Source: a virus
Virus record (IMG/VR): IMGVR_UViG_3300002835_000127
Span: 1 to 64,000 of that record
DNA length: 64,000 nt
Direction: 5' to 3' (one strand)
Shown: one piece after another, positions 1 through 64,000 of the stretch
Layout of the letters: each line of letters starts with the position of its first letter
How positions within the stretch are numbered: position 1 is the stretch's first letter
Notes under the pieces: model-generated
What the model was told of the DNA's origin: nothing
Databases searched by the model: none
Seen by the model: the letters and a program-made list of their open reading frames with translations, nothing else
Made by a program: the position numbers and the translations under genes

Positions 1-3000
1 ATGAATTGAAAGCATCTGTGTTTATAGTGCTAACGTCGCTAGTCCCGGCGGTATTACTCAGCTGAAGAACTATCTGATTATCTATAATGATATTCTTTGG
101 AGTCTTCATCATCTTACTTCCAAGAAAGCTTTTTTGCTCAATCATGGACCTAGTACCAGCAACTGGTGTTTCCACAGTAGCCGAAGTGTACTTGTTGTAA
201 TATCCAGCATCCCACGAGGACTGGAAAACGTTAAAATCTTTTCTAGCAATAGGTGTTTGACCAACGAGTGGGTATCTTGGACCTGCTGGTAATTTCTCGC
301 TAGCCTGTAGAATATTGTTTTCCGATACCTTTGTGTAATTCAGATTTCTTATTAATCCAAAATCGAGTGTTTGAGGAGAAAAGGTACAGTTTCTAAATGA
401 TAAATTTATTCCCGTGTTAGGTATGGTATCGTCCTTATCAGACTGGAAGAATATCGTCTTCCTAAACATGGGCTCGTATTTTCCAGAATGCCTAAGAAGT
501 TGAGACGGAACACCTGCTGGTAAAACCTGTATATCGTAAGAATTAGCTTGCCTCACAGATTCAGTCTGTGGACCTCTTCCTGGTATCAATCCGGGTCTAA
601 AGCTAGCAGCAGTAGACGAATAAACTTTAACAGGTCTGGATTCTGCAATTTTATACAGTTCAGCTGGATCCTCGAAGTAGATAGAAAAATCATCCGGTTT
701 TACAGAAGACGTTGATGTGGAATCGTTATAAAAATAAGATTCGTAGGTAACATAGGAATTAAGAGCATTTACTTTATCAGCAACATAAGAAAAAGAAGTT
801 CTTTTTGCTATGAAATCAAAATAATTTTGTCCTCCTTCTACTTGAAAAACAGGCTTGTTTCTATAGATACTGCTAGCACCGACAGGAACGGTAACAGGAC
901 TTGAAAATGAGAAAGGTACGGTAAAATAATAATTGCCATTTTGTCCCACTGGTCCAAATTCTAAAAATCTCTCGCCAACTCCAGTTGCCCAAGGGTACTG
1001 AGTTCCTATATCAGGTACGGAGAAACTTCCTGGTCCTTGATAACTCAATCCCGAAGCTGAAGCGCTATTTGGGTACGTTAGATTAACCTCCTCTCTTAAA
1101 TCTGTATCGTAGCTGGGATTTGGTGTTATCACTATCCTTCCAGGATTTGTTGAAGTATTAACAATACTGCCTGATGCATTAGATAGATTTAAAGCTGCAC
1201 TTAGTTTTGTATCCGCAATAGTATATAAAGGCTGTCCGTTAACAAAAGATGAAGCAAGCTCGTTCTTGTCGCTCAGAGTATAAAGGAGGGTATAGTCAGC
1301 TATAGGTGATCCGCCAGTTCCCCCGGTATATCCCAATGGTTGTAGCTTATAGTCATTCATCACAACATCAATCAGCATAATTATAAACTTCTGGGTGTTG
1401 TTTTCTATGAATCTGTATGATACGGGAGTTTGTATTGTAGTGGAATTCTCCGGGATTACTCTTAGCAGAGAAGCATATCTATATCCCTCATATCCTCTAT
1501 ATCCATCGACATAAAGATTAACATCGTTTCCTTGGATATCAGCTTTGAAATCAGATCTTTTCTTTAATACAACTTTTGCTCCTCTAAAGATAGTTTCATA
1601 ATAACCGTTACCCTCGTTGTAGGTAAACTCTGTAAATAGCTCCTTTGTCTGATCTGTCAAATCTTGATATTCAGATGGATAATCCTCAGGTGTTACTGTA
1701 AAGTAAGACGGCAAATAATCAGAAGAATTAGGTGTTGTATCTACAGCTGAACCAAGATCTATAGGTCCAGCCATATAACTTTGTTGATCCTTCATAAATT
1801 CTACAGGAAATTCCCTTGGTACATTTTCCAGAAGGAACCATTCGTGAGTCAAATACTTAGGGTCAGGATAGAAATTCTGGAACGTAGGTGAAAAGTTACT
1901 TGGAGAAAAAGAAGGACTAAGATTTAATCTATATTGGTGACCTCTAGAATCAGTACCGTTTTTATATCCCCATTTATTTATGAAAGGAACTATTCTAGAT
2001 AAATTAGCTCTTTCAATTGTGTAATTCTCCTGTAAATAAGAGTACTCGCTAGCAAGCAATCCGTAATTAAATTGCTGCTCTTTTGTTGCATTATTTGGCT
2101 GTAAATTAGTTTGCTCTATCGATCTGATACCAATGAACCCCTGGAAGCTGTTTAGATTTTTTTCATATCCAGTATCTGTACTATATGTCTCATATAAAGC
2201 ATTGGAAAACTCAAGAGGATAAACAACAGGAATTATCGTTGATGTATTATTATTTGTAAAACTAGAAGCACCGCTAACACCGGTGAAGGTGTTAGTTCCA
2301 TTATAAAGAATGCCGTTATAATAGACGGATCCGTTCTTTACATAATAAGGTATATCAGCTACTATTTCTCCTTCCGTATCGGGTAAAAGTTGGAAATATC
2401 GGAACGTCTCGTAATTTGGATTTATACCATATACAGATGACCAAAAATCGAAATCAAAATCCTTGAAATCAAAAAATGTAAATACGCCAGTTTTTAAAAT
2501 ATAGGGTTCAAATACATTGAACTTCGAATCAGAGCCTAGAACTATTTGTTCATACGGGTCAGCAATAACAGCAGTTCTAAATAGACTATAGTCATTAAAT
2601 CCAGTAACAAGTTTGGTGTTTGTATCATATATCGGATCGTCAACATATCTACCAACCTCCTGTATTCTGGAGAATCCCTGCTTGGTTTGTATGAAGTTAC
2701 CTATTCTGACAATATTTAAAATATCATCGTCAAAGGATACCCTAACTAGAGGCTTATCTGTACCACCTTGAAAATACTTAACTCCGGAAACTGAGGCTGC
2801 GTCTTCGTCTTTAATATTAAGGTATCCGCTGCTAGAAAATGAATAATATTTTTCCCAGGTAGTTCCCTCTAAAACATCAGGATTTTGATTGGACGAGGAA
2901 GGGGAAGCGGTAACGTTTGAAAGTGCCTGGTAATATTGGCTGCCATATCTTACAATGTCACCAATAGAATATGCGCTAGATGGTGACCACATCCATTGAT

Positions 3001-4954
3001 ATTTTGATTCAAAATAGTCATAGTCATCGAAAACCGATATGTAATAGGTGGAATTGCCTATATCGTTAGCATTTTTAACTCTAATTATAGAGCTAGATTC
3101 AACTGTACCAGAATCCCACACCAATTCAGAAACTTCATAAACTGAAGTTGAAAAAGAATTAGCTATGTCACCGGTAGTACCTGCAGATGCGTTAAAATAA
3201 TAGTCGTTCCCGCTACTATATGTACTACCAGCTACCCAAACTATCGTAGCAGAAAAATCACCACTTCTAATTATATCAAATCTCTCCGCTCCCTCCGATC
3301 TAGATCCCTGTGGCCAATATACCTTGATCACAATATCTTTGCTTGGGATATTCCAAGGTTGTAGGAATTCTATGTTGAAATAAGGGTTTCCGTTTTTACC
3401 GGCTATAAATCCATTGGCACTCACAGCTTGATTCTCTATACCTGTGAAGTTTAAAAGATCCACTGATGTGTTCTGTAAAACAAAAGTTCCTGCAGTGCAT
3501 CCGGTAGATCCAGTAGCACTAAAGAATTCTGTAGAAGGATCATAAGGGCCGTAACCATAAGGAGAACTTGCAGTTACTGAACTATCCCAGTTATCGGTTC
3601 TCTTAAGTGAATAAAAGTTATCGTTCTTATCGGTTACATAAAATAACTTCAAAGAGCTAGTCGAATTAGTGTCATTTGATCCAGGAAGGAATCCACTTGC
3701 TCCCTCATAATATAATCTAACACCTGCGGTAGCAGCTACCGGATATGATGTATTGTCGTAATAATATCCGAATGCATTTCTGCTAGGTATTGGATAATTT
3801 TGATTACCCTCTGAATTTCTAAATTGATAAAGGAATTCACCATTTAGTATAAATTCACCAGTGTCATTTCTAGAAACATAAGCTCCGTAATATCTATTGA
3901 TATCATAGTCAATTGCTTCAGAATCATCAAAAAGGAATTCAAGATTTAAAAGACTAGGACAAATTATTCCATTTCTAGAAAATCCTTCTGTGATAAATCT
4001 TTCCAAGTCGATTTGTACAGTTGAATCAGAGCTTGTGAAATAATCCCAGGTCAATTCACCCGCTTGTGTGTAAACTCCAGAATTTACAGATATACCATTG
4101 AAATATGTAAATCCGCCATCCCCTAGATTAATGTTCACTGGTGAATACGATTCCCCAATGTCCGAAAATATACCTCTGATATAGTTACCTATTCTTGTAC
4201 CAGACCTGAGATCGAAAGTTTTTATTACGCCGGAATTTGGTAATATTTTATCGGTAAAATAAGTCTGTACATCATCTACATTATCAATGTTATAGAGTTC
4301 ATCGAATATAACAACAGATCCGCTTCCTGAAAAAATGCTATATGATGTTAGAGAGTTTAGACCAGTGAAAAAATCTCCACTTTGATAATAAACTGGATTT
4401 CCACTTCCGTCTACTCCGTATCTGACCACAAAATTATCCTGATCGTAATTCTTAACCACCTTATACTTCACACCAGAATTGATAACAGTCTGATTCTGTG
4501 AATATGTATAGGAAAGAGGTCCAGGTACTTTGAATATAACAAAGAAATCAGGTATCTCACTCTTTACCCAAAGTGGTGCAAAATAAGAGAAGTCTTCCGG
4601 ATAATTTTTATCTATAAGTGTTTGAGCACCAGCAGAATATAAAAAATCATATTGCCCTGCATAGTTATTAGTGGATTGATTCTCACCGTTTGTCAATTGA
4701 CCAACCTTAAAAACAATGCTTCTAGATATTAGGCTAGGGTTAAAGAATTGAAAAAGATCCTGTGCGTATGTTTTTTCTCCGGTAACATTATACTTTTTAA
4801 AAGTATCAGTACTTAAAGCGGTATCCGCATTAATCGAATTCAGCCAAACCCCTCCATCTGAATCAACAGTGATTTTTACATTTCCCGATAAAACGGGATT
4901 TGTTCTCATTAAAGAGAATGAGGTGTTGTAGTCGTATAACTTTTGAAATGCCAT
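1..4954 (-). CDS. Giant virion structural protein, C-terminus beyond window (partial)
   Basis: The reading frame is open from the ATG (protein begins MAFQKLYDYN) to the left edge, at least 1651 codons, and I translated it throughout without meeting a stop. The product is rich in Tyr, Ser, Thr, Asn and Gly with alternating hydrophobic residues, as expected for a beta-rich virion protein. I see no nucleotide-binding motif, transmembrane segment or known catalytic motif. It is the last visible gene of the tail block, after several other very large structural genes, and a GATAAATA box lies 30 bases upstream. The family is not recognised. A baseplate or tail-fibre role is inferred only from size, composition and neighbours. 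Confidence 0.8.
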   Translation of the reverse strand, partial: MAFQKLYDYNTSFSLMRTNPVLSGNVKITVDSDGGVWLNSINADTALSTDTFKKYNVTGEKTYAQDLFQFFNPSLISRSIVFKVGQLTNGENQSTNNYAGQYDFLYSAGAQTLIDKNYPEDFSYFAPLWVKSEIPDFFVIFKVPGPLSYTYSQNQTVINSGVKYKVVKNYDQDNFVVRYGVDGSGNPVYYQSGDFFTGLNSLTSYSIFSGSGSVVIFDELYNIDNVDDVQTYFTDKILPNSGVIKTFDLRSGTRIGNYIRGIFSDIGESYSPVNINLGDGGFTYFNGISVNSGVYTQAGELTWDYFTSSDSTVQIDLERFITEGFSRNGIICPSLLNLEFLFDDSEAIDYDINRYYGAYVSRNDTGEFILNGEFLYQFRNSEGNQNYPIPSRNAFGYYYDNTSYPVAATAGVRLYYEGASGFLPGSNDTNSTSSLKLFYVTDKNDNFYSLKRTDNWDSSVTASSPYGYGPYDPSTEFFSATGSTGCTAGTFVLQNTSVDLLNFTGIENQAVSANGFIAGKNGNPYFNIEFLQPWNIPSKDIVIKVYWPQGSRSEGAERFDIIRSGDFSATIVWVAGSTYSSGNDYYFNASAGTTGDIANSFSTSVYEVSELVWDSGTVESSSIIRVKNANDIGNSTYYISVFDDYDYFESKYQWMWSPSSAYSIGDIVRYGSQYYQALSNVTASPSSSNQNPDVLEGTTWEKYYSFSSSGYLNIKDEDAASVSGVKYFQGGTDKPLVRVSFDDDILNIVRIGNFIQTKQGFSRIQEVGRYVDDPIYDTNTKLVTGFNDYSLFRTAVIADPYEQIVLGSDSKFNVFEPYILKTGVFTFFDFKDFDFDFWSSVYGINPNYETFRYFQLLPDTEGEIVADIPYYVKNGSVYYNGILYNGTNTFTGVSGASSFTNNNTSTIIPVVYPLEFSNALYETYSTDTGYEKNLNSFQGFIGIRSIEQTNLQPNNATKEQQFNYGLLASEYSYLQENYTIERANLSRIVPFINKWGYKNGTDSRGHQYRLNLSPSFSPSNFSPTFQNFYPDPKYLTHEWFLLENVPREFPVEFMKDQQSYMAGPIDLGSAVDTTPNSSDYLPSYFTVTPEDYPSEYQDLTDQTKELFTEFTYNEGNGYYETIFRGAKVVLKKRSDFKADIQGNDVNLYVDGYRGYEGYRYASLLRVIPENSTTIQTPVSYRFIENNTQKFIIMLIDVVMNDYKLQPLGYTGGTGGSPIADYTLLYTLSDKNELASSFVNGQPLYTIADTKLSAALNLSNASGSIVNTSTNPGRIVITPNPSYDTDLREEVNLTYPNSASASGLSYQGPGSFSVPDIGTQYPWATGVGERFLEFGPVGQNGNYYFTVPFSFSSPVTVPVGASSIYRNKPVFQVEGGQNYFDFIAKRTSFSYVADKVNALNSYVTYESYFYNDSTSTSSVKPDDFSIYFEDPAELYKIAESRPVKVYSSTAASFRPGLIPGRGPQTESVRQANSYDIQVLPAGVPSQLLRHSGKYEPMFRKTIFFQSDKDDTIPNTGINLSFRNCTFSPQTLDFGLIRNLNYTKVSENNILQASEKLPAGPRYPLVGQTPIARKDFNVFQSSWDAGYYNKYTSATVETPVAGTRSMIEQKSFLGSKMMKTPKNIIIDNQIVLQLSNTAGTSDVSTINTDAFNS

Positions 4955-4957
4955 TTA

Positions 4958-4971
4958 CTAATAATTATTAG
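4958..4971. repeat. 14-base perfect palindrome just upstream of the giant structural gene
   Basis: CTAATAATTATTAG is a perfect inverted repeat ending four bases before the ATG at 4954. In the mRNA it could form a short weak hairpin over the ribosome-binding region; as DNA it could be a dimeric binding site. AT-rich palindromes also arise by chance. Confidence 0.3.
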
Positions 4972-4984
4972 AATCTGTTATTAG

Positions 4985-4992
4985 TATTTATC
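4985..4992 (-). promoter_or_regulatory. GATAAATA late-promoter-like box
   Basis: On the minus strand the sequence reads GATAAATAC, 30 bases before the ATG of the giant structural gene. It matches the GATAWATA box seen before other operon-leading genes in this window and resembles the T4 late promoter TATAAATA. Confidence 0.5.
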
Positions 4993-4999
4993 ATCGATT

Positions 5000-5041
5000 A
5001 AAAAGGCTGTCAATTCCATTTGTTCAATCCAAAATAGAATT
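5000..5041 (-). terminator. Weak stem-loop with T-run after the 1187-residue structural gene
   Basis: A 10-bp stem (5012-5021 with 5032-5041, including one G-U pair) surrounds a 10-base loop. Five bases further downstream in transcription direction come five T residues. It overlaps the last bases of the 5048-8611 gene region and precedes the next promoter box, which fits a weak terminator. The gap before the T-run makes this uncertain. Confidence 0.35.
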
Positions 5042-5047
5042 ACCATT

Positions 5048-8000
5048 TTAACCACGTAGTACGTTATTTATAATATTAACCGTAGAATTTGCTGGTGGAG
5101 TTACTTGAGAGCCAAAGTTAGGAGCTATAAGGGTCTGGTTTCTATACGAACCGGTAACTTCTATATCAAAAGAAAATACACTAATCGCTCTCTGTTGTAA
5201 GTCTATACCAATCTTCTTAGTATAAGTTACATTACTCAAAGTACCAGCTTTTCTATATCCTCCGATATATCCGCCAACATCCTGTGCTCTAAATTGGAAT
5301 ATAATCGGAATATTGACAGAGTTATTCTGTCCTTGATAGATCCTCTTAGATGACTGAGACGTAAATCCATCTACAGCTAAATAAGTTGTTTGTGGTATAC
5401 CTAAGAAAAGATAAGCACCACAGGAATATTTACCAATGAGGTACTGATCGTTTGCATCAAATCCAACTCTATCCTGCCACTGCGAATCGTATATGTCAAC
5501 AGAGGCAGCAGTTGCTCCTGCCGCTGCTGTTGGAGTTCTATATTGAGTTTGTGAATAATACTCAGGTAGAGTTATATCAGCGTAGAATCCGATTGCATGT
5601 CTGAATGCAGGATACAAAATAGACCCTGCTACTGTATTATCGAAATTAGGCTTAACATAGGTAACATAATCACCTGTAGCACCAGTATTCAAAGCAGGAT
5701 GGGTTGTAGATATACAGAATTCTGAAACGTACCCTCCTCCCTGTGGTGTTGTGCCTGACCATAAACCAGACCAGATACCTGCAGCTGTACCGCCGGAAGC
5801 TGTGACTGGCGTATTTTGCGGATCGTATGGTATCAAACAAGATCCATTGAGAGGCATAATTCCACCAGTTACACCAAAGAAGGAAGTGCTAGGTGTAGTA
5901 CCTGAATAGTCATATAAAGGATTGAAAGCTGGTATCTGTGAACTTGTTAGATATAGGTCCTGATTCAATCCAATGTTCTTGTACCTTGAATACATGTACT
6001 GTCCATATGTTTGAGCACATGCAAAAGGAGCAGCCTGATAAATTTCGGTATTTGAAATTACGTCTGAAGATGCGTATGTTGTTACCGATAAAGGAACCGC
6101 GCCATATCTAAGGTTAGTTCCATATCCATCTATCTGAGGATAAGTCGAAATAGGAGCTTGAGTGGTAAATCCGCCAGGAACTATAGACTGAAGTTCTACA
6201 GGGGTTGCCTGAGAGTTAGTAAGGGATATAAGATAGGTCTTAGTGTATATCTTACCTACATTTGCAGGAACAGTTAGATCAAATAGATCATTATAGTATC
6301 CCGCATTTAATGAAATTACCTGTCCAGCTGAAACTTGAAGTGAACTAATACCGTCTAACAAATAAACTTCGAGAACACCAACAGTAACAGAGACAAGGGA
6401 TTGTAGTGTGGCAATCTGTTGTTGAAGTTCCGCTAATTTATCAAATATGCTTATGGTTCCACCCGCTGAATTGAAAAAGCCAGATGCTATACTCGAGGCC
6501 TGGTGGAAATATGTAACTACATTCTCAGTAAACTGCTCGGAAAGATGCTGAGGAAGTCCCTGTGCATTAAGATTCTCCTGAACAGTTACTACTGCTGAAT
6601 CCTCGCTATTTTTCTTCAATAGATCAGTTATACCATTTACAGCTAAGTCGCTAGGGAAGGAAATAGAAACAGGATCGGAATATATCGATACGTGAGGATT
6701 ATTAGGCCATCCCGCTTCAGACACAGATGCGATTTGTATTTCTACTTTTTCACCCTTTTGAATGGGAATATCAATTTGATTTATATTTTGAGCATCAGCA
6801 TTATCAACATTCTCAGGAGCCCAAACATAAACTCCTCTATTCTCATCATAGACTTTCTTTCTGATTGGAGTTGTATATTCTACCCAGTTGGAGAAAGCTC
6901 CGGTCTTTTGCTGTCCGTTATTATCAACGAATTTAATTTGCTCAGTTGGCTGTGTTGCACCACTATCAGAAAGATATCTGTATCTTACCTTGAAAGCTAT
7001 TACCTGCTGAGAACCAGTTAAAGGATCGAAAACAGGATCGGGTATTGCCCAGAATCCTCTTACTCTATATTTAGGCTGCGTATCAATCTGTGAAAGATCC
7101 GACGTAGTTGTTTGGATGTCCTTTACAACAGACGAGTAAAGCTGACTCTTCTTTGATTTCTCGTTTATAAGGGAATCTAATTTCGCTTGTATCGTACTAA
7201 CTGCTCCGGAGGAAGCTTTAGCTGTGCCCAGTGATTTAGCTTGGTTTAGCTGAACTTTAGTTTGATTAATCGAAGCATCCAATGCATCTATCTCGGTCTT
7301 AAGTGAACTTTTAGCAGCAACCTTATCTGTAGCTGTTTTAGCAGAAACAGAGTCAGTAACCTGCTTGTTAATTTGAACCACTTTAAAGTTTGTCTCAGCA
7401 ACAGTAGGCACATTAGGTGTTAATCCTTGAATAGCCGGAACTGTTTTTTCCTTTGCCATATCGAGAAATACCTTACCGATATCCGCTACCTGTGTCAAAT
7501 AAAACTGTTCCAGTGAAACAAGATTACCAGCTGAATCCAGCGTGGTTAATTCACTGCTCCAGAATGTGATACCTGTGGACCACTCAGATGAAACTATATT
7601 GAAATTATCATCGATTGTCTTAAAGAAAACTCCTTGTCTTTCATCATTTCCGATGTTAACATCAACGAATCTGTCGCCAAGGTCATTTGAGAAATAGCTA
7701 AGTGTATCAGCTCCTAAGAAAACCTGCTGATAACCGGATACCCTCTGTAATTGAACTGAGGATTCGTCTAGGTTAACAGAGGTGATTAAATAGATCGTTC
7801 CGTCTGCGGTTGCTAGTCTATTCCCGTTATTGAGTGTCCTGCTATTCTTTACCCCTGTTGTTGTATCTGTGTACTTTAAACTTGTTAGTTTATAATTACG
7901 AACAGTTGTTTGAACTAGTTGTCCATTTTGGCTTGTTGTAGAAACAACGCTATCGTAAAAAGAGGTAACACTAAAAGATCCAGTATATCTAAGTTTTCTC

Positions 8001-8611
8001 AGAGGTAATTGCTCTAGACTTTCGTCAGTGAAGTATTGAATTCCCGCAGCAGTTAATTCGGATACGAAGGTATCATAAGAAACGTCATTTCTACCCTTTA
8101 AAGAATTATCAAAGAAATCCTTTTGAGCCTGAGTTGTTGTGTTAGCAATAATTCTTTTAACAAGTATTCTATCAGCATTTTCAGAGATCTTACCTGTTAC
8201 ATCTATACTCACATATAAAAGTGGACTTAGAAAGCTTTCAAAGAACCAATTGTCCTTGGTCTGGAATGTTCCAGGTACAGGAAGATTGGCCATCGGTGCA
8301 GGATTCTTTAAAGGTTCTGCTTTGAAGACCTGAGAATATGTTCCGTCGGGATTTCTAACAGTTGATCCGTTAGATATTCCAGCTAAAGATTTAATATTAT
8401 TATCAATCCTCTCGATTTGGGCTCTCATGTATCCATACGAAGGAATGCTCGCTGTTGTGGGATTCCCATTGTCATCTAATACCTCGATTGAAACGGTTTC
8501 GTTCGTAGACGTCGCTACCTCATTTAAACCATTAATAATTTCTAAGGCATTCTTTTGAAGCCTCAGAAATTGAGCCACTAAAGAACTTATCGAATTTTGG
8601 GTGCCTGCCAT
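5048..8611 (-). CDS. Large virion structural protein with coiled coil and FN3-like region
   Basis: The 1187-residue protein starts MAGTQNSISS. Residues about 420-505 are Lys/Ala/Gln/Asp-rich and predicted helical or coiled coil. Residues about 510-655 look like fibronectin-type or tail-tip-J-like beta domains, with the pattern VEIQIASVSEAGWP followed by SIYSDPVSISFP. The C-terminal half is Tyr/Gly/Thr-rich beta sequence. It begins five bases after the stop of the 8617-10818 gene, so the two are probably co-transcribed. A tail-fibre, tail-tip or baseplate-periphery role is inferred from domain style and context; I do not recognise a specific family. Confidence 0.75.
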   Translation of the reverse strand: MAGTQNSISSLVAQFLRLQKNALEIINGLNEVATSTNETVSIEVLDDNGNPTTASIPSYGYMRAQIERIDNNIKSLAGISNGSTVRNPDGTYSQVFKAEPLKNPAPMANLPVPGTFQTKDNWFFESFLSPLLYVSIDVTGKISENADRILVKRIIANTTTQAQKDFFDNSLKGRNDVSYDTFVSELTAAGIQYFTDESLEQLPLRKLRYTGSFSVTSFYDSVVSTTSQNGQLVQTTVRNYKLTSLKYTDTTTGVKNSRTLNNGNRLATADGTIYLITSVNLDESSVQLQRVSGYQQVFLGADTLSYFSNDLGDRFVDVNIGNDERQGVFFKTIDDNFNIVSSEWSTGITFWSSELTTLDSAGNLVSLEQFYLTQVADIGKVFLDMAKEKTVPAIQGLTPNVPTVAETNFKVVQINKQVTDSVSAKTATDKVAAKSSLKTEIDALDASINQTKVQLNQAKSLGTAKASSGAVSTIQAKLDSLINEKSKKSQLYSSVVKDIQTTTSDLSQIDTQPKYRVRGFWAIPDPVFDPLTGSQQVIAFKVRYRYLSDSGATQPTEQIKFVDNNGQQKTGAFSNWVEYTTPIRKKVYDENRGVYVWAPENVDNADAQNINQIDIPIQKGEKVEIQIASVSEAGWPNNPHVSIYSDPVSISFPSDLAVNGITDLLKKNSEDSAVVTVQENLNAQGLPQHLSEQFTENVVTYFHQASSIASGFFNSAGGTISIFDKLAELQQQIATLQSLVSVTVGVLEVYLLDGISSLQVSAGQVISLNAGYYNDLFDLTVPANVGKIYTKTYLISLTNSQATPVELQSIVPGGFTTQAPISTYPQIDGYGTNLRYGAVPLSVTTYASSDVISNTEIYQAAPFACAQTYGQYMYSRYKNIGLNQDLYLTSSQIPAFNPLYDYSGTTPSTSFFGVTGGIMPLNGSCLIPYDPQNTPVTASGGTAAGIWSGLWSGTTPQGGGYVSEFCISTTHPALNTGATGDYVTYVKPNFDNTVAGSILYPAFRHAIGFYADITLPEYYSQTQYRTPTAAAGATAASVDIYDSQWQDRVGFDANDQYLIGKYSCGAYLFLGIPQTTYLAVDGFTSQSSKRIYQGQNNSVNIPIIFQFRAQDVGGYIGGYRKAGTLSNVTYTKKIGIDLQQRAISVFSFDIEVTGSYRNQTLIAPNFGSQVTPPANSTVNIINNVLRG

Positions 8612-8616
8612 TTTGA

Positions 8617-10818
8617 TTAGATATTATTATTTGTTAAACTTTTTCCTATAGCATCAACCTGGAATATCAAGTTATTCTGATCAATACATACGATCTCCAG
8701 AACTGGCATATAATCGTACCCAGAGAAGAAATCGGAATCTAATGAAATAATTAGGGTTGAATAAGGAGTCCCGCTTGGATTTGAAACTGGATATTCACCT
8801 GTTGCATTAGTCAAGATATTAACAAAGAATGCAGAGGGATAGACTCTATCACCAAAGGTTATTCTGAATCTTTGCCCTGTTTTCCATCTAACGGTAGTAT
8901 CCTGTAGTCTGATGTTTAGATCCTGCGTTAAAGTTATTGGTATTCCGTTGTTTACGTGCTTGAAGTAGTTGGAAAACTCAACTAACGGTATCACATTAGA
9001 ACCAGTTTGTGTCAGAGTACCAACACCATAATTTGATCCTATATTGAAATCCTGGTTAGCGTTATTTATATAAAGCTCATTTGGTATCGTTCTGTCGACA
9101 TTAATACCCATCCCTTGCTTTACTAAATCAAGATCATATGAAACTGTTATAGAGGATTGCCCATTTATAATGGACCTCAAAATCTCATAGTTTTGATCTA
9201 TGAGCTGCATAACTGCGTTCGTGTTCGTGAATAACGATTGGTTAGCAGCATAGGAAGATTCAAGTTGTGCTATTCTAGCTTCAAGTGTAGCTGTAGTTGT
9301 GCTAGATAGAAGCAAATCCTCCATAGCAGTAACTCTCTGCTCTAAGAAGATAAACTGTGAAGCCGTGTCATTTATAGTACCAGAGGCATCTTGCAATACA
9401 TTCATAGCATCCATAAACATAGACAGCGAGAATGACGAATAGTCATTTATAGCCTGCTCTACTCCTGTCTGATCTACATCGGTATCGAATTTAAGATTGA
9501 TCTTAAATCCGTAAGAGTTACCGTTTAGTTTAGTAACTGGATTTGGTCTATATTTACTAAATCTAGGAATGAAAGAATCGCCAGATTCCGAATTAACGTC
9601 GTCTAGAAAAAGAACACCATACAAGTTAGTCGCAACGTCAGCTTCATTAGCAGGATCGTATACATCATAATAAATCAGAACAGCATTAAAATCAAAATCG
9701 TTAGCATCCGAGGTGGAATTAAATTCCTCAATGGTAGAAATGCTAGGATTATCGATAATTTGTTTGTATGAATTTGGATCGAAATCCAATCCTATTGAAT
9801 CGAGGTTTGATCTAACGAATTCCCAATTTGTTATTGATCCATAAGTTTTGCTTAGAATCTTGTTATATGGATTAACGAAAGAATCGTCAGAAAAATAACT
9901 GTTTGGTGTATCTAGGGGTGCATACCAGTTCCCTGTGTAAGTTGATCCATCAAAAGTATCACTATAAGAAACAGTTGGTACGCCTGAAGCTTCCTCGTCA
10001 AAGATAGCTAAAGTACTCAATCCAGAAGGATTTACATCCAAATAAGATCTTCCAGTTAGATATTCGGCATCTAAAGGATCCGAAGGATTGTTGGTCCAAG
10101 TAAAATCTGGGTAGTAATTGGTATCAACAACGTTCTTAAATAGAACAGTAGGAGTGCTACCGTCAGAGGTTGGCACGTATACATAAACCTCGGAATAAGC
10201 ATTATCTTGATTCCTAACAGAGTTAACAATATCAAGACCACCAATATACTGAACCACTTTACTATAAGGACCTGTTAATCCATAACCTCCGGTTTGCCCA
10301 GTAGGCTCATCTCCCTCAACGTATCTCTTCTGTGTTACTGGCAATCCATTAGAATCGAACGTAACGCTATTTTGATCTAAAGACGGTGACACCTGTTCAG
10401 AAGACGCCGCTTTAAATCTCAAAGCTCCAATCTCTCTCATCCATTTCCAGAAAACCCTCTCCGAGACATTCTGTTTTAACGATGGGTCGTATTCATCGCT
10501 GCTGGTTATAGTCGTTTCTAAATTTAAACAGTACGATTGAAAGCTTTGAGAGAATGCAATATTAGCATCACTAGGCACGAGATTATATGTACCAGTACTC
10601 CAATCTATAAATGCGCTATCCGGAGCGTTTAATTTAACCGTATTATCCTGAGAAGCAGTGGTGCTAATATCAGGAATATTCAATAGTGCAAATTTGGAAA
10701 ACCTGAATTTATTGACCGAATTATTAAATGTAAAAGCAAGGTCCTCTGCCGCTGAACTAAATGTATAAAAAGTTCCACCCTGAACTTGCAGGGGCCTAAT
10801 AAAAGGGGTTTTTGCCAT
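8617..10818 (-). CDS. Virion structural protein, 733 aa, with internal coiled coil
   Basis: The protein starts MAKTPFIRPLQVQGGTFYTF and is acidic and Asn/Ser/Tyr-rich. A helical segment near residues 490-530 contains FLEQRVTAMEDLLL and LEARIAQLESSY, a likely trimerisation coiled coil of the kind found in fibres. The C-terminal third is beta-rich. It lies in a run with the genes at 5048-8611 and 10840-11763, with gaps of only 5 and 21 bases. I assign it as a tail or fibre structural protein by context; no catalytic motif is visible. Confidence 0.7.
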   Translation of the reverse strand: MAKTPFIRPLQVQGGTFYTFSSAAEDLAFTFNNSVNKFRFSKFALLNIPDISTTASQDNTVKLNAPDSAFIDWSTGTYNLVPSDANIAFSQSFQSYCLNLETTITSSDEYDPSLKQNVSERVFWKWMREIGALRFKAASSEQVSPSLDQNSVTFDSNGLPVTQKRYVEGDEPTGQTGGYGLTGPYSKVVQYIGGLDIVNSVRNQDNAYSEVYVYVPTSDGSTPTVLFKNVVDTNYYPDFTWTNNPSDPLDAEYLTGRSYLDVNPSGLSTLAIFDEEASGVPTVSYSDTFDGSTYTGNWYAPLDTPNSYFSDDSFVNPYNKILSKTYGSITNWEFVRSNLDSIGLDFDPNSYKQIIDNPSISTIEEFNSTSDANDFDFNAVLIYYDVYDPANEADVATNLYGVLFLDDVNSESGDSFIPRFSKYRPNPVTKLNGNSYGFKINLKFDTDVDQTGVEQAINDYSSFSLSMFMDAMNVLQDASGTINDTASQFIFLEQRVTAMEDLLLSSTTTATLEARIAQLESSYAANQSLFTNTNAVMQLIDQNYEILRSIINGQSSITVSYDLDLVKQGMGINVDRTIPNELYINNANQDFNIGSNYGVGTLTQTGSNVIPLVEFSNYFKHVNNGIPITLTQDLNIRLQDTTVRWKTGQRFRITFGDRVYPSAFFVNILTNATGEYPVSNPSGTPYSTLIISLDSDFFSGYDYMPVLEIVCIDQNNLIFQVDAIGKSLTNNNI

Positions 10819-10839
10819 CTTCTTCTATCCTTTGTTTTT

Positions 10840-11763
10840 TTATCCAGCTGTAACGTTCTGTCCACCTAGAATAACCCATGAACCTTTTTGTTCTGTTTGG
10901 TCACCTGCAATTCTAGATTCCCATTGTAGTGTAACAGAACTTCTGTATGGAGTATTAGCTGCGAAAGTGATACCAGTATACGAGCCATATGTGCTGGTAG
11001 TATTAAACCCAGTATAGTAAGTTTGTGTTACACCAGTAACTCCAGTTGCAATAAAAGGTGTGGTTGCTCTTGCAGTGTTAACGATAGTAACTCTGTATCC
11101 AGAAGGCAAGTTAGATGCTGTGCCTCCGCTTCCCCCAACAACCTGCATGTAAAATCCGGTTGGACCGCAGTTTGCATAGATAACATCTTCAGTTCCAGTG
11201 AAGATGTAAGGATTGTTAACATTAGTAGATATACCACCGCCGCCTACACCAGTTGTACTAACAGGAAATGCAGAAGTTAATCCAGGTGCTCCACCAGCTA
11301 ATGATCCATTAGTGCTCCAGTTGTTTGCATGGACCTCGTTAGAATAAGCCCCGTAAGTCGATCTTCCAGTATAACCAACGTTACCAGCAAAGCTAGCTGT
11401 TACACCAGCTGCTTGAGTTAGATTACCAGCTATACCCAATGCCCCACTAAATGTGGATGCTCCAGATACTGCTAGTGTCTGTGTTGACGTCGAAACAAAA
11501 GAAGCAGCACCGTTACTTGCTATTGCTGCTAGTGCAGTGCCTGACGCAGGGGTGGAGAAAGTGTTTGCTCTAATAGTCAAAGCAGAAACCCTACCCGTTG
11601 AAGCTCCAGTTAGATCCATTACACCAGTAGAGGTGTCTATTCCAAATACATTTTCAAATCCATTTACCCAATTCTGAAGAATTAGAAAGTTGGAATTTAT
11701 GGTAATTCTAGATCCCGATATCGAATCAGAACCTAAAATTTCAGTAATACTTACAGATGCCAT
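10840..11763 (-). CDS. Fibre-like structural protein, Gly/Ala/Thr/Ser-rich, 307 aa
   Basis: The protein starts MASVSITEILGSDSISGSRI and has a low-complexity Gly/Ser/Thr/Ala composition. Motifs such as LAVSGASTFSGALGIAGNLT resemble the repeated shaft pattern of phage fibre proteins. The C-terminal 150 residues look like a compact beta domain ending in a Gly-Gly-Gln-Asn-Val motif, perhaps a knob or receptor-binding tip. A GATATATA box lies 32 bases upstream of the ATG, so it probably begins a transcript covering the three genes to its left. A head fibre or decoration protein is an alternative to a tail fibre. Confidence 0.65.
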   Translation of the reverse strand: MASVSITEILGSDSISGSRITINSNFLILQNWVNGFENVFGIDTSTGVMDLTGASTGRVSALTIRANTFSTPASGTALAAIASNGAASFVSTSTQTLAVSGASTFSGALGIAGNLTQAAGVTASFAGNVGYTGRSTYGAYSNEVHANNWSTNGSLAGGAPGLTSAFPVSTTGVGGGGISTNVNNPYIFTGTEDVIYANCGPTGFYMQVVGGSGGTASNLPSGYRVTIVNTARATTPFIATGVTGVTQTYYTGFNTTSTYGSYTGITFAANTPYRSSVTLQWESRIAGDQTEQKGSWVILGGQNVTAG

Positions 11764-11795
11764 TTTTTATTATTTTTTTATCCTTTTTTCAGAGT

Positions 11796-11803
11796 TATAT
11801 ATC
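11796..11803 (-). promoter_or_regulatory. GATATATA late-promoter-like box
   Basis: On the minus strand TCGATATATAACTC lies 32 bases upstream of the ATG at 11763, in the 64-base gap after the PhoH-like gene. It matches the box shared by other operon heads here. Confidence 0.55.
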
Positions 11804-11827
11804 GAAGAGAAATTATATCAATAAACA

Positions 11828-12508
11828 CTAATCTCTAAAGTCACCGTAAACTCTAAGGATCGGTTCCACTATTTCGTGTCTATGATTAGTTTTAAGCGAG
11901 ATCACTTTAACACCCTTAACATTCTCCTCTAATCTAGCAAAAAAGCTTATTCCGCTTTCTTTCTTATTCTTAAGATCCGATTGTGTTATGTCCCCGCAGA
12001 AAACCATTTTACCACCTTTACCTAAGCGGCCTAGCATCATCTCGGTTTGACTGTGTGTGATGTTTTGACACTCGTCAACGACAACGAAGGAATTAGGGAA
12101 TGTTCTACCTCTCATGAAGGCAAAAGGCACTATCTCTATTTGATTCTCAGCTAGCATCTTATCAACTTTCTCTCTATCGTATAAAAGATGGAGATTTGAA
12201 TAGATGGGAGCCAACCACGGATCCATTTTTTCCTTGAGATCGCCGGGCAAAAAACCTATGTCCTCTTTTGCTACAGTCGGTCTGGTTATTATGATCTTTT
12301 CTATTTCCCTTTTGAAAAACATGTCCATAGCAACCTGGCAAGCAACTAAAGTCTTACCAGATCCTGCTTGACCTTTTATCAAGACAACAGGATTATCGTA
12401 AATCAGTGATTTTGCTATTTTTTGTTCCTCGTTTAATTCAATTTTGAATCTTATCGGATTTTTAGGTTTTCTTTTTTCCGAATTTGGGATTTTTGATAGT
12501 TTTTCCAT
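11828..12508 (-). CDS. phoH: PhoH-like P-loop ATPase
   Basis: A 226-residue protein with the full PhoH set: Walker A GQAGSGKT (46-52), the family signature GFLPGDLKEKMDPW (85-98), Walker B FVVVDECQN (141-149) and FCGDITQSD (170-178). PhoH-like proteins are ATPases linked to RNA metabolism or phosphate stress and are common in phages; their phage role is not settled. I chose the ATG at 12508 (MEKLSK); a TTG nine codons upstream would extend it to 12535 but is a less likely start. The gene is sandwiched between very large tail genes, which is an odd place for an RNA-metabolism enzyme. Confidence 0.9.
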   Translation of the reverse strand: MEKLSKIPNSEKRKPKNPIRFKIELNEEQKIAKSLIYDNPVVLIKGQAGSGKTLVACQVAMDMFFKREIEKIIITRPTVAKEDIGFLPGDLKEKMDPWLAPIYSNLHLLYDREKVDKMLAENQIEIVPFAFMRGRTFPNSFVVVDECQNITHSQTEMMLGRLGKGGKMVFCGDITQSDLKNKKESGISFFARLEENVKGVKVISLKTNHRHEIVEPILRVYGDFRD

Positions 12509-12561
12509 ATTAGATATTATATTACTTATAAACAAAAAGGATTCGATTTATCCACTTATTT

Positions 12562-15500
12562 TTATTGATTAAAAGTGGCGTCAGGATTATCCTTAATAAC
12601 TAGGTTTGAAACAAAAGGTAATTTATTATTTTTAGCATTTTCAATTTGATCCTGAGCCATTGTTTTCTCTAAAGCTTGTAGCTTCTGATCAGTGTTTTTT
12701 GGTGGTATTGGCCATCCGTAATCTGATGAATTAACAGCGAAAGGATTTTTATCATTAGGGTTTTTATCTGTGTAATTCACTACGGTTACAAAAGCAGGAT
12801 TAGATACTTCATATACATTTCCGAATGCATCCTCCACTGAATTGTAAATGGAGTAGTAGCCCTCCTGAGCGAATGTGTAAATAAAATAAGGAGTGTTCTT
12901 AACATTCAATATCTCTGTGCCGGTTTTCGCATCGCTTAGTATCCATACGTTATTTTGCTTTCCGTAGATAGCAGAATTATAATTGGAGAAGAAAACAGTG
13001 CAAAGCTGTGGAAGTGTCAGTCCCTTATCAGATTGGTGTACATCACACCACGTCCACGGGTTCGACCCTGGTCTAGATATAATCTGTCCCATATTGACAC
13101 CAAGTTGAGGAATGTATTGCTCAGAGAGGAAAGAATACACATTAGCGTTACTATTAGTCGTAACATAATCCAACCAAGCAGGTCCTGTTGATCCGCCATA
13201 GGTGGAATCATTCTGACCAGTAAAGAATATGTTCCCTATTGAATCAGAAGAGAATACGTTACCCGATACAGTTTTAACGTTTTCCAAACTTAATGTGCTC
13301 ACTACTCCAGTATTTAAGTCCTGTTTAAAGACATAAGTATTCTGTAAATTATTCGAGGCTGAAGCGGAGGTTGCTCCTGTGAAAATACCAACTAGATTAC
13401 CAGTTTCAGTAGCAACAGGTCTCGAATTCCAGATATCGCTATCCGATGCTGTCGAAGAGCCAGCTCCGGTTTGTGTAATTGTCTGTATATCAGGCAAAGG
13501 TCCGAATATTACCTTCTCTGTTGAATTTGAGGGATTTACAAAACCGGTTACTAAGTACTGACCAGGGAGGTCGAACTCTATATCTTTACCAAGATATGTA
13601 TCAGATGTAGCTCCATAGTGTTGATTGGTCACGGTATAATAGCCATTGTACTTGCTCAAATATCCAGCATTTCTTTGGAATGGCTTCAGATTTGTAGTAT
13701 CAGATCCAAAAGAACTAAAGAAACTTCCGGTAATTCCTATGTTACCGGGGTCTGAATAATCCATGATAAAATAGAAAGGTTTATAGCCGCTATAAACAGT
13801 AGGATTGGTAAGTGTAACACCGGTTATATTGATGCTAACATTAGTAGAGCCATTGACCGCTACGGTCTCCGTTCCAGATAGTGAAGCTACGGAAACAGCA
13901 GTTACACTATCCATCCCGTCATTATTAATCTGTGCCGCTGCTCTTAAGCTGAAATCTAAGGAATTCATAATAATGACGCCATTAACATCTGATGAAGTAC
14001 CGGTGTTCCCTAATTGGTCGGGTACATAAATGTTATCTGTAGTTCTATTCCATGCATTCTTTAGAGTTGACATTTTGTAAGTAGGACTAACATAATCAGT
14101 CTGGAAAGATAAAGCCAATTTACCCAAAGACGAATCCATCATTAACTGTTCAACCGTATTTGCGTTTACCGAGCTAACATCAGAAGGAAAGTGTCTAAAA
14201 TTCTTAACTTGATACTTCCAATCAGTCTCGGAGTTAACGTCCCTTAGAGAAGTAGTGTTTCCAATATTGTTAGTTAATTCCATTATAAAAATACCAGATC
14301 CTGCCTCTATTGAGCTAGTATCTGTTGCACCGTTTCTAATTAGAGGGAAAGATAACTGGTTCCAATACCAGAAATCAAAAGTATAATCGCTTCCCGAGGT
14401 TAAGCTTTGCGATCCTGATACCCAGGTAACACCCATACAGTAAACGTCGGAATTAAAATTACTATCGGGTAAAAAATATGTTATTGTATCAATCCTGTAA
14501 TAAGCACCCCCTATTTGTACCACCATTCCGGTGTACAAATCAGAACCTGCCGTGGAAAGAGATCCGGATGTCGGTGACTGACCAACAGAAATGTATTTGA
14601 TTGCGGTTGAACTTGATAAATTACCAGAAACCTGTGTTATGCCGTCCTCGCCATATAATCTAAAATTGGAATCTGATGTACTTGCACTGGACGGATCCAC
14701 ATAAGTCCACTGTATTCCTATATTAGGAGAATATTCACCGGTTCCACCCGGTGTATAAATCCAGCTATAATCAGTGCCAAGTCCTGGAACATCTGAATTA
14801 GTTAACCCGATGGGTGCACCAGTAGGACCTACAGTAGGAGCTACGGAAGACCAAATATAGTCTCCAACCTCTATTAGTCCATTGAATGATCCTCCAACAT
14901 AGATTGAATTCCCGTCCTCCGATGGTATTATTCTTAGCACCTTTGTGCTTTTACCAGAAACCCCCATAGAATCAACCACTCTTCCCTCCTCGTCGTAACT
15001 AGCTATAAAACCAGTATATGAATCCGTTTCTAGAAAGGGTGAATCTGATGCATCATGAGTCTGTCCTCCTTGTATAGAGAGAGATCCCGCTAGAGAAGGG
15101 TTACTAGCAAAAAGATAAGAATCGTCACCGTTTATATCCTTTCCCAGTAGAATACCGGTGAATGCTGGATTAGTCTCAGCTCCATTACTGAAAGGCTGAT
15201 ATATGCCTAATATAGCCCCGCCTATAACATATCTTTTATGTGATCCTGTATCAATTATACAATTGGTATAAATCTCGAAACCCGGGACATTTGAAAGATT
15301 TGAAACTATCTGTGCCCATTTAGCTTCTTGCACGCTATCTACTAAATCCATATCCTCCACAGAGGGTATTGGTGGATTATTCCAATAAGGCTGCTTGCCA
15401 GCTTCTCCTGAAGCTATAGCGGAAAGCTCCGTTGTTAGAAAAAGATTTCTTGGATCTAGACCAGGGAACTTGTACTGAAGATAATCCGTTTGATATGTCT

Positions 15501-16662
15501 GCCAGTAAGGGTATTCCCAGGTGTACTTATTAACACCAGGTATTGAGTTAGCAAAAGGTCTAGAACTTCCAGTTGCCTGCGTGTAATAAGTGAAATTCCA
15601 TCCAGTTGCGCCCTGTTGTAAACTAGAAGCTTTCACATAAGGAACCTCATATGAAAGTCTATCTAGCTGATTTTGAGCTAGTATCCAAAGATCGTTTTCG
15701 TAAGTCAAAACACCGTCTTGGTTTCTGTTTCTATTTTGTATGCCCAATGAAAGTATCTGATTACTTCCGCTAAGGCCAATTAGAGAACCAGTAACCCCAT
15801 TAAAGTGATATAGTCCAGGACCAATATCATAATTACCCCAGAATACGTGGCCATTGTCTCTTATCGCTAAACTAGTAACACTAGCAGTAGCACCTGGTGT
15901 ATCGAAGGTCTGCCAGGTTTGGAAATCCCAGAATTGTAGTTTTCCAGAATCGGAACCTGACCACAGGTTGAAGTTCTCATCTAATCCAAGTGAGTATACA
16001 TTATCACTTAGGTTTGAAAAATTTGATGAATTGTAAAAGTTAGCAGAAGGAATATATGGTATATTACCTTCTAGGTAAGAAACACCAAGTTCTTCACCTG
16101 GAATTTCTATTATACCCTGGCTTGTGCCTAGATAATATCTATAGTCGTCCCCTCCAAACCCTCTAGCTTTAATGTCGTAAATGTGAGGCCAGATGTACCC
16201 GTCTGCAACTCTTTTCCAAGAGTCATTTGGTATGTCATATCTATAAAGAAATCCACCCGTTAAGCCAGCAGATCCGGTTCCGCCTAATGTTAAGAAAGCT
16301 AAAACATCATTTCCATATGGACAAGCATATATTTTAGAAACCTCCATCGGGGAATTAAAAGTATCTATGTCATTGAATGACCAGGACTTTCCAGTATTAA
16401 CATCATCCGGTGCTATATAGAAAATAGCGGGGTCGTCTAGAGATGCTATCTCCGCACACCCAACCCATTTAGTTCCATCTGGAGAAATCGATACCGTTCT
16501 CGTGTCGAGATAGTAAGGAGCCGCTGAAGGCACTGCTGAATTTTGGTAATTATAGTAGGTCCAAGTTGCTCCATTGAACATTCTTAGATCTTGACCTACC
16601 GCCCAAATTTTATCGTTCGAATCTATATCGAATCCTAGTGTGTATAATCCTGAGTATGGCAT
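12562..16662 (-). CDS. Very large tail/fibre protein with N-terminal propeller-like repeats
   Basis: The 1366-residue protein starts MPYSGLYTLGFDIDSNDKIW. The N-terminal 330 residues contain repeated blade-like units (DIDSNDKIWAVG, LDENFNLWSGSDSGKLQFWD, RDNGHVFWGN), the style of a two-component-regulator type beta-propeller. The central part is Ser/Thr/Gly/Asn-rich beta sequence. Near residues 1235-1310 a PKD-like stretch (FAQEGYYSIYNSVEDAFGNV) precedes a helical tail rich in Lys, Asn and Gln. It follows the 1720-residue gene after 31 bases. A receptor-binding or fibre role is inferred; the exact family is not recognised. Confidence 0.7.
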   Translation of the reverse strand: MPYSGLYTLGFDIDSNDKIWAVGQDLRMFNGATWTYYNYQNSAVPSAAPYYLDTRTVSISPDGTKWVGCAEIASLDDPAIFYIAPDDVNTGKSWSFNDIDTFNSPMEVSKIYACPYGNDVLAFLTLGGTGSAGLTGGFLYRYDIPNDSWKRVADGYIWPHIYDIKARGFGGDDYRYYLGTSQGIIEIPGEELGVSYLEGNIPYIPSANFYNSSNFSNLSDNVYSLGLDENFNLWSGSDSGKLQFWDFQTWQTFDTPGATASVTSLAIRDNGHVFWGNYDIGPGLYHFNGVTGSLIGLSGSNQILSLGIQNRNRNQDGVLTYENDLWILAQNQLDRLSYEVPYVKASSLQQGATGWNFTYYTQATGSSRPFANSIPGVNKYTWEYPYWQTYQTDYLQYKFPGLDPRNLFLTTELSAIASGEAGKQPYWNNPPIPSVEDMDLVDSVQEAKWAQIVSNLSNVPGFEIYTNCIIDTGSHKRYVIGGAILGIYQPFSNGAETNPAFTGILLGKDINGDDSYLFASNPSLAGSLSIQGGQTHDASDSPFLETDSYTGFIASYDEEGRVVDSMGVSGKSTKVLRIIPSEDGNSIYVGGSFNGLIEVGDYIWSSVAPTVGPTGAPIGLTNSDVPGLGTDYSWIYTPGGTGEYSPNIGIQWTYVDPSSASTSDSNFRLYGEDGITQVSGNLSSSTAIKYISVGQSPTSGSLSTAGSDLYTGMVVQIGGAYYRIDTITYFLPDSNFNSDVYCMGVTWVSGSQSLTSGSDYTFDFWYWNQLSFPLIRNGATDTSSIEAGSGIFIMELTNNIGNTTSLRDVNSETDWKYQVKNFRHFPSDVSSVNANTVEQLMMDSSLGKLALSFQTDYVSPTYKMSTLKNAWNRTTDNIYVPDQLGNTGTSSDVNGVIIMNSLDFSLRAAAQINNDGMDSVTAVSVASLSGTETVAVNGSTNVSINITGVTLTNPTVYSGYKPFYFIMDYSDPGNIGITGSFFSSFGSDTTNLKPFQRNAGYLSKYNGYYTVTNQHYGATSDTYLGKDIEFDLPGQYLVTGFVNPSNSTEKVIFGPLPDIQTITQTGAGSSTASDSDIWNSRPVATETGNLVGIFTGATSASASNNLQNTYVFKQDLNTGVVSTLSLENVKTVSGNVFSSDSIGNIFFTGQNDSTYGGSTGPAWLDYVTTNSNANVYSFLSEQYIPQLGVNMGQIISRPGSNPWTWCDVHQSDKGLTLPQLCTVFFSNYNSAIYGKQNNVWILSDAKTGTEILNVKNTPYFIYTFAQEGYYSIYNSVEDAFGNVYEVSNPAFVTVVNYTDKNPNDKNPFAVNSSDYGWPIPPKNTDQKLQALEKTMAQDQIENAKNNKLPFVSNLVIKDNPDATFNQ

Positions 16663-16693
16663 TCAATTATATATTGCATTAAAAAATAAGGGA

Positions 16694-19600
16694 TCAACTT
16701 CTGTACGGTGGGGTTGTACCGGTTGATGCAGACACAGCAAAAATATTTTCTGATGTGTTAGCAAGATCCGATGTGTTAGCTAATGTGGACGAGTCTATCC
16801 CAGGAGGCATAACTGTATAGTAGAAGTCAGTAATATAGTCATCACTAGAGTTATTAAGCTGGTCAGCAACTTCCTGAAGTGTTAATGTGCTAGGTGAAGA
16901 AGCTGTAAATGTTACACCAACGGGAGCTGGATAAAGCTCAGTTGCAGTGCTTAATTTTAGATGATCACCATCTGTTGCGGTGTGTATCTCGAATCCGCCT
17001 AGCCATTCACCATTATAGGCGAAATCTTCCCAAGAGTGTGCATAGGCATCAACCCATTGACTCTCCTCGAATATCTGCCAATCTAGATTTTTAACACCCC
17101 AATATTTTAGATTAGCATTAGGGTACGTCTCAGAAGTTTCATTCCAATATGTATAACCATAATAAGATCCGGTTCCTCCGCTGAGTGATGCAGAAGAACT
17201 AGGAACAGATATAGATCCAGTAACAACCGTTGTTAAAACGGACCCGTTAAACTGAGCACCCGTTATATCAGGAGCCTGTATCGTAACTATATTTGTAGCA
17301 CCAATTGGATCTGGAGACGAAGCATAGTAATCCGGATACGTAACCAGCTGATTTACAGAGGCAACTAAGCTGTTTGTAGTCTTATAAAGATTATCGCCAT
17401 TTGTTGTTTCACCAATTAGTCTATTGTCAATATAGACTTTAATCGACCCAGGCGTAGCAATTGTTTCGTTGCCATTTAAAGTAACCGAGTTCTCGCTCGA
17501 TGAATAAACCACACCAGACATAGACGTATCTAGAGTAAGAGATATGGAAAAAACTGTAGTACTGAATATCTCCTGCACCTGCCAGTTTCCATTAACCTCC
17601 GGTGTATCCGAGTTACATATCCAAACATAGTCTCCAAGCAAAAGTCCATGAGCAGCAGAGGTTGTAATTTCAGCGAATCCGAATGTTCCTGGATAAGATG
17701 GCGAATCCGGAGAAGCTATGGAGGTTGGAGTTAATATCGATTGTGATAGTTCTAAATATCCGGTTGCTCCTATAGGATCTGAATATGCTCCTACATATAA
17801 GCTCTGACCTTCCTCGACATTATTACCGTAAGTTGCATAAGCAAGCATCTGAGCTGGCATTTCTTTATTCAGCTCTTGGTAAGTCATTCCCTCAGCAGGA
17901 TACTCCCATATCGACTGATAAAGCTCCCATGGCTTGTATACTTGCTCCCAGTCATAATACTCTACTTCTCTATATCTTGTCCATGCATCAATATCAATGG
18001 TAGACGGAGCAACCTCAATCAGGTTATTCTTGATTACATTTGTTTTTGCATTAAATCCATCATAAACGTTACAGATGACCTTATATTTTCCAGCGTAAGA
18101 CAGGAAGTGTGAAAATTTATAATAACCTAGGATATTCCCTCTAAATTCATAATAATAGGGTAAACCCGGTTCTGTTGGTAGCTTCTGTATGATCCACTCG
18201 ATCTCAAACATGTTCGAGAAATCTATATTAGCCCATGTTAGCATTAGATATTCCTGTATCGGAGAAACCAAAAGCTCGCCTCCTACCGTTACAGATCCAC
18301 CCACATCCTTCAACAAGGTATATTCGCCAGTTGCGTAGTTGATTGATGTTACAGTTCCGTAATATCCACCAGTTAAACCAAAAGTAAGGAAATCCTGATA
18401 TTGTCTAACTAATGCATAGTCACCCACACTAAATAAAGGAAGTGTCAGAGAGCTCCAACTCATACTCATCTCGCTCCAAAGCCATATATCGGTTAGCAAT
18501 TCAAGAACAACTGGCATACCCAGTGGGTTCTGATATGGCTGTCCACTTATTGGATCAACTAGAGGATTTGGGTCCTGTATGCCATCACCAAGCTTTTTTA
18601 GATTACCGTTCTCCTTCTGTTGATACCAATTGGATATGGCCTGAACCATAGCTACATTCTCTGCGGCAGATCTAGTTTGCAGATAATAAAGAGGATCCGA
18701 AATGTTTCCAAAATCCGAGCTAAGAGAAGGCAAAACAGAGATGGTGCCATTTATAAAAGCAGGGTTAACCGTGGAGTAGTAATACACAGTAGTAACCTCT
18801 TGTGGATTTACATACCATTCTAGAGGAGTAGCACCTGTCGTACCATTTCCGGTAACCCCCAATGGATCAGTTTGTGTCGGGTATGGAGTAGTGCTCAGAT
18901 AAAAATCATAATCACCAACCTGTACAGACTGCAGATTAGCAGTAAGATTGAAATTATATTGCTTGCCTGCATAAACTTGCAAAGTCTGATTTCCGCCTGT
19001 TGCTGGGATTCCTTCGAAATATAGAGCACCTCCGGAAGATCCAGTAGCACCATATAATTCAACGTTAACACTAACCAAATCCCCGTAATTTTCTGGAGTT
19101 TGTAATGTAGTTGAATAAGGTCTGGTTGAAAAAGCTCTTAGATCCTCAATAAATCCAAAATCTGGATTGGCTACTATATCAAGGTAAAATCCAGATTGTA
19201 TATCGGATCTGACCATAGAATCCGTCCAAGCTTTGGTGTTGTAAACCGTAAAGTAAATACCTTCACCACAGATATCTACTATTCTTGCATTCAAAGGAAG
19301 ATATGTTGCTTTAAGTCTTTCTTTAAGAGCAAAAAGTTTAATTAAAACCTCTTCCTGTGTGAAGGTAAATGAGTCAACAACAACAGGATATCCATAAACA
19401 TCAACATCTGTTGTTTGCTTGTTAAGATCGTAATAAAGACCGAATAACGAAGTCTTTTTATAGGTTCTACTAGGAACTAAAGTAGACTCAGAAGAGACAT
19501 CGAGAACGTAAGTTCCATCCGGACCTGGTCCATATGTCTGCTCTAATCTATATTTTCCTTTGTTAGCATTATCTAAAACGTCGCTAATCAGAACACTCTG

Positions 19601-21856
19601 ACTATAGGCTCCACCATTTTGATACTGATACTGTGCTAGGAAAGCATTATTCTGTAAAAGAGGAGATACCCTTTCAACCGAGTTGTATGCGAGATTAAGC
19701 CAATATTCTTTGATTCTCAAATCCTGATAGCCAAAGAATTTCAATGCATTTATCAATCCCTTATAGGCACCTATATAGTTGTATATTTGATCGCCGGCAA
19801 ATAAAAGTTCCTTTCTTTTCTCGTTAATCTCTAAGAAGTTAGGTAGGGGTTCTTTTGGATCGCTATCACGTAAAATATTAGCATCCTGTGCATAGAAAGT
19901 TCTGCCTAAATTCTGAAGCATCACATTGAATCTCTCGTCCTCCCCAACAACCTCACCGTAAAAATCAACTACCAAAATCTTCTCTGGTGTTCCAGATGAA
20001 AGATCCTCTACTATCAATTTTCTCTGATAAACATCAGCATAAAGATCGGTTGCATTTAAAGCAACATTTATAGGGAGGGCTTCCGAATGCGCAGGTCCAG
20101 TAGATCCGCTTATCAGATATCCATTTGAATAATAATCGTCTACGTTATAATCTACAGGTATTGCTATATTAGGATAAGATACGATAAGGGGATATTGTTC
20201 ACCACCCGTTCCCCCAGCTCCTTCCACTATTTTATAGGTGAATATAATCTCGGAAACGTCCACGTCACCGTAGTTGTCGCTCTCCCACCTAGTTCTCCAT
20301 AGCGAAGGACCGGCAGCTCCCGTAGATCCCGCTCTAGGATAAAGGTACTGAAGCTCTATATCTATATTAGCAGATATAACGGTCTCACTCGAGCCGCCAG
20401 CAAATCCATAGTTAGATGAAGATGGATCTGCATATACCGTGAGTAGATCTGAAGAAGTTGGTGATGGTTGTTGTAACCAAGAAAACCCTCCATTTTTGGT
20501 TCTGAGTATAATTCCGCCATCACCAACTATGAACCCGTTCATGCTGTCCCAGAAATAAACATCGAATAGATCTACGGATACCCCAGTATCTAGAGCGGAC
20601 CACGATTGACCAAAGTCACCGGTTGTTATTAAGACTCCGCCTGTTCCAACAGCAAATCCCTTACCATTAGGTAGCAAAAATCCTCTTATGAAATTCGATG
20701 ATGCAGGGCTGGTAGCAGCTGTCCAGGTTGATCCGGAGTCGCTAGAAAAATACAGTATAGAATTCTCGCCTACTATAAATCCATTTCCACTCTGGAAAAC
20801 AACGTCACGTAGTCCAGAAGTTGAAGCCGGTGATATATCGGTCCAGTTGTCACCGCTGTCTGTAGATCTCCAGATAACACTAGCTAGTGATGTTCCACCC
20901 CCAGTAGGATCAGAGCTACTATAAAGACGTCCGACGGAGATAGCAACTCCACCTCCGGATTGATCCGTAAAGGCTACGCCTCTCATATCGTTCTTCTGTC
21001 CTCCTGGTATAGCGGGCATGGAACTGGCTGCAGAAACAGTAGGTGAAACACTTGATCCTGTACCTCTAAATATCCTATTAGCCGAGCTCAATGTACTTAG
21101 CAAGAACACAGAGGAGGACCCGGATAACCCATTCCAACCTAATCCATATACAATTTGGCTTGATATTGATATTGGGGTGAAGCTCTGCCCGCCATCGGTT
21201 GAATATCTAAAAAGTCCAGAACCGCCAGCTCTACCAGCCACAAGAACAGTTTCGCTACCTGTAAACACTGATCTAATGTAAGAATTTAAGCTGGATCCGC
21301 TAGAAACGCTGCTCCACGTTTCCGCTTCCGTTGAAAGTCCATATCCTTCTTCTACTACAAATATCTGCTGGTTTTCGTAAAGACCGGCTGAAACTTGATC
21401 GAAATATATGTTACCAGTAAAATAACCGCCAGGTCTATATGCGTAGTTAGTTGTAACCTTTATATTTTTTCCGGTTGAAACTATAACAAGTCCATTTACT
21501 TGAGAAAAGACAACGGTAATGGAACTGCCCCCCACTGTTACGCTAGAAACCCTACCTCTGAATTGATTTTCTGGTAGGATGTCAAGGGTTATATCAACCT
21601 CCGCACCTCTGTCTAGAAAGTAACTTAATTCATTGGCCCATCCTGTGATATTAAATCCGTTAGTATCCTGTATGTTAAATACCAAAGTAGAGGTGTTGTC
21701 TAGATTGCTTACGTCCAGCTGCCCCCTAGAATTCGATGTGGATGAGCTAACATATAGTAGCTTGAAATCAAGAGGGGTTGGTCCAGTTGGCCCAACGTAA
21801 GCAAAGTTGAGCGGATTGCCCGATTTATTAAAGAACTTTAACTTACTGTCTGCCAT
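16694..21856 (-). CDS. Large baseplate protein with inserted Asp-box beta-propeller (gp7-position)
   Basis: A 1720-residue protein whose start overlaps the previous stop (TAATG). Residues about 190-495 hold at least five BNR/Asp-box motifs (STDGGQSF at 219, STDSGDNW at 331, SSDSGSTW at 371, TGDFGQSW at 412, TKNGGFSW at 453) with FIVGDGG-type strands, as in Ycf48/BNR propellers. Residues about 670-720 (KRKELLFAGDQIYNYIGAYK) resemble helical segments of tail protein I-like baseplate proteins. Gene order after gp25-like and gp6-like genes makes it the positional counterpart of the T4 gp7/gp8 wedge region. AGGAG lies nine bases before the ATG, one of the few Shine-Dalgarno-like sequences here. 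The propeller is clear; the gp7 equivalence is inference. Confidence 0.75.
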   Translation of the reverse strand: MADSKLKFFNKSGNPLNFAYVGPTGPTPLDFKLLYVSSSTSNSRGQLDVSNLDNTSTLVFNIQDTNGFNITGWANELSYFLDRGAEVDITLDILPENQFRGRVSSVTVGGSSITVVFSQVNGLVIVSTGKNIKVTTNYAYRPGGYFTGNIYFDQVSAGLYENQQIFVVEEGYGLSTEAETWSSVSSGSSLNSYIRSVFTGSETVLVAGRAGGSGLFRYSTDGGQSFTPISISSQIVYGLGWNGLSGSSSVFLLSTLSSANRIFRGTGSSVSPTVSAASSMPAIPGGQKNDMRGVAFTDQSGGGVAISVGRLYSSSDPTGGGTSLASVIWRSTDSGDNWTDISPASTSGLRDVVFQSGNGFIVGENSILYFSSDSGSTWTAATSPASSNFIRGFLLPNGKGFAVGTGGVLITTGDFGQSWSALDTGVSVDLFDVYFWDSMNGFIVGDGGIILRTKNGGFSWLQQPSPTSSDLLTVYADPSSSNYGFAGGSSETVISANIDIELQYLYPRAGSTGAAGPSLWRTRWESDNYGDVDVSEIIFTYKIVEGAGGTGGEQYPLIVSYPNIAIPVDYNVDDYYSNGYLISGSTGPAHSEALPINVALNATDLYADVYQRKLIVEDLSSGTPEKILVVDFYGEVVGEDERFNVMLQNLGRTFYAQDANILRDSDPKEPLPNFLEINEKRKELLFAGDQIYNYIGAYKGLINALKFFGYQDLRIKEYWLNLAYNSVERVSPLLQNNAFLAQYQYQNGGAYSQSVLISDVLDNANKGKYRLEQTYGPGPDGTYVLDVSSESTLVPSRTYKKTSLFGLYYDLNKQTTDVDVYGYPVVVDSFTFTQEEVLIKLFALKERLKATYLPLNARIVDICGEGIYFTVYNTKAWTDSMVRSDIQSGFYLDIVANPDFGFIEDLRAFSTRPYSTTLQTPENYGDLVSVNVELYGATGSSGGALYFEGIPATGGNQTLQVYAGKQYNFNLTANLQSVQVGDYDFYLSTTPYPTQTDPLGVTGNGTTGATPLEWYVNPQEVTTVYYYSTVNPAFINGTISVLPSLSSDFGNISDPLYYLQTRSAAENVAMVQAISNWYQQKENGNLKKLGDGIQDPNPLVDPISGQPYQNPLGMPVVLELLTDIWLWSEMSMSWSSLTLPLFSVGDYALVRQYQDFLTFGLTGGYYGTVTSINYATGEYTLLKDVGGSVTVGGELLVSPIQEYLMLTWANIDFSNMFEIEWIIQKLPTEPGLPYYYEFRGNILGYYKFSHFLSYAGKYKVICNVYDGFNAKTNVIKNNLIEVAPSTIDIDAWTRYREVEYYDWEQVYKPWELYQSIWEYPAEGMTYQELNKEMPAQMLAYATYGNNVEEGQSLYVGAYSDPIGATGYLELSQSILTPTSIASPDSPSYPGTFGFAEITTSAAHGLLLGDYVWICNSDTPEVNGNWQVQEIFSTTVFSISLTLDTSMSGVVYSSSENSVTLNGNETIATPGSIKVYIDNRLIGETTNGDNLYKTTNSLVASVNQLVTYPDYYASSPDPIGATNIVTIQAPDITGAQFNGSVLTTVVTGSISVPSSSASLSGGTGSYYGYTYWNETSETYPNANLKYWGVKNLDWQIFEESQWVDAYAHSWEDFAYNGEWLGGFEIHTATDGDHLKLSTATELYPAPVGVTFTASSPSTLTLQEVADQLNNSSDDYITDFYYTVMPPGIDSSTLANTSDLANTSENIFAVSASTGTTPPYRS

Positions 21857-22395
21857 TAGAATACTCTCCTGTTATTTTTCTTCACTGTATAGTTAACGAA
21901 GTTACTTATCTGTTTTGTCGATTCTATTAATCCAAAAACTACCCTCTGGAAGTATTGAAGTATAGAAGCTTTTACTGGATCTCTTAGTATGACTTTAGAC
22001 ATAGATTTCTCAAAAATCTTTTCTTTATACTCAAAACCTGTATAGATGTTGTCATTAATGCTATTTTTAACATCATCTATATTATCAGTTGGATCGAATG
22101 CATAATAGATCCTCTCCTGATTAATCTTAGGCATACCCTGCATGAGGATAACATAAGTAGCAGAAGCTGCACACGGAGCATATTTAACGGTTCCTGTTGC
22201 ATTAACCGTTACGTTTCTGTAACCGGTGCATCCTATATTATATGATCTTTCCTCTGCTAACTGCGTGGTTGCATACACGTCATTGGGCTGGTAATATGTA
22301 CTGTTTGTAGTAGGCGGAACCTTTCTTACAACAGTAAAATTTACTCCTCCTTCAGGGTCCTGGAATTGCGGTAGAAATCTATTATTTGACGCCAT
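21856..22395 (-). CDS. Baseplate-associated protein, 179 aa
   Basis: The protein starts MASNNRFLPQFQDPEGGVNF. It has a beta-rich N-terminal half with several Cys (IGCTGYRN, KYAPCAAS) and a helical C-terminal half ending in basic residues KKNNRRVF. It sits two bases after the gp6-like gene and overlaps the start of the large wedge protein, so it is almost certainly translated with them. Position suggests a wedge or wedge-connector subunit. I do not recognise the family. Confidence 0.65.
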   Translation of the reverse strand: MASNNRFLPQFQDPEGGVNFTVVRKVPPTTNSTYYQPNDVYATTQLAEERSYNIGCTGYRNVTVNATGTVKYAPCAASATYVILMQGMPKINQERIYYAFDPTDNIDDVKNSINDNIYTGFEYKEKIFEKSMSKVILRDPVKASILQYFQRVVFGLIESTKQISNFVNYTVKKNNRRVF

Positions 22396-22397
22396 AA

Positions 22398-24143
22398 TTA
22401 CATTGTTCTTGGTACGGTCTGGCTGTTAGAATCAATAATAACAGACTTCTGGTTCTTAGCGGATTCTGTGTTAAATGTATTAGGAACCACATAAGGTATA
22501 TCAATATTCAAAGAACAAGGTGCGCCATCAACGATACCTTCTTTATAGGTCACGCCGTAACGGTCTGTCCATCCTCCTCTCATTATTACTAACTCATTTC
22601 TTCCTATGAGGATGTCACCGAAAGAATCTATTCCAACCTGAGTGTTAAGTGTTGCAGCGTTTAAATTAGTAGCACCCTGCATTGTTAACTGATTTGCTTC
22701 ATTCTTCTGGCTTGTAAAAAAGAAGTTAGCTGAGTCAACACCTGGTATAGATTCTAATATAGCGATAATATCAGATCTTGGTATTCTGTCTCTTCTCTTT
22801 AGATTGAGCATATAGCTTGCTATGGATCTACGGATAGTGTTCTTTATGGTAGTTGGATCGTTGCCTTCAAATATCGTAACAGAAGCGTTACCAACTATCC
22901 TAGTTATAGCTGGATCAATTATCTTTAACACGGTAGTAGCTATCATTTGTCCTGAATCCTCCAGAAGATTTATTATAGCTAATTTCATTTCAGGTGAAAG
23001 TATAAACTCCGCTGTGGGTATATCAAAGTAATCCTGGTTTGATTCTAGGTTAAGGGTTATATCTGGAACTAGATAAATGTAAACTATATTATCATCGTCC
23101 AAATATTCATCTTCAAAAGTAGAGTAAGCATGTATTTGCGAGAAAATATTTAATCTTGTCAAATATATTTCATACGATTGTGGATTTGCCAGAACGAACG
23201 CTCTACTAGTATAGGGTGCAACCAATCTTATAAGTTCAGTACTCTCGGGATCGCTACCAAACAAAGGATCAACCTCATTTCTGATATTAACACAATCATT
23301 AAGATTAAGCTGCTGTCCAAATAGATCGGTCCCTAAAGTTGTGAATCTATAAGTAATTGGCTTATCTGCTGTTGATCTAAGATTTCCTTGTCCTCCTAGT
23401 GTCTGTATGTACTCTATTCTTATTATAGATCCAGGAGGTGGAACCTTGCCAAAATTACCATTACCAAAATAGACATCAATTCCCTGTGAAATACCGGTTC
23501 TTACTATGAAAGTAGATCCCTGCAAAGGCATATCATAAAAAGAATCATATCTTTTCCACTTCTCCTCATTCACATAAACGTTCACATAATATTGATCAAT
23601 AAAAGCTCCCGATTTAGAAGGTATGTTAAAAGATTGAAGTGCAAGTCCAGTCCCCGTAACAGTCGCATTTTGAACTGTTCCCTGTGCTATCTTAACCCTT
23701 AGAGTGTTATTGGGCACAAGATTGAAGGTAACCGTCGGAGAGGGTAACATCATAGAATAGTACTTACCGTTCTGTATACATTGAACCTGTGTGTTGTTCG
23801 CTATTATAACTGATCCCCCACCAACTGGAGCAGTATTAAGATTCCATTGTATTGAGATCTCTCCCTGAGCTGTCGATGCTCTGCCTGGATCGTACCCAGA
23901 CAGTCTAGCTATACTCTTCACTGAGTAGTCCCGTGTTGCTTGATAAATGTTTAATTCGGTAATTGAGTCCTCTATGAAATAAAGGATCATCTGCGATAGG
24001 TTCTGTAATACAAAAAGTATTTGTCCCCAAGCTGAAGCAGCGGTAAATACGTTTCTAGACTGATTATATGTTCTCTGTAGAAAAACATAGGTGTCCGATA
24101 AGAGACCGCTGATTAGAATTCTATTCTTTTGATATATGTTCAT
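22398..24143 (-). CDS. Baseplate wedge protein, T4 gp6 / J-like
   Basis: A 581-residue protein. The N-terminal 100 residues are helical and end in the segment SVKSIARLSGYDPGRAS, typical of gp6/J baseplate proteins. The middle shows PGSIIRIEYIQTLGGQGN, the conserved Gly-rich turn of the family. The C-terminal part (INLLEDSGQMIATTVLKIID, then RRSIASYMLN) matches the helical baseplate J pattern. gp6 forms the ring connecting wedges in T4. It follows the gp25-like gene after five bases, the order seen in many contractile-tail clusters, which supports the call. Confidence 0.85.
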   Translation of the reverse strand: MNIYQKNRILISGLLSDTYVFLQRTYNQSRNVFTAASAWGQILFVLQNLSQMILYFIEDSITELNIYQATRDYSVKSIARLSGYDPGRASTAQGEISIQWNLNTAPVGGGSVIIANNTQVQCIQNGKYYSMMLPSPTVTFNLVPNNTLRVKIAQGTVQNATVTGTGLALQSFNIPSKSGAFIDQYYVNVYVNEEKWKRYDSFYDMPLQGSTFIVRTGISQGIDVYFGNGNFGKVPPPGSIIRIEYIQTLGGQGNLRSTADKPITYRFTTLGTDLFGQQLNLNDCVNIRNEVDPLFGSDPESTELIRLVAPYTSRAFVLANPQSYEIYLTRLNIFSQIHAYSTFEDEYLDDDNIVYIYLVPDITLNLESNQDYFDIPTAEFILSPEMKLAIINLLEDSGQMIATTVLKIIDPAITRIVGNASVTIFEGNDPTTIKNTIRRSIASYMLNLKRRDRIPRSDIIAILESIPGVDSANFFFTSQKNEANQLTMQGATNLNAATLNTQVGIDSFGDILIGRNELVIMRGGWTDRYGVTYKEGIVDGAPCSLNIDIPYVVPNTFNTESAKNQKSVIIDSNSQTVPRTM

Positions 24144-24148
24144 GCTTT

Positions 24149-24520
24149 TTAACTTAACTTTAAACTAACAACTGGACTTTGATCGCCTTGGTAAGGCAAA
24201 AGAAAATCTAGAAATGCTATATCCCTATTCGTACCCAAATAAAACTTCAAATCATATGTTCCACCGAGTACTCTAAAAAGCGGGCAATATGTTGACAGAT
24301 GCAGATCTAGCTCTTTTCTTATAGAGTCCTGAGATAGGTTTAATTCGAAAATTAAAGATTCCAAGCCAAGCCCAAATTTAGGATCACCTAAAACTTCACC
24401 CTTGTCTGTCAAGAGCATCATTTTAAGCTGGCCAACACAGATCTCTATTGGATCTGTGACCTCCAAGATGTAAGGTACGTAATTAGGATCTTGTGGATCT
24501 CTGTTGTAAATGTCTCTCAT
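24149..24520 (-). CDS. Baseplate wedge protein, T4 gp25-like
   Basis: A 123-residue protein, the usual length for gp25/GPW-like baseplate subunits. It contains the conserved core KMMLLTDKGEVLGDPKFGLG (about 33-52), then a helix with the ELDLHLSTY segment and a terminal beta hairpin (YDLKFYLG). In T4 and type VI secretion systems this subunit links the wedge to the first sheath ring. A GATATATA box 13 bases upstream of the ATG suggests that it heads the wedge operon (gp25-like, gp6-like, 179 aa, 1720 aa). Confidence 0.9.
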   Translation of the reverse strand: MRDIYNRDPQDPNYVPYILEVTDPIEICVGQLKMMLLTDKGEVLGDPKFGLGLESLIFELNLSQDSIRKELDLHLSTYCPLFRVLGGTYDLKFYLGTNRDIAFLDFLLPYQGDQSPVVSLKLS

Positions 24521-24533
24521 CCCTATTTTTGTT

Positions 24534-24541
24534 TATATATC
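24534..24541 (-). promoter_or_regulatory. GATATATA late-promoter-like box before the wedge operon
   Basis: On the minus strand CGATATATAAAC lies 13 bases upstream of the gp25-like ATG, in the 74-base gap after the 24595-25401 gene. The rest of the gap holds only a short CTGTC/GACAG inverted repeat without a convincing T-run. Confidence 0.55.
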
Positions 24542-24594
24542 GACAGAAATAAAGGGAGCTAAAAGCTGTCCATGACAGACTCACTGTATATTTT

Positions 24595-25401
24595 TTAATT
24601 CCACTGTAGGAAATAACTAGGGGTGTTCTCACCATTGATCATATCCATGACCTCCTGTAACTCTTCGGTTCCGGCACTAATGACGTCCGTTGCATTTACT
24701 TGAACCCCTCCAGGAAGGTTATAATTAAATGTTCCGAGCATTCTTCCTAAAGCTATCTTGGACTTAGCGATACAATATCTAACAAACAATTCGTCATCGA
24801 AAAGATACTCGTCACCTATTTTAACAAAACATCTCACATATAGATCGTATCCGCCATTCCCGCTCGAAAATCCTTGAGCTAACTGTGAATTAGAATTACT
24901 ATTTGAACCCCCTACTCCTGATCTATTTGGATCACGTCCTTGAATGGTAAGTCTCTTTGAGTTCTTATTCCATTTGAAAGCATAGGTAGCTAGTAGATAA
25001 GCCTTAGCCAAATCAAAATAGGAGTACATAACTGTTCTATAAACAAGATTATCACCAATAAAAGGAGATAGCAGCAGTTCGGAACCAAGGAGTTTAGAAT
25101 CACCAAAATCCTTATCTGGATTACCACTAACACCCGCTCCACCCACGTCTCTAACTTCATATACTGATACAATCGAATCAGGGAGTGTCAGTTGTCTAGT
25201 TGCCCTCCATTCAGGATGTGCAAAAACAGCTTTACCAATTATGAACATTCTATCCTCCACAGAATATTGATAGTTATCATAGAACCAATCCTTGGCTCTC
25301 TTTATAATCCTTCTAACCTCCTGCTCATTAAGGGAATAAGGAAGGCCGCAGCTGAAATTAAGCGCGTCTGTAATTTCTTGTATTAATTCTGTTTCGGTCA
25401 T
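24595..25401 (-). CDS. Putative virion neck/connector-type structural protein, 268 aa
   Basis: The protein starts MTETELIQEITDALNFSCGL. It has a helical N-terminus (EVRRIIKRAKDWFYDNYQYS), a beta-rich middle (LTLPDSIVSVYEVRDVG), a Ser/Asn/Gly-rich linker (GGSNSNSNSQ) and a C-terminal helical part (FVRYCIAKSKIALGRMLG). The fold style resembles small head-tail or tail-completion proteins. It lies directly upstream of the gp25-like gene. A GATAAATA sequence falls inside the 3' end of the preceding gene, 42 bases before this ATG. The neck/connector idea is low-confidence inference; the gene itself is solid. Confidence 0.6.
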   Translation of the reverse strand: MTETELIQEITDALNFSCGLPYSLNEQEVRRIIKRAKDWFYDNYQYSVEDRMFIIGKAVFAHPEWRATRQLTLPDSIVSVYEVRDVGGAGVSGNPDKDFGDSKLLGSELLLSPFIGDNLVYRTVMYSYFDLAKAYLLATYAFKWNKNSKRLTIQGRDPNRSGVGGSNSNSNSQLAQGFSSGNGGYDLYVRCFVKIGDEYLFDDELFVRYCIAKSKIALGRMLGTFNYNLPGGVQVNATDVISAGTEELQEVMDMINGENTPSYFLQWN

Positions 25402-25409
25402 GGTGAAGT

Positions 25410-26816
25410 TTAATAATTCATATCGCCAAATTTGGCTCCTTTATATTTATCGTTTAGGTCCTGAAGTCTTTTATCAGTTATGAATCTTTCATTTCTAACT
25501 TCGTTCCATCCCTTGACTTTTTTAGTGTCCTTACTCAGTTCAGCATACTCCCCAAGTATACCTGCTCTTAGCACTCCGCCAGCAATCTCGCAATTGATAG
25601 ATTTTTGTTCGCAGTTTATGTAGCAGTCCTTAAGCTTGTTGGTAGGTTCAACAGAGCATGCTTCTATTCTAGAATTAAGAACATCTGTACCTCTTACTAG
25701 GTAGCATTCATCTAGATTTGATTTGTTAATCTTAGAATCGTATATGTTGCACTTCTTTAAATAAGAACCCTTTATATCGCAATCGATCACATCGAAATCG
25801 TAGATCTCAAAAGAATTTCTAGACCTTGCACCTTTAAGTTGGCATCTCCCTGTGGATGTGTCATAATTAAAAAAGCAATCTGTTATACCGCCTTCTATAA
25901 CAAGATCAAATACCTTATCCCTGATTGCAGGGAAATATGTTCTTAGGTTACCGTCAAATCCTTTAAGATCTATAAATATCTTGAAGTCGGGATAATATCT
26001 AAGGAAAAGCTCAGGTTTAGAGAAGCATTTTACAACATTAGCATAATCCTTCATCATTGATTTTAGCTTATCTAGGTCCTCCTTACTATAGCCTCCCATT
26101 CTTTTGCTAACTATATCATAGAGATACAGAATGGTATATTCAACAACCTCTCTGATTGGCTCTATCTTTTTCTGATAATCCTTACCACCTAAATACCTGA
26201 ACTCCAAATATCCATCAGGAGCCTTTGTGAAATTCACACCATAGTACTTGTCACTAGGTGTCTTAAACATCATTGGGTCTATAGTGCTAATATTCTCCAA
26301 TATCATGTATCTACTTCTGGGTAAAACCCTTTTTATAGATTTAGCATAGACATTCTTTGTTCTGTTACCAAACTTAGAATAAATGAAATTCTCGTCAATA
26401 CCAAGGATGAACTTTAAATGATCCATCGTTTGTATCGCATTTTTAAGATTGGCCCTCTCGGGGTTAAAACTAACTGAGAATTGGAAAGCGCATTTATCAC
26501 TTGTCCATCCATTTTCGTCTATCCATTTTAGGACCTTGATCATAACAGGTATAGCCTCGTTATAACTCATTGGGCCAGTAACAAGTTCTAACATACTTAT
26601 ACCGCCCGAGTAATCCGGCTCTAACTTGAATCTCTCCCTGTTAACCGGTATATCCGAGTGGTATTTATTAGATACATCTACTTTTTTACCGAGAAGTTTC
26701 GAAAGAGCATCAGCAGCTCTTCCTTTGGTAACATTGGAAAAGAATTCAAATTCAAACCCAACATCAGACAAAGAAAGGGCCTGAGCTTTTTCAAAATGGT
26801 TTCTATTATCCTTCAT
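25410..26816 (-). CDS. Amidoligase-like (GCS-fold) protein with pentapeptide-like C-terminal domain
   Basis: A 468-residue protein. Residues 1-260 show the order of motifs of the Amidoligase_2 group of COOH-NH2 ligases: GFEFEFF (20-26) with the acidic E-x-E pair, LEPDYSGG (65-72), LELVTGP (76-82), FQFSVSFNPE (111-120) and NFTKAPDGYLEFRYLGG (195-211). Members use ATP to form amide or peptide bonds, often as protein or peptide modification. The C-terminal 120 residues contain repeated Cys/Asp/Asn/Ser pentads (DVIDCDIKGSYLKKCNIYDS), a probable right-handed beta-helix. It overlaps the S1-like gene by 11 bases, and is followed by virion genes. The substrate is unknown; a virion or host protein is possible. 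Confidence 0.65.
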   Translation of the reverse strand: MKDNRNHFEKAQALSLSDVGFEFEFFSNVTKGRAADALSKLLGKKVDVSNKYHSDIPVNRERFKLEPDYSGGISMLELVTGPMSYNEAIPVMIKVLKWIDENGWTSDKCAFQFSVSFNPERANLKNAIQTMDHLKFILGIDENFIYSKFGNRTKNVYAKSIKRVLPRSRYMILENISTIDPMMFKTPSDKYYGVNFTKAPDGYLEFRYLGGKDYQKKIEPIREVVEYTILYLYDIVSKRMGGYSKEDLDKLKSMMKDYANVVKCFSKPELFLRYYPDFKIFIDLKGFDGNLRTYFPAIRDKVFDLVIEGGITDCFFNYDTSTGRCQLKGARSRNSFEIYDFDVIDCDIKGSYLKKCNIYDSKINKSNLDECYLVRGTDVLNSRIEACSVEPTNKLKDCYINCEQKSINCEIAGGVLRAGILGEYAELSKDTKKVKGWNEVRNERFITDKRLQDLNDKYKGAKFGDMNY

Positions 26817-27975
26817 TTATGGATTTAGCAAATATTTTTCCTGTGTGAACGTCTATCTTCCATATTAATATTTCAATAGGATCACCAGTCTTAGCATTTC
26901 TATCGCCTTTACCCAAATGCTCGGAACTTATAAATGCCATTAGACCAATATCGCTTATCTCTATAAGCACTCCATTTTTTCTTTTGTGCTTAATGAGAGC
27001 TTGCATTGGCTCTATTGTGCCTTCCTCGACACGAGTCTCAATATCATAAAGGATTACGTTTCTTTCTAAGGGTCTATCTAGTGTTAGAGTCAATTTATTG
27101 TTCTCTTTAATCTCCTTCACATAGAATTCTATCTCGTCACCTGAACAAAGTTTGGACAATTCATCGTCACTCTCGAACTCGCTCTTATGGATCAAGCCAG
27201 TATAGATCTCCTCCCACTCAACAAAAACTCCAAATGGGCTTGTTCCAGTGATGGAGCCTTTATATTTCCTGGTTAGATCAAGCTCTTGAATCTTCTGCTC
27301 CATAATCTTGGAAATATACTTCTTGTAAGAAACAATGAAGGTATCTTTTGCCTCTATATAGCCTTCCATCATTACGTGTATATCCTTTCCAATATAAGAT
27401 TCGAAATCCTTGATCTTATTAGCTGCAGCCAAGGATCCAGGCATGAAACACTTAATACCACAAAGATCGACAATATATCCACCTTTATTTATGCTTTCAA
27501 CCCTTACTTTATAAGCTGTAGTTTCTTTTTTGATTTGATCGAAAAGTTCAGACTTTAGGGTCTTTATATAATGCTCAACAACAGATCCAAGATATCCCTT
27601 AGGAGTTTTTCTAACATGAGCTTCTATTCTACTACCTACTGTAAAATCAATACCCTCGATATTTAATTTTTCAGCATCCCTTCTTTCCTTCTTCAGGTCG
27701 ATATAAATTGTTTGTCCTGAGTCAGTCTGGGCAAAAGCCTCTTCTTCAGTTAAAGCAACAATTTTACAAGGGTACATCCTGCCATCAACTAGATCCTTAG
27801 CTAGATCATTCCAATCTAGTCCTTCAGAATGCTTAGCGTATGCCGCAGCGAGTTCTTCAGCATAATCAGCATGACAATAAATAGTCATCCCGTGATTATT
27901 CTTAATTTTTTTATTAGGCTTAAATCCGTTTGAATTTTCCCAACTGAATTCTTCATTTTCGAATTCTTGATACAT
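26806..27975 (-). CDS. Ribosomal protein S1-like, multiple S1 domains
   Basis: A 389-residue protein with about four S1 (OB-fold) RNA-binding domains. The clearest are near residues 150-215 (VRVESINKGGYIVDLCGIKC then FMPGSLA, the classic S1 signature) and 238-305 (KGSITGTSPFGVFVEW then TGLIHKSEF). A degenerate domain lies at about 64-98 and another at the C-terminus (ALIKHKRKNGVLIEISDIGL). Cellular S1 has up to six domains and delivers mRNA to the 30S subunit. I use the ATG at 27975; a TTG one codon upstream is also possible. A GATATATA box is 38 bases upstream. It probably steers ribosomes toward phage mRNA, an inference, or acts in RNA protection. Confidence 0.85.
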   Translation of the reverse strand: MYQEFENEEFSWENSNGFKPNKKIKNNHGMTIYCHADYAEELAAAYAKHSEGLDWNDLAKDLVDGRMYPCKIVALTEEEAFAQTDSGQTIYIDLKKERRDAEKLNIEGIDFTVGSRIEAHVRKTPKGYLGSVVEHYIKTLKSELFDQIKKETTAYKVRVESINKGGYIVDLCGIKCFMPGSLAAANKIKDFESYIGKDIHVMMEGYIEAKDTFIVSYKKYISKIMEQKIQELDLTRKYKGSITGTSPFGVFVEWEEIYTGLIHKSEFESDDELSKLCSGDEIEFYVKEIKENNKLTLTLDRPLERNVILYDIETRVEEGTIEPMQALIKHKRKNGVLIEISDIGLMAFISSEHLGKGDRNAKTGDPIEILIWKIDVHTGKIFAKSINEG

Positions 27976-28013
27976 CAATTTTAGTTTTAAATGGTTAATA
28001 TTAGTTTCTTATG

Positions 28014-28021
28014 TATATATC
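28014..28021 (-). promoter_or_regulatory. GATATATA late-promoter-like box before the S1-like gene
   Basis: On the minus strand CTGATATATACATAAG lies 38 bases upstream of the ATG at 27975, just after the stop of the 28035-29963 gene. Confidence 0.5.
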
Positions 28022-28034
28022 AGATAGCAAAAGT

Positions 28035-29963
28035 TTAAAATACAAGCAAAACAAATCCAGGGGTCGGAACGGTTGCAGGTCCTGCCTGAGTCGATCCAGT
28101 ATATAAAAACTTCAAAGAAAGCAAATGTAATGCAAAAGAAACTGCGAGTTTAGTTGAAACCGCTTTAGAAACTAGATTTTGGCTCTTTGTTGCTTCTAGC
28201 AAGGCCTTCTGTGATTCTATAAGGGAAAGAAGAGCTTTAAATTCTTCAGATTCGATAGAATTGGAAAGCGAAGCTGCTTTTTCTACAAGCCCATTTGGAT
28301 CTAATTCAGGATTAAAGACGGGATTCAATCCTGCATTAAAAGACAGTCTCAATTTATTAGCAAGCGTAAACGGAAGACCTGGAAAAATTATAGTAAAAAG
28401 TCCAGGCGCTGGTATGCTAGCAGGAAGTACCGGCGGATTGGCTGCAAAGCAAGTAGGAACCAATCCCAATATAGTCCAATATAGGACCACACTAGATGAC
28501 ATAACTAGATAAGGATCGCTCTTAGACATAAGATCAGCTATCTTAGCATCCAATCCGAAATTTATCAACTTTTGTTGGAAGTCAGCGGACAGAGATCCTA
28601 GTACACCATTAATTGAATCTTTTGCGCTTTTTACAGCATCCTGCTCCTGTACAGCAGCGGACGGATAAATTGGCCCGCCAGGAGGAAATCTATATGACTC
28701 GTTTTGACTTTCGGCTGGGTAACCATTCTGTCCAAAAACTTTATTTATAGTGAATCTTTCCTGAGATCTACTAGATAAATCAGTTACCACTACGCTTAAA
28801 TCCTCAGATCCATTTAATGTAAACCTTATGTCAATTACCGGTGTACCAGCAAGGCCATATTGTATGTTATTAAGGGTAACGTCCCGTAATACAGAAACAT
28901 CGCTTCCCGCTTTTATTGCAATTTTAAATTGGACCTCCTTCTGAAAATCACCTACTGTAGTCACGGATCGAGAACTAACGGTAGGAAAAACAGAATTCTC
29001 TTCTATTATAGATATAAAATTTTCACCGTCCGAGGATATTCCTAGAGAAGAAGGAGTTGTCTTGGCTGAGTCGGAAAATGTCTCATCTGATGCATTTGCC
29101 AAACTCTTAGAAATATAAGGTGTTATTATCTCTATCCATTTCTGTAGTTCTGTAGAATAAAGACTTAGAAATATATTATCTATATCGTTTCTAACTGCCT
29201 GGGTTCCACTGTCTGATCCCGTGTTTGCTCTTACCGCTTGATCCAATCTATCCTTTCTATCGTCATTTAGAGTTTTTACAAGATAGCTATATAGGTCATT
29301 AAAGGTTAAAGCTCCAATACCCCTAGAATTTATCTCATCCTGAGCATCCTCTTTCGCATCCTCCCTATCGTATGTTAATATCGTATTGATACCGGGGAGA
29401 AATCCGTACCTAGCTATACCGCTCTTAGCTTTTTGTAATGTGTTACCAAATATAGAAACCTTCGTATTACCTATGTTATTAAAATCTACTTTAGCTTTAT
29501 AGTTAAATATCTTGGTTGATTCTTTGCCGTCCGTCTCATGTAGGAAAAAATTCCAAGTACCATTTTTTCTAATATCCTCAAGATCGTCCTGGGATACTAG
29601 ATTAAATATATCGTCTATGGATTGATCCTGAACCTGAGGCTGTTCTTTAAAAGCCTTTTGCTCCTCCTCGGAAGGTATGGGGCTGGACCCATCGAAATAT
29701 TTCTCGTCTCCCTGTAACTGTTTGAAAGTTTTCTGTGAGTTCTGTAGAAGAAAAAAGCCAAGTCCAAATCCAAGATCTAATATAGGCTTGAAGCTCTGTG
29801 CTAAATTACCATTTAAAGCATTTCCTGCGGGAATAGCCTTAGCACCTTTTATGGTATTAACATAATATTCAGATAGTTTTTTGCCGGTCTGAAAGGGACC
29901 GCTAGATTGGTTAGAAGATAAAAAGTTAGAAAAATCCGTTATAAATTGCTGCCAATTAGCCAT
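28035..29963 (-). CDS. Baseplate-region structural protein with hydrophobic segments, 642 aa
   Basis: The protein starts MANWQQFITDFSNFLSSNQS. It has two hydrophobic stretches (about 61-73, ILDLGFGLGFFLL; about 484-530, a Val/Leu/Pro-rich region containing VVLYWTILGLVPTCF) and a hydrophobic C-terminus. The middle has helical, charged sequence and a beta domain at about 330-410. It starts two bases after the gp5-like gene ends and is in the hub operon. Hydrophobic segments in a virion protein suggest membrane contact or burial in the baseplate core. The family is not recognised. Confidence 0.65.
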   Translation of the reverse strand: MANWQQFITDFSNFLSSNQSSGPFQTGKKLSEYYVNTIKGAKAIPAGNALNGNLAQSFKPILDLGFGLGFFLLQNSQKTFKQLQGDEKYFDGSSPIPSEEEQKAFKEQPQVQDQSIDDIFNLVSQDDLEDIRKNGTWNFFLHETDGKESTKIFNYKAKVDFNNIGNTKVSIFGNTLQKAKSGIARYGFLPGINTILTYDREDAKEDAQDEINSRGIGALTFNDLYSYLVKTLNDDRKDRLDQAVRANTGSDSGTQAVRNDIDNIFLSLYSTELQKWIEIITPYISKSLANASDETFSDSAKTTPSSLGISSDGENFISIIEENSVFPTVSSRSVTTVGDFQKEVQFKIAIKAGSDVSVLRDVTLNNIQYGLAGTPVIDIRFTLNGSEDLSVVVTDLSSRSQERFTINKVFGQNGYPAESQNESYRFPPGGPIYPSAAVQEQDAVKSAKDSINGVLGSLSADFQQKLINFGLDAKIADLMSKSDPYLVMSSSVVLYWTILGLVPTCFAANPPVLPASIPAPGLFTIIFPGLPFTLANKLRLSFNAGLNPVFNPELDPNGLVEKAASLSNSIESEEFKALLSLIESQKALLEATKSQNLVSKAVSTKLAVSFALHLLSLKFLYTGSTQAGPATVPTPGFVLLVF

Positions 29964-29965
29964 CC

Positions 29966-30646
29966 TTACCTAGTTTTAGTGATGAAACTCAATTGAGCTG
30001 TTGTCATCGGTGAAGCAGGAGGGGAGGATGGTCCTGCTGGTGTAGCATGTGTGTGCTGATTAAAGAAGCTTAAAAATGTATCACCAAGTATAACCTTTTC
30101 CAATGTACTAGTACCGCTACCTAGTTCTATATTTCCAGATTCTATGATAACTTTGCTATTCTCCATTCTAATCTCATCGTCACCCATTTTTACAACCACC
30201 CTAAGCTGACCACCATTCTGTGTGTCCAGTTGTATTTTTGCATTATCTAATTCAAAAACAACACCATCCTTATACGTATAGTACATATGCAAAGGACCTG
30301 GTTTTGCCTCGGAATCATATATTAAATAGTTTGCACCAGTGTAACAGTTATCCTCCTGCATCTTATCCAAAAGATCACTAGATATCTCCTTAATGTAGTG
30401 ATAGGTAATCTTATAGTAATTATTCTCCTCGAAGTGAACCGCTACAACAGCTCCCAATCTAGGTATAGTCAGGTTACCCCCTCCGCCACCTCCGCCAAAA
30501 GATAATCCAGCGATTTGTTCTGCCCAAGGGAGATCCTCTACTGCAACATCATCGAAAAATCCAAAAGCACGGATTTTTGCCCTAGCCTCTTTTAGAGGAT
30601 CATCTATGTCTACTATTATCCCCAGTAGGGTTCTTTCACTTGGCAT
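29966..30646 (-). CDS. Baseplate spike protein, gp5/gpV-like OB-fold, no lysozyme domain
   Basis: A 226-residue protein. Residues 1-90 carry the OB-fold pattern of T4 gp5 N-terminus and gpV: GIIVDIDDPLKEARAKIRAF (9-28), then EDLPWAEQI and PRLGAVVAVHFEENN. A Gly run (seven in a row at 51-57) sits in the loop. The C-terminal part is a beta-strand series that would form the spike helix, ending in HTHATPAGPSSPP as in gpV-type spikes. T4 gp5 carries a lysozyme domain between these parts; here it is absent. It lies between the 804-residue gene and the 642-residue gene with gaps of two bases. Confidence 0.85.
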   Translation of the reverse strand: MPSERTLLGIIVDIDDPLKEARAKIRAFGFFDDVAVEDLPWAEQIAGLSFGGGGGGGNLTIPRLGAVVAVHFEENNYYKITYHYIKEISSDLLDKMQEDNCYTGANYLIYDSEAKPGPLHMYYTYKDGVVFELDNAKIQLDTQNGGQLRVVVKMGDDEIRMENSKVIIESGNIELGSGTSTLEKVILGDTFLSFFNQHTHATPAGPSSPPASPMTTAQLSFITKTR

Positions 30647-30648
30647 AG

Positions 30649-33063
30649 TTACATTTCAAAATCAGACTCTGGTGAATTAAAGTCACCTAAGCTTATATTA
30701 TACTTATCAACAGGCTTCAAGTTTCCTAGAGTTAGATCCTTCTGTGATATAATTTTCTCCAAAACAAAATCCTCTACAGTTTTAGGATAAACCCTACCTA
30801 TCGCATTATCATTAGGTGCCTGTAAATTACCGATACCAGAATAAACATCACCAATTGAATTTGGTGAATTTGTCGCAGGTGGGACCGGAGGATAAACATC
30901 TCCAATTGAATTTGGTGCATTTGTCGCAGGTGGAACTGGTGGATAAACGTCATAGGATCCTAAATCACTATTAGCATTCGGAACATTAGGTGGATATACT
31001 TTTTCATTGATATCCGATTCTCTTGTCCCCAAGTTTGGTGGATAAACTTCCTCCCTAAAAGGAGGATATAGCCTATCTGGAACACCTAAATCAGCTCCCG
31101 GAACATCAGAATAAACATCATCTCTTAACGATGGACTATATAGACGTCCAGGAACACCCAAATCCTCACCAGGTACTCCATTATATGCATCACCCTCAGC
31201 TGGCGGATAGACTCTACCAGGACCACCTAAATCTTTTCCGGGTACATCAGGATAGAAGTCGCCATCCGAAGGTGGGTATACTCTATCAGGACCACCTAAA
31301 TCCTCGCCTGGTACTTTATCATAAACGTCGCTGTCCACTACGGGATAAACCCTATCAGGTACTCCTAAATCAGGTCCAGGAACGTTGTTGTATGAATCAG
31401 ATCCTCCAGTTGCATCTGGATAAACCCTATCTGGTACACCAAGATCTCTTCCTGGTACATTACGATAAACATCGCTTTGCCCGCCTACCTCAGTCGGATA
31501 CACCCTGCTAATTGTCTCGTTAGTGCTGACGCCAAGATCCTGTCCAGGAACCCTTCTGTAAACGTCACCTTCACCTGAGTTAGAGGGAGGACCATATACT
31601 CTATCGGGAGGTCCACCGAATCCAGTTGTCTGAGGGTTCGGTAAAGGTCGATCCAGATTTCTTAGACTAAGTTCTGAATTAGTAACCTGATCTAAGAAAT
31701 TTTGGGCAGAGTTATAACTCAGATCGCTAAGAATCTGTGATGGATTCAGGGAGTAAATATTACCCAATAGAGTCTGATCCAGTCCGGAAAGAGCTGGATT
31801 TAGGTACTCTGCAACACCCTCGTTTATAAAATCATCTACTGTGTTGCTCAGAAAGTTAGTTAAAAGCTCTCCTGCTATACCTAAAGCCCCACCTGTTGTT
31901 GTTGGATCCTGCATAACAGAACTCTTTGATTGATCCCACCCGTCCGATAGTACAAGAGGGTTTTGATCACTTCTAATATTCGGAAATTGATACTTGGTTC
32001 TCACCCTTCCGACATGTACTTTGAAATTATACCCGATAGGTGTAGCAGACTCAGTCCCAGCATTTATCGATGTAGGCACAGATGTGGAATCATCAAAATC
32101 AAACTCGCAATTACTGCACTCTATTATCAACATAGGTTTTATCCCCGATTGATCACTCTGATTTCTAAATAAACTAAGATCACCGTCAAGACCAGAGTTA
32201 TCTATAACATTACCGAGTAAGCCACCAAAAGCACTGGGGGTCTGAGAGGGATCAGATCCATAGGACTGATTAAAAGAATTAGCGGTATCAGCCGAATTTG
32301 TAGACCCGGGATTGTTGTTATTACCCACCAGGCTGGATAGGTTGCTTATCGTAGTTAAAGCTGCAGAAGATGCAATAAGTCTAGATGTTTTAAAGAAATT
32401 TCTTATCTCCGTAACAAATATGTACATCTTGAATCTTCTCAAGTTTCTAGGAACGGTTTCCCTCATGTAATCAGCATCGAATGTTGCTTGTTTATACATT
32501 TCTCCCAGAGCTGTCATTCTCTGATTTAAAGATTCGAGACAGTTAAATACTAGCGGTTTACCGGAGGTTCTTGATGGGTTAAAGCCGGTTTCTGCACCAC
32601 CGATGTATCCAGTTCTAGCCACTTTAACTAGAGCATCTAATCCATCTATAGATTGCAGGAACCAGGGATAATTGTCCAGTAGATCCTTAAGAGAAACTGA
32701 AAATTGATTCAACATATCAGCTCTTTTACCACCAGACCCGTTGAAGAATTGGCTTTCTCTTTGCCTTAGATAACCCTGTGCGGAGTAAAAGGACACATTC
32801 TGACTTCCTTTAACGGAGTAAGCTGGCTGCCCGAATGGATTTGAACTGAAAAATCCGCTATTACCGGATTGGAATGAATAATTATCCTTTCTAAAAAGAG
32901 GACTAGGCGGTTGGCCAAACTCGGCATCGATAGGAAGATTTCCGAAGTCTATCACAACCTTAAACCCAAGGTATGTAGGGTCTTCGAATTTGCCCTGTTC
33001 TGATAGCTTAAATCCTTTTAGAAATAAACTCCTGAGTTGATCTGTTGTTCCCGGCCAAGCCAT
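30649..33063 (-). CDS. Baseplate structural protein with C-terminal VYPP tandem repeats, 804 aa
   Basis: Residues 1-450 form a structural domain (FKVVIDFGNLP at 34; SLKDLLDNYPWFLQSIDGLD at 124-143; PRNLRRFKMYIFVTEIR at 205-221). Residues about 487-690 carry about eight imperfect copies of a 23-28 residue unit with consensus DVY..VPG.DLG.PDRVYPP. Two copies of a 17-residue unit (VYPPVPPATNxPNSIGD) follow to about 745. The tail is Pro/Asp/Tyr-rich and probably extended. A GATAAATA box lies 17 bases upstream of the ATG, so this gene leads the spike operon. The N-terminal family is shared in style with phage baseplate hub proteins, but I cannot name it. Confidence 0.7.
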   Translation of the reverse strand: MAWPGTTDQLRSLFLKGFKLSEQGKFEDPTYLGFKVVIDFGNLPIDAEFGQPPSPLFRKDNYSFQSGNSGFFSSNPFGQPAYSVKGSQNVSFYSAQGYLRQRESQFFNGSGGKRADMLNQFSVSLKDLLDNYPWFLQSIDGLDALVKVARTGYIGGAETGFNPSRTSGKPLVFNCLESLNQRMTALGEMYKQATFDADYMRETVPRNLRRFKMYIFVTEIRNFFKTSRLIASSAALTTISNLSSLVGNNNNPGSTNSADTANSFNQSYGSDPSQTPSAFGGLLGNVIDNSGLDGDLSLFRNQSDQSGIKPMLIIECSNCEFDFDDSTSVPTSINAGTESATPIGYNFKVHVGRVRTKYQFPNIRSDQNPLVLSDGWDQSKSSVMQDPTTTGGALGIAGELLTNFLSNTVDDFINEGVAEYLNPALSGLDQTLLGNIYSLNPSQILSDLSYNSAQNFLDQVTNSELSLRNLDRPLPNPQTTGFGGPPDRVYGPPSNSGEGDVYRRVPGQDLGVSTNETISRVYPTEVGGQSDVYRNVPGRDLGVPDRVYPDATGGSDSYNNVPGPDLGVPDRVYPVVDSDVYDKVPGEDLGGPDRVYPPSDGDFYPDVPGKDLGGPGRVYPPAEGDAYNGVPGEDLGVPGRLYSPSLRDDVYSDVPGADLGVPDRLYPPFREEVYPPNLGTRESDINEKVYPPNVPNANSDLGSYDVYPPVPPATNAPNSIGDVYPPVPPATNSPNSIGDVYSGIGNLQAPNDNAIGRVYPKTVEDFVLEKIISQKDLTLGNLKPVDKYNISLGDFNSPESDFEM
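30829..31605 (-). repeat. In-frame tandem repeats encoding DVY-VPG-DLG-PDRVYPP units
   Basis: The DNA encodes about eight copies of a 69-84 base unit followed by two 51-base units, all in frame in the 804-residue structural gene. Copies differ at the third codon base and at several residues, so they are old or selected repeats and not a recent expansion. The plus-strand open frame across them is a by-product of the repeat. Confidence 0.8.
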
Positions 33064-33080
33064 TTAATTAATTTTTTCTA

Positions 33081-33088
33081 TATTTATC
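33081..33088 (-). promoter_or_regulatory. GATAAATA late-promoter-like box
   Basis: On the minus strand GTCGATAAATATAGAA lies 17 bases upstream of the ATG at 33063. It contains ATAAATA, close to the T4 late promoter TATAAATA. Confidence 0.55.
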
Positions 33089-33099
33089 GACCAGTGCTA

Positions 33100-34653
33100 T
33101 TAAACATCCACAAGAGGAAACGGAGAGTATTTTTGAAGAATACCCGATGTGTTAATAGCCCATTGTCTCTTAGCTAAAGTGAGCACCTGCCTCATCCCTC
33201 TAGCACTATCATAAGTAACATCCATACCAACAACCACATAATTACCAGAGAGGAAGTTATCGAGAACTGGCTGATCTTGGCTATCTGATTTGTAATTCTC
33301 TACTGTACCGGTGTTAGCCTTCCTTTTATCTTGTGAGGCATAGACATACATCTGAACTGGCAGTACCTGTCCTCTATAGATACCCGCAAAATAGGTGACC
33401 ATCTCGACTTTAAATAAGAGCTTTGTAGCATCTTCTATATTCATTAAATTCTGATATCTAGCGTGGAAATAGTTGGGGTGGGTACCTGGATTATCCTCAC
33501 TATATTCATTCACAACACCCAGCCATTCTATTCTTCTCTCATTTTTATACAAATCCTCAGTAGCTCTACCTTTTTGTAAAACTGTATTGGCCCCTATGCT
33601 ATCGGGTGTTCCTGATTCTATATCATAGCCAACAATCTTATCCTCAAGATTACTGGTTTGGTTATTCTCGTCATAATAAGTTATTCTTGTGAAATAGCCG
33701 GTCTTATTTGATTTCTGACCTGCACCAGAAACTAATATGAATCCGGACAAAGCAAAAGGGACAGATCCGGCCTTCCAAGAGTTACTAATAATAAGCGGGG
33801 TCTGTTTAGGTTCGGGATTAGCAGCACTAGGCAATACGGTATCTGGTGTGATACTAGAAGGACTTACTGAAACCATTGCGACAACTTCAGGGTCCCCGCT
33901 GTATAAAAATTGGCTACCCATATTTACAAAATTAAGATTATAATAGCAGTCTATAAAAGACATATAAAAGCTATTGTCATCCTTGTATGAATCCCCAGTG
34001 ACGTCTTTTACGAAATCGAAATAGGAATAATTTGGACAAATCCAATTCATCGTATCGTTTAGATTTGAATCATTGGTAGAAAATCCGAGATCTAAATCCT
34101 GAGCAACCTGAAAAAGAGCATCATAAGATGTCGAAGCTCTAAAAGATTTACTTCTGTTTGTATAAATGCCAGGAACCCTGCATTCTGCAAGAATATTAAA
34201 CTTCAGATTCCGACCTAGTCCATCCGAATCGATTCCTTTATCTGCTAATTTGGAAGTCAATTCTGCATCTACCGTAAGTATATTAAAATCCATCCTGATA
34301 GGCTTATAGACGTCCTCCAGAGATCTAATATAAACGGATACTATGTCGCCATCTTTAGGGTAGCTGACTGAAAGGAATGATGTTTCCATAGCAGTAAAGC
34401 TGAGTCTAATAACGGGCATAAACCCATTCATATCTAAGTTAAAATACTGAAGATACTTGGTAACGTAATATCCATTAATAACGACAAGTGGTGTCTTACT
34501 TCCCAGGGTAGCGTCGCTATTGTCCGCTGCTAAATCCTTCGCTAACTCACCCTGTCCCTCTGTGGTTTTAGCTAGGTCCCCTATTTGATCTAGCTTAATG
34601 GAGTTACTAGCTACTGTTGCTATTTGAATTTGGTCTTTAGATATCGTAGCCAT
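33100..34653 (-). CDS. Baseplate hub protein, gp27/gpD-like
   Basis: A 517-residue protein. It contains SYDALFQVAQDLDLGFS, then MNWICPNYSYFDFVKDVT and FYMSFIDCYYNLNFVN, the pattern of the late-control-D / gp27 hub family, where a domain that searches for partner residues is followed by a tube-like beta domain. The C-terminus (GNYVVVGMDVTYDSARGMRQ then VLTLAKRQW) is typical of the second tube domain. It sits beside the gp53-like gene and upstream of the spike gene, as expected for a hub trimer that binds the spike. Confidence 0.75.
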   Translation of the reverse strand: MATISKDQIQIATVASNSIKLDQIGDLAKTTEGQGELAKDLAADNSDATLGSKTPLVVINGYYVTKYLQYFNLDMNGFMPVIRLSFTAMETSFLSVSYPKDGDIVSVYIRSLEDVYKPIRMDFNILTVDAELTSKLADKGIDSDGLGRNLKFNILAECRVPGIYTNRSKSFRASTSYDALFQVAQDLDLGFSTNDSNLNDTMNWICPNYSYFDFVKDVTGDSYKDDNSFYMSFIDCYYNLNFVNMGSQFLYSGDPEVVAMVSVSPSSITPDTVLPSAANPEPKQTPLIISNSWKAGSVPFALSGFILVSGAGQKSNKTGYFTRITYYDENNQTSNLEDKIVGYDIESGTPDSIGANTVLQKGRATEDLYKNERRIEWLGVVNEYSEDNPGTHPNYFHARYQNLMNIEDATKLLFKVEMVTYFAGIYRGQVLPVQMYVYASQDKRKANTGTVENYKSDSQDQPVLDNFLSGNYVVVGMDVTYDSARGMRQVLTLAKRQWAINTSGILQKYSPFPLVDV

Positions 34654-34661
34654 TTAAAAAT

Positions 34662-35258
34662 TTATTGCTGATTACTATTAGAATTATTAACCCCATTAAC
34701 TCCACCGCCACCCGCATCTGGTCCAAATACTATAATTCCATTCTTTCTTACCGTTGGTCTTTCACCGGCTTGTGACATGTTCGGCGGTAGTATCTGTGCT
34801 GGCTGTTTTTTTACCTTAGATTCCACAAACTTTTTTCTTCCCTCACTTGCCTTTACTATCTTTTGTTCCTGACTTTTTCTAAATGCATCCGAAGGACTAG
34901 AGTTTGTATTCCCGCCTTTTTCTAGCTTCTTTTTTACATCAAATGCATTCTCAAATGTTGATACCTTAGGTAAATATAAGAATTGGCCAGATCCTATCGC
35001 AAATGGATTCGCTATGTTATTAAATTTACAAATAGATCCCATTAAAGACTGATCCCCGTATTTTGCTGATGCTATTATATCAGGTCTCATCGTATCGTCA
35101 TCACTGAGCATATAAATAGAATCTATCTGAACGTTTACATTCAGATAGCTAAGAGATGACTTAGTAAGATCCCATATACCAAGATTTGCATTCATCTGGT
35201 CCTTATTGGGATTGAAAACGTTCTTATTTCTATAAAGGGTATCTATTGATAGTGCCAT
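34662..35258 (-). CDS. Baseplate wedge protein, gp53-like (LysM-like core)
   Basis: A 198-residue protein. The segment DDDTMRPDIIASAKYGDQSL (53-72) followed by KFNNIANPFAIGSGQFLYLP (78-97) is the LysM-like pattern of T4 gp53 and related baseplate proteins, in which a short two-strand, two-helix fold clamps wedges. The C-terminus is a basic linker (KKFVESKVKKQPAQ) and a Gly/Asn/Gln-rich low-complexity tail. It is eight bases upstream of the gp27-like gene. The LysM-like core is clear; the basic tail is not part of T4 gp53. Confidence 0.75.
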   Translation of the reverse strand: MALSIDTLYRNKNVFNPNKDQMNANLGIWDLTKSSLSYLNVNVQIDSIYMLSDDDTMRPDIIASAKYGDQSLMGSICKFNNIANPFAIGSGQFLYLPKVSTFENAFDVKKKLEKGGNTNSSPSDAFRKSQEQKIVKASEGRKKFVESKVKKQPAQILPPNMSQAGERPTVRKNGIIVFGPDAGGGGVNGVNNSNSNQQ

Positions 35259-35274
35259 GTTAAATTAAAATATT

Positions 35275-37128
35275 TTAAGGATTGGTTATCGGTCCCTGTG
35301 AATCAGCATCACTCTGCGTGTATGGTAAAGATCCCGATGTAGTTCTTTGAGCATAGTTCTGATTAATTATATTACCCTGAGTATCAGAAAATGCTCCATC
35401 CGATTGTCCATTTGCATAAGTCTGTAGTGATGACTGGTATAATCTACCGTCTCCCCTATTAAACATCGATTCAATATCACCTCTTTCCCTATCTCTCCCG
35501 TGTTTTAATGAATACGTAGCTTTTAATTCCGCTGGGAAGTCATCAGGTCCCAATCTTTCAGAAAACTCAATCTTAACGTTTTCACAAATGAGATTACCTA
35601 TCATCGCTATGGGATTACATGGGTTACCAACTACAAGATGCCATTCCCCGATTGGTGCACCTGTTAAAAAAGAAAGAGGTAATTGAACCTTTGCTATAAA
35701 TGACTCCTGTATACCTATACTGACGGCTCTTTCAACAGCGGGTCCACCTGTCCCATCCGTTACCACCTTGCTAAGATCATCTGTACCGTTTGCGCCTATC
35801 GTCTCCTTTATTTTTCCGGCTGCTGCAGAAGCTGCTCCTGCTTGAGCCGATGACAATAGTGCACTTATGTCAGTTGCGCTGTTTTTTATAAAATTGATAG
35901 GGTCCCTATAAAAACTAGCAAGTCCTGCATTCCCGCCGGGGAATCCTATTGAAGGAAATTCGCTATTGTATCTTATATTAGGTGTTAAAAAGTTACCATA
36001 ATTAGTACCCAATCCAAGTAAACTTCCCATAAGGTCAAGCATAGCTGCTTTTGTATTAACCTCCCCTATGGAGGTCAGGTCATAATGGAAGGAAATAGAC
36101 ATCTCTGTATTTGTGAAGGATAATCCCCTACCTCTTACATATGCATTACTTACAGTATCTACACTGGTCCATATAAAATCTGATAAAGGGCCGGTCGTCT
36201 CACCTATAGCTTTATCTCTTAAAGCAGAAGCTAAACCCCCTCTTTCTGCGGTTTGGTTAGGGTCAGATATTGATGCAAGCAAGGCTAGTATATTTTCTGC
36301 GCTTTCAGCATTACTTACTGCAGCCTCACCAAGAAATTTGGCAATATCCTGTATTGTATATGGTAGAGAATTAAAGAGTCCTTTATCAAAAGCTTCTTGA
36401 GTTATTAAAGCTGACTGTGCCTTAGTATCCCATACCAATCCCGTTGTAAATCCTATTAGGCTGCTCAAAGTATTACCGGTATCCCCACCTAGCCATGTAA
36501 CTGCTTGAGCTACTGGTCTTCCTGCTCCCTCCCTTCTAGTTGAATCGGAATTGGCTACATTCGAAGGCAAGCTTAAATTATCCCTCATTGGGGTTGGGAA
36601 TCTTCTTAGAGTGACCATGTAGTTATTAGGTATAGTTCCGTAATATTTACAATAGAGGAAATCCTTCCAATTATACGGAGCAGCAAGTCCTCCTACTATA
36701 GAGCCTCCAAGATTATTAGAAAGATAACTGTTCAAAGTATTGCTCAGAGATGATGCCTCTAAAGCTGCGCTGCTGCTAACTAGAAAAGCAGCAGAGGGGT
36801 TCTTAGATTGTATAGAGGATATCTTTGAATTGTATGTTGCATTCTCTGAGCTGTAATAAGACTCCATGAAATCATTCTCACCATTCCCGAATGCATACAT
36901 AAGAAACTGCCCATACTTACCGGGTCTTCTAAAACCAGCGTCATAGAAAAGAGTTCTTGGCGCAGGACCTTTAAAAGGATTATCTGAACCTAGATTACTA
37001 GCTCTCTGTATCGTATTCTGAGCATTGAGCTGAAGAATTCTCTCATCGTAAAGAACGGAGGGAGTATTCGAATCGAGAACATTAGATTGACCAATGTCAA
37101 CTCCATTTACTATGTAATAATAACCCAT
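35275..37128 (-). CDS. Baseplate/tail-tube-associated structural protein, 617 aa
   Basis: The protein starts MGYYYIVNGVDIGQSNVLDS. Near residues 490-565 it has GEWHLVVGNPCNPIAMIG, then FSERLGPDDFPAELKATYSL and IESMFNRGDGRLY, a conserved-looking block that I connect with baseplate or tail-tube-capping proteins by context only. The middle (about 230-420) is Ala/Ser-rich and helical, with a long Ala/Lys segment (SSAQAGAASAAAGKIKE). It leads the gp53-like, gp27-like set after a 77-base leader with a hairpin. T4 gp48/gp54 are possible counterparts, not confirmed. Confidence 0.65.
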   Translation of the reverse strand: MGYYYIVNGVDIGQSNVLDSNTPSVLYDERILQLNAQNTIQRASNLGSDNPFKGPAPRTLFYDAGFRRPGKYGQFLMYAFGNGENDFMESYYSSENATYNSKISSIQSKNPSAAFLVSSSAALEASSLSNTLNSYLSNNLGGSIVGGLAAPYNWKDFLYCKYYGTIPNNYMVTLRRFPTPMRDNLSLPSNVANSDSTRREGAGRPVAQAVTWLGGDTGNTLSSLIGFTTGLVWDTKAQSALITQEAFDKGLFNSLPYTIQDIAKFLGEAAVSNAESAENILALLASISDPNQTAERGGLASALRDKAIGETTGPLSDFIWTSVDTVSNAYVRGRGLSFTNTEMSISFHYDLTSIGEVNTKAAMLDLMGSLLGLGTNYGNFLTPNIRYNSEFPSIGFPGGNAGLASFYRDPINFIKNSATDISALLSSAQAGAASAAAGKIKETIGANGTDDLSKVVTDGTGGPAVERAVSIGIQESFIAKVQLPLSFLTGAPIGEWHLVVGNPCNPIAMIGNLICENVKIEFSERLGPDDFPAELKATYSLKHGRDRERGDIESMFNRGDGRLYQSSLQTYANGQSDGAFSDTQGNIINQNYAQRTTSGSLPYTQSDADSQGPITNP

Positions 37129-37144
37129 TAGGAATATAGTTAAT

Positions 37145-37176
37145 TTAGGGGTGGTATCTTTAGCATATCACCCTAA
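37145..37176 (-). other. Stem-loop in the leader of the 617-residue structural gene
   Basis: Bases 37145-37157 and 37165-37176 form a stem of about 12 pairs with one bulge and a G-U pair, loop CTTTAGC on the plus strand. No T-run follows in transcription direction, so it is more likely a leader structure or a processing or stability element than a terminator. Confidence 0.35.
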
Positions 37177-37205
37177 TATATATTCCTCCAAGAATAGACG
37201 GTAAA

Positions 37206-37481
37206 TTAATCCTCAGAGACAGAATCCCAATCTCTTTTTATAACAAGATTCTTAAAAGAACCATATGTTGACTCCGGGGGAGCTAGGTTCAACGAGGATG
37301 GTGTATATTCAGAATCACTTACTTCTTGCGTTTCTATCTGCTCATTCTTTAATTTTTGCAGATATCTCCTACGTATCTCCGCTCCCATCTCAGATGTAAT
37401 GATTTCATTCAAAGAATTTGTAGGGTCAACTTTTTTAAGTTCCCTCTGTAATCTCCTTCTTTCTCTTCTATTTTGACTCAT
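37206..37481 (-). CDS. Small protein with basic N-terminus, 91 aa
   Basis: Starts MSQNRRERRRLQRELKKVD, a highly basic helical segment, and ends in an acidic Ser/Asp/Glu-rich tail (DWDSVSED). The gene is seven bases after the Nudix gene. The basic start could bind nucleic acid or a partner acidic protein; no family is recognised. Composition and operon position support a real gene. Confidence 0.6.
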   Translation of the reverse strand: MSQNRRERRRLQRELKKVDPTNSLNEIITSEMGAEIRRRYLQKLKNEQIETQEVSDSEYTPSSLNLAPPESTYGSFKNLVIKRDWDSVSED

Positions 37482-37488
37482 AAAAAAA

Positions 37489-38073
37489 TTATAAAGTGAT
37501 ATTAAATCCCTTTGGTTTGAAAAGATCCTCTGAATCTGGATTGTGTAGATCCTTTCCTAATACAAATTTAAAAAGCTTTAAAAATAAAGCTGGAATGAAA
37601 ACGTCCTTACATTTAACAACGTCATTAGCTGGGATGAAGACAAATTTAGAAAGAGCTTCTTGCTCAGTTCCGTCTGTAGGGGGTTCCTCTCTTTTCAAAT
37701 CGCTAACATCAACAGCAAAACAAGGCTGCTCGTGATCAACAAACTTAGATGATATTGCATTTCCTAGAAAATACCATCTATCGTTATCGCTTACCATATA
37801 CCCGGATTCCTCGTGTAGTTCTCTTTTAGCTGTTTCTAAAAAGTTAGGATCCTCGTCATCGCTAGATCCAGTGATAGGAGAGATTGAATATCCGCCTTCT
37901 CTAAAAACATTATACTCCTTCAAAACACCAATAAGTAGGGGAAGTCCCTCTTTATCAGCGATATAAGGGAGAATAACAACATTGGAGAAGTTAGGAACTA
38001 TTCCTACTTTACCATCTCTTTCTATCAGATTTAAGTATTCTGATGAAAACAATACTTTGTCATCATTCTTCAT
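37489..38073 (-). CDS. Nudix hydrolase
   Basis: A 194-residue protein with a Nudix box core RELHEESGY (about 84-92) preceded by GSSDDEDPNFLETAK. The first half of the box is lengthened compared with the consensus G-x5-E-x7-REUxEExGU, so spacing is unusual, but the catalytic R-E-L-x-E-E-x-G is intact. Nudix enzymes cleave nucleoside diphosphates linked to other groups; the beta-rich N-terminus (VVILPYIADKEGLPLLIGVL) and central sequence (GGYSISPITG) fit an ADP-ribose pyrophosphatase-like group. It overlaps the next upstream gene by 11 bases. Substrate unknown; NAD or ADP-ribose salvage or cap removal are options. Confidence 0.85.
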   Translation of the reverse strand: MKNDDKVLFSSEYLNLIERDGKVGIVPNFSNVVILPYIADKEGLPLLIGVLKEYNVFREGGYSISPITGSSDDEDPNFLETAKRELHEESGYMVSDNDRWYFLGNAISSKFVDHEQPCFAVDVSDLKREEPPTDGTEQEALSKFVFIPANDVVKCKDVFIPALFLKLFKFVLGKDLHNPDSEDLFKPKGFNITL

Positions 38074-38716
38074 TTTCTTCTCTTATCTTTTTATTTTTTA
38101 CAGTTTCCTTTTGTACGGCTGGTTTTTGATTTCCTGAGCCATAATAATTTTCTCTTATTGATTTCGAAAGAGTGTTTCTAATATCATCGATGTCTATACT
38201 ATCTATGATAAATTGCACAATTTCATTCTCAGCATCGTCAAAGGAACTGGTTAGAACATTAAAAAGATCTTTGGATGGCAGAGGCACTTTAATCTTAAAC
38301 TCTATTTCAACCGGTTTCTTTTTTTGTCTAGCTAACAAATTATATATCGGAGATTGTGAAGCTTCATTTACAGCAGTTCCAGTATCACCAAATTTTATAG
38401 ACGAAACAGATGCCTGTGACTGTGGAGCTGGTGTAGGTGCAGGGCGGGGCTCAACTCTTTGAGCCGGGTACCACGTCATATATTCCTCGAGAATATTGTA
38501 GTTAATCCTAGAACCACCCTTAAAGTGTATATAAAATTGATCATCCTGCTGTGTAACAGTATCGAATGAGACAACATTCATTAAATTTTCACCTTTGATC
38601 CATTGAAAATCGTGATTAGTGTATCTATTGGTTAAAATCTCAACACTGATTTCTTCTCCGTTATCAGACATATTCCTTTTTTTTATTTTAAAAATATTTG
38701 CAATTCTCTCGAACAT
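38063..38716 (-). CDS. Unknown protein, 217 aa, with Pro/Ala linker
   Basis: It has a beta-rich N-terminal domain (WIKGENLMNVVSFDTVTQQD), a Pro/Ala/Gln linker (PRPAPTPAPQSQ at about 91-102), a helical domain (VPLPSKDLFNVLTSSF) and a charged C-terminus ending KKIREENEE. A second ATG at 38671 (MSDNGEE) has AAGGA eight bases upstream and may be the true start. The gene overlaps the Nudix gene. No family recognised. Confidence 0.55.
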   Translation of the reverse strand: MFERIANIFKIKKRNMSDNGEEISVEILTNRYTNHDFQWIKGENLMNVVSFDTVTQQDDQFYIHFKGGSRINYNILEEYMTWYPAQRVEPRPAPTPAPQSQASVSSIKFGDTGTAVNEASQSPIYNLLARQKKKPVEIEFKIKVPLPSKDLFNVLTSSFDDAENEIVQFIIDSIDIDDIRNTLSKSIRENYYGSGNQKPAVQKETVKNKKIREENEE

Positions 38717-38748
38717 CCAGTTCTTTTTATTTTATTCGAAAAATTCAC

Positions 38749-38883
38749 TTAGTTTCCCATGTTATAGAAGTAAATCCTAGTCATAATTTGATCACCAGAC
38801 ATTCCAAATTCGTAGATAAGGCTGCCATTTGGATTAGATATTTTTAAAATCTGGCCGTGGTTAATCGAATCTATTCTTTCCAT
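38749..38883 (-). CDS. Small protein, 44 aa
   Basis: A clean ATG-to-stop frame in the gap between the 217-residue and 329-residue genes: it starts MERIDSINHGQILKISNPNG and ends YFYNMGN. Sequence has a balanced hydrophobic/charged pattern with beta-like strands (GQILKISNPNGSLIYEFG). It fills a 203-base gap that would otherwise be unusually long for this genome, and no competing frame exists. No ribosome site stands out. Function unknown. Confidence 0.55.
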   Translation of the reverse strand: MERIDSINHGQILKISNPNGSLIYEFGMSGDQIMTRIYFYNMGN

Positions 38884-38919
38884 GATTAGATTCTAGAGAT
38901 AAAAATGGATAAGTTTCCT

Positions 38920-39909
38920 TTATTTTTTATTTGAAAAGTTCAAATAAATGTCAGACACCTCTTTTTCGGGCATAAATTCCTTAAGAAGATCCCCAACTTC
39001 ATTGATGTGATTAATATCTTTCTGGCCAGCCTTGTATGTTCTGGAGTCGTCCGAATATTGATAGTCCCAATCATGTGACTTTAGAAGCTCTGTGTAATAA
39101 TTAAGCAGGTCGTCTTTCTCTGCTTGCTTCTCTTTATTAAGAGATCTTAGTATCAGATACCTTAGATATGGATCATTTTCAACCTCTGTTATTCTAGCAC
39201 TTGCTTGATAATTTTTACCCCCTATGCTGAATATAAAGGAAGGCTGATTGGATCCCTTAGTGTAGCTGAATCTTATAGCAGGTCTTGTTTCTTTCTTAGA
39301 AGAATATATTTCAAAGTCACCAACAAGATCCTCCTTGGATCTTTTGTTTATTATAACATTCAGTCCATTCTCTGTTATACCCTCAAATTGGTAATCTGAA
39401 TTTCCTCTTTCTAGAGAAGCAATAGCGTCATTAAGGCCAACCTGATCTAGTATTAAATCTAGGTCATCCTTGGCCTGTTCCAAAATATCATCTATTCCCT
39501 TTCTCTTCTTTAATTCTTGCGAGTCCACGAAGTCATTCAGGAAATTTTCTAATTTTCTTCTGTTAGCTTCGTCCTTGAACCAGTAAGTGTAAGATGGTAT
39601 TTCAACAGAATAATAAGCACCAGAGCTAGAAACGTATTTCTTTTTGAAGCATGCTGAAGATGGAATCCATAAATACTCGGAGTGCTTACCGTCTGGCTTA
39701 ACATAAGCTAATGCAACAGCCTTTTCAGTTTTCTTAGCAATGTTTATATAGGATTCGTCCATTCGATCCCCGTTTAGAAGGGAATCGCACATTCTTATAT
39801 CATAGCCTCCGTCCCATCTTTCACTTATGTTATAAGAAGAAGATCCTCCTTTGAAACTGGGGGAAGACTCGTTTATGAATAAATTAAAATCCAGCAATCT
39901 GTTATTCAT
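38920..39909 (-). CDS. Putative head-packaged protein with N-terminal tag, 329 aa
   Basis: I take the ATG at 39909 (MNNRLLDFNLFINES) and not the TTG two codons upstream. The N-terminus has the tag seen in several genes here: DFNLF then I-N-E followed by Ser-Ser. The rest is mixed alpha/beta with an acidic helical centre (KKRKGIDDILEQAKDDLDLI) and ends DIYLNFSNKK. The start overlaps the end of the 145-residue gene. Function unknown; the tag suggests capsid targeting and cleavage after E14. Confidence 0.6.
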   Translation of the reverse strand: MNNRLLDFNLFINESSPSFKGGSSSYNISERWDGGYDIRMCDSLLNGDRMDESYINIAKKTEKAVALAYVKPDGKHSEYLWIPSSACFKKKYVSSSGAYYSVEIPSYTYWFKDEANRRKLENFLNDFVDSQELKKRKGIDDILEQAKDDLDLILDQVGLNDAIASLERGNSDYQFEGITENGLNVIINKRSKEDLVGDFEIYSSKKETRPAIRFSYTKGSNQPSFIFSIGGKNYQASARITEVENDPYLRYLILRSLNKEKQAEKDDLLNYYTELLKSHDWDYQYSDDSRTYKAGQKDINHINEVGDLLKEFMPEKEVSDIYLNFSNKK

Positions 39910-40339
39910 TTCCAAAAAATACCGTGATTATGAAATTGCTAACGTTTAAACTATTACCCATATTGATTTCTATTCTAGAAGGGTTAGTTGGAATTATGCT
40001 ATCCAATTCAATGGGTCTTATTCTTCCGTGCTCTATATTTTGTCCCGGAGCAATATCAAGATCAATCTCCTCGACATCATTTGGGTATTTGTCAACAGAA
40101 AAGACTAACTCTATCATATCCACTCTGAAAGATATTCCTTCTATTCCGGACTTAGTGGCTATAGTCTCTATAGAATATTCCACCGAGGCGTTCACGTCAG
40201 ATAGCTCCTTTAGTTCAACTGGAACATTTTCTAATGATATGTCAGTTTCTCCAAGAGTATGTATAAAAGAGTATTCACCTCTAGCATGTTTATCAGTCTT
40301 GGCAGCTGCAAAATGTTGATAGTCTTGTATTCTTCCCAT
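39902..40339 (-). CDS. Unknown protein, 145 aa
   Basis: Starts MGRIQDYQHFAAAKTDKHAR. The rest is mostly beta-strand sequence (VEYSIETIATKSGIEGISFR), ending FIITVFFGNE. A GATATATA box lies 14 bases upstream of the ATG, and the gene overlaps the start of the head-tagged 329-residue protein. It resembles a small structural or decoration-type beta protein by composition only. Confidence 0.55.
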   Translation of the reverse strand: MGRIQDYQHFAAAKTDKHARGEYSFIHTLGETDISLENVPVELKELSDVNASVEYSIETIATKSGIEGISFRVDMIELVFSVDKYPNDVEEIDLDIAPGQNIEHGRIRPIELDSIIPTNPSRIEINMGNSLNVSNFIITVFFGNE

Positions 40340-40353
40340 AATTTAATCAATTC

Positions 40354-40361
40354 TATATATC
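40354..40361 (-). promoter_or_regulatory. GATATATA late-promoter-like box (leftward)
   Basis: On the minus strand AAGATATATAGAATTG lies 14 bases upstream of the ATG at 40339, in the 76-base divergent gap. Confidence 0.55.
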
Positions 40362-40382
40362 TTCCTGAGATTTTTTTGTAAC

Positions 40383-40390
40383 CATATATA
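40383..40390 (+). promoter_or_regulatory. CATATATA promoter-like box (rightward)
   Basis: On the plus strand ACCATATATAAGATAAC lies 25 bases upstream of the ATG at 40416. It differs from the shared GATATATA box by one base and would make the gap a divergent promoter pair. Confidence 0.4.
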
Positions 40391-40415
40391 AGATAACAGG
40401 TATAATAAAAAAGAC

Positions 40416-41150
40416 ATGGAGAAGTTGAACCCAATATGGTTTTTGGAAAGTCCTCTTGACATAGAGCACAAAAGCTATGTGCTTTTAGATTTTTTAAAGA
40501 ATAAAAGTCAAAATCTAGACGGTCCCTCGGTACTGAGCAGTTTAAAAGAGATATCTACTCTTGTTAAAGCAATGAACTCCTTCAAAGAAAGAAGGAAAAT
40601 ACCTGAGTCTTTACTGGCTGGCTCGTCTAAAGAAGCCCTATCAGAATACAATAAAATAACGGGTCTTCCCAGAGAGAATGAAGTTCTAAAAGAGATAGAC
40701 GAGGTTATATCATCTTCTTTAGAGATATTATACGAATTCTCGGAGATATGCTTAGAGATCATTAAAGAGGAAGAGGAAAAGATCAAGATATTCAAGCTGG
40801 AATCTAAATACGATAGAATTTCAGGGCTTTCTGAATCCGGTGTTCTACTAATAAGAAATATGGTAACAGAAAGGTTGATTCCATATTATTGGAGGGAAAC
40901 AATAATGAATACAGGGGGAAGTAAAAAGGATGTGATAGTAATGAAAAAAATATCCTTAAACAATAAGAAATTCTCACTATCGTACGAGCACATCTACCAC
41001 GAGATCTTATCGGAAATGGGCGCTGATAAAAATTTCACTCCAGCTTTCTACGTTGTTGAGATATACGAAAACTTTTCAGAAAAATCAGACATTCTGAAAT
41101 TAGCGAAAGATAAATTCATAGAGACGCTATCTAAGAGAAGAAAGCAATAA
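40416..41150 (+). CDS. Unknown helical protein, only plus-strand gene, 244 aa
   Basis: Starts MEKLNPIWFLESPLDIEHKS. Predicted mostly helical, Lys/Glu/Leu/Ser-rich, with a coiled-coil-like middle (EEEEKIKIFKLESKYD). The C-terminus is basic (KFIETLSKRRKQ). It is bounded by a divergent promoter gap and a convergent bidirectional terminator, so it is its own transcription unit. The content is similar to its neighbours in base composition, so recent transfer is not evident. No family recognised. The segment FLESP near the start resembles the (L/I)xE tag but lacks the rest of it. Confidence 0.65.
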   Translation: MEKLNPIWFLESPLDIEHKSYVLLDFLKNKSQNLDGPSVLSSLKEISTLVKAMNSFKERRKIPESLLAGSSKEALSEYNKITGLPRENEVLKEIDEVISSSLEILYEFSEICLEIIKEEEEKIKIFKLESKYDRISGLSESGVLLIRNMVTERLIPYYWRETIMNTGGSKKDVIVMKKISLNNKKFSLSYEHIYHEILSEMGADKNFTPAFYVVEIYENFSEKSDILKLAKDKFIETLSKRRKQ

Positions 41151-41189
41151 AAAAGCCCCGAGAAACTCGAGGCTTTTAAAAGTTTTTTT
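41151..41189. terminator. Bidirectional intrinsic terminator
   Basis: A 12-bp stem (41151-41162 with 41166-41177, one mismatch) with a three-base loop, flanked by T-runs in both directions: seven T residues at 41183-41189 on the plus strand and a run of T on the minus strand from the A-rich bases before the stem. It sits between convergent genes ending at 41150 and 41191. Confidence 0.85.
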
Positions 41190-41190
41190 A

Positions 41191-41760
41191 TTATCTTTTG
41201 GTAAAATCTGCCCTAGCTGGACCTATATTATTTTTCATTCTATATTCATTACCTCTCATAGCTTCGGCGAAAAATTCGAAAACTTCAGCAGCTTTTACAG
41301 GATCAATGTTCCTAAATCGTCTATCTAAAAGGTCGTTAATTATTCCCTTTAGATCCCCCTCTGGTGTAGAAAGATTCTCATCTACACGGGGCAAGTCATT
41401 TAATCTAGCAAGTGTAAAAGATCCCTTAGACTCAGAAACTTCAGATCCTACATCCTGAGCTCCCCCGCCTTGTCCTAACATTTCCATCGATCCCGCATGT
41501 ATAAAAGGCGCAACCTTACCGCTTTGAGGGTCTCTGAAAGAAATACCAGGATATCCTATCTTAGACTCCTTACCGAAAACTGAATCTGCATACCCAGCAT
41601 AATCATAAGCAGGTTCTCTTTTAATAGGGCTTAGTCCGGAAAGACCTGGATCCCCCTCCTGATTCTCAGGAGCTAGAGGTTTATAGTTATAGTCGTGAAC
41701 TTTTTTAAGGAACTGATCAAAATCAAGAACGTCCCTTTTTGCTACATCGTTTAGATTCAT
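41191..41760 (-). CDS. Unknown protein, 189 aa, N-terminal FDQF segment
   Basis: Starts MNLNDVAKRDVLDFDQFLKK, carrying a partial FxxF-type segment but no nearby (L/I)xE triplet. The middle is disordered and Gly/Pro/Ser/Glu-rich (PLAPENQEGDPGLSGLSP; GQGGGAQDVGSEVSESKG). The C-terminus is helical (AAEVFEFFAEAMRGNEYRMK). It is 15 bases after the 236-residue gene. A head-associated role is possible from neighbourhood; family unknown. Confidence 0.55.
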   Translation of the reverse strand: MNLNDVAKRDVLDFDQFLKKVHDYNYKPLAPENQEGDPGLSGLSPIKREPAYDYAGYADSVFGKESKIGYPGISFRDPQSGKVAPFIHAGSMEMLGQGGGAQDVGSEVSESKGSFTLARLNDLPRVDENLSTPEGDLKGIINDLLDRRFRNIDPVKAAEVFEFFAEAMRGNEYRMKNNIGPARADFTKR

Positions 41761-41775
41761 TTTCTTTCTTATATT

Positions 41776-42486
41776 TTAGAACGTGTCGGTCATTTTGCTA
41801 GGTCTTGATAAAGAACCAACTAATGTAGAAAACCAATTTGATTCACCACCAGTTTCAGCTTTAGCCTTTGCTTGAAGATCTTTAGCTCTCTTAATTGCCA
41901 AAGGACTCTGAGTAGCTAAAGCTTTACCTATTCCTTTGGATAGCTTCTCTTGTGTTGCAGGATCGAGAGTTGATGCATATTCACCTGCGCTGAATTCTAT
42001 ACCAGCTATGAAATTAAGAATACCGATTATCTTTTTTCTAAGCTCATCTTCACCAAGTGCCTCGAAAGATTCAACAATTGTTCTAGTTAAAAGTCCTCCC
42101 GGATCAAGACCAAAATTTTCAGCTAAGGGATTAAAGATTGTATCCAAACCTTTCCTTTTTACTGAATCAACTATCGCTTCAGCAAGATAAGGATTAAGGT
42201 AAGTCATATTCAACTTTTCACCACTTAATAGAGCAGGATAATCCTCCATTGGTATTGCCTCAACTACTTCCTGTATTAACATAGAAGCAGCGGTATCTGG
42301 CTTTATACCAAGTTTATTTAAGAGAAATTCTACAAGTTTTTGCTCAACTGCGGAACCTAATCCAGGACCAAAGAAATTAACTGCACCGGTTAATAAACTA
42401 CCAGCATCAAAATCAAATTCCAATAAGCTGTCTTTCTGTGATTTACCACTAGAGAAGGATTCAAAAGATTTAATGTGATTAGACAT
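41776..42486 (-). CDS. Putative head-packaged protein with N-terminal tag, 236 aa
   Basis: Starts MSNHIKSFESFSSGKSQKDS, then L-L-E at 21-23, matching the FxxF plus (L/I)xE pattern. It continues with a Gly-rich, amphipathic helical domain (GSLLTGAVNFFGPGLGSAVE), and a helical C-terminal part with Ala/Lys. A GATATATA box lies 19 bases upstream. Amphipathic, Gly-rich sequence would suit a membrane-contacting or scaffold-bound protein. Function unknown. Confidence 0.6.
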   Translation of the reverse strand: MSNHIKSFESFSSGKSQKDSLLEFDFDAGSLLTGAVNFFGPGLGSAVEQKLVEFLLNKLGIKPDTAASMLIQEVVEAIPMEDYPALLSGEKLNMTYLNPYLAEAIVDSVKRKGLDTIFNPLAENFGLDPGGLLTRTIVESFEALGEDELRKKIIGILNFIAGIEFSAGEYASTLDPATQEKLSKGIGKALATQSPLAIKRAKDLQAKAKAETGGESNWFSTLVGSLSRPSKMTDTF

Positions 42487-42505
42487 AAAATAAGTTATTT
42501 TAGTC

Positions 42506-42513
42506 TATATATC
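42506..42513 (-). promoter_or_regulatory. GATATATA late-promoter-like box
   Basis: On the minus strand GTGATATATAGACT lies 19 bases upstream of the ATG at 42486, after the asparagine synthetase gene. The same ten bases GTGATATATA plus GACT recur before the gene at 49010. Confidence 0.6.
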
Positions 42514-42522
42514 ACTGCTCCT

Positions 42523-43932
42523 TTACATTTCAGAAAGAAAAAGATCTATTGCCTTCTGTCTATATGCTATTTTATCTTCCTTGATCTGTGGGTTCTTTAG
42601 AGGTATTTTCTTTCTCCCCACTATCTCGGGTGGCAGGATGGGAGAAAAAGTATCTTTTAGTATCTTCTTATCCTTTCTCCACTCGAGAGGCAAATGTAGT
42701 GCAAATCTCACTATGTCAAGATTTAAAAATGGGGTTCTTAGCTCCAGTGTATGAGCCATGCTCATCTTGTCCAGCCGTGGCAGGTGATAATAAGAAAGTT
42801 CTTCAAAAACATCAGACTTTTGAGAATCAAATTCGTGTATTCTTGAATATCCACCAAACAATTCATCAGAGCCGTCGCCACTTATAACTATTCTGTATCC
42901 GGTCTGTTCTTTGACAGCTTTAAACAAATGATACTGTGGTATAACAGAACCAAGATCGACCGGTCCTTCGTTCCATATTTTATAGATTTCCTTATTTAAG
43001 GATTCGTCCATATCGTATGTTAGCTTATTGATCTTGATATCAAGGTGTTTAGCTAGAAGGTCGGCATATTCAGTTTCACCATTCTCTATTGTGAACCAGT
43101 TTATTCTATCAATAGATTCAGATTTCATTAATGCTGCGATAATAGAAGAATCGAGTCCGCCTGATATTAATGCGGATATTGGGTAATTCTTACTAAGTAA
43201 TCTATTCTTAACACTTTCCACCATTTTATCCCATAGCCAGTCCATGTGCTCCTCGTATGATTTACCTCGAAGCTCGTAAATAGGGGAGTCAAATCCCTCC
43301 CAGTATTTTTGATAAACCTGTTGGAACATAGGAGATACTATGTTAAAAGAATAGATGTTATTAGGAAGGATTCTTTTTATTTCCTTATAAGGCGTTCTAT
43401 TGTCAGTGTTATAACCCCACTTTCTAACGCTAGAAATATAAGTATCGTCTATGGAATATCCCTGGCGATGCACACCTTTTATCTCCGAGGATATCTCACC
43501 TTCTTTATTAACATATAGACATTTTTTACCCAATGGGTCAGTAAAGCAAATAACATCTCCTGTTTTTGAATCATATATGACAATAGCCCAAAAACCATCC
43601 CATGTTTGCATGTGTGGAAGAAAGAGAGCTGAAAACATTTCAACACCACCAAAACTATAGGAGCTAAAAAGATTGCAAAGATATTCTATATCAGAGGAAT
43701 ATGCGCTAGTATCATAGTTGAAAATCTCGCCATTAAAAAGCATATAAATACCATCTGATATTTGTTTTGGCTGATACCAATTATCGCCTTCCACTGTTTG
43801 GATAGGTAATCTATGGTGGCATAGCGTAACACCTTCTAATTTTTTATCGGTTCTTTCAATTCCTCTATGAGAGATAGAATTTAATATCTCCTCCGTTGAG
43901 TTAAATTCAGTTGCTAGTATTATTCCGCACAT
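42523..43932 (-). CDS. asnB: Asparagine synthetase B (glutamine-hydrolysing)
   Basis: A 469-residue two-domain enzyme. Residues 1-200 are a class II glutamine amidotransferase: catalytic Cys2 right after Met1, SHRGIERTD (21-29) and NGEIFNY (67-73). Residues 220-469 are the synthetase domain with the PP-loop SGGLDSS (257-263) and SGDGSDELFGGY (351-362). It makes Asn from Asp, Gln and ATP in the cytoplasm. The required Met-Cys start fixes the ATG at 43932, so the 26-base overlap with the upstream kinase is real. At 469 residues it is somewhat shorter than typical AsnB. A related amide-forming substrate cannot be excluded. Confidence 0.9.
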   Translation of the reverse strand: MCGIILATEFNSTEEILNSISHRGIERTDKKLEGVTLCHHRLPIQTVEGDNWYQPKQISDGIYMLFNGEIFNYDTSAYSSDIEYLCNLFSSYSFGGVEMFSALFLPHMQTWDGFWAIVIYDSKTGDVICFTDPLGKKCLYVNKEGEISSEIKGVHRQGYSIDDTYISSVRKWGYNTDNRTPYKEIKRILPNNIYSFNIVSPMFQQVYQKYWEGFDSPIYELRGKSYEEHMDWLWDKMVESVKNRLLSKNYPISALISGGLDSSIIAALMKSESIDRINWFTIENGETEYADLLAKHLDIKINKLTYDMDESLNKEIYKIWNEGPVDLGSVIPQYHLFKAVKEQTGYRIVISGDGSDELFGGYSRIHEFDSQKSDVFEELSYYHLPRLDKMSMAHTLELRTPFLNLDIVRFALHLPLEWRKDKKILKDTFSPILPPEIVGRKKIPLKNPQIKEDKIAYRQKAIDLFLSEM

Positions 43933-44482
43933 TCTTTATAATTTTTGCTAAATCGTGTATTGATTGTTCATTAAATTCATTTCTGAATCTTGTTACTTCT
44001 ATGTCAGTGTGATCAGAGGATATCTGATGAAGCATAAATTCATAAGCAAACTTCTCACTGTTTGTTTTCTCTATGTCATCCCACATGTCCTTATTTCTAT
44101 CGGATTGGTCTGGGTTGTCACCCTCTATATAGATGATGTGTATATCCCTCGTTAAACCACCTGAGTTTAAAAGCCCAAGATGTTTCCTTGCGGTAGATGG
44201 ATCTATTCTCTTCTCTAATAATCCCCAGGAAAGAACGGTAAGAAACCCACGGTCTATGATAACGTCTTCCGGTATGAATCCGTCCCTATTTAATTGCATT
44301 AGCATTAAATCCTTACCCATAGAAAAAGAGTGAGCAGATTCGCTTTCTTTGCTTTCCAGATTAAGCCCGTTAAAGTATTCTACAAAATCAAATTGGAATC
44401 TAGGTATGTACAGATCCTCTGATATTTGTTTACTAAGAAATGTTTTACCTGAATTTCTACAACCCTCAAATATGATAACCAT
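43907..44482 (-). CDS. P-loop kinase, thymidylate-kinase-like fold
   Basis: A 191-residue protein with Walker A GCRNSGKT (7-14), a DR pair at 77-78 (VIIDRGFLT) and helical C-terminus. This pattern fits deoxynucleoside or dNMP kinases of the thymidylate-kinase type, which use Asp-Arg for substrate phosphate binding. It overlaps the asnB gene by 26 bases, so the two are translationally coupled. The phosphate acceptor is unknown; a nucleotide or small metabolite is possible. Confidence 0.75.
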   Translation of the reverse strand: MVIIFEGCRNSGKTFLSKQISEDLYIPRFQFDFVEYFNGLNLESKESESAHSFSMGKDLMLMQLNRDGFIPEDVIIDRGFLTVLSWGLLEKRIDPSTARKHLGLLNSGGLTRDIHIIYIEGDNPDQSDRNKDMWDDIEKTNSEKFAYEFMLHQISSDHTDIEVTRFRNEFNEQSIHDLAKIIKNVRNNTSN

Positions 44483-44530
44483 GAAGATTATATCATCAAA
44501 ATGAGTTTTGTTTTCGTAAAATGATCGAAA

Positions 44531-46966
44531 TTAAGAATTCTTTACATTATAACATCTGCTCTTATCCTCCTGAGGCATTTGAGCAAAGTCTGTTGAATTC
44601 ATTCTTTTCACGTGTATCTTTATGCTTGGATAAACCCTAGATGCTATAAAATATACACTATTACCAAAAGCACACTTGATAGGAGATGAACTGCTCTTAG
44701 CCATTTTAGAAAGACTTCCCCATCCCTCTAATCCATCATCTATATCTTTGTATTGATCTATCGTTTCGTCCTTGTTGATTATCTCGGATGTTGATTTGAC
44801 CTTCATAGTTGCTCCTTCATACTCTAACATAAATCCGTTCTTTTCAGATTCAGATTTGTTGGTTAATATGCTATCGCTAGCTATTCTTTTAGCTACATTT
44901 GGAGTTAAAACGTTTTCATAAATCCACTTAATAGAACTTATGAATCTATCACCATCGAACGTAACCGTATTAGCAATCATGCAAAGAAGATTATTAAGGA
45001 CGACAATATCAGAGGCACCAAGATCAGGATCGCTTTCGCCTATCTGAGACATTTCTTTTACCGCTTTACCAATCTTCTTAGTTAAAAGATCAAATGGTAT
45101 GCAGGGTATTTCAGAGTCTTTAAGAATCTGCGAAACCATCTCGTAGACGCCAGGAAAATCAAGATCAAGGTCTGCATTTTTCTTATATAAGCTCTTAATC
45201 GACGCAGATCTAAAGTTAGGTCTTGTCATTCCAAATGTGCCCCAGTTTTCTAGATAATTTGAAACAAAATCCAAACAATCATCATCTGACATCATTCTAA
45301 GTTGTCTAGCTTCAGCCCACGATTTCCAATTGGACGGTGTCTTAAGACTAGTTTTGTCCGAGTCTATAGCATATGCTCCACCCTCCCAGAAGAAATATTG
45401 ATAATCTGTATTTTCTCCAACCTCAGTCACAGCTTGATTCCAAGCTTCTATAAAAGGTCCGGAATAAGAGGATCTAAAGTTGCCATCCTCTCTTTTAAAA
45501 TCATCCGATTCAACCTTAAGATCATAGTACTTTCTCAATTTCTTAGCAAGATCATCAGTGTCAAAGGCATCCTTTTCTTTCTGTGATATCTTTGGAGAAT
45601 TATTCTTTCCCTTATCATCAGTTAGATAGGATTCTAAATCTTTGGAAAAGCTTTCCTTGTCTATCACTATTTTTTCTTCGAAAATTGGATCACCATAAAC
45701 AAAAGAAAGAATAGATTCCTTTAGAGGTTTCTTTAGAGCTCTGAGATCATTTATTATTTGATCCTTGTGTTTTTTAGATATAAAATCTGATACAAGTATT
45801 GAATCTAGTAAAGCTTTATCCATTTTACCGTCTATGTTCTTATTGCCCATATTTTTCTGGATGGCTTTAATAACAGACTCTGTCTTCTGCCCGAACGTGC
45901 CCTTTTCTCCACTGCTTTTAAGAGCAGAGGAAGAACTAGGTATGCCGTCTGCTAAAGCATCCTGTATGTGTGCTATAAGCCCAGTACCAGCAAATCTTTT
46001 GTTTTCATCAGAATCGCCGAGCTTGATAGGAAAAACAAACTTAACCACCTCTGCTTCGTTTTCAGCTATCTCTTCTCTTAAAGATTTCATGGTCTCCAAA
46101 TACTGAGTTTTAGCACGGGTTAGAATATCTAGAGCATCCGAGCATATCTCCGTTGCATCAGAATAATATTTAGCTAATTCTGGCTCCTGATCTATTTCAG
46201 ACATACTTCTATTAGTGGATTGTATGACAGCAGAATAATACTCGTTCATATACTTCTCAATCTGCTTCTCCAAATCCTCCAGGTGTTTTCTGTCTCTTTC
46301 GCTTATACCGTTTCTGGTAGCTTCAAGGACGTCCAACTTTTGATCAAGGTCTATAAATACTCTTCTCCAATCTTTACCGTATCCCATTTTTTGGTTTTTG
46401 CCATCGCAACTAGAAATAAGGTTGTAAAGTATCTTTTTAAGATTCTCTATTCTTTCGCCATATCCCATAAAAATGCTCTCGTTAAGAAGTTTCTTAGTTT
46501 CCTCTATCTTCTTTAATTTAACATTAGCCAAGACATCAACGGATCTTTGTATAGAAGAGCAATAGCTCTTAAATTCCTGTAGGGCATCCCTACCTTTATC
46601 TGCGGAAATTTCATCTATTCTGTGTAACACATCACAAAATTTATCGAGCGATTCCCTATACATTGCCTTCGTGTCTGATAGCAATCTGCTGGAAAGGTTC
46701 GCGTCCTCCGAGTAATCCTTTAGTTTTGAAACGAGCTCAGAAAGTGATCCTGATTTAGAAATATCGTAAAGCTTATTTCTTAATACATCAGGATTTCTAT
46801 CATTTGAAGAAGCAATATCAAAGACAATGGACTTAAATACATCCATAGTATTAGCAACAACCCTTGTTACGAAATCCAAGACAGTCTTTTTTCCGTCACC
46901 CGCCTTATTTGCTTCAGCTTCAAAGATCTGTCTGGCTATAGGATTATATTTGTAATATTCTTTCAT
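44531..46966 (-). CDS. Large helical putative internal head protein, 811 aa
   Basis: Starts MKEYYKYNPIARQIFEAEAN: a short aromatic N-terminus then I-F-E (14-16) before Ala. Predicted mostly helical, Lys/Glu/Asp/Ser-rich with coiled-coil parts (LEDLEKQIEKYMNEYY). Internal segments LLNESIFMGYG and PLKESILSFVYG repeat the (L/I)xE-Ser style, so it might be cut into several pieces. It follows two helical proteins in the same run behind the major capsid gene. Candidate for an abundant internal or ejected protein; family unknown. Confidence 0.6.
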   Translation of the reverse strand: MKEYYKYNPIARQIFEAEANKAGDGKKTVLDFVTRVVANTMDVFKSIVFDIASSNDRNPDVLRNKLYDISKSGSLSELVSKLKDYSEDANLSSRLLSDTKAMYRESLDKFCDVLHRIDEISADKGRDALQEFKSYCSSIQRSVDVLANVKLKKIEETKKLLNESIFMGYGERIENLKKILYNLISSCDGKNQKMGYGKDWRRVFIDLDQKLDVLEATRNGISERDRKHLEDLEKQIEKYMNEYYSAVIQSTNRSMSEIDQEPELAKYYSDATEICSDALDILTRAKTQYLETMKSLREEIAENEAEVVKFVFPIKLGDSDENKRFAGTGLIAHIQDALADGIPSSSSALKSSGEKGTFGQKTESVIKAIQKNMGNKNIDGKMDKALLDSILVSDFISKKHKDQIINDLRALKKPLKESILSFVYGDPIFEEKIVIDKESFSKDLESYLTDDKGKNNSPKISQKEKDAFDTDDLAKKLRKYYDLKVESDDFKREDGNFRSSYSGPFIEAWNQAVTEVGENTDYQYFFWEGGAYAIDSDKTSLKTPSNWKSWAEARQLRMMSDDDCLDFVSNYLENWGTFGMTRPNFRSASIKSLYKKNADLDLDFPGVYEMVSQILKDSEIPCIPFDLLTKKIGKAVKEMSQIGESDPDLGASDIVVLNNLLCMIANTVTFDGDRFISSIKWIYENVLTPNVAKRIASDSILTNKSESEKNGFMLEYEGATMKVKSTSEIINKDETIDQYKDIDDGLEGWGSLSKMAKSSSSPIKCAFGNSVYFIASRVYPSIKIHVKRMNSTDFAQMPQEDKSRCYNVKNS

Positions 46967-46979
46967 CTGAATTAATTTT

Positions 46980-47849
46980 TTAAGAGTATCTTTTAGCTAA
47001 AGTTATTTTAGATCTAAACTCCCTGATTTTTTCAAGATATTTTTCTTTGATCTTTTTTATATTTCTTTCCGCTTCAATCTCAAAGTCTCTATCCTTCTTC
47101 TTTTTTATTTCCTCTTCTATTCTAGAGACCTCAAGATCCATATCAACATAAAGTCTGTTTCTTTCTTCTGTGCATATTTTCATTAGCTCCCTAGCTTCCT
47201 TTGGATCTAAATCCTTAACGCTATCTGAAAATTCACCTAGTGGTTTTTTAGAAAGCTTAGAAAGTGAGGTCTCGCTCTTTTCTAACTCCTCTTCCTTATC
47301 GGAAAGCTTACCAAGTTTACCTTTGTATTTTTTAGAAAGAACACTTTCCAATCTTGTTGATTTATCTAAGAATTTCTTATATTTGTCATAGAGATCAGAA
47401 GCCATCTCATCGTCGCCCAATGATTTAGCTATATCGTACATTCTTTTAGCTATATCTGCATCTGCCTGTGCTTTCTCCTTTCCCCAATAATCAGAAAGTC
47501 TATTGTTCCCTTTCGTGATGACTTCCACTTTCCTGAATATGTTTTCTAATTCCTTTTCCTTCTTTTTCTTTATTGCACTTAGAATTTGCTTCTTTCTCTC
47601 TACCATTCTTAGTGTGGACTTTTCTTGAGCAGCATCAACGTCCCCTTGAAGTTTGATTTCAAGTTGATCGATCTCGGAGACTACGTCTTCCCACTCCTGA
47701 ATATACCCGGTTTCCGCTTTTTTAATTGCTAGAATAAGGCTGTCTAGTTTTTCAACGGCACCACCGAAGTTGCCGCTTAGCCAATTTTTGATCGAAGTCA
47801 ATACACTTGCTTCGTTCAATTGGTTCCATTGTTCAAATTTTAAAATCAT
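46980..47849 (-). CDS. Coiled-coil putative internal head protein, 289 aa
   Basis: Starts MILKFEQWNQLNEASVLTSI, containing the FxxW/L-N-E-Ala form of the tag. The body is a nearly continuous charged coiled coil (RKKQILSAIKKKKEKELENI; KEELEKSETSLSKLS, etc.) and the C-terminus is basic (FRSKITLAKRYS). It follows the 382-residue coiled-coil protein after 12 bases. The sequence suggests an elongated or helical filler protein in the head. Function unknown. Confidence 0.65.
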   Translation of the reverse strand: MILKFEQWNQLNEASVLTSIKNWLSGNFGGAVEKLDSLILAIKKAETGYIQEWEDVVSEIDQLEIKLQGDVDAAQEKSTLRMVERKKQILSAIKKKKEKELENIFRKVEVITKGNNRLSDYWGKEKAQADADIAKRMYDIAKSLGDDEMASDLYDKYKKFLDKSTRLESVLSKKYKGKLGKLSDKEEELEKSETSLSKLSKKPLGEFSDSVKDLDPKEARELMKICTEERNRLYVDMDLEVSRIEEEIKKKKDRDFEIEAERNIKKIKEKYLEKIREFRSKITLAKRYS

Positions 47850-47861
47850 ACTCTTTAGTTG

Positions 47862-49010
47862 TCAATATACTACGATAGAAAACGAATCTAGATCACTGGT
47901 GGCCTTGTCTATTTTAGAAGAACTTGGAGTTCCTGTAAAAGCATCTTGTACAGTTTTCTGAGCTGCTCCTGCCGTTCCGCCTTGTGACGATGTAGCTTTG
48001 TTTATTTTATCTGTTAAGTCTTTAATCTTTGAGGATTTCGATGCATTTCTTCTGATCTCTTCTTCGTTCTTACCCATCTCTTTATATAGATTAAGTAGGT
48101 TAATTTTAGAGTCTAGTATTACAGCAATCTCAATAGCATCCCGCTGAAACTTTTTAATAATGTTTTCAGATGCTTGCCCCTTTATTATTTTTTTCCTAGC
48201 CTTCTCGAGAACTTCTTCTAAATCAGCCTTAAGATTAGCGATCTCTATCCCGATGTCTTTTTTTCTCTGTATTATGCTCTTTGTCTTTCCGGATTTTATT
48301 ATCTTACCTTCCCTCTCTGAGTCTATTCCGGAAGACTTTGGTTTATCTCCCTTATCCTCTTTTTTAGAAGTCTTAGATAGTTCCGCTTTGAACTTTTCAG
48401 CAGCGTCTTCCGCATCTTTCTTTGCCTTCTCTATCTCTAATTTCTGCTTAGATAGTCTTTCAGTGTCAGCAGATCTATTCTTAAGAACCTGGTATTTAGC
48501 CTGTTCTAATTTATACTCATCCTCTGCTCTTGTGGTTTCCCAGTATTCCCTTAATCTTGAACTTTTTGTAATCAATTTATCCAATAGATCATAAACTCTT
48601 TTAACATTGGCTTTATGAGATCCCACTAGAGCTGTTTTTTCCTGATTCTTAGCATCGAGCTGCTTCTTTAATGCAGAAGCCATAGATTCATTCTTTTCTT
48701 TAGATGCTTTAGCAAGCTCGTCTTCTAGATTATCGATCTCATCCGATAATTCAAATTTTGTATCGTAGTATTTTATCTCAAGATCCAACAATTTTTTTCT
48801 AAGATCATCGATCATACCCGCTTTGGAAAATGATCCGAATAGAATTTTGGATGCCCCAGTTTTAAGATCATCTAAAAACCCCTCTTCTAGGATAGAATCG
48901 TTATCTAGCTCAGAGATGATGTAATTAACTTCTATCATATCCTCACTGTTAGCTTTTTCTAATAGAGGCTTGATATTTTTAAATTCTGAAAATTTTGCAA
49001 ATCTACTCAT
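47862..49010 (-). CDS. Coiled-coil putative internal head protein, 382 aa
   Basis: Starts MSRFAKFSEFKNIKPLLEKA and has SILEEGFLDD (39-48), a possible cleavage tag (L-E-E then Gly). Residues about 65-310 are a long Lys/Glu/Ala coiled coil with a basic/Ser-rich linker (KKEDKGDKPKSSGIDSE). The Ser/Thr/Gly-rich C-terminus is disordered. A GATATATA box is 21 bases upstream. It is the first gene after the capsid terminator and heads a run with the 289- and 811-residue proteins. A head-internal role is inferred. Confidence 0.65.
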   Translation of the reverse strand: MSRFAKFSEFKNIKPLLEKANSEDMIEVNYIISELDNDSILEEGFLDDLKTGASKILFGSFSKAGMIDDLRKKLLDLEIKYYDTKFELSDEIDNLEDELAKASKEKNESMASALKKQLDAKNQEKTALVGSHKANVKRVYDLLDKLITKSSRLREYWETTRAEDEYKLEQAKYQVLKNRSADTERLSKQKLEIEKAKKDAEDAAEKFKAELSKTSKKEDKGDKPKSSGIDSEREGKIIKSGKTKSIIQRKKDIGIEIANLKADLEEVLEKARKKIIKGQASENIIKKFQRDAIEIAVILDSKINLLNLYKEMGKNEEEIRRNASKSSKIKDLTDKINKATSSQGGTAGAAQKTVQDAFTGTPSSSKIDKATSDLDSFSIVVY

Positions 49011-49031
49011 ATTGATATTTTAATTTCAGTC

Positions 49032-49039
49032 TATATATC
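49032..49039 (-). promoter_or_regulatory. GATATATA late-promoter-like box behind the capsid terminator
   Basis: On the minus strand GTGATATATAGACT lies 21 bases upstream of the ATG at 49010 and just downstream (in transcription) of the capsid terminator. Confidence 0.6.
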
Positions 49040-49070
49040 ACCAATCTTAAAATAAAGAAGCAAAAAGTTA

Positions 49071-49107
49071 GGGCAAAAAAAAAACCCTAAGTTTCCTTAG
49101 GGTTTTT
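49071..49107 (-). terminator. Intrinsic terminator after the major capsid gene
   Basis: A perfect 12-bp stem (49080-49091 with 49096-49107), four-base loop, followed in the minus direction by nine T residues. It lies 30 bases past the capsid stop, the position of a strong terminator that isolates the most highly expressed gene. Confidence 0.9.
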
Positions 49108-49136
49108 GCTATGTTTATTTCTAGATTAGACTAGGA

Positions 49137-50867
49137 TTAAACGATTCCACCAGCTGGAAGCTGTACGTAGAAAGTGAAATACAGAGTCTCTGGAAGCATA
49201 CCAGCCTCAACTAGAGCGTATCTAGACTTAACTGCGATCTTCGGAGACATTGTACCTTCAGAGATGGTTTGGATAGACTCAGCCATCATGTAAGGCATGA
49301 ATTTCAAACCTGGCTCATCGTCACCACCTTTTCTACCAACACAAACTCTAGTGTCGTTGTAGTTCATGTTCTGATCTACGTAAACGGTCATACCAGCTAG
49401 AGAACCAACTGGGTAAAGAGTACCGTTGTTTTGAGTTAGAGTGTTTGTGAACGGAGCGAAAGTGAACTGGCTAATGTCTTGTAACGCAGAAGCGATAGCA
49501 GCGTTAGTTACAAGGAAGTTAGCAGGACCTCTTCTACCTTGGTTAGCAACCACGTTAGCAGCAGCTAGAATTCTAGAGTACAGTCTTCTTTGTAAAGTTG
49601 ACAAGTTCTCGTAGCTTGAAGTAGATGGACCAGATGGGATTGGCATAGTAACACCAGCATCAGATTTATTGATGTAAGCGCTAGTTGTACCAGTTCCACC
49701 ACCAAGAACCAAGTTCAAGTTCAAGTTTTGATTTTGAACGTTGTTGAACTGGGTGTGGTTAGACCAACCTAGTGCAAATGCTCTAGAAAGGATGTGCTTG
49801 TTAATAGCTTGAGAAACCTCGTTAACAAGTGCATTCTCGATCATAGAGATAACGTCAATACCAAATTGCTTGTTCAAATCTTGGATTTGCTCCGTAGTTA
49901 CAGAAGCAGCTACTTGGAAAGTTTCAGCTTCTACGAACTTAGTGAAGGTGCTTAGACCCATTGAGTTGTAGTAAGTAGATTCAGCTACTCCTCTCAACAT
50001 TGGGTTGTAAGTCTTAGTACCATCAACGTAAGGACCTTGCCAGTCTTGGTTGTTGTTGAAACCAGCACCAGAGAAACCTTGGATGTGATCTTCAAGAGCT
50101 TTAACCAATTGTGCACTATAGTTAACACTAGTTGCACCAAGATAGAAACCACTTGTACCTACTTGAATACCAGCAGTACCGTCGATGATACCAGCAACAT
50201 TAAATCCAGTAGAAATATTGTTAATTCTGAAGATTGGGAAACCATCGATTCTTGAAAGACCAACGAAGATCAAAGTCAAAGTACCGCCGTTAGTTACAGT
50301 GTAAGTTGTACCTACAGTAAATGTACCAGCAGTAGCACCAGTAGTACCAGTACCAGCAGTTGACTGATAAACTGGGAATTTGATCATTGTTGGAGCATCA
50401 GCTAAATCTTCACCAGCAGTAGCAGAAGTAGCACCAGCAATTTTACCACCAGCGTATACGTAGTCTAAATAAGACAAAATACCAGTTGGTCCAGACATTG
50501 GGATAACAGGAACGATATCAAATCCAACAGTCTTAGCAGCCACTTGGATAGCCAATGGAAGAAGAGATGGGAATTTGTCACCAGATCCGTTGTTTACTGG
50601 ATTGTAGAATCCTTGGTTAGCACCGAAGTTAGCGCCACCTGCGTTAGAACCAGAGAAAGAACCCATACCTGGGTATGCTGGAGGTGCTACGTTACCCATA
50701 CCGTTTACTACACCTAGAGTGTTATAAGCACCGGCAGATTCGTTCAATGAGTGGTAGTGACAATACTTAGTCAACCACGATTTTTTGTTTGAATCAGTGA
50801 TACCAGCTTTGCTCTCAATTAGAGGCGACCAGGTATCATAGATTTCTTGTTCATTAATTAGTTTCAT
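49137..50867 (-). CDS. Major capsid protein, T4 gp23-like
   Basis: A 576-residue protein, a little longer than T4 gp23 (521). Residues 74-110 have the gp23-type entry (GGANFGANQGFYNPVNNGSG then FPSLLPLAIQVAAKTVGFDI); the C-terminal part (RVCVGRKGGDDEPGLKFMPY; MAESIQTISEGTMSPKIAVK) matches the gp23 P-domain end. The N-terminal 43 residues end L-N-E followed by Ser-Ala-Gly, the probable prohead protease cut (L41-N42-E43/S44), shorter than the T4 propeptide. Codon use looks regular and GC is higher than in neighbours, fitting high expression. It forms the shell hexamers in the head. Confidence 0.95.
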   Translation of the reverse strand: MKLINEQEIYDTWSPLIESKAGITDSNKKSWLTKYCHYHSLNESAGAYNTLGVVNGMGNVAPPAYPGMGSFSGSNAGGANFGANQGFYNPVNNGSGDKFPSLLPLAIQVAAKTVGFDIVPVIPMSGPTGILSYLDYVYAGGKIAGATSATAGEDLADAPTMIKFPVYQSTAGTGTTGATAGTFTVGTTYTVTNGGTLTLIFVGLSRIDGFPIFRINNISTGFNVAGIIDGTAGIQVGTSGFYLGATSVNYSAQLVKALEDHIQGFSGAGFNNNQDWQGPYVDGTKTYNPMLRGVAESTYYNSMGLSTFTKFVEAETFQVAASVTTEQIQDLNKQFGIDVISMIENALVNEVSQAINKHILSRAFALGWSNHTQFNNVQNQNLNLNLVLGGGTGTTSAYINKSDAGVTMPIPSGPSTSSYENLSTLQRRLYSRILAAANVVANQGRRGPANFLVTNAAIASALQDISQFTFAPFTNTLTQNNGTLYPVGSLAGMTVYVDQNMNYNDTRVCVGRKGGDDEPGLKFMPYMMAESIQTISEGTMSPKIAVKSRYALVEAGMLPETLYFTFYVQLPAGGIV

Positions 50868-50884
50868 GATTAGAAATTATTTTT

Positions 50885-52915
50885 TTATTTGTTTGTTTGA
50901 AATCTTGATTCTAGAGATCTAGCGATCATATCCATGTAAGCATTGCTGTAACCTGGATTTTGAGCTTGATTTCTTTCATCGGATGTGTTTTCACTCTCGT
51001 CTAATTTTTGAAGTCCAATAGGAGAAACGCCTAATTGACGGGTAGACCAGAAATTTCTGATTTGGTAAGGTGTATCTAGCTTATAGAAGTTAGACTGAGC
51101 AACAATAGATTGCTTGTATCCTTCGTTAAGTGATTCCCATACCTGAGCATACTCAGTTGGCATTTCGTCAATGAATTTAATTCCGGTGTTAAACACTTTC
51201 TCGTCATTCAAAGATTCGGTAAGTAGTGATGTCGCCTTTTGTGTTTCGGCAGGTGTATATGCAGTTTTAGCTGCTTCGTTGATTTCGGTTTTTTGGGTTT
51301 TAACCTTCTCAATTAAATTGTCAATTTTAGAACTTAAGTCATCGTAGCTTCCAGCAAAACCTGTAGTTTCAGCTGATGTTCTTGTTGTGAAGCTTATAGA
51401 CTCTTTAAGAGCTTGTGCTTGGTTCTTGTTACCAAACTCATCATTTAAAGATTCTGCGATATACTCAGAATAACTAATGTTGGTTTTAACCTTTTCATTA
51501 ATTTTTTCCGTTACGTCGATAGTCTTATTCAAGCTTTCTGCTAGATACTCGCTATATGTGATAGACTTGTTTAAATTCTCTCCTATATATTCAGAATAGC
51601 TAATGTTATTAGAAACATTTTCTGCTACGTATTCAGAATAAGAAATTCCCCTATCTAAATTCTCAGCTACATACTCAGCATATTGAATATTGTCGTCGAT
51701 GTTTTCTGCAAGGTATTCAGAATAGTCAATATTCTTTTCTACGCTTTCAGCTAGATATTCTGAATATTGAATGTTCTGATCAAGCTTTTCAGCAATATAT
51801 TTAGAATACTCAATAGAACTATCAACATTTTCAGCAATATATTCTGTATAAGAAATTCCTTTATCAACATTCTCAGCTAAATACTTAGAATAAGCAATAG
51901 ACTTATCAAGGTTTTCAGCTAAATACTTAGAATATGAAATAGAATTGTCAAGATTCTCAGCTAGATATTCACCATATTTAACAGAATTTTCTAAATTCTC
52001 TGCTATATAATCGGAATACTTTTCAAGTTTCTCAATTCTTCCCTCAAGGATTCTGCAATATTCAGAAGTGTTTCCTCCTTGAGACTCGTCAATATTCGAC
52101 TTTTGTTCCTTAATTGTATCCATAGCAATTTTCATCGAATCCATCTCGTTTTTCAAGAAAACGGAATACTGATTGAGCTCTTCTGCTGTTACAAATTCAT
52201 TATTCTTCTCCATAAGGGCTTTTTTGTTTTTTTCTTTATTGTTGATCAATTTATCGAATTCCTCGTTATTTTCAACTTTATATATCTTCACACTGGAATT
52301 ATTTTTAATACCGAAACTTTCATTGATACACTCTAGACCAGATGTGACTGAATATTTATCAGTAAAGTTCTTAATATCAGATTGGGTGAATCCTGCGCTT
52401 TCATAAACTCTCTCTAATTGAGCGTCTTGAAATCCAGGATCGGCAACAAGATCATATGTGAATATCTTCTTGATCTCCACCTTCTTATCCGGACCAACAT
52501 TACCAGCTGCTCTTGATGAAATAGAGATAGGAACTCCAGCATCTACTAATTTCTTAGCAATTTGTCCTGCTGGGGTGTCAAGTAATTTAACTTTTATCCT
52601 GATTGTCTTATTATCCTTATCGTAATTAAGATCCGTTATAATGTGAGAAATATTCTTTAGAGAGACGTCAAATTTTTCCGGATGATCTAATTCACCAACT
52701 AGTCTTTTTTGTGCAATCTTATCCTTCAAATAGCTAAGATGCGGAAGATAATCCCCCTCAGTATAGATTCTATTGTTGTTGTTCTCCTTTTGGAATACAG
52801 CAGCAATGCCTTCTAGAACATAGTCATCACTATTAGTCTTCTTGGATTCAAGAATAAAATCTTGCTTCTCCAGGATGAAGACATAATTTTCGTTTATTGT
52901 ATCAGAATATTTCAT
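50885..52915 (-). CDS. Prohead protease fused to repeat scaffold (gp21 + gp22 type)
   Basis: A 676-residue protein. Residues about 30-180 are a T4 gp21-like prohead protease: GELDHPEKF with His78 and PISISSRAAG with Ser133/Ser134, and the surrounding core (HIITDLNYDKDNKTIRIKVK, ADPGFQDA). Residues 300-495 are 14 tandem 14-residue helical repeats (see repeat entry), in the place of a scaffold. A possible self-cut is I21-L22-E23/S24. T4 makes the two functions from separate genes (21, 22). It lies 18 bases upstream of the capsid gene, as in T4. A GATATATA box is 26 bases upstream. Protease assignment is solid; scaffold function is inferred. Confidence 0.85.
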   Translation of the reverse strand: MKYSDTINENYVFILEKQDFILESKKTNSDDYVLEGIAAVFQKENNNNRIYTEGDYLPHLSYLKDKIAQKRLVGELDHPEKFDVSLKNISHIITDLNYDKDNKTIRIKVKLLDTPAGQIAKKLVDAGVPISISSRAAGNVGPDKKVEIKKIFTYDLVADPGFQDAQLERVYESAGFTQSDIKNFTDKYSVTSGLECINESFGIKNNSSVKIYKVENNEEFDKLINNKEKNKKALMEKNNEFVTAEELNQYSVFLKNEMDSMKIAMDTIKEQKSNIDESQGGNTSEYCRILEGRIEKLEKYSDYIAENLENSVKYGEYLAENLDNSISYSKYLAENLDKSIAYSKYLAENVDKGISYTEYIAENVDSSIEYSKYIAEKLDQNIQYSEYLAESVEKNIDYSEYLAENIDDNIQYAEYVAENLDRGISYSEYVAENVSNNISYSEYIGENLNKSITYSEYLAESLNKTIDVTEKINEKVKTNISYSEYIAESLNDEFGNKNQAQALKESISFTTRTSAETTGFAGSYDDLSSKIDNLIEKVKTQKTEINEAAKTAYTPAETQKATSLLTESLNDEKVFNTGIKFIDEMPTEYAQVWESLNEGYKQSIVAQSNFYKLDTPYQIRNFWSTRQLGVSPIGLQKLDESENTSDERNQAQNPGYSNAYMDMIARSLESRFQTNK
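51431..52018 (-). repeat. 14 tandem 14-residue repeats, consensus YSEYLAENLDKSIS
   Basis: In frame in the protease-scaffold gene: 14 units of 42 bases in a row. Every unit carries (L/I/V)-x-E at positions 5-7 (YLAE, YIAE, YVAE, once YIGE, once KINE). Unit length equals two helical heptads, so it should form a long amphipathic helix. Copies differ at many third codon bases, so the repeat is old and selected for protein sequence. Confidence 0.9.
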
Positions 52916-52941
52916 TTATAAATATTTCTTTTCTTATTTTC

Positions 52942-52949
52942 TATATATC
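52942..52949 (-). promoter_or_regulatory. GATATATA late-promoter-like box before the protease-scaffold gene
   Basis: On the minus strand TTGATATATAGAAAAT lies 26 bases upstream of the ATG at 52915. It would drive protease-scaffold and capsid genes together. Confidence 0.6.
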
Positions 52950-52971
52950 AATTCTATTTTAGAAAATCTTC

Positions 52972-55581
52972 TTATTTTTTAACTTCGAGTCTACTTTGCG
53001 CGCTTTGGAGCAATTTTTTTGCAATTTCAAATGATTCAATTTCTTCAGGAGTGTATTCTTTTGATTTTTTCATGAATTCAGCATCTTTATTTCTGATGAT
53101 AATTTTAGATATCTCACCGTTATCATCGTACCTAGCTTTTACCATAGTTACCTTATCCCAATCAGATATACCTAAAATTCCCTTGTCTTCAGTGGTCAGG
53201 AATTCATCCATTAGATTAATCCCACCGTCTTTATCCCCATCTTTAATAACAGTGCTGTGCTTTCTTTCCTTCTTCGTAATATCAGGAGCGATTATTTTAC
53301 CGTCTCCTGCCTGAACTTCACCCGTTCCTTCCTCGTCACCTTCGCCACCTTCCGTAGGCTCTTCAACCACTACTTCTCTATCAACCTCGCTTCCTTCCCT
53401 GTACTCTGCATAACCTGCTTTTGGATCCTCTATGTCCTCGTCGCTGTTTACATCTAAGTCTATAGTTGTTCCTGGTCCTGCATTGTAGTCATCAGGATTT
53501 ATTGCGAAATTAGTAAATTGTGGTAATCTCTTCTTTCTTCCAATTTCTCTACTAGCGTAAGCCTTACTATTTGCCTCGTCGCAAACGTATATTGCTAGAA
53601 ATACTGGACCCTGAAAAGCATCGAGTACATCAGAAGTGTCCTCTTCATCTCCACTCTCGTATAGCCTACCGCTTTTAAAACTCTCGAAATTAACCACTCT
53701 AGATGATTCGTTTGTCTCCTCTGTTTCTAGATCCTCCGTGTCTTCTTCTTCCTCCTCTTCACTCTCAGCTTCCCCGCCTCTCCTAGAGTTCCCCGTATCG
53801 ATTCCACCGTAAAATATTCTCTCTATATCATCGGTGGTTAAATTAGCAAGATCCTCATCTGTAACTAAAGTTCCAACAACGTTTATTCTATCGCCGTCCA
53901 TGTCCTCGAAATTAAATTCATATGTAGCTGGAGCGTTAGGGTCTGCCTTAAAGAATACACCCTCTGATGATTCAACTGCGCTAACTAAAGTATCCCAGTT
54001 GCAAACTCCTTGAAAATCAAAAGGAACCGGTATAGCGTCTCCCTCTGCGTTTACGTCATCCCTCCTAACACCACAAATCTTACCTGAAAACTCATCGTTA
54101 TCTACAATACCGTTTTTTATTTTAGCGGAATTAGGAACTGCTATGAGAGTTAACATATTACTCTTTATTTGCTCGTTTAGGCTGGTAGAATTAGCTGATT
54201 GTAATATAAATATGGAATTTCCAGAGGCATCATTTATGATCTTTGTCATTTCTAATATTGTCCTAGTCTCACCAATGTTGCTGACTACCCAAGAAAGAGC
54301 TGCACCCCAAGCTGAATCATCAGGTTGAGACCAGCAAAGAACTATAGTCTCTCCAACTTCTATCGATGAGGGGGAGAACGTCTTCTTACCATCAAAAAGC
54401 TCAACTGCTTCATCCGGAGTTGGAGCTTGATTATCGCTGTACCAGTTTATCATAGAGCCCACTGCGTCAACAGCTGTAAGAACCCATCCAAGAACGGGTA
54501 TAAATCTTGCACCACCTGCTACTGTACCTTTTAAAAAAGCTTTACCTGTATTTAGCAGTCTCATAGCTGTCCTTGCTTTAGATGCTCCTTTCCAGGCCTT
54601 CCCTGCTGCCTTAAACGCCTTTGCTGTACCTAATCCTTCTTTAAAAATGTAACTTCCTACGCTCTTTCCGAGTTTTCCAAAAATTCCTAAACCCCCTCTG
54701 GCTGCTCTTCCACCTTTAAAAAGATCCGCTACTGTTTTTGCAGCATTCAGTCCACCTGAACTGCCTATTGCTTTCACTGCGGAAGCAAATTTCCACCCGT
54801 TAAATATTCTATAAGCTAAATAAGATGTTCCAGCAATAGCAGCCACATTGTAAATTCCCCATCCTGCTAACATTCCTTGACCCCATGTAGCCAGTGAGGA
54901 AAGATCCTGTTGAATCTTTGTTACTATAAAGTTCGATGTTGCCTCCGGCGGTACCGGGACTGGACCTGGATACATCTCAGTAGCTTGTGCAAGCCTACCT
55001 GCTCCGGAGGAGGGACCAGTCTTTGCCTTAAATTTACAGGCCTTCATATTCAAAGCTTGCGCTTCTTCATCATCTTGAACAGCAGTTAAAAAGAAAGCCT
55101 TCTCGTCGCCCACATTAAAATCTGTGTTCATATCAAATGTGGTCTGTATAGCACCTTGTTTAACTAGCTTAGTGTAAGCAAATAGGAATTTAATTTGATC
55201 CTGCGCGGTTATACCAGTTCCTTCGGAGCGTGCTCCTGATGCATCTTCCGGTCCTTTCTCAAAAAGTTCAATATATTCGGATCTTACACTCTCGTTCACA
55301 AAATCCAAAAAGCTCATTATGGGTTTACCCTCTTTTACTTTCTCTGTCTTCCATCTTTCTACTAAAGCATCACCATCGCTCATTATCTCAGACTCTGAAG
55401 CTTGCCATGATCTACCGGAGGATTTGAACCAATCATTAAATGGCTTACTGTATGCCCACCACTGGAAGTCCTCCAGCTCAAATTCACTATAGAACTCTCC
55501 ATTTACGTCAGTTGGGACGTCTATCCATACGAAAGGATCTCCTTTCTTAATAGTACCATTAGGGATTATTGCGTAAGACAT
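52972..55581 (-). CDS. Large putative ejected head protein with Gly/Ala/Lys-rich core, 869 aa
   Basis: An 869-residue protein. Residues 89-98 read MSFLDFVNES and 630-643 read VNFESFKSGRLYES, two internal copies of the FxxF plus (L/V)xE-Ser tag. Residues about 231-384 are Gly/Ala/Lys-rich with hydrophobic helices (GMLAGWGIYNVAAIAGTSYL; RFIPVLGWVLTAVDAVGSMI), like membrane-active or pore-forming regions. Acidic runs follow (603-627 and about 735-760). The C-terminal part has a folded-looking region with many charged residues. It lies 56 bases upstream of the protease-scaffold gene. A packaged, cleaved, ejected protein is inferred; no family recognised. Confidence 0.65.
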   Translation of the reverse strand: MSYAIIPNGTIKKGDPFVWIDVPTDVNGEFYSEFELEDFQWWAYSKPFNDWFKSSGRSWQASESEIMSDGDALVERWKTEKVKEGKPIMSFLDFVNESVRSEYIELFEKGPEDASGARSEGTGITAQDQIKFLFAYTKLVKQGAIQTTFDMNTDFNVGDEKAFFLTAVQDDEEAQALNMKACKFKAKTGPSSGAGRLAQATEMYPGPVPVPPEATSNFIVTKIQQDLSSLATWGQGMLAGWGIYNVAAIAGTSYLAYRIFNGWKFASAVKAIGSSGGLNAAKTVADLFKGGRAARGGLGIFGKLGKSVGSYIFKEGLGTAKAFKAAGKAWKGASKARTAMRLLNTGKAFLKGTVAGGARFIPVLGWVLTAVDAVGSMINWYSDNQAPTPDEAVELFDGKKTFSPSSIEVGETIVLCWSQPDDSAWGAALSWVVSNIGETRTILEMTKIINDASGNSIFILQSANSTSLNEQIKSNMLTLIAVPNSAKIKNGIVDNDEFSGKICGVRRDDVNAEGDAIPVPFDFQGVCNWDTLVSAVESSEGVFFKADPNAPATYEFNFEDMDGDRINVVGTLVTDEDLANLTTDDIERIFYGGIDTGNSRRGGEAESEEEEEEDTEDLETEETNESSRVVNFESFKSGRLYESGDEEDTSDVLDAFQGPVFLAIYVCDEANSKAYASREIGRKKRLPQFTNFAINPDDYNAGPGTTIDLDVNSDEDIEDPKAGYAEYREGSEVDREVVVEEPTEGGEGDEEGTGEVQAGDGKIIAPDITKKERKHSTVIKDGDKDGGINLMDEFLTTEDKGILGISDWDKVTMVKARYDDNGEISKIIIRNKDAEFMKKSKEYTPEEIESFEIAKKLLQSAQSRLEVKK

Positions 55582-55591
55582 AATTTTTATT

Positions 55592-56371
55592 TTATTTTAT
55601 TGTGTATATTTTATCGTATGACTTTGTGATCGTATCAATCAATTTACCTATATATCCCTCAGATCTTAGTTTCTTGAAGACCAGATTACCCGCAGAGAAT
55701 TCTCCTCCCTTTGACAAAGACTCCTTTCTCATTTTCATTATCCTAGATTTTAGCTTAGCAGCCATATTATAAAGAGGCTTGGGATTAGAAGGAAAAACAT
55801 TACCCAGCACTAGCTTATTTTCAAGTTTACTTATATCGTAAGCCAAAGAATTAAACTTCTTATTTACCATAAACTCATCTATTTTAGGTGGTGAGTACTT
55901 AGGTTTCTTAATCCATTTCTTCTTGGTAAGTGAATATACCGTAGAAATGTAGCTTTCCGATCCTTCGTCCTGTACTGCTATCTCCACGTCATGTCCTCTC
56001 ATTGTTATGTCATGTTTCGTGTTCCATGAGAATTTTAGACCATACATAGCATAGTCTATCATTTTAGGATCATCGCCCATGTCTTTGAAATTTACAATAA
56101 TATGTAGATCCAGATCAGAATACTGGTTCCAGTTATAACCAGTTAAGGACCCAACAAGCTGAATGTCCAAAACATCCTTTTTCTTTAGCACATCCGAACC
56201 TTCCTCTATAAAATCATTTGCTATATCCAGAAGTTTCTTACTCACAAGAGGATCTAGCTTCCACTCTAACTCCTTGCCATCTCCTTCTTTTTCCCAAAAA
56301 AGAGGGCAAAGTTCTTCGTTATAGAAGGGACTTTTAGATTCTTTTAGATAACTTTTGAAATTAAAAACCAC
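55592..56371 (-). CDS. Predicted nucleotidyltransferase with head-type N-terminal tag
   Basis: A 259-residue protein; the start codon is GTG (56371). Residues 71-91 hold the polymerase-beta-type motif LVGSLTGYNWNQYSDLDLHI (GS at 74-75, D86 and D88), with a third acidic region HDVEIAVQD (127-135). The N-terminus (MVFNFKSYLKESKSPF) matches the tag, with L9-K10-E11 before Ser. After it, FYNEELCPLFW is a conserved-looking segment. Nucleotidyltransferases add nucleotides to proteins, RNA or small molecules. A GATATATA box is 15 bases upstream. Packaging with the genome is inferred from the tag; target unknown. Confidence 0.75.
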   Translation of the reverse strand: MVFNFKSYLKESKSPFYNEELCPLFWEKEGDGKELEWKLDPLVSKKLLDIANDFIEEGSDVLKKKDVLDIQLVGSLTGYNWNQYSDLDLHIIVNFKDMGDDPKMIDYAMYGLKFSWNTKHDITMRGHDVEIAVQDEGSESYISTVYSLTKKKWIKKPKYSPPKIDEFMVNKKFNSLAYDISKLENKLVLGNVFPSNPKPLYNMAAKLKSRIMKMRKESLSKGGEFSAGNLVFKKLRSEGYIGKLIDTITKSYDKIYTIK

Positions 56372-56386
56372 AGAATTTTTTTCTTT

Positions 56387-56394
56387 TATATATC
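56387..56394 (-). promoter_or_regulatory. GATATATA late-promoter-like box before the nucleotidyltransferase gene
   Basis: On the minus strand TTGATATATAAAAG lies 15 bases upstream of the GTG start, in the 46-base gap after the exonuclease gene. Confidence 0.55.
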
Positions 56395-56417
56395 AAGAAA
56401 AAAACAATAAGGTGTAA

Positions 56418-57119
56418 CTATACCGAAATCTTATTCATGATCAGCATTACTGTCTCGACGTCCCTCTCGCAATATTCCTTAATTTTATCAAAATTCTTAT
56501 CGACCCAGAAAACTCTAGAGACATCCGATCCCTTGATATCCTCTTTTGGAGATCTTACATCAAGGGAGCATGCTAATAGGTCTAGACCTAGATATTTTTG
56601 GCCAATCCAATTACCGAAGGAGAATATCTCTGCGGTGTCAAGAAAAGGCATCTCCCATGGTTTTTTATCCCAAACCTGTATATTCTGAGAAGGTGTAATA
56701 CCGTTATAAAGCATTCTCTTTCCTAGACAAGCTATATCAAATCCCTTAATGTTATGTCCACATAACTTCCACCCTTTTGAGTGGGCATTGTTAAGAATTT
56801 TGTTTGTTTTGTTGAGAATGTCAATCTCATCATCACCGAAGAAAGATGTTGTCCTTATCGTACCATCATCATTAAAGCTACCGAAGGAAACACACACAAT
56901 TCTTGAAAATTCAGCCTCCAGAGCAGATTTTTCAGCGAATATCTCACCGTCATTCATATCTGACAATTCTTTGTAAGAATTTCTATAGAAATTAGCTCTC
57001 TTACCCCATAGTTCACCCAATCTCGGATTTCTCTCGTTTAATGCTTCTAGACTTTCGAAACAAGACGCAGTTTCTACATCAAAATACAGAGCTTTTTCTT
57101 TTACTTCTTTATTGATCAT
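56418..57119 (-). CDS. DEDDy 3'-5' exonuclease, PolB-exonuclease-like
   Basis: A 233-residue protein with the three exonuclease motifs: YFDVETAS (Asp14, Glu16), CGHNIKGFDIACL (Asp128), and YCERDVETVM (Tyr216, Asp220), which gives the DEDDy form. Length and spacing match the stand-alone exonuclease domain related to family B polymerases. Its start overlaps the stop of the upstream UvdE-like gene (TAATG). It could proofread, trim ends in repair or degrade host DNA; which one is not set by the sequence. Confidence 0.85.
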   Translation of the reverse strand: MINKEVKEKALYFDVETASCFESLEALNERNPRLGELWGKRANFYRNSYKELSDMNDGEIFAEKSALEAEFSRIVCVSFGSFNDDGTIRTTSFFGDDEIDILNKTNKILNNAHSKGWKLCGHNIKGFDIACLGKRMLYNGITPSQNIQVWDKKPWEMPFLDTAEIFSFGNWIGQKYLGLDLLACSLDVRSPKEDIKGSDVSRVFWVDKNFDKIKEYCERDVETVMLIMNKISV

Positions 57120-58015
57120 TATTTTCTCTTATTAAATACAAATGGTGGTAGTGACTTAAAGTCCTTTAGATAATTAATGCAGCAAAATTCCTTCTCTGGT
57201 GAATCTATTATAACATCGACAGAAAGACCAAATGTTGGTATTCTTTTAGATAATCTTCCGGAAGGCTTAGAATTAACAGGGAATCCGTTTTCATCCTCGC
57301 TCTCAGACTCTGCATGAATCATAATTGGATTACTACCGAACTTCCATGTGGAGCAACTAAGAAACAAAGCCTCCCTTGTACTAAGACCCCCGTCATTGAA
57401 TAAATGATTAAGAAATCTAAAAGATACAGGTACATCCGATTTATAATAGCAACCGGATATGAGTTCCGTTACCGAAAAAAGGCTGGGCTTATCGTCATTA
57501 ACTACCGATATTCTCTTCTGGGTTTGCTTAGACATTAAATCAAACTTAACCGAAAATCTCTCTATAGTCTCCTTCCTGTTTCCATATGCACTTCCTATTC
57601 TAACTATTATCGATCTCCCCTTCTGGCCCAGCACATCCAATATGGACCCTAGGCTCTCCAAAAGTGTTATTGTTTTATCAGGAACCCCGTCTAGTTGACT
57701 AGCCAAAAAATATTCCTTCGGTATTATAAAGCAGGTCCTAAATTTATTAATATTAGAAATCTCGTGTATACTAGATAGTATCCCTGAAATTTTAGGATCC
57801 TCCTCGTCAAAACTAAAATCAACGAACAGTTCCGGATTATCAAATTCGCTTATATCCAGACATAATATGTTAAGTCCTAGATTTGAATTATAAACAATCG
57901 AATCCCTAACTAGCTTAAGAAAATCATAAACAGATTTTATTTTAACCTGCCCGTTTCCTTTTATTTTCTTCGGGAGACCGATGTACCCTAAATTAGACTT
58001 GTCTAAAGAAATCAT
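57119..58015 (-). CDS. UvdE/UVDE-like TIM-barrel protein, apparently missing metal ligands
   Basis: A 298-residue protein following the UVDE order: N-terminal LGYIGLP, then LGLNILCLDISEFDNPELF, then SIIVRIGSAYGNRKETIERF (135-154), VVNDDKPSLF (171-180), VPVSFRFLNHLF (195-206) and STWKFGSNPIMIHAESES (222-239). UVDE enzymes use several His/Glu/Asp metal ligands; the expected HxG, ENDD and DxxH positions read R-I-G, V-N-D-D and R-F-L-N here, while the late His234 is kept. This points to a degenerate or repurposed endonuclease. It precedes the DEDDy exonuclease, a plausible repair pair. The family call is moderate, the residue alignment is by eye. Confidence 0.6.
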   Translation of the reverse strand: MISLDKSNLGYIGLPKKIKGNGQVKIKSVYDFLKLVRDSIVYNSNLGLNILCLDISEFDNPELFVDFSFDEEDPKISGILSSIHEISNINKFRTCFIIPKEYFLASQLDGVPDKTITLLESLGSILDVLGQKGRSIIVRIGSAYGNRKETIERFSVKFDLMSKQTQKRISVVNDDKPSLFSVTELISGCYYKSDVPVSFRFLNHLFNDGGLSTREALFLSCSTWKFGSNPIMIHAESESEDENGFPVNSKPSGRLSKRIPTFGLSVDVIIDSPEKEFCCINYLKDFKSLPPFVFNKRK

Positions 58016-58056
58016 TCCTTTTTATTATTATACTAAAGGAAATGACTTAAGTTCCG

Positions 58057-58548
58057 TTATCCACCTACGGTAGAAAGGCCAAGATCGGCATCGTTGTAAA
58101 CGGTAGGAGAATTGAATGCTTTACCAGGAAGCTGAGCGATCTTGTATTTGGAAAGTAGATCCTGGTGTCCTTTATCACCTTGGTCTATAAATTGTATAGC
58201 ATTAGGCTTAACCTCTATTACTTTCTCAGTAAGCTTCCCTATATTGAAAACCTGTATGAAATATCTAAATCCCTTGGAGTCTGGAGTTTTTTGAGCTCTA
58301 ACTATTATACCAATCTTTTTATTCTTTTTGCTCTTAGAGTTAATAGGCTCAGCTACAACGAAATCGCCAACCTGAAATTCCGATCCCTTTATAGACCTAG
58401 GCACATTAGGATCCGGACCAACTTCTATAGAAAGATCAGAAAATGGCTTATAGTTTATTTTAAAAACACCATTTGCCCCGCCGTATCCATAGGTATCACC
58501 AAACGGGGTACCTGTGTCAAATTCGTTTATCGATTTAATGTATTTCAC
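58057..58548 (-). CDS. Small protein with SINEF N-terminus, 163 aa
   Basis: Starts with GTG at 58548 (MKYIKSINEFDTGTPFGDTY). I-N-E at 7-9 is a weak match to the head tag because Phe follows. The rest is mainly beta (FVVAEPINSKSKKNKKIGII; KVIEVKPNAIQFIDQG), resembling an SH3-like or OB-like small domain. The preceding gene ends four bases upstream, so a leader is nearly absent. Function unknown. Confidence 0.5.
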   Translation of the reverse strand: MKYIKSINEFDTGTPFGDTYGYGGANGVFKINYKPFSDLSIEVGPDPNVPRSIKGSEFQVGDFVVAEPINSKSKKNKKIGIIVRAQKTPDSKGFRYFIQVFNIGKLTEKVIEVKPNAIQFIDQGDKGHQDLLSKYKIAQLPGKAFNSPTVYNDADLGLSTVGG

Positions 58549-58551
58549 CTA

Positions 58552-59103
58552 CTATATATCAGAACTTTGTTCTTTATCCTGATGCTTCAGGATATCTCTG
58601 AATTTAGACGCTAATTCATAATCCTCATTCTTAATAGCTTTCTGCATCAAGCTCTCTATTAAATAAGAGTCATTGGGTTCACCCTCGGGTTGCTCATCCT
58701 TTAATGAGTTAATTATAAGAGCTATTCGTTGAGGTGCATAGATAACCTCAAGTCTCGAGTTTACTATATTAGGATCTTCAATATTTTCCTCCTCCTGGTC
58801 ATCGATATCCTCGTCTATCTCATCCTCAACAGGTTCCCAGTCGCCATTGTCCCAGTTTATGATCCAAGGACCGTATGTTATGTCGGATATATCCCCGTCT
58901 ACTACCTGTTTTAGTATAGTCTTAAGCTCTCCCTTTATGTCATTCTTGGTAAGAGAATCGCTAAAAGGTTTTCTTTTAATGCCAGGTATAACATTGCTAC
59001 CCTCACCTATTCCCATTTTGAATGCCTTATAGACCTCAAAAATAGAATCCCAATCTAAACTGGATATAACTTTATCGATAAGTTTTGAATGCTCTTTCCT
59101 CAT
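58552..59103 (-). CDS. Unknown protein with C-terminal UVR-like motif, 183 aa
   Basis: The C-terminal segment LMQKAIKNEDYELASKFRDI (about 150-170) matches the UVR motif that UvrB and UvrC use to bind each other. The middle is very acidic (EDEIDEDIDDQEEENIED at about 93-110). N-terminus helical. Its stop codon forms part of a GATATATAG sequence. A link to the UvdE-like gene two genes downstream or to host UvrB/UvrC is possible; UVR motifs also occur in McsA-type proteins. Confidence 0.6.
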   Translation of the reverse strand: MRKEHSKLIDKVISSLDWDSIFEVYKAFKMGIGEGSNVIPGIKRKPFSDSLTKNDIKGELKTILKQVVDGDISDITYGPWIINWDNGDWEPVEDEIDEDIDDQEEENIEDPNIVNSRLEVIYAPQRIALIINSLKDEQPEGEPNDSYLIESLMQKAIKNEDYELASKFRDILKHQDKEQSSDI

Positions 59104-59120
59104 AATTACAGTGTATCCTC

Positions 59121-59128
59121 TATATATT
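59121..59128 (-). promoter_or_regulatory. AATATATA promoter-like box, one base off the shared motif
   Basis: On the minus strand TAAATATATAGAGG lies 17 bases upstream of the ATG at 59103. It differs from GATATATA at the first base and overlaps the end of the previous gene. Confidence 0.35.
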
Positions 59129-59556
59129 TACTTACTCTTGACACCCAATTGATCCGATACGGAGGATAGCCAAGCATTATATCTATCCGGATAGAACTTC
59201 TTAATCTGGTCAAGATCCCTTTTAGAAACCTCGAATTTTTCTCTTATGAACTTCTCAGCCTCCTCAAAATTGTGATCCTTTTTAGAGCTATCTTTTTTCT
59301 CGGAAGATTTTTTAGTCTTTGTATAGATCCATTTAGGAGGGGAGGTGAATCTAGGACTCAGTGTATCGTGCCACCAATCTATAACATTATGTGGTGTTAT
59401 CTTTAATTTATTGAACTGATTAGCCTGAACCGGGAATTGAATGGACATTATTCTATTAAGCATGAAAAAATTCCTGTTCTTGTCTATTTTAGCTACATCA
59501 GCCCACTTTGACTCTTTTTTTTCGAATATTTTCTTTACTACGTCAAAAAGTTCCAT
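59128..59556 (-). CDS. Unknown replication-region protein, 142 aa
   Basis: Starts MELFDVVKKIFEKKESKWAD. It continues with NFFMLNRIMSIQFPVQANQF and VIDWWHDTLSPRFTSPPKWI, a conserved-looking compact domain, then a basic Lys/Ser linker (KSSEKKDSSKKD) and a helical end. Located directly after the 5' nuclease gene in the replication block. It could be a small clamp-loader or primosome subunit by position, but no motif proves this. Confidence 0.55.
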   Translation of the reverse strand: MELFDVVKKIFEKKESKWADVAKIDKNRNFFMLNRIMSIQFPVQANQFNKLKITPHNVIDWWHDTLSPRFTSPPKWIYTKTKKSSEKKDSSKKDHNFEEAEKFIREKFEVSKRDLDQIKKFYPDRYNAWLSSVSDQLGVKSK

Positions 59557-59558
59557 CT

Positions 59559-60695
59559 TTATAGATTTGCAAAAGGATCAAATGAGGATGGGCTGTAATT
59601 AGGCGATATCCAATTTGTACCCTCTAGTATTTTTATTCTGTCTAATGTTATTGATTTTCTTTCTAGTGAAATTCCTCTTTCTATCTCCGCTTCTGAATCA
59701 GAAACAACTTTATCAGGAAATACTGTGTCATCCAGCCACATGAGCTTGTAATTTCTTCTGATGTTATCAGAGACCTTATTTCTATTCTCTGAGGAGTCCA
59801 CATCCTTCATGGTTCTCAATATAAATCCAGAAGCCCAATTGAGAAATTCATTGCTATTTAGTAGCTCTTTTGGCTGTATATTCTTCCATTGCTCTGATGT
59901 GTTCATCGCTTCTATTAAAGACTCGCTTTTTCTAGGCGTGAACCCCATTTTCTTGCCATTCTGCGGGATTTCCCAAACAGATGGTACCGCATCACCTTTA
60001 TCACCCACAAACATCTTATTCAGAACGAAAAATTCACGATCAACCTCGTTTAATTCGCACTTGGAAAGCAGCGTCTTTAATTTACCCCTATCCGGTGATA
60101 TAACAGAACCCATATTAAAAATGCTAGCTTCCTCCTCTTTTTCCAACCAATTGGACTTCCATCCGATAGGAGTAGTTACTACGTTCTTTTTATTGTTGCT
60201 ATTCCACGTTATAGTCCAATTCGATCCTTCAAATCTAGCTAGCTGATGTAAATCTTTATCACCAGATACCACTATACAATCTTCTCCGTTATTATTAAAG
60301 TACTTCGACCACATATAGAGAAGGTCGTCACCCTCCGCTCCGGATACTTTAGAATAAATGAATCCCATTTTCTCCAGTTGGCGACCAAAAGAATCCATAA
60401 GATCGAAGAAAATAGTCCAATCGACATTCTCATCCTTTGTTCTATTTGACTTATATCCGCCATTTTCAATCTCAATTTCTCTTCTCCAGCTTTTGCTATC
60501 GGCTGTAAAAATAAGTCTTCCACCTGAAGGCAAATTGTTTAATGAGGAGCACAGGTCAGTCGCTACTTTTCTAATAAACATAGTCTGGTCTGATTTTTTA
60601 GAAAAAACCTTACCAGGATCCACATTGCCATAACCAGCAAAAACCCCAAAGGTTTTGTGGAATATGTAATTTCCGTCAACACAAATATTAATCAT
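59559..60695 (-). CDS. 5'-3' exonuclease / FEN family (T4 RNase H-like)
   Basis: A 378-residue protein with the PIN/FEN set: ICVDGNY (Asp7), ADSKSWRREIE and GGYKSNR, VSGAEGDDLLYMWSK with the acidic EGDD, CIVVSGDKDLHQLA with the D-x-D, and FVGDKGDAVPSVW, the H3TH motif that contacts DNA. T4 RNase H is the closest named model: it removes RNA primers and flaps during lagging-strand synthesis. It overlaps the kinase gene by eight bases. Confidence 0.9.
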   Translation of the reverse strand: MINICVDGNYIFHKTFGVFAGYGNVDPGKVFSKKSDQTMFIRKVATDLCSSLNNLPSGGRLIFTADSKSWRREIEIENGGYKSNRTKDENVDWTIFFDLMDSFGRQLEKMGFIYSKVSGAEGDDLLYMWSKYFNNNGEDCIVVSGDKDLHQLARFEGSNWTITWNSNNKKNVVTTPIGWKSNWLEKEEEASIFNMGSVISPDRGKLKTLLSKCELNEVDREFFVLNKMFVGDKGDAVPSVWEIPQNGKKMGFTPRKSESLIEAMNTSEQWKNIQPKELLNSNEFLNWASGFILRTMKDVDSSENRNKVSDNIRRNYKLMWLDDTVFPDKVVSDSEAEIERGISLERKSITLDRIKILEGTNWISPNYSPSSFDPFANL

Positions 60696-61221
60696 TCTGT
60701 TCTATTTTTTTCAATACACTATATAGTTCCTTCGGTATCCTGTTAAATGCAGGATCAGTTATAGAGGAATCGTAATCTATAAAATTCAAGAAGTCTTTCT
60801 CGTCTGCCTTTATTCTACGGTCAACGTCGTCTGCATCTCTTCTCATAGACATTCTATCTCTTCTTATATTCTCGTCGATGTCAACATAGAGAATAATGGA
60901 CTCGCTTCTGTCTTCAGGTGATAACTGAGAAATTCCAGAAGGTGTCATTATAAATAAATTAGATTTGTGAAACTCCGATTTACTCGTTCCGTAAACCCAT
61001 CCATTAAATATGGTGTGCTCCAAAAAAAGATCTTCCAGTATCATCCCATAAGCATCGGACTCCTTTATGAAATAGTAATCTATACCCTCTTCCTCATCGG
61101 ATCTCATCGGTCTAGTTGTATGGGAAACACAATAATTGAAGCCTTCCTCAACCATCATCTTTCTCAAGTGGTCCTTGCCAGAAGCTCCCTTTCCTGCTAT
61201 TATAACTCTTTTTTTATTCAT
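60688..61221 (-). CDS. Guanylate-kinase-like dNMP kinase
   Basis: A 177-residue protein with Walker A GKGASGKD (10-17) and VSHTTRPMRSDEEEGIDYYF (32-51), the guanylate kinase GMP-binding signature. It would turn GMP/dGMP or a similar monophosphate into the diphosphate for DNA synthesis. The signature is nearly standard, so GMP or dGMP is the most likely substrate; modified dNMPs are possible. It overlaps both neighbours by eight bases each. Confidence 0.85.
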   Translation of the reverse strand: MNKKRVIIAGKGASGKDHLRKMMVEEGFNYCVSHTTRPMRSDEEEGIDYYFIKESDAYGMILEDLFLEHTIFNGWVYGTSKSEFHKSNLFIMTPSGISQLSPEDRSESIILYVDIDENIRRDRMSMRRDADDVDRRIKADEKDFLNFIDYDSSITDPAFNRIPKELYSVLKKIEQND

Positions 61222-61525
61222 TGTCTTCCTCGTCTTCTATTCCGTTCTCTATTTTATTGAATCTATCGATAGCTTTCTCGTAATCGGTATACGTCCAAGC
61301 CCATTTACCAAAATCCTCATCACTTGGGAACTTTTCTTTTTCTGGTAATTCGACTCCAAAAACAACCTTAGCTTTTCCTATTTTTATCTTAAAAACCTCA
61401 AATGCCTTGAAATCTGCTTCCAGATCTTCCGCATCAGATTGAGAATACATCGCAGCTTTGTCCGTTCTCTTTAATTGCTTATAGATATACCCGTTTCTAT
61501 TAATAACTTCTGCTAATTCTTTCAT
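61214..61525 (-). CDS. Unknown protein in replication block, 103 aa
   Basis: Starts MKELAEVINRNGYIYKQLKR. It contains FEVFKIKIGKAKVVFGVELP (a beta hairpin) and ends in acidic residues. The ATG lies in an ATGA overlap with the clamp loader gene and it overlaps the kinase gene by eight bases, so it is translated with them. No family recognised; a small replication accessory is suggested by position. Confidence 0.6.
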   Translation of the reverse strand: MKELAEVINRNGYIYKQLKRTDKAAMYSQSDAEDLEADFKAFEVFKIKIGKAKVVFGVELPEKEKFPSDEDFGKWAWTYTDYEKAIDRFNKIENGIEDEEDNE

Positions 61526-62472
61526 GCCTGTATAAGTTTTTGTATTTGGAAAAATAGCGAAAGAAGGGAAACCATAGGGTCGATAACATGAAGTCTTTGT
61601 GCCTGATGTTCAGCCACTAGAACTATCACACCAGGGATAATCTTAGAATGTGATTTTTTGTTTTTAATAACCCACTGTACGAATTCATCACCCAAGGCAC
61701 TCATTATATCGTCTGTCTTTCCGTTATATTCTCCAACTAAGTTCTGATAGTTACCAATTGGGTCCGGTGGAGAAAAAAGTAAATTGTAGAGTGACTCGTA
61801 ACTCCATCCTATTTCTCTAACTTTTGCTAGATCAACCTTATTAGTTCCCTCTAGCATCCAGGTTTGGATCTTGTTAAGGGAGGATCTCAAATCAGGATAG
61901 AAATTTCTCTCAAATTCCAAGAGAGATTCCTCGTCTATTTCAATAGAAACCTTATTCAGGATAAGGTTTATTCTCTTTCTCCATTCTGATTTTACTTCGT
62001 TCTCCTCCTCTGAAGAAACAGGATCAAAGTCAATCACCTCAAATCTGCTCTGAATTGCATCAGGAACCTTATTGAGCCAGTTACAAGTAGCAATGAATCT
62101 TGTATTAGATGCAAACTTCTCTACAGTTCCTCTTAAAGCCTTATAGAACTGATCTGATGCACCGTCGAACTCATCCAATACAACCACTTTCTTTGAAGAA
62201 GCACCGTCCATAATCGACATTGTTGAACAAAAATCATTAATTTTAGTACGTATCGTCTCAACAGAACTCTCATCCGAAACATTTATAAAAAGGTGCGGGT
62301 AGGGTGCTGCTAATATTTTAGCAAGCGTGGTCTTACCGCTACCAGGGCTACCCGATAAAAGAACATTATGATTGAGCCCGTTAGTCTCAAAGATCTTTCT
62401 TATTCTCTGAGGCAATATCATATGCCTAATTTCCTTGGGCCTTAATTTCTCTGTTAATAATTCCTGCATCAT
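61522..62472 (-). CDS. Clamp loader large subunit, T4 gp44-like AAA+ ATPase
   Basis: A 316-residue AAA+ protein: Walker A GSPGSGKTT (41-49), Walker B VVVLDEFDGA (96-105), sensor 1 ATCNWLNKVPDAIQSRF (128-144) with the SRF arginine finger. This is the gp44/RFC-type clamp loader motor that opens the sliding clamp. Length equals T4 gp44 (319). T4 places gp62 directly downstream; here a 103-residue unknown occupies that site, so the partner subunit is not recognised. Confidence 0.9.
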   Translation of the reverse strand: MMQELLTEKLRPKEIRHMILPQRIRKIFETNGLNHNVLLSGSPGSGKTTLAKILAAPYPHLFINVSDESSVETIRTKINDFCSTMSIMDGASSKKVVVLDEFDGASDQFYKALRGTVEKFASNTRFIATCNWLNKVPDAIQSRFEVIDFDPVSSEEENEVKSEWRKRINLILNKVSIEIDEESLLEFERNFYPDLRSSLNKIQTWMLEGTNKVDLAKVREIGWSYESLYNLLFSPPDPIGNYQNLVGEYNGKTDDIMSALGDEFVQWVIKNKKSHSKIIPGVIVLVAEHQAQRLHVIDPMVSLLSLFFQIQKLIQA

Positions 62473-62506
62473 ATTGTATTATATTAGAAATTAACGAAAC
62501 TGTTTC

Positions 62507-63829
62507 TCAAAATTTGGATGATAAATCATCAGCCTCTGACTTATCGTTTCTTATCTCTACGAATCTAGGCAAAAATAGTGATCTATTATCAAACTTGTCA
62601 GTAATTGTAACGTTGTATTGCACAGCACATATCTTCCCTCGAAGGGCATCTGGGTTAGCACTCAATGATTTAAGGTCCTCGTCGGTAAAACCTGATCCTA
62701 TTTTAACATGCAAGGTTTCAGATAGGTCCGTGCATACAAGTCCACCTATGAAACCCTCCCTTTTACCCTCTCCTGCGTACCATCCCCGAATGACAAGATC
62801 ACATTCGTTAACCTCCTTGAATTTCACCCAGCTTTTTGATCTTTTACATTCGTATAAATGATCATTCTTACATATAACTCCCTCTCCCCCTGCATCCACT
62901 ATTTTTTGGTATACTGAAGCAATCTGAGAGGGATCGTCAAGTTCCCACATTGTAGCTAATTTTACTGGCTCGTTCTCTTCGACGTTTTTCATAGCAGACT
63001 CTAGTGTCTGTCTTCTTACCGAGTAGGGTAAAATTCCAACACCAGCTCTTAGCGTATCGTATTCTTCGAGATCAAATACATTGAATATGATACTATCCCC
63101 TATATTATCTGGGGCAGTCCCCTTCAGTATCTGCGTAACCTTACCACTTACTGATTTTCTATTGTGATCTGTCAATTCACCATCAAAGAACCAAGAGCCC
63201 TTCAATCCTGAAAAGTTCATTATCTGTTTGAGAGAAAATGTAATACTGTGCAATTTTCCTGCATCTAGTTCATTAAAAGCTCTTGTAAAATAACTAAAAT
63301 CTCCTTCCTTATAGATAGCTATTACCCTTACACCGTCATATTTTTCCTCGCAGTATATCTTATCCCAGTTCAGTAGTGAATCCTGGTCATCGGTTGCTAG
63401 CATAACAGAAGGATCCGGAATTACCTCTTTGCCAATAGCCTTGTTAATCAGCTTAGCACCAATACCGACATTCATTCTCTTTGTTAGCACCTTCATTAGG
63501 ATCTTTCTAAGATCGGAGTCGTCGTTATCTTCAGTGATCCTGGTGTTTACCATTTGATTAGCTTCCATCCTTATAGAATTATTAGCTGCAGGGGCAGATT
63601 TTAATTTTTCAACTAGATCTCTGAAGTTATCTAGCCCAAAAGAATCATTCGGTTCGTCTGAAAAATTAAGCTTATGTAACTTAGTAGTAACAAATGGATT
63701 GAAGCACACGTCAAAAACGTAGGCTAATTCAGGAGTCCAGTTTTGTTTGATTATTTCCTGCTTTTTCTTCTGTGATCCCTCTCCAGTAAGTTCCTCTAAT
63801 TCCTTTAAGATTCTTAGTTCTTTAATCAT
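62507..63829 (-). CDS. ATP-dependent DNA ligase, T4 gp30-like
   Basis: A 440-residue protein with nucleotidyltransferase motifs: EEKYDGVR with Lys163 as the AMP acceptor (motif I), RAFNELD (Ia/III region), SWFFDGELTDHNRK, GGEGVICKN (motif IV) and SWVKFKE (motif V). It seals nicks in replication and repair. Somewhat shorter than T4 gp30 (487). A TATATTTG box is 23 bases upstream and a terminator separates it from the gene on its right, so it starts its own transcript. Confidence 0.95.
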   Translation of the reverse strand: MIKELRILKELEELTGEGSQKKKQEIIKQNWTPELAYVFDVCFNPFVTTKLHKLNFSDEPNDSFGLDNFRDLVEKLKSAPAANNSIRMEANQMVNTRITEDNDDSDLRKILMKVLTKRMNVGIGAKLINKAIGKEVIPDPSVMLATDDQDSLLNWDKIYCEEKYDGVRVIAIYKEGDFSYFTRAFNELDAGKLHSITFSLKQIMNFSGLKGSWFFDGELTDHNRKSVSGKVTQILKGTAPDNIGDSIIFNVFDLEEYDTLRAGVGILPYSVRRQTLESAMKNVEENEPVKLATMWELDDPSQIASVYQKIVDAGGEGVICKNDHLYECKRSKSWVKFKEVNECDLVIRGWYAGEGKREGFIGGLVCTDLSETLHVKIGSGFTDEDLKSLSANPDALRGKICAVQYNVTITDKFDNRSLFLPRFVEIRNDKSEADDLSSKF

Positions 63830-63852
63830 TTCGCTTCTATTTAGTTATAACA

Positions 63853-63860
63853 CAAATATA
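63853..63860 (-). promoter_or_regulatory. TATATTTG, candidate Bacteroidota-type -7 box
   Basis: On the minus strand TATATTTG fits the TAnnTTTG consensus of Bacteroidota sigma factors, 23 bases upstream of the ligase ATG. I see no good TTTG at the expected -33 spacing, so it is only a candidate. Confidence 0.35.
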
Positions 63861-63863
63861 AAC

Positions 63864-63891
63864 AAAAAAACCGTAGGTATTCCGACGGTTT
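63864..63891 (-). terminator. Intrinsic terminator to the right of the ligase gene
   Basis: A 7-bp stem AAACCGT/ACGGTTT plus two inner G-C pairs after one mismatch, followed in the minus direction by T-rich sequence. It ends the transcript of the gene that runs off the right edge. Confidence 0.7.
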
Positions 63892-63936
63892 ATGGAGAAT
63901 GCTGAATGTAATTACGTATTAGAGTGTTAGGCTGGA

Positions 63937-64000
63937 CTATGCAGTCTCTTCCTCAGCGGGTGCTGCCGCTTCCGCTGGTGCTGCCGCTTCTTCTTCCGCT
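63937..64000 (-). CDS. C-terminal end of an unknown gene with Ala/Glu/Pro-rich tail (partial)
   Basis: Only the last 21 codons are visible. The product ends with an Ala/Glu/Pro run (AEEEAAAPAEAAAPAEEETA) and a TAG stop. Acidic, Pro-spaced tails occur in single-strand DNA binding proteins, ribosomal L7/L12-like proteins and others, so the family cannot be set. The 107 bases to the ligase start hold the terminator and a promoter-like box. Confidence 0.5.
   Translation of the reverse strand, partial: AEEEAAAPAEAAAPAEEETA

Follow-up and report, generated by a model that had tools for sequence, protein, structure and literature searches.

What does an amidoligase-like enzyme do when it is joined to a pentapeptide-type beta-helix and encoded in a run of phage virion genes? 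The question arose from a 64,000-nucleotide stretch of viral DNA (the window), positions 1 to 64,000 of IMG/VR record IMGVR_UViG_3300002835_000127, a virus record of 75,451 bases. A minus-strand open reading frame (ORF), with its ATG at 26816 and its stop at 25410 (coordinates exact), encodes a 468-amino-acid (aa) protein. A preliminary description of this DNA had proposed an amidoligase-like N terminus and a pentapeptide-like C-terminal helix, encoded beside an S1-like gene and upstream of baseplate genes. The layout that we found is as follows.

25410..26816 (-): Amidoligase_2-pentapeptide fusion protein, 468 aa (Pfam, profile scans, alignment, predicted structure)
25917..26816 (-): catalytic part, residues 1-300 (AlphaFold model; VIA-align to maize glutamine synthetase 2d3a_A)
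26745..26753 (-): E22-F-E24, the E-x-E metal motif (invariant in 79 relatives)
26571..26621 (-): EPDYSGG...ELVTGP, residues 66-82, with D68 and E77 invariant (alignment of 79)
26475..26483 (-): Q112-F-S114, in place of H-x-N (clade specific; alignment, tree, and cellular Amidoligase_2)
26196..26204 (-): E205-F-R207, the E-x-R motif (invariant in 79 relatives)
25554..25877 (-): pentapeptide-repeat beta-helix, residues 314-421 (profile matches, alignment, shuffles, model)
25413..25553 (-): C-terminal tail, residues 422-468 (mostly low model confidence)

Fold, family, and beta-helix

The protein is a member of a phage-specific branch of Amidoligase_2 (GS/GCS-fold) enzymes that is permanently joined to a pentapeptide beta-helix. 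Residues 18 to 162 matched Amidoligase_2 (PF12224) with 27.3 bits against a Pfam cut-off of 22, which bears out the amidoligase-like N terminus. The same model matched 14 of 19 relatives at E ≤ 1 (best 5.6e-7), with scores below the cut-off in many distant relatives. An AlphaFold2 model of the 468-aa protein, built on a 73-sequence alignment (mean pLDDT 85.6, pTM 0.79), showed a mixed α/β enzyme domain, then a regular β-helix, and then a low-confidence tail. The enzyme domain (about residues 5 to 258) has a glutamine-synthetase/GCS fold in the model, as predicted, and not the different fold that had been named beforehand as counting against the assignment. Foldseek against the PDB placed glutamine synthetase (GS) and bifunctional GshAB on top (best E, 5.7e-5), with E. 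coli gamma-glutamylcysteine synthetase and pentapeptide proteins at lower ranks; all nine PDB chains at E ≤ 0.001 were GS or GshAB. VIA-align superposed 176 residues, within model residues 5 to 240, on maize glutamine synthetase 2d3a_A (Z 12.2, 3.3 Å). The VIA list spans mainly residues 7 to 336, and the helix was recognized through Foldseek, the model, and the sequence profile. Cellular GS and GCS2 sequences showed no significant similarity in a profile comparison, so residue-by-residue equivalence with GS is a matter of motif order only.

When we searched viral models, the one full-length match was A0A6J5PQ40 from an uncultured Caudovirales phage in BFVD (TM 0.83, 26% identity), which is annotated "uncharacterized protein." The next matches were many phage "Amidoligase enzyme" proteins, including those of Atu_ph07 and crAss-like phages.

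The C-terminal part of the window protein contains six consecutive pentads (CDIKG-SYLKK-CNIYD-SKINK-SNLDE-CYLVR, residues 346 to 375), and a pentad count this high arose in 8 of 2,000 shuffles of the region. The model has a beta-helix at residues 314 to 421, with pLDDT mostly above 90 and strands at five-residue spacing over most of residues 347 to 385. The family profile matched solved pentapeptide-repeat proteins in the PDB (best match, 2.2e-5), among them MfpA (7.2e-5), AlbG, and designed ones. Together, the pentads, the profile matches, and the regular modeled helix agree with the pentapeptide-like C terminus described before. The window protein gave no match to the Pfam pentapeptide models; Pentapeptide_4 matched 9 of 19 relatives (best E, 5.6e-6), with 22.2 bits against a cut-off of 38 in relative L036. 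The helix was found in every clade, with R417 in 77/78 and N317 in 78/78. MfpA, AlbG, and Qnr share the five-residue repeat register of the window helix, but these are free-standing gyrase-binding proteins, whereas the window helix is short and fused to an enzyme. With 14 acidic and 11 basic residues, the helix is near neutral in net charge, so a role as a DNA mimic is not suggested. The C-terminal tail carries the motif RF.TD.RL..LN...FxNMNY within the window's clade.

Active-site conservation and the Q-x-S clade

Across 79 diverse sequences, E22, E24, D68, E77, R152, Y157, N195, E205, and R207 were invariant, and the T-G-P of ELVTGP was 92 to 99% conserved. These nine catalytic-type residues showed no variation either in the neck-gene search described below, where 77 copies were aligned (the window's and 76 others). 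Both sites of the preliminary description, E-x-E (22/24) and E-L-V-T-G-P (77 to 82), are present in the 468-aa protein and not lost in the relatives. By motif order, we take the E-x-E, E..E, and E-x-R motifs to fit the metal and nucleotide residues of GS. The likely metal and nucleotide residues are invariant in relatives down to about 28% identity, with the exception of an H112Q change. Because the catalytic-type residues are invariant in the 79 diverse sequences, we predict that the window-type amidoligase is very probably catalytically active.

Position 112 is a likely metal ligand that has changed from H to Q in the window's clade. At positions 112/114, 52 of the 79 sequences have H-x-N and 27 have Q-x-S. 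The Q-x-S sequences, the window's among them, group as a single, fully supported clade on a long branch, and the remainder of their active site is the same. Since the Amidoligase_2 proteins of cells carry H-x-N at the equivalent positions, Q-x-S is probably a derived state that replaced H-x-N. This natural switch is a ready-made test of metal use by GS-fold ligases.

Distribution and comparison with known amidoligases

The fusion occurs in hundreds of uncultured phages of very large size, the largest known among them. Profile scans of IMG/VR in two overlapping sets recovered 463 and at least 491 relatives. In an annotated phage collection, we found the fusion only in LR756500-LR756504 and LR745206 (462 to 735 kb). 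Among these LR records are the largest complete genomes reported by Al-Shayeb et al. (634 to 735 kb); the text of their paper makes no mention of an amidoligase (PMC7162821). Searches of the collection from three clades returned the six LR records and, weakly, Atu_ph07 alone, with no cultured phage carrying the fusion. A scan of genome contigs for cellular homologues gave three matches, all in metagenome-assembled bins, and no cellular parent of the fusion; the three (one on a 254-kb contig) are probably phage contigs. Our literature searches for an amidoligase plus pentapeptide repeat, or for a virion peptide ligase, found nothing relevant. We conclude that the architecture is real and well conserved and that its enzyme family is known; we found no earlier description of it.

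The enzyme part resembles the cellular Amidoligase_2 proteins of Bacteroidota, which have a similar motif order (G-x-E-x-E, ELDAS/EPDYSGG-like, E-I-V-T-P-P/ELVTGP, and G-L-H-x-N). Profile comparison of the phage family with cellular Amidoligase_2 gave an E value of 2.5e-6, mainly over the N-terminal 54 columns. Unlike the phage fusion, the Bacteroidota proteins are about 330 aa long, lack the pentapeptide helix (0/12 homologues examined), and keep H-x-N. Agrobacterium phage Atu_ph07 gp196 ("Amidoligase enzyme" in BFVD) matched Amidoligase_2 with 30.2 bits, is a structural match, and is encoded near a portal gene, but it has 24% identity over 44% of the query and no pentapeptide match.

The phage amidoligases that we found in the literature are discussed as host-cell-wall or metabolite enzymes. 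Those of phiEco32, LUZ24/PaP3, UFV-P2, tf, RIO-1/PSA-HP1, and OM43 phages lie in early or metabolic cassettes with GATase, ATP-grasp, COOH-NH2_lig, or gamma-glutamyl cyclotransferase partners, and the proposed cassette role is peptidoglycan alteration or metabolite synthesis (PMC3890496, PMC5498523, PMC10580990). They share with the window a phage-encoded Amidoligase_2 enzyme; in contrast, the window's enzyme is encoded in a late neck/tail run, has no adjacent cassette, and is fused to a beta-helix. Beside the window-type amidoligase gene we saw no GATase or ATP-grasp partner and no small-molecule pathway partner, and GATase_6 was found neither there nor anywhere in five large LR records (W01-W05). 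A search with PF14395 (COOH-NH2_lig) gave no match, and the control genomes gave none either.

Among the head genes of the window, at 42523-43932 (-) and about 16 kb from the amidoligase gene, is an AsnB-type asparagine synthetase gene (PF00733, 1.5e-42) with Cys2 intact. Of the records searched, all five from the window's clade gave a GATase_6 match, and no other phage did. We rejected this gene as a general, obligatory GATase partner because it is absent from W01-W05 and from the marine records searched.

Gene neighborhood and candidate targets

The neighbors of the fusion gene in the window are as follows.

22398..24143 (-): baseplate wedge gp6-like (PHROG 219, 1.9e-34)
24149..24520 (-): baseplate wedge gp25-like (weak match, below Pfam cut-off)
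24595..25401 (-): neck protein, T4 gp13-like, 268 aa (Foldseek, VIA, PHROG)
26806..27978 (-): ribosomal S1-like protein, 390 aa (Pfam S1, 3.9e-15; bS1 of 8wi7, E 5.1e-13)
29966..30646 (-): baseplate hub/spike OB-domain protein (PHROG 430, 5.8e-13)

The window's clade and marine relatives at about 35% identity share one gene order: the hub/spike OB protein comes first, followed by a variable protein, the S1-like protein, the amidoligase, and then the neck, gp25-like, and gp6-like proteins. The placement upstream of baseplate genes was right in that the two wedge genes follow, but the gene directly downstream encodes a T4 gp13-like neck protein, whose start is 8 nucleotides (nt) past the amidoligase stop. 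This neck protein had no Pfam match. Its model (pLDDT 76) matched the T4 portal-neck-tail structure 9mkb (Foldseek E 3.1e-9, prob 1.00) and 9lu4_A (VIA Z 14.2, 111 residues, 3.1 Å), the gp13 match covering the core only, and the protein matched the PHROG "head-tail adaptor Ad2" (1.1e-5). The S1-like gene does adjoin the amidoligase gene, as noted before. It lies upstream, overlapping the amidoligase start by 11 nt in the window; the overlap is 8 to 11 nt in most members of the window's clade, and most marine relatives have the gene 16 to 94 nt upstream. Its product has several S1 repeats resembling bS1 and, from the Pfam S1 and bS1 matches, is identified as a relative of ribosomal bS1.

We also scanned with the neck protein independently of the amidoligase query and took the 80 best-matching loci. 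The amidoligase gene adjoined the neck gene in 80/80 of these, with usual gaps of -14 to 18 nt, and S1 was kept in 72/72 of those with enough sequence; because these 80 loci all belong to a single part of the tree, they show a fixed gene set there and not everywhere. The neck-gene family was inside the fetched flanks of 45/78 representatives, including deep branches L035, L039, L137, L149, L151, L155, L158, and L160. In a midpoint-rooted tree, the S1-adjacent half has 40 members, with S1 detected in 37. In the other half, S1 lay beside the amidoligase gene in 0/38 representatives and the neck gene was within reach in 7, most others being near other tail genes. The 634- to 642-kb and 735-kb phages keep the S1-like gene at a distance, about 49 kb in W04 and more than 200 kb in W01-W03. 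With half of the tree lacking adjacency, the idea of S1 as an obligatory partner is weakened.

We favor, though tentatively, a reading in which the fusion is a carboxylate-amine ligase, expressed late, whose β-helix would dock on a protein of the neck/tail run, which the enzyme would then modify. The amide-bond chemistry, taken from the family, is well supported; the substrate we infer. In the chemistry of the family, ATP and Mg2+ would be used to phosphorylate a carboxylate, and the acyl phosphate would be joined to an amine to give an amide. Architecture and context suggest that the beta-helix could serve as a dock that recruits a protein, to which the enzyme would add an amino acid, a short peptide, or an amine during assembly. 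It would act late in infection, on a phage or a host protein; the most likely target would be a protein of the neck/tail run, where no neighbor is more constant than the gp13-like neck protein. The family match, the fold, the invariant site, the helix in all clades, and the 80/80 best neck loci support this reading. Against it count the H-to-Q change at the likely metal ligand in the window's clade, the S1 nonadjacency in one half of the tree with the neck gene near in only 7/38 there, and the fact that phage genes are often ordered by the timing of their expression and not by partnership. It is possible, but doubtful, that megaphages have in this protein a dedicated, conserved enzyme that places an amide-linked amino acid, peptide, or amine on a neck/tail (or S1-like) protein. 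This would be one step toward infectious particles, with the beta-helix as substrate dock.

The earlier proposal that virion or host translation proteins are modified is compatible with the gene context. In its translation half, a phage S1-like or host ribosomal protein could be the target, much as RimK extends S6 with glutamates, so that ribosomes would be tuned to late phage mRNAs. The overlapping or closely upstream S1-like gene, a genuine bS1 relative that is kept in all 72 informative loci among the best 80, fits this idea, as does the adjoining of two apparently nonstructural genes in a structural run. We nevertheless consider it unlikely, given that S1 adjacency is limited to one half of the tree, that the largest phages keep both genes far apart, and that we saw no conserved S1 tail suggestive of a modification site. 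Slightly less likely still is an action on a small molecule or cell-wall peptide, made or edited by the enzyme much as by the cassette of phiEco32, LUZ24, and RIO-1, whose presumed effect is an altered host peptidoglycan and a block to superinfection. The enzyme family is the same, such a role has been proposed in print for phage amidoligases (PMC5498523, PMC10580990), and an AsnB-type gene lies about 16 kb off. However, only the window's clade has the AsnB-like gene, no GATase_6 match turned up in W01-W05 (four of these, W01-W04, being the largest complete phages), the amidoligase gene sits in a late structural run and in no early cassette, and the beta-helix suggests a protein partner. A mainly structural or scaffolding neck/tail protein that keeps the ligase fold for its shape would fit the fixed position among virion genes, the frequency of beta-helices in virions, and the H-to-Q change, but strict invariance of some ten catalytic-type residues across hundreds of phages is unexpected for a scaffold and makes this improbable.

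A β-helix-fused branch with a conserved site, present in hundreds of huge phages (one of 735 kb among them) and next to a gp13-like gene, points to a protein modification that has not been described before and that would be linked either with the assembly of virions or with translation that depends on S1. Three coexpressed genes would suffice to test the two hypotheses. In the T4 neck, the host RNA-binding protein Hfq forms a second genome gate with gp13 and gp14 (PMC12270204). In the window, an S1-like RNA-binding protein encoded near a gp13-like gene offers a possible link, which we regard as a lead and not as evidence.

Several other genes of the window deserve mention. Between the hub gene and the S1-like gene, the product of 28035-29963 (-) matches an Hsp70 substrate-binding domain at residues 300 to 411, without the ATPase domain (Pfam, 1.4e-6; yeast Ssb1, 2e-7); this match is absent in six relatives from other lineages. 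Beside the spike gene, 30649-33063 (-) encodes C-terminal Pro/Gly-rich repeats (DVYxxVPGxDLGxPDRVYPP) at about 30841-31511, in tandem DNA repeats of 51 and 69 nt, and its relatives vary in length. The 676-aa product of 50885-52915 (-) has a prohead-protease-like domain (Peptidase_S77) at its N terminus, possibly fused to a scaffold. At 57119-58015 and 58552-59103 (-), a UvdE-type UV endonuclease is encoded close to a small UvrB/UvrC-motif protein.
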